A stretch of DNA of 42,423 nucleotides from positions 1-42,423 of the forward strand of contig JAHFDY010000010.1 in the NCBI GenBank assembly GCA_023248735.1, in the 5' to 3' direction. Shown here piece by piece: positions 1 to 42,423 of this stretch. The position numbers and the translations under genes were made by a program. Under the pieces are notes generated by a model. The model saw only the letters and a list, made by a program, of their open reading frames with translations, was not told the origin of the DNA and ran no database searches. Every line of letters begins with the position of its first letter. Position 1 is the stretch's first letter. The stretch comes from Myxococcales bacterium (lineage in GTDB: Bacteria > Myxococcota_A > Polyangia > Polyangiales > Polyangiaceae).

Positions 1-8
1 CACAAATA

Positions 9-1481
9 ATGTCGTTCTTCTTAGTGGCGTGTGGCGCGGGCGAACGCGCATCCGTTCCAGCGCCGCAAGAGCTCGTGGCGCCCGCACAAGCAGAGTTTTC
101 TCACGTGGAGTTTCACGCCGAGGCTTCCTCGTCGAGCCCTGCTAGCCCATCCAAACCGCTGCCCGAGGCGATTGCACGCATCCAAAGTGAGGCGCTTCAC
201 GGTTCGCACGCGCTTGAGTTCGTGCGCTCACTCACCGATGATGCAGGGCCGCGGCTCACGGGATCCGACGGCGACAAACGGGCCGTCGCGTGGTCACTGC
301 GTACGATGAAAGCGCTTGGGTTCGCCAACGTGCGCTCGCAAAAAGTGATGGCGCCCCATTGGGTTAGGGGTGGCGAGACGGCAGACATTCTAGCGCCCAC
401 GGCGCACCGTCTGGAGGTGACGGCGTTGGGTCGCAGCGTTGGCACGGCTGCCTCTGGGATTACCGCAGAAGTGATCGAAGTCGAGTCGCTCGAAGAACTC
501 AAGAAACTTGACCATCAGTCTGCGCGCGGAAAGATCGTTTTTGGCAACGTGCCAATGCAGCGCACAAGAGACGGACACGGCTACGGTGACGTCGTCGGCA
601 TGCGATGGGCGGGGCCTCTCATCGCCGCGAAAGCAGGTGCACGTGCAATCGTGATTCGCTCGTGTGGCACCGACCACGATCGCTTGCCGCACACGGGCGC
701 GACCTCACCAGGGAAGCCCCAAATTCCGTCTGGCGCGCTTTCGGTGCCGGACGCCGAGTTGCTTCATCGCATCCTCGCAAGCAAGAAGCCCGTAACCATG
801 CGACTCACACTGACGCCGAAAACGCTGCCCGATGTCGAAACGGCCAATGTGATCGGCGAAGTGAGAGGGCGCGAGAAACCGGACGAGTTCGTCCTCATCG
901 GAGCCCATCTCGATTCGTGGGATCTCGGTACCGGTGCAATCGACGACGGTGCAGGCGTTGCCATCGCACTCGAAACAGCGCGCCTGATGGGCCTCGTGTC
1001 ACCCCCACGTCGAACGTTGCGCGTCGTCCTATTTGCGAACGAAGAGAGCGGAGGCGCCGGAGGCAAGGCGTACGCCCACGACCCTTCGGACGCGCAGCGC
1101 CACGCCGCGGCGATGGAGGCCGACTTCGGGGGCGACCGCGCCTTTGAAATGCGGCATCTAGCGGCGCCAGGAGCTGCGGAAAAGCTCGCGCCGCTGGCGG
1201 GTTACCTTGCGGTCCTTGGTGTGACGGTAAGCGACAAGGATGCAGAAGGAGGCGCAGATCTGCGATCCCTTCATGCGTTTGGCATTCCTCTTATCGACGT
1301 GAGCCAAGAAGGCACCCGTTACTTCGACATCCACCACACAGCCAACGACACGATCGACAAAATTGACGCGGCGGCGATTGCCCAGGCCTCGGCGGCATTT
1401 GCAACCGTTGCATATACAATTGCCGACCTTGATGGCGATCTCGGGCGCATTCCTGACGCGAAGCGCAAATCGAAGTGGTAG
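9..1481 (+). CDS. M28-family metallopeptidase (PA-domain aminopeptidase-like), probable lipoprotein; start probably lies upstream of the window
   Basis: Translation contains LIGAHLDSWDLGTGAIDDGAGVAIALE, LFANEESGGAGG and DIHHTANDTIDKID (M28 metal-ligand motifs). N-term FLVAC resembles a lipobox, and the frame stays open to base 1. Confidence 0.85.
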   Translation: MSFFLVACGAGERASVPAPQELVAPAQAEFSHVEFHAEASSSSPASPSKPLPEAIARIQSEALHGSHALEFVRSLTDDAGPRLTGSDGDKRAVAWSLRTMKALGFANVRSQKVMAPHWVRGGETADILAPTAHRLEVTALGRSVGTAASGITAEVIEVESLEELKKLDHQSARGKIVFGNVPMQRTRDGHGYGDVVGMRWAGPLIAAKAGARAIVIRSCGTDHDRLPHTGATSPGKPQIPSGALSVPDAELLHRILASKKPVTMRLTLTPKTLPDVETANVIGEVRGREKPDEFVLIGAHLDSWDLGTGAIDDGAGVAIALETARLMGLVSPPRRTLRVVLFANEESGGAGGKAYAHDPSDAQRHAAAMEADFGGDRAFEMRHLAAPGAAEKLAPLAGYLAVLGVTVSDKDAEGGADLRSLHAFGIPLIDVSQEGTRYFDIHHTANDTIDKIDAAAIAQASAAFATVAYTIADLDGDLGRIPDAKRKSKW

Positions 1482-1556
1482 TGGCAGGCTGCAAAAGATG
1501 GGGCCGCGTGCAGCTGGTCGTTGCCGTGACGTGTGCGAATGGGCTACACGTCGGCC

Positions 1557-2774
1557 ATGGCCAAGATCAAAGTGAAGAATCCGGTTGTCGAGATGGACGG
1601 CGACGAGATGACGCGCATCATCTGGAAGTTCATCAAAGACAAACTCATTCTTCCGTATCTCGATGTCGACCTGAAGTACTTCGACCTCGGCATCGAGCAC
1701 CGCGACGCGACCCACGATCAAGTCACGCTGGACTCCGCGCACGCGACGCAGAAGTACGGAGTCGCCGTGAAGTGCGCGACGATCACGCCCGACGAGGCGC
1801 GCGTGAAAGAGTTTGGCCTCAAGGAAATGTGGAAGTCGCCCAACGGGACGATTCGTAACATCGTCGGCGGCACAATTTTCCGCGAACCGATCATCTGCAA
1901 GAACGTTCCGCGGCTCGTGCCTGGTTGGACCAAACCGATCGTTGTGGGTCGACACGCCTTCGGCGACCAGTACAAGGCAACGGACTTTCTCATTCCGGGC
2001 GCCGGCACGCTTACGATGACGTTTACGCCGTCAGGCGGGGGCGCACCAATCGAACACAAAGTCTTCGACTTCAAGGGCGCGGGCATCGCGATGGGAATGT
2101 ACAACCTCGACGAACAAATCCTCGGGTTTGCTCGGAGCTGCTTGCTGTATGGGCTAAACCGTGGTTGGCCGGTCTACTTGTCGACGAAGAATACGATTCT
2201 CAAGAAGTACGACGGTCGGTTCAAAGACCTCTTCCAAAAAGTGTTCGACGAAGAGTTCGCTGACAAGTTCAAGGCGAAGAACATCACCTACGAGCACCGT
2301 CTTATCGACGACATGGTCGCTGCCGCAATGAAGTGGGAAGGCGGCTTCGTGTGGGCTTGCAAGAACTACGACGGCGACGTTCAGTCGGACAGCATTGCGC
2401 AGGGCTTCGGCTCACTCGGCCTCATGACGTCCGTGCTACTTACACCTGACGGCAAGACCGTCGAGGCCGAGGCTGCACACGGTACGGTGACGCGTCATTA
2501 CCGCGAGCATCAAAAGGGCCGCCCGACGTCGACCAATCCGATCGCGTCGATCTACGCGTGGACACAAGGCCTCAAGTACCGCGGCGGGTTCGACGGCACG
2601 CCCGACGTCGTCCAATTTGCCGACGCGCTCGAGAAGGTGTGTGTCGAAACCGTTGAGTCTGGAAAGATGACCAAAGATCTTGCGATCTTGATCGACAAGG
2701 GACATCCGTGGCTCACCACCGAGCAGTTCCTCGACGCACTCGCAGCAGGTCTTCAGGCGAAGGCGCTGGCGTAG
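1557..2774 (+). CDS. icd: NADP-dependent isocitrate dehydrogenase (eukaryotic-like subfamily)
   Basis: [31 protein letters not shown]... [11 protein letters not shown]... [32 protein letters not shown] are characteristic. Start chosen at internal ATG 1557. Confidence 0.95.
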
Positions 2775-2821
2775 CCAAACCGCCAACTTCGGGGTAGCAA
2801 AGCGTGCTATGCCCGGCCCCA

Positions 2822-4462
2822 ATGTCTGCTCAAAAGGCCCCCACTTCGCTGCGCAAAACGACCCAGCTCAAGCACCTGGTAACCAGACCCGAGCTCAGCT
2901 TCCTCATGGAGGCGCACAACGGTCTCAGCGCCAAGGTTGCCGAAGAAGCTGGCTTTGAGGGCATTTGGGGTAGCGGCCTGTCCATTTCGGCCGCTCTTGG
3001 CACGCGCGACAATAACGAAGCAAGCTGGACCCAAGTTCTCGAAGTCGTCGAGTTCATGGCCGACGCAACACGCATTCCGATCTTGCTCGATGGCGACACG
3101 GGTTATGGCAACTTCAACTCAATGCGTCGCTTGGTGCGCAAGCTCGAGCAGCGTGGCTGCGCTGGCGTCTGTATCGAGGACAAGATTTTTCCCAAGACAA
3201 ACAGTTTCATTCGCGGCAACGCACAACCGCTAGCCGACATCGAAGAGTTCGCTGGAAAAATTCGCGCAGGCAAGGAAGCACAAGTCGACAACGACTTCGT
3301 GATCGTCGCGCGCGTTGAAGCGTTCATCGCCGGGTGGGGACTCGATGAAGCGCTGAAGCGAGCCGAGGCCTATCGCCTCGCCGGAGCCGACGCGATTCTG
3401 ATGCACTCGGCTCTAAGGTCGCCGACTGAAATTCTCGCGTTCAAGAAAGAGTGGGGCAACCGGCTGCCGGTCGTCATCGTGCCGACGAAGTACTACTCCA
3501 CGCCGACAGACGTGTTTCGCGACGCCGGTTTCGCGACTGTGATTTGGGCCAACCATCTAATGCGGGCATCGCTCACCGCGATGCAAAAAACAGCCAAACA
3601 GATTCACGGAGACCAGAGTCTGCTCAACGTCGAGAGCGAAGTCGTTTCTGTTGCCGAGGTGTTTCGCATTCAAGGTGAGGCCGAACTTGAGCAAGCCGAG
3701 AAGCTCTACTTGCCGAAACACGGTCTTACGACGCGTGCCGTTGTGCTTGCGGCGTCACGTGGCGTAGAGCTGGGCGAGCTTACAAAAGACAAGCCGAAGG
3801 CGATGGTCAACATTAAGGACCAACCCATCATCGCGCACATCGCAAACTCGTATCGCGAGTGCAGCGTGAAGGACATCACGGTTGTTCGCGGCTACAAAAA
3901 GGAAGCACTCAGCCTGACGGGTCTTACGTACGTCGACAACGACGCATTCGAGAGCACCCAAGAGGTGGCGTCACTCGCCAAGGCAAAGGCCGCGCTTTCG
4001 GGCCAGACGATCATTTCTTACGGCGATGTACTCTTCAAGAAGTACATCGTCCAAGAGCTCATCGAGTCGAGCGAAGACTTCGTCGTGTGCGTCGATGCCA
4101 ATTGGCGCGAGAGTCGAAACCGAGGCCGCACGGCAGACTTCGTCGTCTGCTCAGAGCCGAACTCGAAGCGCGCATTTTTGTCGACCGTTCAGTTGGTTGA
4201 CTTTGTGAATGATGGCGATCGATCGGACGTGACCGGTGAATGGATGGGGTTTCTTAAGGTGAGCGCCAAGGGCGCTGATGTTCTTTGCGCGTTGCTGACG
4301 CGCCTCGAAAGCGACGATGCTGTGCGGTTCAATACGATGAAAGTGCCGGACCTTCTTCGTCACTTGATCAAGGATGGTCACCCTGTCCGTGTCCTCTATA
4401 CGACCGGTCACTGGCTCGACGTCGACAGCGTCGATGACGTGATCATCGGTGCCAGTTTCTGA
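2822..4462 (+). CDS. aepX: Phosphoenolpyruvate mutase fused to a C-terminal nucleotidyltransferase-like domain
   Basis: N-term PEP mutase with motif [10 protein letters not shown] and [11 protein letters not shown]-term [34 protein letters not shown] resembles a sugar-NTP/choline-P cytidylyltransferase fold, with an altered GxGxR loop. Confidence 0.92.
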
Positions 4463-4503
4463 TCGCCACCGTCAAGACACTTACCCAATCGCTCCGAGGA
4501 CCC

Positions 4504-5652
4504 ATGATTTCCGCCCAGTCTTTTATCGAAGCCGCGAAGGCGCACGGGTTCTCGCTCTACACGGGCGTGCCGTGTTCCTATCTCAAGCCATTCATTAACT
4601 ACGTCATTGACGCACCCGATCTTGAGTACATTGGCGCTACCAACGAAGGCGATGCGGTTGCAATTGCGAGCGGCGCAGAGCTCGGAGGCCGTCGGTCGGT
4701 CGTCATGTTTCAGAATTCGGGCTTTGGCAATACCGTCAACCCACTCACCTCTCTGAACATGATCTTCGACATGCCCGTGCTGGTGATCACGACGTTGCGA
4801 GGCGAACCCGGCGGTCCGTCCGACGAGCCACAACACAAACTGATGGGCGCGATTACGACTGGGCTTTTCGACCTCATGAAGATTCCATGGGAGTACTTTC
4901 CAAACGCGGAATCAGAAGTTGCGCCGTGTCTTGCTCGCGCGGTCGCCCACATGGAAAAAACGCGGCAACCGTACGGCCTGGTGATGAGGAAAGACTCGGT
5001 CGCACCTCACAAGCTGAAATCGAAGGCCACCCCGAAGGCAGGCACGACGTCAGCGCTCGCGTCCGTGTTCGAGTGGGGGCCCGAGCGCCCGTCGCGTAGC
5101 GAGGTCCTGGCGGCCGTGCAGCGCGCGCTCTTACCGACCGACGTCGTCGTGGCAACCACGGGCTACACCGGCCGCGAGCTCTACGCGATAGACGATCGTC
5201 CAAACCAACTTTATATGGTGGGCAGCATGGGGTGCGCGTCGAGCTTTGGACTTGGGCTCGCGGTCGCCCAACCCAACCGTCGTGTCATCGTACTCGACGG
5301 CGATGGTGCGGCACTGATGCGCCTCGGCGCGCTCGCGACGCTCGGGTTCGAGCGTCCAAAGAACTTGGTCCACGTGCTGCTCGACAACGAGCTTCACGAA
5401 TCCACCGGCGGGCAGTCCACGGTCAGCCATTCCGTCGACTGCGCGCTTGTCGCCGCGGCGTGCGGGTACCCTCGCGTCGAGCGAGCGCAAAACACAGACG
5501 CGCTCGAGAAGCTCGTCAAGACGCGATCAAGCGACATGCTCTTTGTCCACGTCAAGATGAGGCCAGGTGCTCCAGAGGACTTGCCGCGCCCGACCGTGAC
5601 GCCGGTCCAAGTGAAAGAGCGCCTCATGCAATGGATGCGCGCCAACGCGTAA
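4504..5652 (+). CDS. aepY: Phosphonopyruvate decarboxylase (TPP enzyme)
   Basis: FYTGVPCSYLKPFIN-type N-term, GDGAALMRLGALATLG...LLDNELHESTGGQ TPP-binding region. Located between PEP mutase and AEP transaminase. Confidence 0.93.
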   Translation: MISAQSFIEAAKAHGFSLYTGVPCSYLKPFINYVIDAPDLEYIGATNEGDAVAIASGAELGGRRSVVMFQNSGFGNTVNPLTSLNMIFDMPVLVITTLRGEPGGPSDEPQHKLMGAITTGLFDLMKIPWEYFPNAESEVAPCLARAVAHMEKTRQPYGLVMRKDSVAPHKLKSKATPKAGTTSALASVFEWGPERPSRSEVLAAVQRALLPTDVVVATTGYTGRELYAIDDRPNQLYMVGSMGCASSFGLGLAVAQPNRRVIVLDGDGAALMRLGALATLGFERPKNLVHVLLDNELHESTGGQSTVSHSVDCALVAAACGYPRVERAQNTDALEKLVKTRSSDMLFVHVKMRPGAPEDLPRPTVTPVQVKERLMQWMRANA

Positions 5653-5672
5653 CCTCCGCCGTTAGGAACACC

Positions 5673-6746
5673 ATGAAGCTTCTCAATCCGGGTCCGGTCA
5701 CACTTACAAAGGGTGTTCGCCAAGCGCTTCTCGGCGAAGATCTATGCCATCGCGAGCCGGAATTTGCGGAGCTATCAAAGCGCATCATTTCTGGCCTTGC
5801 GGGCGTCTACAAAGAAGCCAACGCAAGCTACATTCCGGTGCTTCTCACGTCATCGGGTACGGGTGCCGTCGAAGCGATGTTCTCACTCGTACCGAGAGAG
5901 GGCGCGAACACGCTCGTCGTATCAAATGGCGTGTATGGCGAGCGCGCGGCGGCGATGCTTGCGGCACAAGGGAAGGCGCATCTGGTGATCGCGTCGGCCT
6001 GGACGGAACCGATTGACTTCGCGGCCGTCGAGAAAGCGCTCGCGTCCGGCACGTTCGATCACGTGTTCGCGGTCCATCACGAGACAACGACGGGCCGCTT
6101 GAACGACATCGACAAGATCGGTGTGCTCTGCACGCAGTACAGAGCGCCTCTCTTGCTCGACGCAGTGAGCAGCTTCGCGGGTGAGCGCATTCGTTTTGCA
6201 GAGTGGAATCTGCTCGCGTGTGCGGCGACCGCCAACAAGTGCTTGCACGGCGTTCCTGGCATCGCGATGGTGCTTGCCCAAGAGCGCGCGTTCGCTGAGC
6301 GCAAGTCAGGTGCAGCGAGCGTGTACCTAGACCTTTTCCGATACCAGAAAGAGCAACGCAGCGGCTTCTCGCCATTCACGCAATCGGTTCAGGTCCTTTA
6401 CGGTCTCGAGCAAGCGCTCATCGAACTCAGCGCACAAGGCGGTTGGGAGGCGCGGCACCGAAGGTACCGCGAGCTGACGATGCGCGTTCGCTCGTCGCTC
6501 GCGAAGTTTGGGATCACCACGTTTCTCGAAGATGCCGCGTCATACGGCGCCATCTTGAGTTCGTATCGGCTGCCGACCGGGTTGTCGTATGATCGTTTGC
6601 ACGATGAACTTAAGCGCGAGGGGTTCATCATCTACGCGGGACAGGGACCATTCACCGGACAGATGTTCCGCATCGCCGTGATGGGGGAGCTCACCGATGC
6701 GGACATCGATCGGATGCTCAGCGTGATCGAGCGCTTGGCCACCTGA
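5673..6746 (+). CDS. aepZ: 2-aminoethylphosphonate:pyruvate transaminase
   Basis: MKLLNPGPVTLTKGVRQALLGEDLCHREPEF... TANKCLHGVPGIAMVL PLP-lysine region (PhnW/AepZ-like). Start refined to ATG 5673; the ORF-track N-terminal extension overlaps aepY out of frame. Confidence 0.93.
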   Translation: MKLLNPGPVTLTKGVRQALLGEDLCHREPEFAELSKRIISGLAGVYKEANASYIPVLLTSSGTGAVEAMFSLVPREGANTLVVSNGVYGERAAAMLAAQGKAHLVIASAWTEPIDFAAVEKALASGTFDHVFAVHHETTTGRLNDIDKIGVLCTQYRAPLLLDAVSSFAGERIRFAEWNLLACAATANKCLHGVPGIAMVLAQERAFAERKSGAASVYLDLFRYQKEQRSGFSPFTQSVQVLYGLEQALIELSAQGGWEARHRRYRELTMRVRSSLAKFGITTFLEDAASYGAILSSYRLPTGLSYDRLHDELKREGFIIYAGQGPFTGQMFRIAVMGELTDADIDRMLSVIERLAT

Positions 6747-6814
6747 TCCGCTCGTGCGAGCTCATCCGAAGCGCCTCAAGTGCAAAGTGCGCAGCGTGCT
6801 TCGCACTGCCATCG

Positions 6815-7879
6815 GTGGATGGCGTCCGCCTTCGGATTGTGTCATGTGCACCGCTGACGATGCCCTCCGAGCCGCAAGTGAAAGCACCGGCGCTGGACCG
6901 CGCGTTGACGACGAACGCCGAGGTTACGGGAGAGGTGTTTGAGCAACCATGCTCAGAAGCCGAGATTGAGTCTGTGCTCGCCGAGATGGTTGATCCGTTC
7001 AACCGGTTCTATCGCTACCCCGCGGCGCGCCTCCTCCTACCGCTAGCGCTCAAAACGCCGTTGCGTCCGAATCACGTCACCGCGATTCACGCGAGCCTTG
7101 GTATCGTGGCGGGATTGCTCATTGCCCGCGGAAGGTCGACCGATTTCGCGCTCGCATTCGTCCTCGCCGAGGCGCGCATGATTCTCGATTGTTTCGACGG
7201 TGTCCTCGCGCGAGCCAAGAAACTCTTCTCACCGAACGGTCGCACCATCGACGAAATTGGCGACATGATCGGCTACGTGAGTATGCAACTTGGGGCGCTC
7301 TATTTTATTCGCGCGCATTGGCCTGGCGAGAACGTCGTCTTCTTTTTCTTCGCGTGTCTCGTCGTCCCCGGATGGATGGCCATGACTTACGATTACTACA
7401 AGCGAACGTTCGTGAGCGCGATGCGCGGTACCGATGACGATCCCGCTTCGGTTCTTGTCACGCGGGTAATCAAGAAGCGCCGCGAGGGGGCGTCGCCGGT
7501 CGCTCGGTTTGCGATCATTTTTGAGTGGGCACAAACGTTCGTGATTACCCCATTCGAAATTCCAAGGATCATCGCGCGCATTCGCGAGGGTGTAAACGCC
7601 GACGACCGAGATGTGGTAAGGAAACTTGACTATGTGCGCTTGCCCATTCAGCGCAATCTTCGTCGAGGGATTCACACGCCTCGCTTTCGGCGGGTCCTTC
7701 GCCTGCTCTCGGCCGTGACAGGGGACAACGCGGTCACATTTTTCAATCTCGGCCTGCTGACGGGCGCGCTCGCGCTCGTCGAGAAACTGATGATCGGAGG
7801 GGGTATGCTGACGTTCGTGCTCACCGCCGCCGTGTGCTCGCGCTACGTTCGCGACGCGGGCAACGAGGAAGCAACATGA
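6815..7879 (+). CDS. CDP-alcohol phosphatidyltransferase family membrane enzyme (start uncertain; ATG 6860 also possible)
   Basis: DCFDGVLARAKKLFSPNGRTIDEIGD fits the family signature DGx2ARx8Gx3Dx3D exactly; multiple hydrophobic segments. Confidence 0.85.
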   Translation: MDGVRLRIVSCAPLTMPSEPQVKAPALDRALTTNAEVTGEVFEQPCSEAEIESVLAEMVDPFNRFYRYPAARLLLPLALKTPLRPNHVTAIHASLGIVAGLLIARGRSTDFALAFVLAEARMILDCFDGVLARAKKLFSPNGRTIDEIGDMIGYVSMQLGALYFIRAHWPGENVVFFFFACLVVPGWMAMTYDYYKRTFVSAMRGTDDDPASVLVTRVIKKRREGASPVARFAIIFEWAQTFVITPFEIPRIIARIREGVNADDRDVVRKLDYVRLPIQRNLRRGIHTPRFRRVLRLLSAVTGDNAVTFFNLGLLTGALALVEKLMIGGGMLTFVLTAAVCSRYVRDAGNEEAT

Positions 7880-8685
7880 TTCGCAAAGCCGTTATTTTGG
7901 CCGCAGGAAGTGGCAACCGCATTTCCGCGGTCGCGCGCAATGTGCCGAAGCCCCTGCTGCCCCTCTCGGGCGAGCCCGGCACGTCGCCGACGTTCATCGA
8001 TTGGCACGTTCGTGCGCTCGCTGCGGCAGGCGTCAAGGAAATTTACCTTGTGGGAAACCCGCGGACGTTCGGCGCGAAAGTCGAACACGTTGATGCCAAG
8101 GTTACGTGGGTCAAGAACCCCACGGAGGAAGGAGCCCCCACAGGTAGCGGTCACTCCACATGGTTTGCGTGGCAGAGTGAGCACAACATTCTCGACGGAG
8201 AGTCGCGCGTGATTCTGATGGACGCCGACATCCTCTACGATCCGTCGATCTTTGCGATCCTCGACAAGCACCCGTCGCCGAGGTCGAAAACGCTCGTGTG
8301 CAGTGACTACCGCCAGACGAATGAGGAGGTCCTCGTCTTTGCGAAGTCGACCGCGCTCGAGATGCCGCTTTTCCACGGCAAAGGTTTGCTCGAACGCCCA
8401 CTTCCGAGAGGTACGCAATGCATCGGAGAGGCGACCGGCATTCTCCTTTGGGAGCCTTGCGATCACGAAGCACTGAGTCGCGCTACCGATTGGGCGGTTC
8501 GATTTTCCACGGCGAAAGTGCGGAGTGAACATGAAGACATTACGCAATGCATGATGCTTGCCGAGCGCATGGAAGCCGTCGGCTTTTCCCGTGATCTCGC
8601 GTTCATGGAGTGCGACACGCCCGATGAGTACGTGGTGCTTACAACCGAGATGTACCCGAAGCTACGTCGGTTGCTTGGGTACTAA
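7876..8685 (+). CDS. Nucleotidyltransferase (sugar-phosphate/choline-phosphate NTase-like)
   Basis: MIRKAVILAAGSGNRISAVARNVPKPLLPL is a canonical NTP-binding signature; ILMDADILYD metal-binding region. Overlaps the preceding stop by 4 nt (ATGA). Confidence 0.85.
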   Translation: MIRKAVILAAGSGNRISAVARNVPKPLLPLSGEPGTSPTFIDWHVRALAAAGVKEIYLVGNPRTFGAKVEHVDAKVTWVKNPTEEGAPTGSGHSTWFAWQSEHNILDGESRVILMDADILYDPSIFAILDKHPSPRSKTLVCSDYRQTNEEVLVFAKSTALEMPLFHGKGLLERPLPRGTQCIGEATGILLWEPCDHEALSRATDWAVRFSTAKVRSEHEDITQCMMLAERMEAVGFSRDLAFMECDTPDEYVVLTTEMYPKLRRLLGY

Positions 8686-8703
8686 GGCCCAATGCCTTGG
8701 GCC
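8686..8703. terminator. Candidate bidirectional terminator hairpin between convergent genes
   Basis: GGCCCAA-TGCC-TTGGGCC: perfect 7-bp stem, 4-nt loop, located between the stops of two convergent CDSs. Confidence 0.6.
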
Positions 8704-8709
8704 GCAGCG

Positions 8710-10425
8710 TCAAAACAGCGAGTACCGTTGCGCGAGAGGTAGCACTTTCGCGGGCTCGCATCGCAGCAGCTGCCCATCCGCAAACACCTCATAGGTCTCC
8801 GCGTTCACGCGCATGACTGGCAGAGCGTCGTTCAACTTCATGTCTCGCTTGCCGATGCCGCGGCAGCCCTTCACAGGCCTTACCCATTTGTGAAGGTGCA
8901 GGGCGGCAATGTTGCCTTCTTCGATCGCGCGTTGTGAAACGAACGCGATACTCGTTGCGCCGGTCGCTCGTCCCATCGCTCCGAACATGGGCCGCATGTA
9001 CACCGGTTGTGGAGTTGGGATTGACGCGTTGGGGTCGCCCATTTGTGCCCACGCGATGAACCCTCCCTTGATGACGATCTCGGGCCGAATGCCGAACATT
9101 GCAGGTTTCCAAAGCACAAGGTCAGCCAACTTGCCGACTTCGATCGAGCCGATCTCGTGGCTCATACCGTGCGCAATGGCAGGGTTGATCGTGTACTTCG
9201 AAATGTAACGACGAATGCGCATATTGTCGTTGTTGCCGGTCTCACTATCGAGACGACCGCGCTGGTCTTTCATCTTGTGCGCAGTCTGCCACGTGCGCGT
9301 GAGCACTTCGCCGACGCGCCCCATCGCCTGACTGTCGCTCGAGATGATGCTGATTGCTCCAAGGTCGTGGAGCACATCTTCGGCGGCGATCGTCTCACCG
9401 CGAATGCGACTCTCCGCGAATGCGACGTCTTCGGGAATCTCGCGGTCGAGGTGGTGACACACCATGAGCATGTCCAGATGTTCGTCAAGAGTATTGACTG
9501 TAAATGGCCTTGTCGGATTGGTGGAGCTCGGGATGACGTTCGCTTCGCCACACACGCGGATGATATCCGGTGCGTGACCGCCTCCGGCGCCCTCGGTGTG
9601 GTAGGTGTGAATCGTTCGGCCCTTGAATGCCGCGATGGTGTCGTCGACGTACCCGCTCTCATTGAGCGTGTCCGTATGTAAAGTAACTTGAACATCTTCG
9701 TCGTCGGCGATGCCGAGGCAACAATCGATGGCGAGCGGTCCGCTGCCCCAGTCTTCGTGCAGCTTCAGACCGACAGCTCCGGCGCGAACTTGATCGACGA
9801 GGCCTGTCGAAAGCGACGTGTTGCCCTTGCCAGTGAGTCCTATGTTCAATGGCAGCATGTCGGTGGCTTGCAGCATGAGCTCGATGTGCCGCGCGCCTGG
9901 TGTGCATGTCGTTGCATTGGTGCCCGTTGCGGGACCGGTGCCACCGCCGACGAACGTGGTCACGCCGCTCGCGAGCGCCTCGTACGCCTGCTGCGGGCAG
10001 ATAAAGTGAATGTGGGTGTCGATTCCCCCTGCGGTAACGATCTGGCCTTCCGCGGCGATGGCTTCCGTCGTCACGCCGACGACCATGCCCGGAGTGACGC
10101 CCGCCATAACGCCAGGGTTGCCTGCCTTTCCGATGCCCGCGATGCGGCCATTCTTGATGCCGATGTCAGCTTTGTAGATGCCGGTCCAGTCGACGATGAG
10201 CGCATTCGTGATCACAACGTCGAGCGCTTCGTCGTCACCGATGCCGGCCGCTTGGCCCATGCGATCGCGGAGGACCTTACCCCCTCCAAACTTGCACTCG
10301 TCGCCGTAGGCAGCAAAGTCGCTCTCGACTTCGAGCACGAGATTGGTGTCGCCGAGCGTTACTTTGTCGCCCGTGGTCGGTCCGTACATGTCCGCGTAGT
10401 GCTGACGTAGCATCCGGTAGCTCAT
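8710..10425 (-). CDS. ureC: Urease subunit alpha
   Basis: [53 protein letters not shown] (carbamylated Lys region); [22 protein letters not shown]. Confidence 0.97.
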
Positions 10426-11081
10426 GCGCCCTCCGAGTTTACGGTCTCGACCAAATTGACGGTCTTCGTCATTCCCGGCTCGAACCGAATTGCGGTGCCT
10501 GCGGGAATGTCAAGGCGCTTACCTTGCGACGCGGCGCGATCAAACGAGAGCGCAGCGTTCGTGTCATCGAAGGGGTAGTGGCTTCCCACCTGGATGGGCC
10601 GATCGCCCGTATTCGTAACTTCAAGAGTCACAAATGAGCGGCCCGCGTTGATCTCCACTTCGCCTGCGCTGGTTTCGGTAGCGCCTGGCGTGACGGTTTC
10701 CGTAGAAAGCACGAAACGCGTGGCGTCGGGGACGGGTAGGAAGCTCCCATAGAGCGCAAGAGCGATATCGCCTTGGTCTCGCTCGATTGGGTGGTGCACC
10801 GTGACCAACTTCGTGCCGTCGGGGAACGTGCCTTCGACTTGGACCTCATGGATCATCTCCGCAACGCCCGGCATGACCTGAGCACGCCCAAGCATCGTGC
10901 GCCCGATGTCCATCAGCTCAGCGACTGACCGGCCGTCGCGGATCAACTCCAGCAACTGAGTCGCGATCAAAGCGATCGCTTCTGGATACGAAAGCCGCAA
11001 TCCTCGCGCGAGGCGCTTCTGGGCGAGTACCCCCGCGCCGTGAAGAATAAGCTTGTCCAGATCGCGCTGCGACAGATGCAT
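10422..11081 (-). CDS. ureAB: Urease subunit gamma/beta fusion
   Basis: N-term gamma [28 protein letters not shown]-term beta [27 protein letters not shown]...[14 protein letters not shown]. 4-nt overlap with ureC. Confidence 0.93.
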
Positions 11082-11132
11082 GGGCCACAGTGTCCACGAG
11101 ATGACGCGCGGCGTCAGCGTCTTTTGGTGACT

Positions 11133-11483
11133 TCAACTGCAGGTCATTGAGCAGTAGAGCGTGTCGTCGGCTCCGCACGTGCAGTGAATCACGCAACAAT
11201 TGTCGCCAAAGCAATAGTCGGCGCATGACGTAATCCCTCCGCAAGTCGCACCAGGTGCGCACAGTGCGTCCACTCCTCCACTATCACTATCGCGTCCTAT
11301 CCTGGGCGTGCCTCCATCGTTGGGAGCGGCGTCGCTTGCCGAATCGCGAACGCCCGCGTCCGAAGCGTCGCAGCTGACATCGCGCGCGCCATCATCGGGC
11401 GAAGTTACCTCGTGGATCGTGCAGCCAAGGAGAAGAAGTGAAAACGTCGTCAAGTGCTTGAGCATGCGAGGGAGTGCCCGCAC
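11133..11483 (-). CDS. Cysteine-rich putative lipoprotein, hypothetical
   Basis: LLLLGC lipobox, Asp/Ala/Ser-rich linker, then a dense Cys module CAPGATCGGITSCADYCFGDNCCVIHCTCGADDTLYCSMTC. Confidence 0.65.
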   Translation of the reverse strand: MRALPRMLKHLTTFSLLLLGCTIHEVTSPDDGARDVSCDASDAGVRDSASDAAPNDGGTPRIGRDSDSGGVDALCAPGATCGGITSCADYCFGDNCCVIHCTCGADDTLYCSMTCS

Positions 11484-11495
11484 GAAAAGAGGTCG

Positions 11496-12305
11496 TTAAA
11501 GCGCTTTTGCCAATTCGACGTCGAGGGCCGCCCCCATCGCAGCAATGGGGGCTTCTCGTTGCGTGTAGAGTGCAAATTGTGCTGCCGCTTGATGCAGGAG
11601 CATGCGCTCGCCTCCGATCGTCCTTGCGCCTCGCTCCTTTGCGGCCTTGAGCCAGGGAGTGCGCAACGGTCGGTAGACGATGTCCATGACGACGTGATGC
11701 GATTCAATGCGTAACGGATCGATCGGAAAACCATCGCAAACGTCCGCCATGCCGATGCTCGTTGCGTTGACCACGATATCGATCGACGCAAGATCAATTT
11801 CATTGATGGTGGCGGCTCTTGCGTCAAGCGAACCGGCAAGGGCCTCGGCCTTTTCGTGACTGCGGTTGACGATCGTGAGCGCGGCCCCGTGCCTTGCGAT
11901 GCCCGTCGCAACGGCTCGCGCCGCACCGCCAGCACCGACGACGAGAACACGCTTGCCGGTCAGTTCCGAAACCTCAAGGAGGGCGCGCGCCCCTCCGATC
12001 CAATCTGTGTTGTGACCCACGAGGTGACCATTCGTGTTAACGATGGTGTTCACCGCGCCCATCTTGGCGGCATCCGCGTCGATGGTGTCGAGCAGCGGCA
12101 TCACGCTCTCCTTGAACGGGTACGATACGCCAATACCTCGTATCCCAAGGGCGCGGATCGACGCTATGGCACTCGCGACATTCGTAACGCCGAACGGTAC
12201 ATAGTGCCAATTAAGGCTGAGCGCGCGGTAGCCTGCGTTGTGCATTGCGGCGCCCGTGCTCACGGGGTGGAGGGAGAACGACCCACAGAGAATCGGGAGC
12301 GTCAT
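11496..12305 (-). CDS. aroE: Shikimate dehydrogenase family protein (divergent AroE-like)
   Basis: GVSYPFKES (catalytic Lys region), GHNTDWIGG, VLVVGAGGAARAVATGIARHGAALTIVNRS Rossmann motif. Confidence 0.82.
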   Translation of the reverse strand: MTLPILCGSFSLHPVSTGAAMHNAGYRALSLNWHYVPFGVTNVASAIASIRALGIRGIGVSYPFKESVMPLLDTIDADAAKMGAVNTIVNTNGHLVGHNTDWIGGARALLEVSELTGKRVLVVGAGGAARAVATGIARHGAALTIVNRSHEKAEALAGSLDARAATINEIDLASIDIVVNATSIGMADVCDGFPIDPLRIESHHVVMDIVYRPLRTPWLKAAKERGARTIGGERMLLHQAAAQFALYTQREAPIAAMGAALDVELAKAL

Positions 12306-12386
12306 CGGCCCGAGCGTATCGTATTGGGCTTCTCGCCGCTGGTCGCGATACTCTCTTGCTCGAGCGGGTAGGGTAACGGAGGAATC

Positions 12387-14012
12387 ATGAGTCGCAAGAC
12401 GTTACGGAATGGTCGCGTTTTCGCGGTGGTCGCTATTCAGCTGAGCGCGCTCGGCTGCAGCTCGTACTCCGGTGAGGCGGCCGACGCTGCAGTCGACGCG
12501 GCGAGCGACGCCAGCGGCGGACCCCTCGATGGCACTGTGAACGACGCCACGGCCGACGCCAAGGCGCCCCAGCCTGACGGGGCACCGGATGCGAAGCCGG
12601 ACGTCAATATTCTTGACGGTGGTAAGGACGCGGACGCAACCGCACCCGACGCGCCGATCGATGGTCCACTCGACTCTCCGATCGAAGCTGCGCCTCCCGA
12701 CACTGGCGGCGATGCAACTCCGGAAGCAGCCGTCGCCGATACGGGTAGCGATGCGCCTGTCGTCGTGAACATTCCTCAACTCGCGTACAAGGGTGTTGAG
12801 CTCATTAGCGTTTCGACCGCGGGCGCGCAGGCGAACGCGGATTGCGACTCGGTGAGGGCGTCGGATGACAAGCGTTTCATCGGCTTCTTCTCGACCGCGA
12901 GCAATCTCGTGGTGGGTGACACCAACGCACTGAGCGACGTGTTCATTCGCGACCGTGGGCTAAGTACGACGAAGCTCGTGAGCGTCGGTCTCGGTGGCAA
13001 TCCTGCGAACGGGGCCTCCCACGGTGGCTACGTCGCTGCGAGTGGCTCGCATGTTGGGTTTGTTTCGGGCGCATTCAACTTGGTCACGGGTGACAACAAC
13101 GCAAAGGACGACATCTTCGTTTATGATGTGGGCAGCGGCGCCGTCGAACGCGTTAGCGTCGCCACTGGCGGTGCTGAGGCGAACGGGAGCTCGGACGCTG
13201 CGATCGTGTCAGACGACGGTCGCTTCGTGGCGTTCGAGTCCGATGCGACAAACCTCGTAACGGGGGACACCAACGCGGTGACGGATGTTTTTCTGCGTGA
13301 TCGCGTCCAGAACACCACTATCCGTGTCAGCGTCGGAGCGGGCGGAGCGCAGGGAAATGCGCTGAGTCGGCGCCCGCATCTGTCCGGCGACGGCAGATTT
13401 GTCGTGTACGAGTCGGATGCGACGAATCTCGTCGCCAGTGACACCAACGGGGTGCGCGATATTTTTCTCTACACTGTTTCGAGCCAAGTGACCGTTCGCC
13501 TGTCGGAGACGTCGTCGGCCGTTCAGGGGAATGCCTTGAGTGACCGCGCTGTCATGTCAAGCACAGGCCTCTACGGCGTCTTCCGCTCGGCGTCGTCGAA
13601 CCTTGTGACAGGTGACACGAACAACCTCATTGATCTTTTCCGTGTGGGCAACTCGACGCCGCGCGAGCTCTTGCGCCTCGCAAGCGTCCAGACCTCCTTC
13701 GGTCTCGCACGCGCATCGATTTCCACCAACGGGAACATTGTTGCCGCTGAGAGCCTCGATACGTTTGGGAAATCGATCGATCAGAACAACGCCTCTGACA
13801 TCTTCGTTTGGGATCTGAGTACGATACCTGCCGCCGCCCCGAACTTGATCAGCTGTACGTCGAGCGGCAGCGCTGCAAATGGTGCGTCGATAGGGCCGTT
13901 CCTGACTTCAGACGGCTCGCACATCCTGTACCGCAGCTCCGCGACGAATTTGAACGGCATCACCGATACGAACGGCTTTGCTGACGTGTTCCTCAGTCGC
14001 GTGCTGCCGTAG
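12387..14012 (+). CDS. Putative lipoprotein with TolB/PD40-like beta-propeller repeats
   Basis: ALGC lipobox-like, about 95-aa D/A/P-rich linker, then repeated NLVxGDTNxxxDVFxRDR units. SD-like gagg upstream. Confidence 0.8.
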
Positions 14013-14061
14013 AATAGTCTGGTTCGCGCGCGCTTGCACATCGTGGTCTACTGGGCGGCTC

Positions 14062-15342
14062 ATGGACGCGATTCTCATTAAGGGTAGCCGCGAGCCGCTG
14101 CGGGGCAGCGTGCGGATCAGCGGTGCGAAGAACGCCGCGCTCCCTATCCTGTGTGCGACATTGCTTTCCGACGGCGCGAGTCGCTTACGCAACGTTCCCA
14201 AGCTCCGTGACATTGATACCACCGCCGCGCTTCTTCGATTTCTAGGTCGCAAGGTGGTGGTCGAAGCGCCCGAAATTACGATCGCTCCCGGCGCCTGCTC
14301 TCGTCCGGAGGCACCCTACGAACTCGTCAAGCAAATGCGCGCCAGCGTGCTCGTCCTCGGACCCCTTGTTGCACGCTACGGTCGCGCAAAGGTATCGCTG
14401 CCTGGTGGCTGCGCGATTGGTGCGCGACCGGTTGACCAACATCTCAAGGGCCTCGAAGCGATGGGTTGCACGATCCAGCTCGAGCGAGGTTACGTTTCCG
14501 CGCTCGGGCCCGACGGTGGTGGGCGCCTAAGGGGTGCAGAGGTGCACTTCGACATGCCCACGGTCACCGGCACCGAGAACATCATGATGGCGGCGGCACT
14601 CGCCCGTGGTCGTAGCACGCTCATCAATTGCGCCCGCGAGCCCGAAATCGAAGAGCTTGGCCGCATCTTGAACAAGATGGGCGCCGTCGTCGACGGTGCG
14701 GGAACGGACGTGATTCACATCGAGGGAGCCAGCGAGCTCGCGCCGTTCGACCATGCGATCATTCCCGACCGCATTGAGGCCGGCACGTACATGGTTGCCG
14801 CGGCAATGATCGAAGGTTCTGACGTCCTCATCGAAGGCGCCGAGCTCAACGATCTTGAGGCGCTGGTGTCAAAGTTGCGGATGGCAAACGTCACCGTGAA
14901 AAGCGAAGGTCGGAATGTGCGCGTGAGTCGAACGGGTCCGCTCAAGCCGGTGAACATCACAACGGGGCCTCATCCTGGATTCCCGACCGACATGCAGGCG
15001 CAGCTCATGGTGCTCATGTGCCTTGCCGAAGGTGAGAGTGTCATCACCGAGACGATTTTTGAGAACCGTTTCATGCACGTTCCGGAGCTGCAGCGCATGG
15101 GCGCGGACATCGTACTTCGAGGTCGCGTCGCGGTAGTCAATGGTGTTGACGAATTGTACGGCGCGAGCGTGATGGCGACGGATCTCCGTGCCAGCGCATC
15201 GCTCGTTGTGGCGGGGATCGCCGCGCGCGAAGAGACCGAAGTGCGCCGCGTTTACCACATCGATCGCGGGTACGAACGAATCGAAGAGAAGTTCCGGGGA
15301 ATGGGCGTGCGCATCGAGCGCGTGGTGGGCGCGGACGGCTGA
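14062..15342 (+). CDS. murA: UDP-N-acetylglucosamine 1-carboxyvinyltransferase
   Basis: [103 protein letters not shown]. Start refined to ATG 14062. Confidence 0.96.
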
Positions 15343-15351
15343 TGGCGCTGC

Positions 15352-16422
15352 TCAGTCGCAAGCTGCCGTGTTGACAGCGCTGACTTCCCGCTTCTGGAGG
15401 TGCACCCGAACGACATCGCCCAAGTTGGGCTTGCCATACACGAGCGCAAGCTCAAATGGACCGCTCTTGCCGGACCAAACGCCCTCGGCCGAGCGCCGAG
15501 GCAAGGTCAATGTGCTTGACGTTTTGCCGGTTGCGGCATCGAAGAAGTGTACCTTCTCGCCGGTGTCGGAGACGATCGCCCATAGCGTTTCGTCGATTGG
15601 GTGAAGTGGCGTGGGGCCCAGTCCGATGGCGATATCGGTGGTGGTTACGGTTGCCTTTGGGTTCATGGGATCGATCGTAGCGAGCGTGCACAAGCCCTGG
15701 GAGCAAAGGCGAAGTGCGATTCGATGTTCCGTCCACCAAAGTTGGCGCGCTGGCTTTTCGCCCAATGCGAGTTTGTAAAGTGTCTTGACGACAAAGTGAT
15801 CGACACCTTTTGGCCTGAGCTCTTGCACCACGAGCGCGTTGGCGCCGTCGATGAACGCGAAGTGCTTGCGGTCGGCGCTGATGTCGGCGGTGAGCAGCCT
15901 CTGTTTGGTGGCGTGCGGACTCGAATCATCGCTGTCGAGGTCCACCGTATCTGGCGTCGCGCCTGACGTGCTGATCACGCAGCAGTAGTCGAGCTGGCCC
16001 TCGCGTCGTCGGTCGCACATCTTGACGCCGCTTCTTACGCCCCACAAGACGCGCTTTAGCGGGTGCTCGGGTGGTTCCGGTTTCGAACGCGCTTCGGGGG
16101 GAATGTCGGCAAATGCGACGAGCGCATTGGTCATCATCTGCAATTCGATGCAGCGATCGACCTGGTTTGGCCCGACGCAATAGGCGAGGCCTGCAGGCGA
16201 CCACCAGCTGCGTCCCAGCGAAAACATGCTTCTCTCAGCTACATTTAGGCACGATCTTTCACGATTCGTTGTTCGGGCCTTTGCGCTAACGGGGTGCGAT
16301 GCGCTTGAAGACGGCTCCAAGCGCGCGTCGCCGTGCGCTCTCCCCTTGCTGGACGCGCACGTTGAGTCGCATGCTCCGAGGAAAAAAGTGAGCAGCCATG
16401 TTGTCGTCGTGCCCACGCGCAT
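15352..16422 (-). CDS. Hypothetical lipoprotein
   Basis: LLTFFLGAC lipobox and long uninterrupted ORF. Confidence 0.65.
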   Translation of the reverse strand: MRVGTTTTWLLTFFLGACDSTCASSKGRAHGDARLEPSSSASHPVSAKARTTNRERSCLNVAERSMFSLGRSWWSPAGLAYCVGPNQVDRCIELQMMTNALVAFADIPPEARSKPEPPEHPLKRVLWGVRSGVKMCDRRREGQLDYCCVISTSGATPDTVDLDSDDSSPHATKQRLLTADISADRKHFAFIDGANALVVQELRPKGVDHFVVKTLYKLALGEKPARQLWWTEHRIALRLCSQGLCTLATIDPMNPKATVTTTDIAIGLGPTPLHPIDETLWAIVSDTGEKVHFFDAATGKTSSTLTLPRRSAEGVWSGKSGPFELALVYGKPNLGDVVRVHLQKREVSAVNTAACD

Positions 16423-16435
16423 GGCCGCTCGTCTA

Positions 16436-16993
16436 TCACTGTGGTGGCGATGCGTCAGGACTTGCCGGTGGGTCGCATGTGAATCGTAACAGCGGGCGTA
16501 TCTTTGCGAGTCGTTTGCGCCCGAGACCTTTGACGCGAAGTAGATCTTCCGGACGCCTTAGCTTGCCGAGGCGTGCACGAAGCTCGACGATTGCTTTGGC
16601 TCGCTTCTCCCCGACGCCAGGCAGGTGGCGTAGTGTTTCAGGATTGGCGTCGTTGATGCACACGTACCCTTGGGCAGTCATGCCGGACGGCGCCGCTGAG
16701 GGTGCGACAGCCGACACCGTTTCGGGCGGCGGACCTAAAGACGACGGGGAAGCCGAGGAAGGAGCAGGCGCTTCCACCGTGGGCATGCCGCTTGTCGACT
16801 TTTGAACCGTAACTGCGCGCGAGGGCGTAACGGCGCCCAGGGCCATGAGGCTCGCGACGACAATGACGCCGAAGGTCACCTTGACGAGTTGACGATGCCT
16901 GTCGAGTGCAGCGTGCACCGATGCCAGCCGCGACAGGAGCGCGTCCCGGACCGAGCGTTTGTTCGCGCGCGGCCCAGGTTGCATTGGCGCCAT
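16436..16993 (-). CDS. ComEA-like helix-hairpin-helix protein with N-terminal TM segment
   Basis: CINDANPETLRHLPGVGEKRAKAIVELRARLGKLRRPEDLLRVKGLGRKRLAKIRPLL: tandem HhH. Hydrophobic VTFGVIVVASLMALGAV and low-complexity linker. Confidence 0.85.
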   Translation of the reverse strand: MAPMQPGPRANKRSVRDALLSRLASVHAALDRHRQLVKVTFGVIVVASLMALGAVTPSRAVTVQKSTSGMPTVEAPAPSSASPSSLGPPPETVSAVAPSAAPSGMTAQGYVCINDANPETLRHLPGVGEKRAKAIVELRARLGKLRRPEDLLRVKGLGRKRLAKIRPLLRFTCDPPASPDASPPQ

Positions 16994-16997
16994 CGGG

Positions 16998-17246
16998 CTA
17001 GCTCAACCCGAGTGAGGCGCCAGGGGGACGCGTTCGTTGGCGCTCTCCCCCTCCGGCGGTTTCAGGAGGCGGCTCCCAATCACGCACTTGGAGCGACCCG
17101 TTGGTGGGGACGGCGTCGAGTTTCAAATTGAGCGACCCGTCTTTGTTCACAAACCCGACGCCGATGCGAACCCAGTAACTCTTGCCGGGGGCGCGTTCGA
17201 CGACCGTGTAGACGACCTTCATTTGCTTCGATTGACTATTGTCCAT
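16998..17246 (-). CDS. Small hypothetical protein (82 aa)
   Basis: MDNSQSKQMKVVYTVVERAPGKSYWVRIGVGFVNKDGSLNLKLDAVPTNGSLQVRDWEPPPE: non-random composition. Located just upstream of the ComEA-like gene on the same strand. Confidence 0.65.
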   Translation of the reverse strand: MDNSQSKQMKVVYTVVERAPGKSYWVRIGVGFVNKDGSLNLKLDAVPTNGSLQVRDWEPPPETAGGGERQRTRPPGASLGLS

Positions 17247-17490
17247 TTTCTTTACCTTTCAGCTGGGCCGACCCAAACCGAGTCAGCGATGCGTCTAGGT
17301 ATTGCGAGAGGCATGCCGTGCTAGAGCCGAGTGAAATGGCGAGAATCGTTGTTCTCAGACCCGTCGCGGACGGTTCTTTGAGTGCCCTTGGACAGCAATT
17401 CGGTCTGATCCTGGCGCGCGGGTTTGATGCCATGGTAGGTATTCACTAGGCCCTGCCCGACGGCAGGGAAGGACCCTTGGAGGCCGCGCT

Positions 17491-18606
17491 ATGTCATACG
17501 AAGAAGAGCTTGTCTGGCGACGCATCGAAGAAGACTCGGACACCTCGAGGCGTGCGTTTGTCGGTGGTGTGGCAGGAGCCGTGACAGCGGCCGTGGCGGC
17601 TGGCGCGCTCATTTCGCGCTCTGCGTTCGCGAAGAGCACAAAGGGCGATCTTGAGGGCACGGCTGATCTTGCAGCGAGGCCGCCTGCGGGCTTCGTGCCG
17701 TTCGCAGCTCCTGGCCTCATCGCGAAGGTCAAGAAAGCTGACTGTTTGATGCCCAACGGCTACTACCCGAAGGAAAGCGACGCTCGCGCGATGCTTGAAC
17801 GCGCGATGCAGGAGCTCACGGGCAAGGGCTCACTGGTCGAAGCGACGCGGCTCTTCGTGCACCCCGACGACAAAGTGTGCGTCAAGGTCAACGGCATCGC
17901 AACGAAGATGATGGGGACCAACCGAGAGCTTGTGTTGCCGTTCCTGGAAGCGATGATCGCGTCGGGGGTGAAGCCCGAGAACATCAGCGTCCTCGAGCAG
18001 TACGGCAGCTTTCTCGCGGCAACACGCATCGACGAGAAATCAGTTCCAAAGGGTGTCAACGTCGTCGTGCACAGCAACGGCAACGCCGACATGGACTCAC
18101 GTCGTATCCCTGGCACGGGCACCAGCACCAAGTTTTGCCGCACACTCGTCGAATCGACGGCCGTCATCAACTTCTCGCTTATTAAGGATCATTCGATTTG
18201 TGGGTACACCGGCTGCTTGAAGAATCTGACTCACGGTACGATGATCAATCCGAGCGCGTTTCACGGGAATCACGCATCACCGCAGATCGCATTACTTTTC
18301 GCCCAAGACGTGATTCGTTCGCGCGTCCGCCTCAACATTACCGATGGCTTCAAGATCATGGCCCATGGAGGCCCCTTGTGGAAGAAACCGGAATTCGTCG
18401 TTCCTCACGAAGCGGTCTATGTCACGACCGATCCCGTCGCGATGGACGCGATTGGTTGGGACCTTGTTGAGGAAGCACGCAAGAAGTTCTCATTGAAGAC
18501 ACTCACCGAAAGTGGGCGCATCCCCGCCTACATCCGCGCAGCTGCCGACCTCGGTCTTGGCATCGAGGACCGAAAGCAAATTCGGCTAAGAGAAGTAACC
18601 ATTTGA
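17491..18606 (+). CDS. DUF362 domain-containing protein with Tat-like signal
   Basis: TSRRAFVGGVAGAVTAAVAAGALISRSAFA signal region; KVCVKVNGIATKMMGTNRELVLPFLEAMIASGVKPENISVLEQ and NFSLIKDHSICGYTGCLKNLTHG as in DUF362 proteins. Confidence 0.82.
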   Translation: MSYEEELVWRRIEEDSDTSRRAFVGGVAGAVTAAVAAGALISRSAFAKSTKGDLEGTADLAARPPAGFVPFAAPGLIAKVKKADCLMPNGYYPKESDARAMLERAMQELTGKGSLVEATRLFVHPDDKVCVKVNGIATKMMGTNRELVLPFLEAMIASGVKPENISVLEQYGSFLAATRIDEKSVPKGVNVVVHSNGNADMDSRRIPGTGTSTKFCRTLVESTAVINFSLIKDHSICGYTGCLKNLTHGTMINPSAFHGNHASPQIALLFAQDVIRSRVRLNITDGFKIMAHGGPLWKKPEFVVPHEAVYVTTDPVAMDAIGWDLVEEARKKFSLKTLTESGRIPAYIRAAADLGLGIEDRKQIRLREVTI

Positions 18607-18624
18607 AGTTACGCTTGAGCGTGA

Positions 18625-19518
18625 GTGTCGTCGCACGATTCCCAAAAAACCCGAGTGAGCGTCAGCCTCCGCGAAAGTGGGGACAAGCGAGCTACGTCTG
18701 ACGCCGCGTGCCTCGTCGTGATCTACGGGCCCGACTTGGGTCGGCGCGTGACGCTGAGCGGTCAACCCTTTGAGATCGGGCGGTCTTCGAAGTCTGACCT
18801 CACGATCGACCAAGAGAGCGTTAGCCGTCACCACGCACGGATCACGTACGAGAGCACGCTGCACTTCATCGAGGATCTTCAGTCGACGAACGGAACCTTC
18901 GTCAACGACACGTCGATTCGCAAGGGTGCAATCCGCGACGGCGACCAAGTGCAGATCGGCCGAACGATTCTGAAGTACATGACCGGCGACAATGTCGAGG
19001 CGCACTACCATGAGGAGATCTATCGCCTCATGACGATCGACGGCCTCACGCAAGTTCACAACCGTCGCTACTTTGACGAGACGCTCGACCGTGAGTTCAC
19101 GCGCTCCAAGCGATACACGCGACAACTCGCGCTCATCGTCATCGACATCGATCACTTCAAGAAGATCAACGACACATGGGGCCATCTCGCCGGCGATAGC
19201 TTGCTTCGCCAGGTGGTCTCGGCGATCAAGCCGAAGTTGCGCGCGCAAGACGTGCTCGCACGAACCGGCGGCGAGGAGTTCGCGATTCTGTCGCCTGAGA
19301 TCGATCTCGAAGGCGCACGCCTAGTCGCCGAGAAGGTGCGCGCGATCGTCGAGCAGACTGCCATGCGTTTCGAAAATGTAACTATACCATGTACAATTAG
19401 CCTCGGTGTGGCGCAGCTCTCCGCAGGCGACGAAGAGCCCTCAAAGCTCTACAAGCGCGCCGATGAGCTTCTCTACGCAGCGAAGCAGGCGGGTCGCAAT
19501 CGTGTGATGGGTGGGTAG
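18625..19518 (+). CDS. FHA-GGDEF diguanylate cyclase (GTG start)
   Basis: FHA: FEIGRSSKSDLTIDQESVSRHHARI...STNGTFVND. GGDEF: DIDHFKKINDTWGHLAGDSLLR...RAQDVLARTGGEEFAIL (RxxD I-site 5 residues upstream of GGEEF). Confidence 0.93.
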   Translation: MSSHDSQKTRVSVSLRESGDKRATSDAACLVVIYGPDLGRRVTLSGQPFEIGRSSKSDLTIDQESVSRHHARITYESTLHFIEDLQSTNGTFVNDTSIRKGAIRDGDQVQIGRTILKYMTGDNVEAHYHEEIYRLMTIDGLTQVHNRRYFDETLDREFTRSKRYTRQLALIVIDIDHFKKINDTWGHLAGDSLLRQVVSAIKPKLRAQDVLARTGGEEFAILSPEIDLEGARLVAEKVRAIVEQTAMRFENVTIPCTISLGVAQLSAGDEEPSKLYKRADELLYAAKQAGRNRVMGG

Positions 19519-19540
19519 GGGAACGCTCCCGTGCCCCGAC

Positions 19541-19576
19541 AAAGGAAAACCCCCCGCACATCCGCGCGAGGGGTCT
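19541..19576 (-). terminator. Candidate intrinsic terminator of the marR gene
   Basis: Minus-strand reading ACCCCTCGCGCGGATGTGCGGGGGGTTTTCCTTT: GC hairpin followed by a T-rich tract, in a convergent intergenic gap. Confidence 0.6.
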
Positions 19577-19594
19577 AACGAAGAAAGACTCGAG

Positions 19595-20104
19595 TTAGTC
19601 GGCCTTCGCAGAAACCGAGTCGAGCGCATCAACAACGCCCGGAAGCGTCTCACGCAATGCGTCCAGCTTGGCTTTGCCAACGGTCTTCGTGATCTCGCGC
19701 TCAATCGTGCCGAGAGCTTCGAGGCTCGCGAGGAGAGCGTTCTTTCCGTCGGTTGTGAACGTCACGACCTTCGCGCGCTTGTCGGTTGGTGATGCGTCAC
19801 GCGAAACAACGCCGGCCTTTTCCATATCGTCCAGCAACTGGCTGACGGCCTGTTTGCTCACACCCATGCGACGCGCGAGTTCGGTCACACTTGTGCCGTC
19901 GACGTCGAGGTGCGGAAGGACGCTTGCATGCGCGGCGCGAAGCTTTGAGAACTTCGCTTGCCCGCGAATGCGGCGGAGCCCTTCGTCGCTGAAAACGCGA
20001 GCCGCGTTAATCAGCAGTTGACCCAGGCTTGCGCTCTTGGCGCGCTCAACAGTGCGAGCTGCCTGGGCATCCATTTTCTTAACCTTTGGAGGTGCTTTGC
20101 TCAT
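19595..20104 (-). CDS. MarR-family transcriptional regulator
   Basis: LRAAHASVLPHLDVDGTSVTELARRMGVSKQAVSQLLDDMEKAGVVSRDASPTDKRAKVVTFTTDGKNAL wHTH. Start refined to MSKAPPK (ATG at 20104). Confidence 0.9.
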   Translation of the reverse strand: MSKAPPKVKKMDAQAARTVERAKSASLGQLLINAARVFSDEGLRRIRGQAKFSKLRAAHASVLPHLDVDGTSVTELARRMGVSKQAVSQLLDDMEKAGVVSRDASPTDKRAKVVTFTTDGKNALLASLEALGTIEREITKTVGKAKLDALRETLPGVVDALDSVSAKAD

Positions 20105-20137
20105 GGGCTGACACCCTACAACAACTTGAGATCCATC

Positions 20138-20154
20138 TGTCAACAGAATTGACA
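20138..20154 (-). promoter_or_regulatory. Candidate MarR operator overlapping its own -35 box
   Basis: Perfect inverted repeat TGTCAA-CAGAA-TTGACA. On the minus strand TTGACA is followed 17 nt later by TGTAGG, a few nt from the ATG. Confidence 0.55.
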
Positions 20155-20207
20155 AGAAACCGAATTGACTTGAAAGCAGGTTGACCGATCCCCGGAAAGC
20201 GTGAGCG

Positions 20208-21269
20208 TCAGGGTTCGCACTCACCGCACTCTTGCAGGCTGGCTCCCTGTGCGATCCACAGACGCACGCGCTCAAGCTCTTCGAACGAAAGTGGCGCTTC
20301 TGTCTTCGGGTCACCGACGGCTGCGTCTTCGGGTGTGCCTGGTTTCGATGGATAGGGCATGGGTTGCCCGACGACGACTTCGCCAAGTTTGGCGCGTTCT
20401 TCAACGCTCGCCGTGCGCGAATAAGGCGCGGAGTAGAGTGATGCCGTGTCGATTGGTGTCGTACCTTCAGTTCCGTCGCACTTGATCCGCCTCGCGGCCG
20501 TGGTTGTTGTCGGCGGCAACGCGAGGAGCATCTTGTAGAGAAGCCAACTGTCTCCCGGCGCACCGGGGCTGATGAGTGGCATGTCGACGCCGAATCGGAC
20601 CGTTGGGGCGGACGCTTGCGAGCGCGCGCCTGTGTTCGATGCCTGTGACACGCGAGAGATGGCGGTGAGCGCCACTCCCGATGCGGTTGTCAGCACGAGC
20701 CCGGCGGCTGGCCTTACGTGATCAGTGGCAGGCCCATGGCACGAGCCACCACCGCACTTGTTCTCCAAGATGGGAACGACGTCGCGACAGAATGTGGATA
20801 CGGGCGGCGCCGTTTGCGTTGTCGTCGATGCACTGACGGAGAAACCAATCACACGCTGAGACGAAGGGTCCAACGTTGTGCCGTCGATGCCGCGCACACC
20901 GCCGACTTGGGAGGATGACGTGCCCGCGTCGTAGTCAGGAAGCGGAAGTTCGAGCATGTAACTCTGGCCCGGTTCGAGCCACACAGAGCCCGTCTGTGGC
21001 GACAGAGTCACCGTTCGTGCAACGGGATCGTAAGTGACGGCCGGGGAGGCCGCGACTCGACCGTCAACTCCCTTGACTACGAACGATTGGCGCGACACGG
21101 ACACGGGCAGCAAGAATCGATCGAAGGCCAATTCGATCGAGCCACCCGCCGCGAGCGGCTGTGTCGAACTCACGTTGGCGCCCAAGAGGTGGATGTACCC
21201 TGTGGGGGTTACCTTGCCCGGGAATGCCTGATCGCACCCGAATGCGCCCGCAAGAGCAGCTGCTGCCAT
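20208..21269 (-). CDS. Putative lipoprotein with Ig-like domain and CX4CH cytochrome-like motif (start uncertain)
   Basis: MAAAALAGAFGCDQAFPGK lipobox-like; SIELAFDRFLLPVSVSRQSF Ig-like region; FCRDVVPILENKCGGGSCHGP. The ORF-track extension upstream of 21269 overlaps the 90-aa gene out of frame. Confidence 0.75.
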   Translation of the reverse strand: MAAAALAGAFGCDQAFPGKVTPTGYIHLLGANVSSTQPLAAGGSIELAFDRFLLPVSVSRQSFVVKGVDGRVAASPAVTYDPVARTVTLSPQTGSVWLEPGQSYMLELPLPDYDAGTSSSQVGGVRGIDGTTLDPSSQRVIGFSVSASTTTQTAPPVSTFCRDVVPILENKCGGGSCHGPATDHVRPAAGLVLTTASGVALTAISRVSQASNTGARSQASAPTVRFGVDMPLISPGAPGDSWLLYKMLLALPPTTTTAARRIKCDGTEGTTPIDTASLYSAPYSRTASVEERAKLGEVVVGQPMPYPSKPGTPEDAAVGDPKTEAPLSFEELERVRLWIAQGASLQECGECEP

Positions 21270-21340
21270 CGCGACGCCTGCAGCTATCGAACGCCCGCTC
21301 GGTGCCGTGCGAAGCTCGCTGCGCGAGAAACGATGGGCGC

Positions 21341-21613
21341 TTAGCTGTCGGTGTAGAGGTTGAGCTGCTCGCGCACGACGTCTTCGGATACGCCGGTGCG
21401 GATGTTGTCTTTCAAGCAGTCGGCCAAGGTAATGAGCAAATCGTCCACTCCCTTGTCCTGAATCAGACGCTGTAGGAGTGCTTTGCTTTCCCGGCTCTCG
21501 TCGGCTCGGAGGAACTGGCGCACCGAATCCAGCGAAATTTCGCCCTGGAAATCGATGTACATGTTCTCCAGCAGGTATCGGACGAGTTCTTTCACGGGCA
21601 GCCTCCCAGGCAA
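21341..21613 (-). CDS. Small hypothetical protein (90 aa)
   Basis: MPGRLPVKELVRYLLENMYIDFQGEISLDSVRQFLRADESRESKALLQRLIQDKGVDDLLITLADCLKDNIRTGVSEDVVREQLNLYTDS: protein-like composition, in line with the neighbouring minus-strand genes. Confidence 0.65.
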   Translation of the reverse strand: MPGRLPVKELVRYLLENMYIDFQGEISLDSVRQFLRADESRESKALLQRLIQDKGVDDLLITLADCLKDNIRTGVSEDVVREQLNLYTDS

Positions 21614-21718
21614 AAAGCGAGCTGTTCGTATAACTCTCCGCGCTCCCCGGGCGCAAGAGAGAAGCGCGTGGCCGGCTTTTCCGCCTTCGGCGTTTGGTCG
21701 CGCAATTTCCTGGGCGAT

Positions 21719-23047
21719 CTACTGGCATTGCGAGAGTGTCCTGTCGCCGGGCTCGTGGCAGACGTAACAAGGTCTCGGGTTACGCTTGAATTGGGTCGAG
21801 CAGCCGCCGGCAAAGCCCGCACGGTGCGGATTGAAGCCGCCGCCAATGCCGCGCGCGCCATGGCAACCTGTGCAGTCACGTTCGATGTGGCAGCTCACAC
21901 ACGCATTGAGATTGCGTTGCGCTTCGAAGGCATGGTGACCGGGTTTTCGAGGCGCGTCGCTCCACTCGCTCTTTTGGGGGTGGAATCGACCGCTGTTGCG
22001 AAGATTGGCCGGGCCACTCATCGATACGCCCGTGCGCTGGTGGCAGTCGACGCAGAACGTTTGCTCGCGATGGCAGCTCGTGCATCGTTGCGTTGCCTGG
22101 CGCGCCTCGATTGCGTGCATGTTCAAGTAGTCGTTCGGGTGAATGCTGCGCGGCCGAACGCGTCCGTCGTGGCAATCTGTGCAGTACTTCTCAGAGTGGC
22201 ATTGCGCGCATACCTGAGAGTTCGTGCCCGCAACTTGTTTGTGCCGTTCGATAAAGTCGGGCGTATGGCCGGCGTTGTTTAGCCACTTTGGGGGCTTGAG
22301 CGTGCCAGACGCGAAGGTGGTTCGCAGCACCCCCTCACCGTTTTTGCTCTTGATGTGACACGTTTCGCATGCGCTCTTTGCGTCGCCTTGCGATGCTGAG
22401 TCGGGCATCTCGTGGCAGTGCAGGCACCCGTTCATACGTGGAAGTTGATCGCGCGTTGCAAGCTCGAGTTCTTTGATCGCGCCGTGGCATTTGTCACAAC
22501 CGATGTTACGAACAACGTGCTTCTGGTGAGAGAAGATCATGTTCGCGCGTGGCAACACCAGTCGCGCTACGCGATTTCCGTCGCCCGCCTTGTAACCGTT
22601 GTGGCAGAACGCGCAGCCACCCATCGAACCGCCGCCCGCCTTGACCTCCGCCTTGTTGTCATGGTTCGTGCCGTGGCATCCGTCGCACGTTTGTGGTTGG
22701 GGCAAGAGATAGTCTTCAGTCGAATTGCTCGTCGCGGCCTTGGCGTGACAGTCCTTGCAACCGAGACCAAGCGACGAATCGAGATGCTTCTTGTGGTTGA
22801 AGCGAATCGTGAGCGCTTGCGGTGGAAACACAACAGGGCTCGGTCCAGGGTCTTGCTTCAATGCGCCGGGTGGCATCCATTTGAGCGGCACCGCGACGTT
22901 GCCTGGCATTGGCGCCATGCCATGACGACTCGCGGGGTCGCCGCCAGCGATAGCGTCTTCATCTGAAAGCGCGAAGCAGGCTGCGAGCGCCGCAACGAGC
23001 ACCGGCAGAAGCAGAAAGATCCAGCGGAGGGCCGCGGGCCTGGTCAT
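21719..23047 (-). CDS. Multiheme c-type cytochrome (13 CxxCH), putative lipoprotein
   Basis: CxxCH motifs counted: CKDCH, CDGCH, CAFCH, CDKCH, CLHCH, CETCH, CAQCH, CTDCH, CTSCH, CVDCH, CVSCH, CTGCH, CYVCH. N-term VAALAAC lipobox. Confidence 0.95.
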   Translation of the reverse strand: MTRPAALRWIFLLLPVLVAALAACFALSDEDAIAGGDPASRHGMAPMPGNVAVPLKWMPPGALKQDPGPSPVVFPPQALTIRFNHKKHLDSSLGLGCKDCHAKAATSNSTEDYLLPQPQTCDGCHGTNHDNKAEVKAGGGSMGGCAFCHNGYKAGDGNRVARLVLPRANMIFSHQKHVVRNIGCDKCHGAIKELELATRDQLPRMNGCLHCHEMPDSASQGDAKSACETCHIKSKNGEGVLRTTFASGTLKPPKWLNNAGHTPDFIERHKQVAGTNSQVCAQCHSEKYCTDCHDGRVRPRSIHPNDYLNMHAIEARQATQRCTSCHREQTFCVDCHQRTGVSMSGPANLRNSGRFHPQKSEWSDAPRKPGHHAFEAQRNLNACVSCHIERDCTGCHGARGIGGGFNPHRAGFAGGCSTQFKRNPRPCYVCHEPGDRTLSQCQ

Positions 23048-24615
23048 GGTGTGACCGCCACATTCAGCGAAAACACGAGGCGGAAGCGATGCCCGACCAA
23101 ACTGTTCATGTAGTGATCAAATTCAAGATTCGCCTTCGAGCGTTCGCCGAGCAAGTAGCCGATGCCCGCCATGTAACCGCCGCTCACGCTGTCGCGATTG
23201 GTGCGCAGCTTGTCGTCCCACGCCCAGAGTGATCCTCTGCCCGACAAAACGTAACGTTGACTGATCAATTTTTCCGCATAGACATCACCGCCGACGCGCT
23301 GTCCGCTATCACCGAAGTTCCCCGCTCCCTTTGCGCCCAGCGTCAGGGTTCCCGCACGATAGCGAAGAGACGCCGTCCCTCCGGCATCGAAAGGTGTGCC
23401 GTTGGTCGGATAGACGCTTGGGTTGTAGAAGTCCGTCAATCCAGGTGACGAATTGGATCGCGTGGGCTGGGTTTGAATACTAAACACCCGCCCGTACCCG
23501 CTCGCCGAGACGCTCAACTTCTCCGTCGCCTCAACGCTACCCCTCAGCGCGAGGTAGTTCATTGGCTCAGCTCCGAAGAAATTCCAGATCGAGTCAGCGT
23601 CGAATGAAGGTTGATAGTAGTCGTAGTCGGCGCTTAATGTAACTCTCTTCGTTGCGTATACGTCGGCACTCGCGAACACTTGCGTGACATTCGAACCGTA
23701 GAAGTCGTAGACCATGCCGCTCTTCACGCCGCCCCAGTTGGAGAGGTTGAAGTTGACCGATCCACCAATGCGCTCCTGCGAGATGCGCATCCCATCGTAG
23801 ATCGCCGGTGTGAGTAGCCCACTTTGGAATTGAGATAGGTTTGAGCTCCCGGTGTTGTAGACGCGCCTGTAGCTCAGCTTCGCGTTGAGCCACGACCACC
23901 CCGCCGTCTCGACCGAGGTGCCCATTGCGGGTGCGATCGATGTCGGCTGAAACGATGGGTAGAGGGTTGGATCGTAGCCGCTACGGTCACCGCGCCAGAT
24001 TCCGTCGCGCTCAAAGCGGCCGGTCGACAGCGGCAGTCCACCGCGTACTTCGAACCCGCCGTAGCCCTCGAATGCGACGTGATACGGGCTCGTCACCTTA
24101 ACGAGAGCGCCGTCGAAGGACCACCACCCAAGGGGATCGACGACGTATTGCCGACCCGCGCGAAAGCCTAGCCACCCCCTAAGAAGCCTGCGGCCCTCAA
24201 GGTACGCGTACATGATGTCGACGGGGCCTCGGGAAAGGCCTGGTACGAACTGGCCGTAGTCGCCGGGATCCGTAAACCCACCGTTCCCATAGTCGGCGTC
24301 ATAGCGAACGCGCGCGACGAAGCTGAGGTCCGCACCGAGGCGACGTTTGTCAACTTGCCTGACGAGATTGTACGCACCTACCCCAAGCGTGGTCGTGACC
24401 CTGCGTCGCGCATACACGACCTCTCCGGTCGGGCTACGGACGTCGTAGAATTGCGCGGCAGTGTCGCTCGTCACGTCGTAGTCAGCGGCTGAGGCAGACA
24501 GACTCGAAGTGAATGCGGCTGAGGCGAGGGCTAGAGCGGGGCTGCGGCTGCGCACGGTGTGGTGGACACGACCTCCGAGCTCGAGAGGGAAGCAAGACTT
24601 GGCGCGAGACGTCAA
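23044..24615 (-). CDS. Outer-membrane beta-barrel protein (candidate porin partner of the multiheme cytochrome; start uncertain)
   Basis: Signal-like PALALASAAFTSSLSASAA, alternating amphipathic strands (e.g. VTLSADYDYYQPSF, LRYRAGTLTLGAKGAG), C-term HRFRLVFSLNVAVTP. 4-nt overlap with the cytochrome start. Confidence 0.8.
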   Translation of the reverse strand: MTSRAKSCFPLELGGRVHHTVRSRSPALALASAAFTSSLSASAADYDVTSDTAAQFYDVRSPTGEVVYARRRVTTTLGVGAYNLVRQVDKRRLGADLSFVARVRYDADYGNGGFTDPGDYGQFVPGLSRGPVDIMYAYLEGRRLLRGWLGFRAGRQYVVDPLGWWSFDGALVKVTSPYHVAFEGYGGFEVRGGLPLSTGRFERDGIWRGDRSGYDPTLYPSFQPTSIAPAMGTSVETAGWSWLNAKLSYRRVYNTGSSNLSQFQSGLLTPAIYDGMRISQERIGGSVNFNLSNWGGVKSGMVYDFYGSNVTQVFASADVYATKRVTLSADYDYYQPSFDADSIWNFFGAEPMNYLALRGSVEATEKLSVSASGYGRVFSIQTQPTRSNSSPGLTDFYNPSVYPTNGTPFDAGGTASLRYRAGTLTLGAKGAGNFGDSGQRVGGDVYAEKLISQRYVLSGRGSLWAWDDKLRTNRDSVSGGYMAGIGYLLGERSKANLEFDHYMNSLVGHRFRLVFSLNVAVTP

Positions 24616-24901
24616 CCTAATTTACGGGGCTTCTCGCGTGTCTGTCCTCAATTCGAAACATCTTCCCTTGCACTTGTCTCGAAATGCCTCAGAGTTTTCT
24701 CGCGGCGCCGAAAGATAATAACGACGCACAGGTCCGCACAAAACGCGAGCGCCCGCAGTTTCTGACCAAATGGCGGTGCGACGCGACCGTGAAGCTTGAG
24801 CGCGTATGCGCGACGGCTTCGCACGGATCAGCCATCCGCGTGGGGCGGGTGAAGTCTTGTCTATTGCTTACGTTCCGACTTGGGATCTGGGGGGATTCGT
24901 C

Positions 24902-25861
24902 ATGCGTATGATTGGTGTAGGTCATGTTTTTGGCTTCGGTTGTGCACTTCTTGCGGCGGCCTGTTCCGGCGACATCGGAGGAAGCGATAACGACACGTCC
25001 GCAGACGGATTGACGCGGCAATGTGCAGCCAGCGATACAGTCAAGGGAATTGACGTTTCGAAGTGGCAAGGCGACATCGACTGGACGAAAGCGGCGAGCG
25101 ATGGAATCGCGTTTGCGTTCACTCGCGTAAGTTACGGGACGAGCTCTAACGATTCGAAGTTTGGTCGCAACTGGGCAGGTGCAGGCAGCGCCGGTTTGTA
25201 TCGCGGCGCCTATCAGTACTTTCGCGCAGGGCAGGACGCAGCCGAGCAGGCGAACAAGGTCGTCGATGCAGTTGGTGTACTCGGCAACGGTGACCTTCCA
25301 GTGGTCCTCGACATTGAGGAAGCGGATGACCAGTCGTCGGCCACGGTCCTCAGTAAGATTCGTGAGTGGTTGCTGATCGTCGAAGCTGGCACGGGAAAGA
25401 CACCGATTATCTACACAGGCGGTTACTTTTGGAACTCACTGAAGGGTGGCACAGAGTTCGCGAAGTACCCTCTTTGGATCGCCAACTACGGCGCCTCGTG
25501 TCCCAAAATGGCTTCCGGTTTTTCGAAGTGGTCGTTCTGGCAGTATTCAGACGAAGGGTCGGTTTCGGGAATCTCAGGGGACGTCGACCTCGACGTCTTC
25601 AACGGTTCACTCAAAGACCTTGCAGCACTCGCTGGGCCTACGGGTGAGTCCGCCGTCGTCGTTGCTGGCTTGCTCAACCTCCGAGAGGGCAGCGGCACGT
25701 CGCATCCGATCATCACACAGATGGAGTGCGGCTCCGAACTTACGATTCTCGAGCACGATGAATGGGGATGGGCGAGGGTCCGTTACGGGGCAACCGAGGG
25801 TTGGTGCAACGAGAGCTACCTCATCCCAAAAAGCGAATTCGACGCGTACGTCTGCTACTGA
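24902..25861 (+). CDS. GH25-family lysozyme (muramidase) lipoprotein with C-terminal SH3b domain
   Basis: GIDVSKWQGDIDWTKAASDGIAFAFTRVSYG; LPVVLDIEEADD; PIIYTGGYFWNS; WQYSDEGSVSGISGDVDLDVFNG. SH3b-like VVVAGLLNLREGSGTSHPIITQMECGSELTI. Lipobox LLAAAC. Confidence 0.92.
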   Translation: MRMIGVGHVFGFGCALLAAACSGDIGGSDNDTSADGLTRQCAASDTVKGIDVSKWQGDIDWTKAASDGIAFAFTRVSYGTSSNDSKFGRNWAGAGSAGLYRGAYQYFRAGQDAAEQANKVVDAVGVLGNGDLPVVLDIEEADDQSSATVLSKIREWLLIVEAGTGKTPIIYTGGYFWNSLKGGTEFAKYPLWIANYGASCPKMASGFSKWSFWQYSDEGSVSGISGDVDLDVFNGSLKDLAALAGPTGESAVVVAGLLNLREGSGTSHPIITQMECGSELTILEHDEWGWARVRYGATEGWCNESYLIPKSEFDAYVCY

Positions 25862-25973
25862 ATGGCCCTCGTCGGTCCAGCGCGACCGGTCTAAACGTGG
25901 CCGATATGAGGCTTCCAAGAGGAAGCTTGCCCTCGCGGCGCGTGGATTTTACGCTTCGGCGGCGGCTTGACTG

Positions 25974-27428
25974 ATGAGTGACCATCCCCAACAGCGTTAT
26001 CGCGTCGTTGAAAAACTCGAATCTGGAGGGATGGCCGAAGTTTTTCGCGCCGAGAGCGAGGGTTTGCAGGGGTTCCGCAAGCAGGTCGCGATCAAGCGCG
26101 TCTTGCCGCATCTCAGCTCGAAGACGAAGTTCATCCAGATGTTCTTGGATGAGGCGCGACTCTCAGCGCAACTTTCGCACTCGAACTGCGTTCAGGTTTT
26201 CGACATCGGCGTCGGTGACAACACGTACTTCATCGTTATGGAGTTCGTCGACGGGGCGAACCTCAAGAGCGTCACCGACTCGCTCCGAAAGCAAGGTCGT
26301 GAGTTTCCGATCGAGGCGGCACTCTTCATCTGTATCGAGATTTGCAAGGGCCTAAGCTATGCGCACGAACTTACCGATCAGCGCGGGCTTCCCTTGCAGA
26401 TTGTCCATCGTGACATCTCGCCTCCGAACGTGCTCATCACGAAGTTTGGCGAAATCAAGATCGTGGATTTTGGCCTCGCCAAGGCGAGCACGCAACTCGA
26501 GAAGAGCGAGCCTGGCATCATCAAAGGTAAGTTCGCTTACCTTTCGCCTGAGCTTGCATCGGGCAAGGAAGTTGACGCTCGCGCCGACGTATTCGCGGTC
26601 GGTATCATTTTGTGGGAGCTGCTTGCGGGCAAGCGCCTTTTCTTGGGCGACACCGATTACCAGACCGTGAAGAACATTCAGGCGGCGGTTGTCCCCCCGA
26701 TCGGCCAGCTCAATCCGCTGGTGACCACCGAACTTGAGCGCATTGTGAATCGCGCGCTCGCGAAAGACCTCGATGCACGGTACCGAACGGCACGCGAGCT
26801 TGGCTATGATCTTACGCGGCTATTGTTCAAGCTAGGCAAGCCCGTGAGCACGTTCGACATTGCGTCGCAGGTCCACTTTGCAATGCGTGATCGCGCACGC
26901 CAAAGGCCCGCATCGTCGCGGATCGACAAGTTGATTGAAGAGACACTGCTCGAGTTCACGTCGCTTACGGAGGGCGAGGAACAGCCCGTGGTGCGCAAGA
27001 GCAAGCCGCTTGCGATCAACGATTTTTCAAAGTGGATTTCGGAGATCGCGCCGTCAAGCCGTCCTAGCGACCCGTATCCACTCCATCAGTCGCTGCCCCC
27101 AAATTTGAGTGAAGGTAACCTTGCGCTTCTCGAGGAAGATGACATCCCCTTATCGCCACCGTCCTCCTCTCAACGCCTTCCGCCCGTAGGGCCGGCGATC
27201 ACGATGGGGGGGAATCCGGTCGCAGGCGTGAAGGCGACTTTGGCGACGCTGCGTTCGATTCCGCCGCCGCTGCTTCCCGATCCACTCGCGCTCGCTGCGG
27301 CGAATGAAAACCCGCCAAAAATCGCCGTCGCCGAAGCGCAGTCCCGCGCGTGGCTCTACGCCTTACTTGCGGGTCTGGTGCTGATCGGTGTCGCCCTTGT
27401 GATGTTTGTGATGCGACAACGAAGTTGA
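25974..27428 (+). CDS. Serine/threonine protein kinase with C-terminal TM helix
   Basis: VEKLESGGMAEVFRAESEG (Gly loop), QVAIKRVLPHL, IVHRDISPPNVLITKFGEIKIVDFGLAKA (HRD/DFG). C-term WLYALLAGLVLIGVALVMFVM. Confidence 0.95.
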   Translation: MSDHPQQRYRVVEKLESGGMAEVFRAESEGLQGFRKQVAIKRVLPHLSSKTKFIQMFLDEARLSAQLSHSNCVQVFDIGVGDNTYFIVMEFVDGANLKSVTDSLRKQGREFPIEAALFICIEICKGLSYAHELTDQRGLPLQIVHRDISPPNVLITKFGEIKIVDFGLAKASTQLEKSEPGIIKGKFAYLSPELASGKEVDARADVFAVGIILWELLAGKRLFLGDTDYQTVKNIQAAVVPPIGQLNPLVTTELERIVNRALAKDLDARYRTARELGYDLTRLLFKLGKPVSTFDIASQVHFAMRDRARQRPASSRIDKLIEETLLEFTSLTEGEEQPVVRKSKPLAINDFSKWISEIAPSSRPSDPYPLHQSLPPNLSEGNLALLEEDDIPLSPPSSSQRLPPVGPAITMGGNPVAGVKATLATLRSIPPPLLPDPLALAAANENPPKIAVAEAQSRAWLYALLAGLVLIGVALVMFVMRQRS

Positions 27429-27444
27429 CGGTCATTGTAGTTGA

Positions 27445-28182
27445 CTATTGGCAAATGACGCGCCCGTCACGTACGACGCATCCAGTGCCGGTGCACTCGT
27501 GAAGCCTCACGAACTTCTTCCCTTTGCACACGAGTTCGAGCTTCGCATCAGGACTGCAAGCGCGCGCTTCAGGTAGCTCGCACGAGTCCCCCTCAGATGC
27601 GATCGTGGTGTCGCAGCTAACGCCTCGCTTGTCAGGTTTTACCGCGCACTCTTTCGGTCCACGACACGAGCTCGCGCTCTTCATGTGGCCGTCCTGGCAC
27701 AAGAGGAGGCTGCGGTGATCCGTCCCGCAGGCGAGAGAACCTGGAGGACCGCACGCGTCTCCGCTTTCGGCGATCGAGTTGTCGCACTCAACAACTGATC
27801 CTTCAATGTGACAGCCGCCCGCACCACGACAGTTGCGCCACGATTCGAACTTGTCTCGGTTGCAAACGAGCGCCCGCTTTCCGTCGGCGCTGCATGCGTA
27901 ACTCCCAATGTTACCATTCATGCAGGCGTCGCCAACGCTTGCGCGAGAGTCGTCACAGGTCACGTTGTGGGCGTTGCCATGCTCGACGCAACCCTGCGGT
28001 CCGCGACAGGGTATCGACGCCCATTGGCCCGATCGACAGAGTGCAGCTTGAGCAGGGTCGAAGCACGCCGCGAGGTTGTTTGTGTTGCACGCTGCGCCGG
28101 GCGAGGGCTTTTCACGGCAGCCAATGAGGAGCGAAAGAAGGAGCAAGGCGAGGCCGGATCGAGTGCTCAACGAGGCGGCCAC
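27445..28182 (-). CDS. Cysteine-rich lipoprotein made of four tandem 6-Cys repeats
   Basis: LLIGC lipobox. Four about 48-aa units of the type C..(A)C....L.C.....(w/s)..CRG..GC...........C linked by DxSxAxxGDxC. Confidence 0.8.
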   Translation of the reverse strand: MAASLSTRSGLALLLLSLLIGCREKPSPGAACNTNNLAACFDPAQAALCRSGQWASIPCRGPQGCVEHGNAHNVTCDDSRASVGDACMNGNIGSYACSADGKRALVCNRDKFESWRNCRGAGGCHIEGSVVECDNSIAESGDACGPPGSLACGTDHRSLLLCQDGHMKSASSCRGPKECAVKPDKRGVSCDTTIASEGDSCELPEARACSPDAKLELVCKGKKFVRLHECTGTGCVVRDGRVICQ

Positions 28183-28234
28183 AATTTCCGATTATGGGAG
28201 CGCTTGGCCCCGAAGAGGAGATAAATTGAGTTCA

Positions 28235-28846
28235 ATGCGAAACTGTTTGATTGTGCCCTTTAGCGGTTTGGTCATTGTCTTGATGACTGACCTTGGTTGC
28301 AAAAAGTCCGAAAGCGGAGCCTCTGGCCAAGGCCAACTTTCGAGTCAAAGGCCGAGCCAAAAGCCAAGCCCAACGCTTAGCGGGGCCGAAGCTCAGGCAA
28401 AGGACTTGGTGAGTGGCTTCTTGAAGGGCGAGACCGAGCAGGCAGAACTTACGAAGAAACTCTTGCCGACCTTTGAACAGTGCAAGACGGCCTTTGTTCC
28501 CGAAGAGATGGCAGCGAAGATTTGCGAGCCCTGGAAGGAGGCGCCGCGTGCCCCCAACGCGCATCTCAGTCCCTCGGCGGGGCAGACCGAAGTGCTGGTT
28601 GCCAGCGCGACGACCGAGGACCTGCGCGCATGGAACGAGAGGGCACAGAGTTTCCATGCAGGATACAAGCGTCTCGCCGAGCACCTACGGCCAGGGCTGA
28701 CCGTGTTTCGCTTTACGTTTGTGGAGCCCGGGAAAACGACAGGTCTTACATTCGACGCGCTTTTTTTCGTCGACGGCAAATGGTTCTTCGTGCCGAAGCC
28801 GTGGCGCGGCTTGAGACGTGAACGCCACGAGGACGGGAAACCGTAA
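28235..28846 (+). CDS. Hypothetical, possibly lipoprotein
   Basis: MRNCLIVPFSGLVIVLMTDLGCKKSESGASG N-term; remainder unrecognised. Start chosen at internal ATG 28235. Confidence 0.6.
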   Translation: MRNCLIVPFSGLVIVLMTDLGCKKSESGASGQGQLSSQRPSQKPSPTLSGAEAQAKDLVSGFLKGETEQAELTKKLLPTFEQCKTAFVPEEMAAKICEPWKEAPRAPNAHLSPSAGQTEVLVASATTEDLRAWNERAQSFHAGYKRLAEHLRPGLTVFRFTFVEPGKTTGLTFDALFFVDGKWFFVPKPWRGLRRERHEDGKP

Positions 28847-28969
28847 ATATTATTGACTACACAGCCTGTCCGATGACGGGCTCACTTCCGTCACGGTTGG
28901 GCAGCCCGTGGGCAACGTCGCGTGTTTTTCCGTCTCGCGAGTAGGCACGCTCTTCGCAGAAGGGATGGC

Positions 28970-30511
28970 ATGCTTGCGACCGCGCTCAGCGCCACCCTCA
29001 TTGGTCTTGATTCGCAGCCCGTGCGCGTCGAGGTCGAGACGCGCCGCGGCCCTCCGAAGTTCGAACTCGTCGGTCTTGCCGAAGCGGCCGTTCGCGAAAG
29101 CCGTGTTCGCGTACGGAGTGCCCTCAAGCAAATCGGCGTCGACATCGGGGAGTGCATCGTTACGGTCAACCTTGGTCCTGCCGATGTTCCGAAGACGGGC
29201 AGCGGTTTCGATTTGGCGATTGCTGCTGCGCTGCTGGGCGCGCTCGGACTGATTTCCGCTGAGGCGATCTCCGGCGTTCTCCTCCTTGGTGAGTTGTCGC
29301 TCGATGGTGGAGTCCATCCGCTTCGGGGTGCGCTGGCTCACTTGCTCGGTGCGCGAAAGCGTGGCGTAAAGTGTGTTGTGCTTCCGCGCGCGAACGAAGC
29401 GGAGGCGGCTCTTGTGGGCGATCTTGAAGCGACGACCGTTGCGACGCTCGGTGAGTTGGTCGAAGCGTGGCGCGAGGGAAGGGTCCTTGGGCGTGTTCCT
29501 CCTAAGGAGGCGCCAGCGCAAATGACTGCGCCAGGTCTTCCCGACCTCGCTGACGTTCGGGGTCAATTTGCCGCACGTCGCGCACTTGAGATTGTGGCAG
29601 CAGGTGGCCACAACCTATTAATGATGGGACCGCCCGGTGCGGGCAAGACCATGCTCGCCCGTCGTTTGCCCGGCATCTTGCCGTCGCTCGCAACGAATGA
29701 CGCGCTTGAAGTGTTGGCGATTCAGAGTGTCGCTGGGCTCCTGTGCTCTCAGCGACTTCTTGCGCAGAGGCCTTTTCGTGCGCCACACCACACCGTGAGC
29801 GATGTCGCGTTGATCGGAGGTGGTGGCGACGTACCGCGTCCGGGTGAGGTGAGTCTTGCCCACAACGGCGTCCTCTTCCTCGACGAGCTTGCCGAATTTA
29901 GGCGCACCGCTCTCGAGGGCCTCCGCCAGCCGCTCGAGGACGGTGACGTTCTCATCTCGCGTGCGCGCGTGAAGGTCTCGTTCCCATCGAGACCCATCCT
30001 CGTGTGCGCGACCAATCCTTGCCCTTGCGGCTATTACGGCGATCGATCGGGGCGTTGCGAGTGTTCGGTCGACCGCATTCGCCGCTACCGCGCGCGCCTT
30101 AGCGGACCATTGCTCGATCGAATCGATATTCAAGTTGCGCTACCACCTGTCGAAATTGATGCGCTGTGGAAAGGCGAGCGGGGCGAAACGAGCGCAGCGG
30201 TCAAGCAGCGGGTCATCGTTGCGCGCACGGTCCAGCGTGAACGACGCGCCGCGGGGAACGTTTCAGCAAGTTGCAACGCGGCCCTTACCGCGCAGGATGT
30301 CGAACGCGTGATCGTGCCGTGTTCAGAGGGGGCCAGTTTGCTCAAACGCGCGGTGGAGCGTCTCGCACTATCCGCGCGTGGCTATGGCAAGGTGCTCCGT
30401 GTCGCGCGCACGATAGCGGATCTCGACCACCAAGAAGGCGTGGCGCCACGGCACATCGGCGAGGCGATCACCTATCGAGCGCTCGAGCGCACAAGCGTCG
30501 CGGGACCGTAA
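28970..30511 (+). CDS. comM: YifB/ComM family Mg-chelatase-like AAA ATPase
   Basis: VEVETRRGPPKFELVGLAEAAVRESRVRVRSALK; GGHNLLMMGPPGAGKTMLARRLPGILP; FRAPHHTVSDVALIGGG; NPCPCGYYGD. Confidence 0.94.
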   Translation: MLATALSATLIGLDSQPVRVEVETRRGPPKFELVGLAEAAVRESRVRVRSALKQIGVDIGECIVTVNLGPADVPKTGSGFDLAIAAALLGALGLISAEAISGVLLLGELSLDGGVHPLRGALAHLLGARKRGVKCVVLPRANEAEAALVGDLEATTVATLGELVEAWREGRVLGRVPPKEAPAQMTAPGLPDLADVRGQFAARRALEIVAAGGHNLLMMGPPGAGKTMLARRLPGILPSLATNDALEVLAIQSVAGLLCSQRLLAQRPFRAPHHTVSDVALIGGGGDVPRPGEVSLAHNGVLFLDELAEFRRTALEGLRQPLEDGDVLISRARVKVSFPSRPILVCATNPCPCGYYGDRSGRCECSVDRIRRYRARLSGPLLDRIDIQVALPPVEIDALWKGERGETSAAVKQRVIVARTVQRERRAAGNVSASCNAALTAQDVERVIVPCSEGASLLKRAVERLALSARGYGKVLRVARTIADLDHQEGVAPRHIGEAITYRALERTSVAGP

Positions 30512-30588
30512 CGGTCACCGCAACCTGCCATTCTCAGACCTGGCGCGAGTGGTGGGGCAGATGGAAACCAGGTTGACCGGAGTCAATC

Positions 30589-31614
30589 ATGTTGAGTGAA
30601 CTTGCAGAGAAGATTCGTAACATAAAAAGCGTTATTTGCAACGTCGAGAAGCAATTCGGAAAAGGGGCCATCATGCAGCTCGGCGACGAGTCTGGGCTCG
30701 AACCTGTGACGACCATTCCGACCGGCTCCCTTGCGCTAGACCTAGCAACAGGTGTGGGCGGCTATCCGCGGGGCCGCGTGGTCGAGATGTACGGTCCTGA
30801 GTCGAGCGGCAAGACCACGCTTGCGCTTCACGCGATTGCCGAAGCGCAACGCAATGGCGGTATCGCAGCGTTCATCGACGCTGAGCACGCGCTCGACGTG
30901 AAGTACGCAAAATCGATCGGAGTCGAGATCGAGAAACTTCTCGTCTCACAGCCCGACACGGGTGAGCAGGCGCTCGAGATTTGCGAAATGCTCGTTCGTA
31001 GCGGCGCGGTCGACATGATCGTAATCGATTCGGTCGCAGCGCTCACGCCAAAAGCCGAGATCGAGGGCGAAATGGGTGATCAACACATGGGCTTGCAAGC
31101 CCGCCTTATGAGCCAGGCGCTTCGCAAGCTCACAGCGGTTGCGCACCGCACAGGCACGACGCTCCTCTTCATCAACCAGCTGCGTCAGAAAATCGGGGTT
31201 GTGTTTGGCTCACCTGAAACGACTACGGGAGGCAATGCGCTCAAGTTCTATGCGTCGATGCGGCTTGACGTGCGCCGTATCGGGCAGATCAAAGTGGGCG
31301 ACGAAGTCGTGGGTGGAAGGACTCGCGTGAAGGTCGCGAAAAACAAGTGCGCACCACCGTTTACGGAAGCGGAATTTGAGATTCGATACGGCACGGGCAT
31401 TGACTCACTGAGCGAGGTCATCGATCTCGGCGTCTTGCGCGGTCTGATCGACAAGAGCGGCAGTCATCTATCTTTCGCCGGAACCGCACTTGGAAACGGT
31501 CGTGAACGATCACGCGACACGATCGCAGGGTCACCCGAGCTGCTGAGCACGTTGCGGCAGGCGATCGTCGCGGCCGCTCCGGTGAAAGGGCGACGTTCTG
31601 AAGCTGAAGCGTAA
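30589..31614 (+). CDS. recA: Recombinase RecA
   Basis: [73 protein letters not shown]. Confidence 0.98.
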
Positions 31615-31632
31615 AGAACGTGAACCATCGAG

Positions 31633-31657
31633 GAGCGGACGTTCGAAGCGTCCGCTC
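31633..31657 (+). terminator. Hairpin downstream of recA
   Basis: GAGCGGACG-TTCGAAG-CGTCCGCTC: perfect 9-bp stem starting 18 nt after the recA stop. Only a weak T tract (AATTTCT) follows. Confidence 0.6.
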
Positions 31658-31701
31658 AATTTCTGCGTGTCTCGAGCGACCCGCCCTCGAGTTGGCGGCG
31701 C

Positions 31702-31863
31702 CTAAGCGGCCCGCCTTGCAAGCAAACGTTCAACCGCAACGTTGAGGCTCTTATCGGTTGATGCCCGAAGTTCGACCTCAACGATCGCAATGTGCTTGCG
31801 GATGATGTTCCGCAGCGCTTCCTCGTCAACACGCCCATCGTTTGTTCGCGCACCCTCGTTCAT
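31702..31863 (-). CDS. Small ORF, 53 aa, hypothetical (below the ORF-track length cutoff)
   Basis: Manual translation MNEGARTNDGRVDEEALRNIIRKHIAIVEVELRASTDKSLNVAVERLLARRAA*. Begins 19 nt after the stop of the methyltransferase-like gene on the same strand. Confidence 0.5.
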   Translation of the reverse strand: MNEGARTNDGRVDEEALRNIIRKHIAIVEVELRASTDKSLNVAVERLLARRAA

Positions 31864-31882
31864 GGGTGGTTAACGTCTGTCC

Positions 31883-32551
31883 TCAGAGCCGACCGACAAA
31901 AATGGTGTGGCGTGGTCCTCCCTGTTTGAGTCGCGCGCGCACATGATGGGTCTCCACCGCGAATGCGTGATGCCTTAGGCGGTGTTCAAACTTTCGGTCG
32001 TCCCATGCCGACCACACCGCGAGCACCCCGCCAGGTCGCAGTGAGGCGCGGATCATGGCGAGCCCCGCATTATCGTACAAACCGGCGTTGGCCGTCTGCG
32101 TGAAAGCGGCCGGGCCATTGTCGACATCGAGCAACACGGCATCGAAGCGAGCGTGGCCGTTGTTGAGCAAGAGGGCGATGTCGCCAACCTCGATGCAAAC
32201 CCGCCGATCCTCCAGCGGGCGCTTCGCGAGCGCTCCGAGCAACCCACGATTCCACTCGACGACCGCTGGCATCAGCTCGGCGACCACCACCGTTGCATCG
32301 GCGGGCAGAACATCGAGTGTCGATCGCAGCGTGAAGCCCATTCCGAGTCCGCCCACCAGCACGCACGGGCGCTCGAGTTTGCGTGCTCGATCGCAGGCAA
32401 TGGTTGCGAGAGCTTCCTCGGAGCCCTTCATGCGGCTCGACATCAGATCCTTGCCATCGGCCATGATCATGTATTCGCTGCCGCGCCGGGTCAGCGTCAT
32501 GGCGTTGCCGTCTGGCGTGCGCGCCTCGCCGAGAAGCTCCCAGGGAATCAT
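31883..32551 (-). CDS. Spermidine synthase-like / SAM-dependent methyltransferase fold protein
   Basis: CVLVGGLGMGFTLRSTLDVLPADATVVVAELMPAVVEWNRG...RRVCIEVGDIALLLNNGHARFDAVLLDVDNGP. Confidence 0.8.
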   Translation of the reverse strand: MIPWELLGEARTPDGNAMTLTRRGSEYMIMADGKDLMSSRMKGSEEALATIACDRARKLERPCVLVGGLGMGFTLRSTLDVLPADATVVVAELMPAVVEWNRGLLGALAKRPLEDRRVCIEVGDIALLLNNGHARFDAVLLDVDNGPAAFTQTANAGLYDNAGLAMIRASLRPGGVLAVWSAWDDRKFEHRLRHHAFAVETHHVRARLKQGGPRHTIFVGRL

Positions 32552-32599
32552 GGCCGTGGGCTACCACGAACGCCTTCCATCGTCAGGGCTCTCTTCCAC

Positions 32600-33985
32600 T
32601 CACACCCTCGCGATCAAGGTTCCGGACCGCCGCCAGAAGCGCCCGAAGAGCGCGAATGCAACCGTGACCAGACCCACCGTGAGGCCGAGCCACAACCCGA
32701 TCGCGCCCATCTTCATGACGACCCCGAGCGTGAACCCGATCGGAATCGCAAGGCACCAATAGGCGATCAGGTTCGCGACAAGCGGTACGCGGGTATCGCC
32801 CGTTCCCCGAAGTGCACTTGACGTAACGACTGAAACCCCATCGAACAGCTGGAAGCACGCGGCAATGTAAAGAAGCTTGACGGCAATGGGGAGGACCGTC
32901 TTGTCGGGCGTCAGCATGATTGCGAGCGACGAAGGAAACAGCGCGAACACCGCAGCGCACGCGCCCATGAAGACCGCGCCGAGGCCAATGCCCAAGAGGC
33001 CAGGCATCCTCGGAGAGACTCCCGCACCAATCGCTCGCCCGACGCGCGCAGCTGTCGCGCCGCCGATGCCAAGCGCGCCCATGTACGTAAAGCTTGCGAG
33101 AATGATCGCCACTTGATGCGCGCCGACCTCTGCTCGTCCACAGCGCGCGGCGAGGATAGTCACGAACGAGAACGCGGAGTATTCGGCCACAAGGTGCAGG
33201 CCGATCGGAAGGCCGAGCCTCATGACCTTCGCGGGGTCGAAAGTGCTCACGCGATGCGTTGGCGCTATTGACCTTGCGTAGACATAAACGACAAGAAACT
33301 GGACGAAACTAGCAACGCTAAGCGCCACGCCCGCCCCAAGCGATCCCATCGCGGGGACGCCCATCGAAGGAAGACCGAGCGACGCAAGTGCAGCGTCTCC
33401 ACGAACGAGCAGCATGCACACAGGGACATTGATCACGTTCGCCAACAGCGCCGATGCAATGAGGACGGAAGTGCGGTGCCGCGCCTGCAGGTAACCCTTC
33501 GTCGCACTGAAGCCAACGATGAAAAACATGCTGGGAACCTGGCCTAGGGTGAAACGTTGCGCATGCCGTGCAATCTCCGCTTCGACGCCGACGTGGGGAA
33601 GGACAAATGTAATTGATACAGCGACAATTGCGCAGGGCAAGACCCACACGAGTGCCGTTCGCAACGTCGTCTCGAACGCGTTCCAGGCAACCGCCTCTTC
33701 CCCAGCGCCGATGGCTTGTGCAGCAAGGGTGTCACAAGCGCCAGCGATGCCCATGGCAAAGACCATGAAGGTAAAGCCGATCGCGCGCCCCGTCGAAGCG
33801 CCTCCGAAGTCGGCCGATCCTTCGCTCACGCCGTATCCCAGAATGCGTGTGTCGACCACGCCCATGAGCATCGTGAGCAGTTGTCCACCCGCGATCGGAA
33901 CTGCAACGGTAAGCAACTTGACGAGTTCGTGTCGGATGCTCGCAGCAGGTGGAACGCGTGAGGGAGGAGATGTGTCTGAAAGCAA
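32600..33985 (-). CDS. MATE-family efflux transporter (TTG start in the track)
   Basis: About 12 hydrophobic segments; VAVPIAGGQLLTMLMGVVDTRILG; SSALRGTGDTRVPLVANLIAYWCLAIPIGF. Confidence 0.88.
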   Translation of the reverse strand: MLSDTSPPSRVPPAASIRHELVKLLTVAVPIAGGQLLTMLMGVVDTRILGYGVSEGSADFGGASTGRAIGFTFMVFAMGIAGACDTLAAQAIGAGEEAVAWNAFETTLRTALVWVLPCAIVAVSITFVLPHVGVEAEIARHAQRFTLGQVPSMFFIVGFSATKGYLQARHRTSVLIASALLANVINVPVCMLLVRGDAALASLGLPSMGVPAMGSLGAGVALSVASFVQFLVVYVYARSIAPTHRVSTFDPAKVMRLGLPIGLHLVAEYSAFSFVTILAARCGRAEVGAHQVAIILASFTYMGALGIGGATAARVGRAIGAGVSPRMPGLLGIGLGAVFMGACAAVFALFPSSLAIMLTPDKTVLPIAVKLLYIAACFQLFDGVSVVTSSALRGTGDTRVPLVANLIAYWCLAIPIGFTLGVVMKMGAIGLWLGLTVGLVTVAFALFGRFWRRSGTLIARV

Positions 33986-34139
33986 CCGCCGCCCCGACCT
34001 TTCTGTGGCGCTTGAGTCTCACAGCGCGACGCGAGCAGCAAGCGGATCACCAAAGAGGCGTCCAAGAACGAGGGCCTCAGTTGGCGGAACAGAACCTTGA
34101 CCAGTTTTCATCCGCCTTGCCTGTGCTATCGACCCCGCC

Positions 34140-35078
34140 GTGCAAACCTCTTCTGTTCTAATCGTGGTTTTCAGCGGTATCGCCGCCGCGTGTTCCTCCA
34201 GTGGATCCCGACAAATTGCGCCCGATGGCGGCGGCGCTGACGCATCCGTTGCCGACGCTGACGTGCCAGACTCCACGTCAATCGATGGTGGCGGGGAGCT
34301 CCGCGGGTTGTGCGCACACTGGTACGATGCGCGCACCGATTGGTTCATCCGTTGCGGCGTTCCGAAGCGGAGCGACGCTCGCGCCAATTCGCTGCGCGAC
34401 AAGAGCATCGACTACTGCGTGGTCCTTGCCGAGGCACCTGGCAATCAATCGAAGGACGGACTCGAGGCGTGCGCAAAGAAGTACGAAGCGTCGAAGTCGT
34501 CATGTTCCGAAGAGCCGTGCACGACTCCGCCAGGTTCCCGTGCTGGCGATGAGCCATGTCGCGACGATAGTCAGTGCAAGAGCCTCGTGTGCAATCGCGA
34601 ATTCGGAAACACCTGCGGCGTTTGCGACAAAACCGTTGGTGAGGGTCAGAAGTGCGACCAGCTATCGTGCGATCCCGGCCTGACATGTGACAACGCCAAC
34701 GTGTGCGTTGCCGCCGTAGAGGGCGACATTGGCGAGGCGTGTGGCAATAGCGGGTGCAAGTGGTTTCTCTACTGCGGCAAAGACAAAAAATGCGCCGAAG
34801 CCCCAAAGGGTGAGGGAACGGCATGCCCTGGTGGCTTTTGCTACTTCGGCTTCAATTGCGGAGACGACGGTCGCTGTCACGCATTCAGCTACGTGGGAGC
34901 TGGCGCCACTTGTGGTGCTACCCAAGAGTGCGAAGGTGGCGAGTGTGGAAACGATGGGAAGTGCATCGGGCCCGCCGCAGATGGCGCCGCGTGTGGTGGC
35001 AAGAACGGGCCATGTGAAGTCGGTTCGTCGTGCGCGGGTGGCAAATGCGCGAAAGAGAATCCGAGCGCTTGCAAGTAG
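34140..35078 (+). CDS. Cysteine-rich lipoprotein with about five 4-Cys repeats (GTG start)
   Basis: IAAACSSSGS lipobox, D/A/G linker. Repeats GQKCDQLSCDPGLTCDNANVC / GEACGNSGCKWFLYCGKDKKC / GTACPGGFCYFGFNCGDDGRC / GATCGATQECEGGECGNDGKC / GAACGGKNGPCEVGSSCAGGKC. Confidence 0.78.
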   Translation: MQTSSVLIVVFSGIAAACSSSGSRQIAPDGGGADASVADADVPDSTSIDGGGELRGLCAHWYDARTDWFIRCGVPKRSDARANSLRDKSIDYCVVLAEAPGNQSKDGLEACAKKYEASKSSCSEEPCTTPPGSRAGDEPCRDDSQCKSLVCNREFGNTCGVCDKTVGEGQKCDQLSCDPGLTCDNANVCVAAVEGDIGEACGNSGCKWFLYCGKDKKCAEAPKGEGTACPGGFCYFGFNCGDDGRCHAFSYVGAGATCGATQECEGGECGNDGKCIGPAADGAACGGKNGPCEVGSSCAGGKCAKENPSACK

Positions 35079-35187
35079 TGAGCATGGCGAAGCGACTGGA
35101 AGAGTGCTCGCTCGCACAGCCGATTTGATTGGCAAGATGAGGTTTGCGCGCAGGCTCTGCTCTTGCGGCTATTAAAGTATGATACGG

Positions 35188-35227
35188 TATAATAAAACGA
35201 TTGTTTGACAATGCGTCGAACGCGTTC
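35188..35227 (+). promoter_or_regulatory. Candidate promoter -10 plus operator-like inverted repeats
   Basis: TATAAT at 35188-35193; ATTGT-TTG-ACAAT at 35200-35212; GAACGCGTTC palindrome at 35218-35227; ATG at 35239. Locally AT-rich. Confidence 0.5.
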
Positions 35228-35238
35228 ACATTGAACTC

Positions 35239-35919
35239 ATGACCACATCGCAAACGTCATCGCGAAGCCTCGTTGGTACGGCTCGGGTTCTCTATCAATG
35301 GGGAGCGCTGACGCGCGACCTCAACCGGCTCAATCGCGTTTTTGCTCTTCAAGACGCGCTGACGCTGTTGCGAACGCCCGAGGAAGAGAGGGCCGTGCTT
35401 GCCGATTTTGGAAGCACTGACGTCGGCCGGACAGCCCTTCGCAACAGACATCGTCTTGGTCGCCTGAGAATGGATGAGATGATTGCGATGCCCGAGACAA
35501 CACTAGGTGGTGCATATGCGCGCTATCTGCGAAAGCGCGACCTCTCACCTGAGTCGATTCCGGATCTGCCGGCGAGTGGCGACATCGAATACATGATTGC
35601 GCACTACTACGAGACGCACGACCTCTGGCACGTCCTTACAGGATTCGATACAGACCCTGCCGGCGAGGCAGGCGTGCAGGCGTTCCTTCTCGCCCAGTCC
35701 AGAAGCTATCTGCCGCTGCTCGTACTCTCGTCGATCTTGCTCAATACGGTTCTCTACGCGTACGAAGATCGCGTTGCCCGCCTTGACGCGCTGACCCGCG
35801 GTTGGCTTTTGGGGCGCGCTGCCAAGAGCTTCGTCGGCGTGGACTGGCGGCCCTATCTTGCTAGGCCGCTCGATGAGGTGCGTCGCGAATTTGCCATCCC
35901 CTCCCCAGAGGCTGCATGA
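35239..35919 (+). CDS. COQ4-family protein
   Basis: HDLWHVLTGFDTDPAGE fits the COQ4 zinc-ligand pattern HDxxHx11E exactly; flanking context EYMIAHYYETHDLWHV is Coq4-like. Confidence 0.85.
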   Translation: MTTSQTSSRSLVGTARVLYQWGALTRDLNRLNRVFALQDALTLLRTPEEERAVLADFGSTDVGRTALRNRHRLGRLRMDEMIAMPETTLGGAYARYLRKRDLSPESIPDLPASGDIEYMIAHYYETHDLWHVLTGFDTDPAGEAGVQAFLLAQSRSYLPLLVLSSILLNTVLYAYEDRVARLDALTRGWLLGRAAKSFVGVDWRPYLARPLDEVRREFAIPSPEAA

Positions 35920-36464
35920 ACGCGAACGTTGTCGCGTTGTCGGTGCTGCTCATCGCGAGTCCGCTCGGGGCTTTCGATTCGTTTTATTACCACACGCTTA
36001 AGTTTCGGCTCTACGAGCGACCGGAGTCGCGATTCGAAGAAGTGACGCATCTTGTGCGCAGCGTCGTCATCGGAGTGGTCGCGCTGGTGCTCTCGCGAGG
36101 CGAGCTCCACGGCAACTGGTACTGGTTCGCCAGCGCGCTCTTCTTGTTCGATTTTGTTAACAACGTGCTCGATACCATCAGCGAGGAGTCGAGCCGAAAG
36201 AGCCTTGGCGGCCTGCCCCTCCTCGAGCAGGTCATCCACATCATCGGCGCGACGATGACGGGTGGTGCGGCCGCGGCATTTATCGTTCTCGGTTGGCCAC
36301 TGGCCCATCTTGAAACCGAAATCGCAGCCGCGACGCAAATGCCCTCGTGGCTTGCTTCTTTGGCGACCGGCTTAGGTGGTGCCGTGATCGTATCGGCTAC
36401 GATCGAGGCGGGACTCTTCGTGCGAGCATGGCGGCGCAGCGTCGTGCAGAATGCGGTTGCTTGA
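35916..36464 (+). CDS. Hypothetical multi-pass membrane protein
   Basis: Four or so hydrophobic helices (VVALSVLLIASPLGAF, VVIGVVALVLS, ATMTGGAAAAFIVLGW, LATGLGGAVIVSATIEAGLFV). ATG overlaps the previous stop (ATGA). Confidence 0.75.
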   Translation: MNANVVALSVLLIASPLGAFDSFYYHTLKFRLYERPESRFEEVTHLVRSVVIGVVALVLSRGELHGNWYWFASALFLFDFVNNVLDTISEESSRKSLGGLPLLEQVIHIIGATMTGGAAAAFIVLGWPLAHLETEIAAATQMPSWLASLATGLGGAVIVSATIEAGLFVRAWRRSVVQNAVA

Positions 36465-37141
36465 CGAAGAAACTCGCTACCCGAAGCAAAGCGCCGCCTC
36501 GAACGCGTTCGGCTGAACGGACGCGCGAGCGTCTTGTGGAGGCTGCTCGCTCCGTCTTTGCGAAGCACGGTCTGGCCGGTGCATCCGTCGGTGATATCGC
36601 TCAGAACGCGCGCGTCAGCGCGGCGATGATCAATCACCACTTCGGTGGGAAACTCGAGCTCTACAGGTTCTGTCTACAAGGGTTCGGCGAACTTCGCTTG
36701 CAGGCGATCGATAAGCATCTTGTCGTACCGCAGTCACAAGAAGAATTTCGGATTCGCCTCGAGATGCTCGTGAACGAGCTGTTTGACCTTCATGTCGAGC
36801 ATCGCGAAGTCGTGAATATCTTGCTCCGCGATCTCGACGTCGCGGACCAGTGGGGCAAGGGAATCGAGAAGTTGCTTTACGAATTCACGCCGCGCTTTTC
36901 GAAGTTCTTTGAACTCGCGCAGCAGCAGCGGTTCATCCGCGCGGACATTGCACCGATTGCAGCGGCCTCGATGATTTACCTCACGCTCGCGGGCCTGCTC
37001 CAAGCCGACGCGCATCGAACGCGCGTGACCGGCTTGGGGCTGACCGACCCAAGCCATCGGGCGCTCGTTGTGAAGATGGTCATCGACGTTGTGCTCAATG
37101 GCGTCGTGGAGCGCGGAAGCGGATCGCAGTTGGCGACGTAG
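36461..37141 (+). CDS. TetR/AcrR-family transcriptional regulator (TTG 36461 or ATG 36428 start)
   Basis: RTRERLVEAARSVFAKHGLAGASVGDIAQNARVSAAMINHHFGGKLELYRFCLQGF: TetR HTH. Confidence 0.92.
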   Translation: MTKKLATRSKAPPRTRSAERTRERLVEAARSVFAKHGLAGASVGDIAQNARVSAAMINHHFGGKLELYRFCLQGFGELRLQAIDKHLVVPQSQEEFRIRLEMLVNELFDLHVEHREVVNILLRDLDVADQWGKGIEKLLYEFTPRFSKFFELAQQQRFIRADIAPIAAASMIYLTLAGLLQADAHRTRVTGLGLTDPSHRALVVKMVIDVVLNGVVERGSGSQLAT

Positions 37142-37162
37142 TTGGTTGGCTCACTCGCGTAG

Positions 37163-38329
37163 TCACGCAATCCGCTCGAGCAATCCTGCCGCGCCCATGC
37201 CGCCGCCGATGCACATCGACACGACCGCATAGCGACCGTTACGGCGCTTGAGTTCATGGAGCGCCGTTGCGACGAGTTTCGCGCCGGTGCACCCCAGTGG
37301 ATGTCCAAGCGCAATCGCGCCGCCGTTGATGTTCAACTTGTCGTCGGGAAGTCCGAGTTCGCGTTGCACATAGACGCACTGGCTCGCGAAGGCTTCGTTG
37401 ACTTCGAAAACGTCAATATCCTTGACTGACAAGCCAGTCTTCGCAAACAGCTTGCGAATGGCGGGCACGGGCCCGATGCCCATCAGCGCAGGATCGACGC
37501 CCGCCGTCACGAACGCGCGGAAGTAGCCGAGGCCCTTGACACCGAGCGCGTCTGCTTTCGCTTTCGTCATGAGCAAGGCGGCTGCCGCTCCGTCGCTCAG
37601 CGGCGACGCGTTTCCCGCAGTAACGGTGCCGACCGTAGCAAACGCGGGTTTGAGCGCGCCGAGACCTTCGAGTGTCGTGTCAGGACGTGGCATTTCATCA
37701 ACCAGGAAATCGAACTCCTGCCGCTCGTTGCCGACATAACGAATTGCGCGCACCGTGACGATCTCGTCCTTGAACTTGCCCGCCGCGATTGCAGCGGAAG
37801 CGCGCTGTTGGCTGCGAACTGCGAACGCGTCTTGTTCGGCGCGCGAGATTTCGAACTTCTTTGCGACGTTCTCAGCCGTGATGCCCATGGGCGTGTACAC
37901 GCTCGGGAACTTCTCCATCGCCTCGGCTGAAGCCGACAACTTGTTGCCGGTCATCGGCACCATGGTCATCGATTCGACACCGCCAGCGATCACAATGTCG
38001 TTCGAGCCTGTAGCAATCGCGCCGGCACCGATTGCGAGTGCTTGAAGACCGCTCGAGCAAAAACGATTGATGGTCATGCCGCTCGCTTCTTGAGGAAGAC
38101 CACCAAGGAAGCCAGCAACGCGCGCGATGTTAAGACCTTGCTCGCCTTCGGGCATCGCGCATCCGAGGATCAAATCCTCAACGTCAAGCGCCTTGACTTG
38201 TGGCACGCGCGCCAAGAGCCCCCGAATCACGTCGCCGGCCAACTCGTCTGGTCGCTTGTTGGCGAGCGACCCTTTCAAGGCCCGACCTACCGCCGATCGA
38301 ACCGCGTCTGCAATGATGATGTCAGTCAT
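37163..38329 (-). CDS. fadA: Acetyl-CoA acyltransferase (thiolase)
   Basis: [21 protein letters not shown] (active-site Cys), [47 protein letters not shown]. Confidence 0.95.
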
Positions 38330-38372
38330 TTGAAACTCTCCTGTTTGCTCGGTTCCACGCGTTGTCCGACCG

Positions 38373-40748
38373 TCAGTTCCGCAATGGCTTGTTGTTCATC
38401 AGCATGTACTGCATGCGCTCTTGGCTCTTCGGCTCGCCGCAGAGGCTGATGAACGCCTCGCACTCGAGCTCGAGCACTTGGTCTTCGGTGACTTCGTGTG
38501 AGCCGCCGCCTCGCCCGCCGCAAAGAACTTCGGCGAGTTTTCGCGCAATTTTTGCGTCGTGTTCGGACGCGTATCCACCTGCAACGAGCGTGTCCACCAT
38601 CATGCTCAATGTGGCGATGCCGCTGTCACCTGGCAAGACGTGCGCGCGTGGAACCGGTGGGTGATAGCCGGCGTTCGCAAGGCCAACGGCGCGTGCTTTG
38701 GCTTCCGTCAAGAGTCTTGTCTTGTCGAACGACACGCCGTCGGTCTGACGGAAGTAGCCGAACTGCTTGGCTTCGACGGCCGAGGTCGCGATTTTGGCGA
38801 GCGCGATATTCTTGAACACTTGCGTTACATATTCAGACGTGATCGCGGCGGTCCCTTCGGGGATCGCTTCGAGTGAACGCCACAAGAGGTTCATCGTGCC
38901 TGCGCCTCCGGGAATGAGGCCGACGCCGACTTCGACGAGACCGGTGTAGGTCTCGCTTGCGGCTTGCAGCGCGTCGCCGCCGAGGCAGAGTTCGAGTCCG
39001 CCGCCGAGCGTCATGCCATAGGGCGCAACGACGACAGGAATGCCGGCGTACTTCATTGCCTGCACAGCGCCTTGGTAGCCCTTCACCATTGAGCGAATCT
39101 GTCCCCACTCCTTTTGGCTCGCGCCCATCAGAACGAGGAACAAATTAGCGCCGACACAGAAGTGGTCTCCCTCGTTGGCCACGACCATCGAGGTGAAGTC
39201 CTTTTCAGCGCGTGCAACCGAGTCGTGGATCATCTTGATCACGTCGGGATCGATGCTGTTGGCCTTGCTCTTGAAGGTGAGACCGAGCACGCCATCGCCG
39301 AGGTCCCATGCCTCTGCGCCATCGTTCTTGAGAACCGCCGACGTGCCCTTGCGGACTTGAGCGAGCGTTGCGTTGCGTGGATCAACCTTGGTTGGAACGT
39401 AAACGCCCTTGACCAAATTGAATGCCGCGCCGTCCTCGCGATAGAAGCTCTTGGCGCCGCTCGCCTTCATCTTCTTAATCGATTCGGGAAGGGCGATGCC
39501 TTCCTTTTCCATGCGTTCGGTCGTGGCAGCGAAGCCGAGTGCGTCCCATGTTTCGAAGGGGCCGAGCTCCCAGTTGTAGCCCCACTTCATGGCATTATCG
39601 ACGGCAGCAACGTCGTCCGCGATCTCGCCCATGCGCCTTGCCGAGTAAGCGAGTGATCGCGAGAGAACCTTCCAGGCAAACTTGCCGGCTGGTCCCTCGT
39701 CGGCGACGAGTTTCCTCACGCGCTCCTTGACGTCTTCGATTTTCGAAAGCGCCTTGGTTACATTTTTGATCGCGTCGTCGCCGCCCTTCGCGCGGTAAGC
39801 GAGCGTCTTCGGATCGAAGGTCTCGATCTGCTTGTTCGCGCCTTTCTTGTAGAAGCCGCTCTTGGTCTTGTCGCCGAGCAGCTTCTTTTCGAGCATCGCA
39901 CTGACGAACGTGGGCAACTTGAAGACGTCGCGCTCCTCGTCGTTCGTCAGGGAGTCGTAACAATTTTTGGCGACGTGCGAGAACGTGTCGAGGCCAACCA
40001 TGTCGGCGGTGCGGAAGCTTGCGCTCTTGGGGTGTCCCATGGGCGAGCCGCTGATGTTGTCGACGTCTTCGGGCGTCAGGCCTTCGTCAACCATCAGGTG
40101 AATCGTGGAGAGCATCGCGTGCACGCCAATGCGATTGCCAATGAAGTTCGGTGTGTCTTTGCCGACAACGATGCCTTTGCCGAGTTGGCTTTCGCCGCAT
40201 TGCACGACGCGTTCAAAGACCGCAGGGTCGGTCTTGGGGCCGGCCACGAGCTCCAAGAGCTTCATGTAGCGAACAGGGTTGAAGAAGTGCATCACAAGGA
40301 AGCGCTTCTGAAAGGTCTCGCTGCGACCCTTCAGCATCTCTTCGATGCGAAGTCCCGACGTGTTCGATGCCACAATTGTCTCAGGTCCGATTACTTTTTC
40401 GAGCTTCTCGAAAAGTGACCGCTTGTGATCCATTTGCTCAATGATCGCCTCGATCACGAGATCGCATTCCGCAAGCTTGCCGAGGTCGTCATCGACGTTG
40501 CCGATGCTGATGAGCTGCGCGTTGCCCTTGTGAAAGAACGCGGCTGGTCGCGATTTCACGGCCTTCTCGAGGCCACCCGCCGCAAAACGATTGCGCGCTT
40601 TGCGATCGCCTTTCTCAGCGTCAGTGAGGTTTGGCGGAACGATATCGAGCAACGTGACGCGGACGCCTGCATTGGCAAAATGGGCTGCGATGCCGCTGCC
40701 CATGACGCCAGCACCGATGACGCCCACACGACGAATGGGACTACTCAT
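38373..40748 (-). CDS. fadN: 3-hydroxyacyl-CoA dehydrogenase / enoyl-CoA hydratase, HAD-first domain order (FadN/YusL-like)
   Basis: N-term RRVGVIGAGVMGSGIAAHFANAGVRVTLLDI...NTSGLRIEEM...MHFFNPVRYMKLLE; C-term crotonase-like YGMTLGGGLELCLGGD. Confidence 0.93.
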   Translation of the reverse strand: MSSPIRRVGVIGAGVMGSGIAAHFANAGVRVTLLDIVPPNLTDAEKGDRKARNRFAAGGLEKAVKSRPAAFFHKGNAQLISIGNVDDDLGKLAECDLVIEAIIEQMDHKRSLFEKLEKVIGPETIVASNTSGLRIEEMLKGRSETFQKRFLVMHFFNPVRYMKLLELVAGPKTDPAVFERVVQCGESQLGKGIVVGKDTPNFIGNRIGVHAMLSTIHLMVDEGLTPEDVDNISGSPMGHPKSASFRTADMVGLDTFSHVAKNCYDSLTNDEERDVFKLPTFVSAMLEKKLLGDKTKSGFYKKGANKQIETFDPKTLAYRAKGGDDAIKNVTKALSKIEDVKERVRKLVADEGPAGKFAWKVLSRSLAYSARRMGEIADDVAAVDNAMKWGYNWELGPFETWDALGFAATTERMEKEGIALPESIKKMKASGAKSFYREDGAAFNLVKGVYVPTKVDPRNATLAQVRKGTSAVLKNDGAEAWDLGDGVLGLTFKSKANSIDPDVIKMIHDSVARAEKDFTSMVVANEGDHFCVGANLFLVLMGASQKEWGQIRSMVKGYQGAVQAMKYAGIPVVVAPYGMTLGGGLELCLGGDALQAASETYTGLVEVGVGLIPGGAGTMNLLWRSLEAIPEGTAAITSEYVTQVFKNIALAKIATSAVEAKQFGYFRQTDGVSFDKTRLLTEAKARAVGLANAGYHPPVPRAHVLPGDSGIATLSMMVDTLVAGGYASEHDAKIARKLAEVLCGGRGGGSHEVTEDQVLELECEAFISLCGEPKSQERMQYMLMNNKPLRN

Positions 40749-40944
40749 GAATCCTCCTCAAACGGAAACGATCAGAAAAACGGGGGCCAAGCTTCTCGTG
40801 GGGGCAGGGCCAGCGCAAGACATTCCAAGGGCGTAGGGCCCCGGTGGCATGCGACAAGGGGCGCGAGCCCACGATCAGCCGTGGTTTTCTGTCACGAGGC
40901 CCGAGGATTTGGCGGGCCTTGTCAATTTGTTGAGGCGGCTTGCG

Positions 40945-41559
40945 TTAGCGCGCGATCGGAACGTCCGTCCCCACTGCTTCGAACGTGACTGTGGACAGCC
41001 AGACCTTTCCGGAACCCGAAAGTCCAAACCCGAAGGCGAACCATTCGGTATCGGTTGGAACGTCGAGGACGCAACTCACGGGCGCAAAGTCGTTCGTTCC
41101 CTTGACGAGTCTCTCATCCATGTTGCACATGCCTGTCGCTCCGTCGTTGAACCTCAGCCAGAGCCAGCCTCCACCACTCGTCGCGGCTTCGGTCTTCATC
41201 TGGGCCGTCATGCGCATGCGCTTGCCTCTGTAAGGCGTGGCCGATCGCGAATCGGGTCGTGCGAAGGCCCACGGGATGTCGTTGTGGCCGTGCTTCGCAA
41301 CCTGTTCGATGCGAGTCGTCGCCTTCCCATCAACCACGACCTGCGTGTCAACGGAAGTGAGAGAGTACAGGTCTGGGTCCTTGCCGGTAAGCCACCAAGT
41401 CGCCGGGTCCTCGGTGAACAGCACTTCGGGGCCTGCCGCGCCAGCATCGAGCGAGCTATGAGGCTTGGGAGTCCCGTCTGGCAATTCCGCAATGCTCCCG
41501 CCGCACGCTAGGAGCAACATACCCCCTGCCGCACACAAGCTAATAAGTGTAAACCGCAT
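40945..41559 (-). CDS. Hypothetical lipoprotein
   Basis: MRFTLISLCAAGGMLLLACGGSIAELPDGT signal/lipobox at internal ATG 41559. The ORF-track N-terminal extension is not signal-like. Confidence 0.7.
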   Translation of the reverse strand: MRFTLISLCAAGGMLLLACGGSIAELPDGTPKPHSSLDAGAAGPEVLFTEDPATWWLTGKDPDLYSLTSVDTQVVVDGKATTRIEQVAKHGHNDIPWAFARPDSRSATPYRGKRMRMTAQMKTEAATSGGGWLWLRFNDGATGMCNMDERLVKGTNDFAPVSCVLDVPTDTEWFAFGFGLSGSGKVWLSTVTFEAVGTDVPIAR

Positions 41560-41696
41560 GTTATTCTCTCCACGTAATAACTCGAACCTTCGCGCCGACT
41601 TCCTTAGCGTTGCTGGAGGTCGCGGCAAAGTGGAGCACGGCACGAACTTACCGGTTAGGTCGCAGAGTCGTCGCAATGTCGTATGCTGCCGCTCAA

Positions 41697-42423
41697 TGCA
41701 CACTGCACGCTTTGCGCTCCTGGCGTTCCTCTTTCCAGCGTCCGCCTTCGCGGCCCAGCCCTTGCGCATCACACAGCTCGTTCCTGGGTACCGCTATTCG
41801 TTCGCGCGCATTTCCGATGGCACCGTCCGCGTTTGGGGGGGACACTCCGATGCCGCGGCGAAGATGAAGCGTTTTACGTTTCCAACCCCGATTGTCGGAT
41901 GGAAGGACGTTGCGCGTCTCGATCCTTCGGGCCTCTGCGCGATTGATCGCGAGGGCGCGATCGAGTGCATGGACGGATCCCCACCGTTGCCGCAACAGGT
42001 GCTCGCAACCGAAACTCGGTGCGCGATGCGCAAGAGCGACCCCGATTGCGGACGAAAAAAGGGCAAATTTGGCGTCGGCGCGACGCACTTCTTTCGAGGT
42101 GGAATTTGCGCCACGCACAAAGACGGAACCGTCAGTTGCCTTGACGATGCGTTGTCGCCCAATGTCCGGGTGCTTCCAGAGGGAGTGGTCTCCCTCCAGG
42201 AGCCTTGCGAGCTGCGATTGGGAGGCGAAGTTCGCTGCGTGGGTAAGCCCGTCATCGACTTCGTCTCGGGTCAAAGGCTCATCGCCGACGCACACGCGTG
42301 CGGAATTCGAACCAACGGGACCGTCGCTTGCTGGCAAGCCCAGGGTCAGTACGGCAGCACAAAAGGCCTCAATCAAGCGCATGACATTGCCATCGTTGCG
42401 GACGCAGTACGCATCGGCATGAG
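41697..42423 (+). CDS. Secreted RCC1-like repeat protein, truncated at window end
   Basis: Manual translation from ATG 41697: MHTARFALLAFLFPASAFAAQPLRITQLVPGYRYSFARISDGTVRVWGGHSD...SGLCAIDREGAIECMDG...GICATHKDGTVSCLDD...HACGIRTNGTVACW. No stop before the window end. Confidence 0.75.

Follow-up and report, generated by a model that had tools for sequence, protein, structure and literature searches.

The known systems closest to the locus analyzed here are porin-cytochrome conduits. Anaeromyxobacter has two-gene Pcc clusters, which encode a porin-like protein and a periplasmic cytochrome (12 hemes, 338-344 aa) but no surface cytochrome (PMC4245776). Geobacter sulfurreducens possesses the OmbB-OmaB-OmcB and Ext conduits, the Ext clusters varying in their lipoprotein, and the redox lipoprotein of published conduits is located on the outer membrane (PMC6148476). 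Within the phylum Myxococcota, trans-outer-membrane electron transfer has so far been discussed mainly for Anaeromyxobacter. A literature search that reached few subscription papers found no description of the present locus in the Polyangiales.

The locus lies in a 42,423-nucleotide stretch of contig JAHFDY010000010.1 (hereafter, the window), which is part of a 4.39 Mb draft genome of a Polyangiaceae bacterium (GCA_023248735.1), 88% complete. A previous reading of this DNA, made from the sequence alone (the sequence-only reading), had proposed a conduit, perhaps of a distinct type, formed by a beta-barrel and a 13-heme cytochrome and accompanied by a small protein and a lipoprotein. Its central idea, a non-MtrB barrel-cytochrome conduit, is well supported by the conserved coupling of the two genes, by their co-evolution, and by modelling.

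Layout of the locus

All four open reading frames (ORFs) claimed on the minus strand were found (Table 1), together with the 4-nt overlap between barrel (ORF 23044-24615) and cytochrome (ORF 21719-23047), which recurs in 27 loci and is conserved at most orthologous ones. For the barrel, ortholog alignments favour the GTG at 24555 as the start, later than the listed ORF boundary at 24615. The small gene, first described as encoding 90 aa, is real, but its product is more likely 84 aa long, from a GTG preceded by GGGAGG. Likewise, the fourth gene does have the features of an Ig-like lipoprotein with a CX4CH motif, although the whole 520-aa ORF, reaching to 21770, is not the gene: only about 350 aa are conserved, and the full ORF was rejected since, further upstream, it runs across the small gene in a different frame. 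For the lipoprotein (20208-21290, minus strand), the sole in-frame ATG (21269) leaves 11 residues before the lipobox cysteine, an unusually short signal, and no other common start codon is present between this ATG and the small gene.

On both sides, the plus strand (17491-19518 and 24806-27428) carries DUF362, FHA-GGDEF, GH25 lysozyme-like (with an SH3 domain), and serine/threonine kinase genes; of these, the DUF362, FHA-GGDEF, and kinase genes have relatives close to the locus in some of the related genomes. The neighbours of the Sorangium-like loci (SRP54-type GTPase, HEAT-repeat, and Ig-like proteins) offered no functional clue. In other families, DsbA-like and TlpA-like genes, which would suit cytochrome maturation, occur near the lipoprotein, without being universal.

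Table 1. Features of the locus, in window positions
Feature	Positions	Strand	Basis
Outer-membrane beta-barrel, ~503 aa with signal peptide, 22 long predicted strands	23044..24555	-	Orthologs, model
13-heme c-type cytochrome, 442 aa, Sec-exported, lipobox in this genus only	21719..23047	-	CxxCH count, Pfam, orthologs
N-terminal 6-heme c7-like module of the cytochrome, ~residues 70-231	22355..22840	-	PDB profile matches; missing in 7-heme forms L178, L179, L188
C-terminal 7-heme module of the cytochrome, ~residues 250-442	21719..22300	-	Kept with barrel in 7-heme forms
Small conserved protein, 84 aa, GTG start	21341..21595	-	Ortholog alignments; GGGAGG upstream
One-heme lipoprotein, lipobox FGC-Asp, Ig-like and CX4CH domains, ~350 aa, start uncertain	20208..21269	-	Alignment, co-occurrence
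CGGGSCH (CX4CH) heme motif of the lipoprotein	20736..20756	-	CX2CH to CX4CH in relatives

The barrel and its multiheme cytochrome

The barrel sequence has no match in Pfam, NCBIfam, or the PDB. Its AlphaFold2 model (mean pLDDT 84) contains 22 long strands and long loops, and Foldseek searches with this model returned outer-membrane barrels and pilus ushers as top matches, with modest scores (highest listed query TM-score of 0.46, for the receptor PfeA). The assignment as a barrel is thus borne out by a predicted structure, the fold matches being to generic outer-membrane barrels only, which counts against a conduit. The protein does not belong with MtrB and PioB, since the MtrB_PioB family (PF11854) has no match in it, nor anywhere in the window's genome. 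The sequence-only reading had named a barrel too narrow for a cytochrome as grounds for abandoning the conduit. The backbone radius calculated from standard barrel geometry is ~20 Å for 22 strands, vs. ~24 Å for a 26-strand MtrB-like barrel, so that, as far as width is concerned, a cytochrome could be housed in the barrel.

The count of 13 CxxCH motifs in the cytochrome was confirmed, and it is far above what shuffling this sequence 10,000 times gives (mean 0.12, maximum 4). The protein passes the Pfam cut-offs for Cytochrome_C7, Cytochrom_CIII, and Cytochrom_c3_2. Almost all of its orthologs bear an export signal, mostly an ordinary Sec signal. The lipobox seen by the sequence-only reading (LAAC, Cys24) is present in the window and in two same-genus relatives, but most other orthologs have plain Sec signals; as a conserved feature of the cytochrome it was rejected, being confined among the orthologs to the window's genus.

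Two modules can be distinguished in this cytochrome. The N-terminal 6-heme half matches c7 cytochromes and ActA by PDB profile (E 1e-17 to 1e-12), and a fold search with the cytochrome gave weak matches to ActA of alternative complex III only, from a poor model. Modelling is poor in the C-terminal half, the very half expected to fill the barrel, and this also counts against a conduit. Comparative data on this half come from a family (f26) in which three members (L178, L179, and L188) miss the N-terminal hemes, the C-terminal 7-heme module alone following the barrel. L189, from the same family, possesses 13 hemes and clusters with these three in the tree, which suggests that the 7-heme forms arose by loss of the N-terminal module. 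Because the 7-heme-only forms are kept with the barrel, the module associated with the barrel seems to be the C-terminal one, which would be placed inside it.

The barrel is found with strong scores in 105 of the 134 genomes of the order; when any significant score is counted, 83 of the 237 phylum genomes have it. Named carriers of cytochrome relatives include Sorangium cellulosum, Minicystis rosea, Polyangium, and Labilithrix, to which many metagenome-assembled genomes (MAGs) labelled Myxococcales or Polyangiaceae are added. From these relatives, the host would be placed in or near the Polyangiaceae. In each of the ten divergent barrel homologs that were read, from other families and classes of the phylum, a 13-heme relative lies directly downstream of the barrel. 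Pairwise distances of barrel and cytochrome are correlated at 0.91, and still at 0.88 after removal of the small-gene signal, a value that none of 2000 permutations reached. The tree of the 7-heme module broadly mirrors the division of the order into families, a pattern that vertical inheritance would produce. By these comparisons of sequences, barrel and cytochrome are a coupled, co-evolving unit across the order and beyond, and the two proteins very probably work together.

Many Myxococcota contain a second family, in which the 13-heme cytochrome is homologous to that of the window (E 5e-51 between profiles) and is found beside a strongly diverged barrel. A tree splits it from the window family with 100/100 support, and no strong member was found in the window's genome. 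The second-family cytochromes of L180-L187 have 13 hemes in ~345-380 aa, and some second-family 13-heme cytochromes carry a lipobox. The loci read (L053, L054, L055, L059, L060, and L180-L187) are mostly near cytochromes with 16-33 hemes and further cytochromes with ~10-12 hemes, and no relative of the window's lipoprotein was seen at L180-L187.

The lipoprotein and the small protein

Alignment of 29 lipoprotein relatives (one row, L034, is doubtful and probably misassigned) revealed a conserved lipobox cysteine followed, in nearly all, by aspartate, then an Ig-like region and a single heme motif varying from CX2CH to CX4CH. A Met-Pro pair is also conserved and could provide the second heme ligand. 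In the L051 lipoprotein, Pfam Big_5 scores above cut-off.

The role of this protein as a conduit partner, already supposed by the sequence-only reading, is supported by its distribution. Of the 105 barrel-positive genomes in the order, 104 gave a strong lipoprotein match, against 0 of the 28 barrel-negative ones, which cover 14 genera and several families (Fisher p ~6e-28, not corrected for phylogeny; G051, whose contig ends inside the locus, was left out). Among the barrel-positive genomes only G032 departs from this; it is a fragmented MAG in which the cytochrome match is missing too. The association also holds where lipoprotein and barrel are on different contigs (e.g., G055, G041, G210, and G229), so linkage alone does not explain it. 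A built-in control is provided by the small gene, for it adjoins the lipoprotein gene and yet is kept in 23 of the 28 barrel-negative genomes. The lipoprotein is, therefore, probably a partner of the barrel-cytochrome pair. When the joint conservation of the four genes is surveyed, as the sequence-only reading had advised, barrel, cytochrome, and lipoprotein are indeed kept together, but the small gene persists without the barrel.

In the proposed system, the one-heme Ig-like lipoprotein would be an auxiliary redox partner, whose simplest location is the outer membrane. In Escherichia coli, aspartate after the lipid-bearing cysteine is an inner-membrane retention signal, and its presence in nearly all relatives would still allow inner-membrane anchoring. 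Nevertheless, a lipoprotein fixed to the inner membrane or exposed to the periplasm, passing electrons into the conduit instead of forming its outer end, seems somewhat unlikely, given that lipoprotein sorting rules differ among bacteria and that published conduits have their redox lipoprotein on the outer membrane (PMC6148476).

The small protein is highly conserved, with 76% mean column identity and a presence in 128 of the 134 genomes of the order; no export signal was seen in it and it has no Pfam match. Its gene stands apart from the barrel in members of two families (f5 and f6). At locus L050, an opposite-strand glycosyltransferase-like gene is inserted between cytochrome and small gene, and at L045 the cluster-mate of that gene occupies this place. 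The idea that the small protein is a component of the conduit did not hold, and was rejected on the phylogenetic profile just given; in terms of gene distribution, it is probably an independent neighbour, or bystander. The 84-aa protein is apparently a core gene product of the order without known role.

Proposed function and comparison with known systems

The genes, their coupling, co-evolution, and co-occurrence, and the modular cytochrome come from sequence analysis, and the barrel fold is predicted; we infer the barrel-cytochrome complex, its location, the direction of electron flow, and the acceptor. On balance, barrel and 13-heme cytochrome are likely to form a trans-outer-membrane electron conduit. 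The barrel would serve as an insulating sleeve, with the C-terminal 7-heme module in or against it carrying electrons across the membrane. The N-terminal c7-like 6-heme module would extend into the periplasm, where it would receive electrons from periplasmic or inner-membrane donors. Electrons would most likely flow outward, by default guess to external acceptors (e.g., ferric iron, humics, or redox shuttles) when oxygen is short. Two further points count against the conduit: no large surface cytochrome was found at the locus, and, to our knowledge, Sorangium and Polyangium are not recognized for extracellular respiration. Both are grown as aerobes.

As the main alternative, the same conduit might have a non-respiratory use, delivering electrons to the surface of aerobic cells for iron acquisition (from ferric iron or its chelates) or for secreted oxidoreductases. 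Conservation of the pair in the aerobically grown Sorangium and Polyangium is compatible with such a use, as is the lack at the locus of a large cytochrome of the mineral-reducing type, but we judge it unlikely, no recurring iron-uptake or secreted-oxidoreductase genes having been found among the neighbours examined.

More radically, the cytochrome could store or shuttle electrons as a soluble protein of the periplasm, with the barrel as an ordinary porin that shares its operon. This is quite improbable: barrel and cytochrome are paired across the phylum and co-evolve, the paralogous 13-heme family likewise comes with a barrel of its own upstream, and the barrel is kept beside the 7-heme form. 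These observations outweigh the plain Sec signals of most cytochrome orthologs and a long-looped barrel model that resembles generic porins and receptors. A single dedicated system comprising all four genes is largely refuted and highly improbable, despite the barrel-cytochrome-small-lipoprotein order being kept in many Polyangiaceae loci, since the small gene occurs in most barrel-negative genomes, lies away from the barrel in f5 and f6 members, and is parted from the cytochrome by the inserted genes in L050 and L045.

A trans-outer-membrane conduit thus remains the preferred reading. A broader proposal, which we put forward tentatively and with slightly more doubt than conviction, is that this conduit is order-wide and largely vertically inherited, including in aerobically grown genera, that a one-heme Ig-like lipoprotein replaces the multiheme surface cytochrome, and that extracellular electron transfer is common in the order, which is not known for it. 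If true, most of the order containing Sorangium, Polyangium, and Minicystis would move electrons through the outer membrane. At low oxygen, this would open to these bacteria an unrecognised route for respiring, for obtaining iron, or for driving reactions at the surface. It would also add an uncharacterised porin-cytochrome family, and the question can be tested in cultured species.

Among known systems, Anaeromyxobacter Pcc is similar in that the window pair also combines a porin-like protein with a periplasmic cytochrome of similar heme number, within the published two-gene description (porin-like protein and 12-14-heme periplasmic cytochrome, PMC4245776). The second family (L180-L183) resembles Pcc as well, by published description, and is a separate clade from the window family. 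Of the three elements by which Geobacter conduits are recognised (PMC6148476), two have a counterpart: the multiheme periplasmic c-type cytochrome in the protein with 13 CxxCH motifs and an export signal, and the integral outer-membrane beta-strand protein in the 22-strand model. The third, the redox lipoprotein, probably has one in the co-occurring gene with its conserved lipobox and c-type heme motif. Compared with OmbB-OmaB-OmcB and Ext as described, however, a one-heme Ig-like lipoprotein replaces a 12-heme cytochrome. MtrCAB, PioAB, and MtoAB share the association of a barrel with a multiheme periplasmic cytochrome, MtrA being a weak match of the window's cytochrome (E 6e-4), but they differ in that the window barrel is not of the MtrB_PioB family, has 22 predicted strands vs. 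26, and is accompanied by 13 hemes vs. 10 and by no MtrC. ActA and the c7 cytochromes match the N-terminal 6-heme half, but have neither the C-terminal 7-heme module nor a barrel partner. On the preferred reading, the window's locus would belong to an uncharacterised porin-cytochrome family, a variant of known conduits and not a new kind of system.
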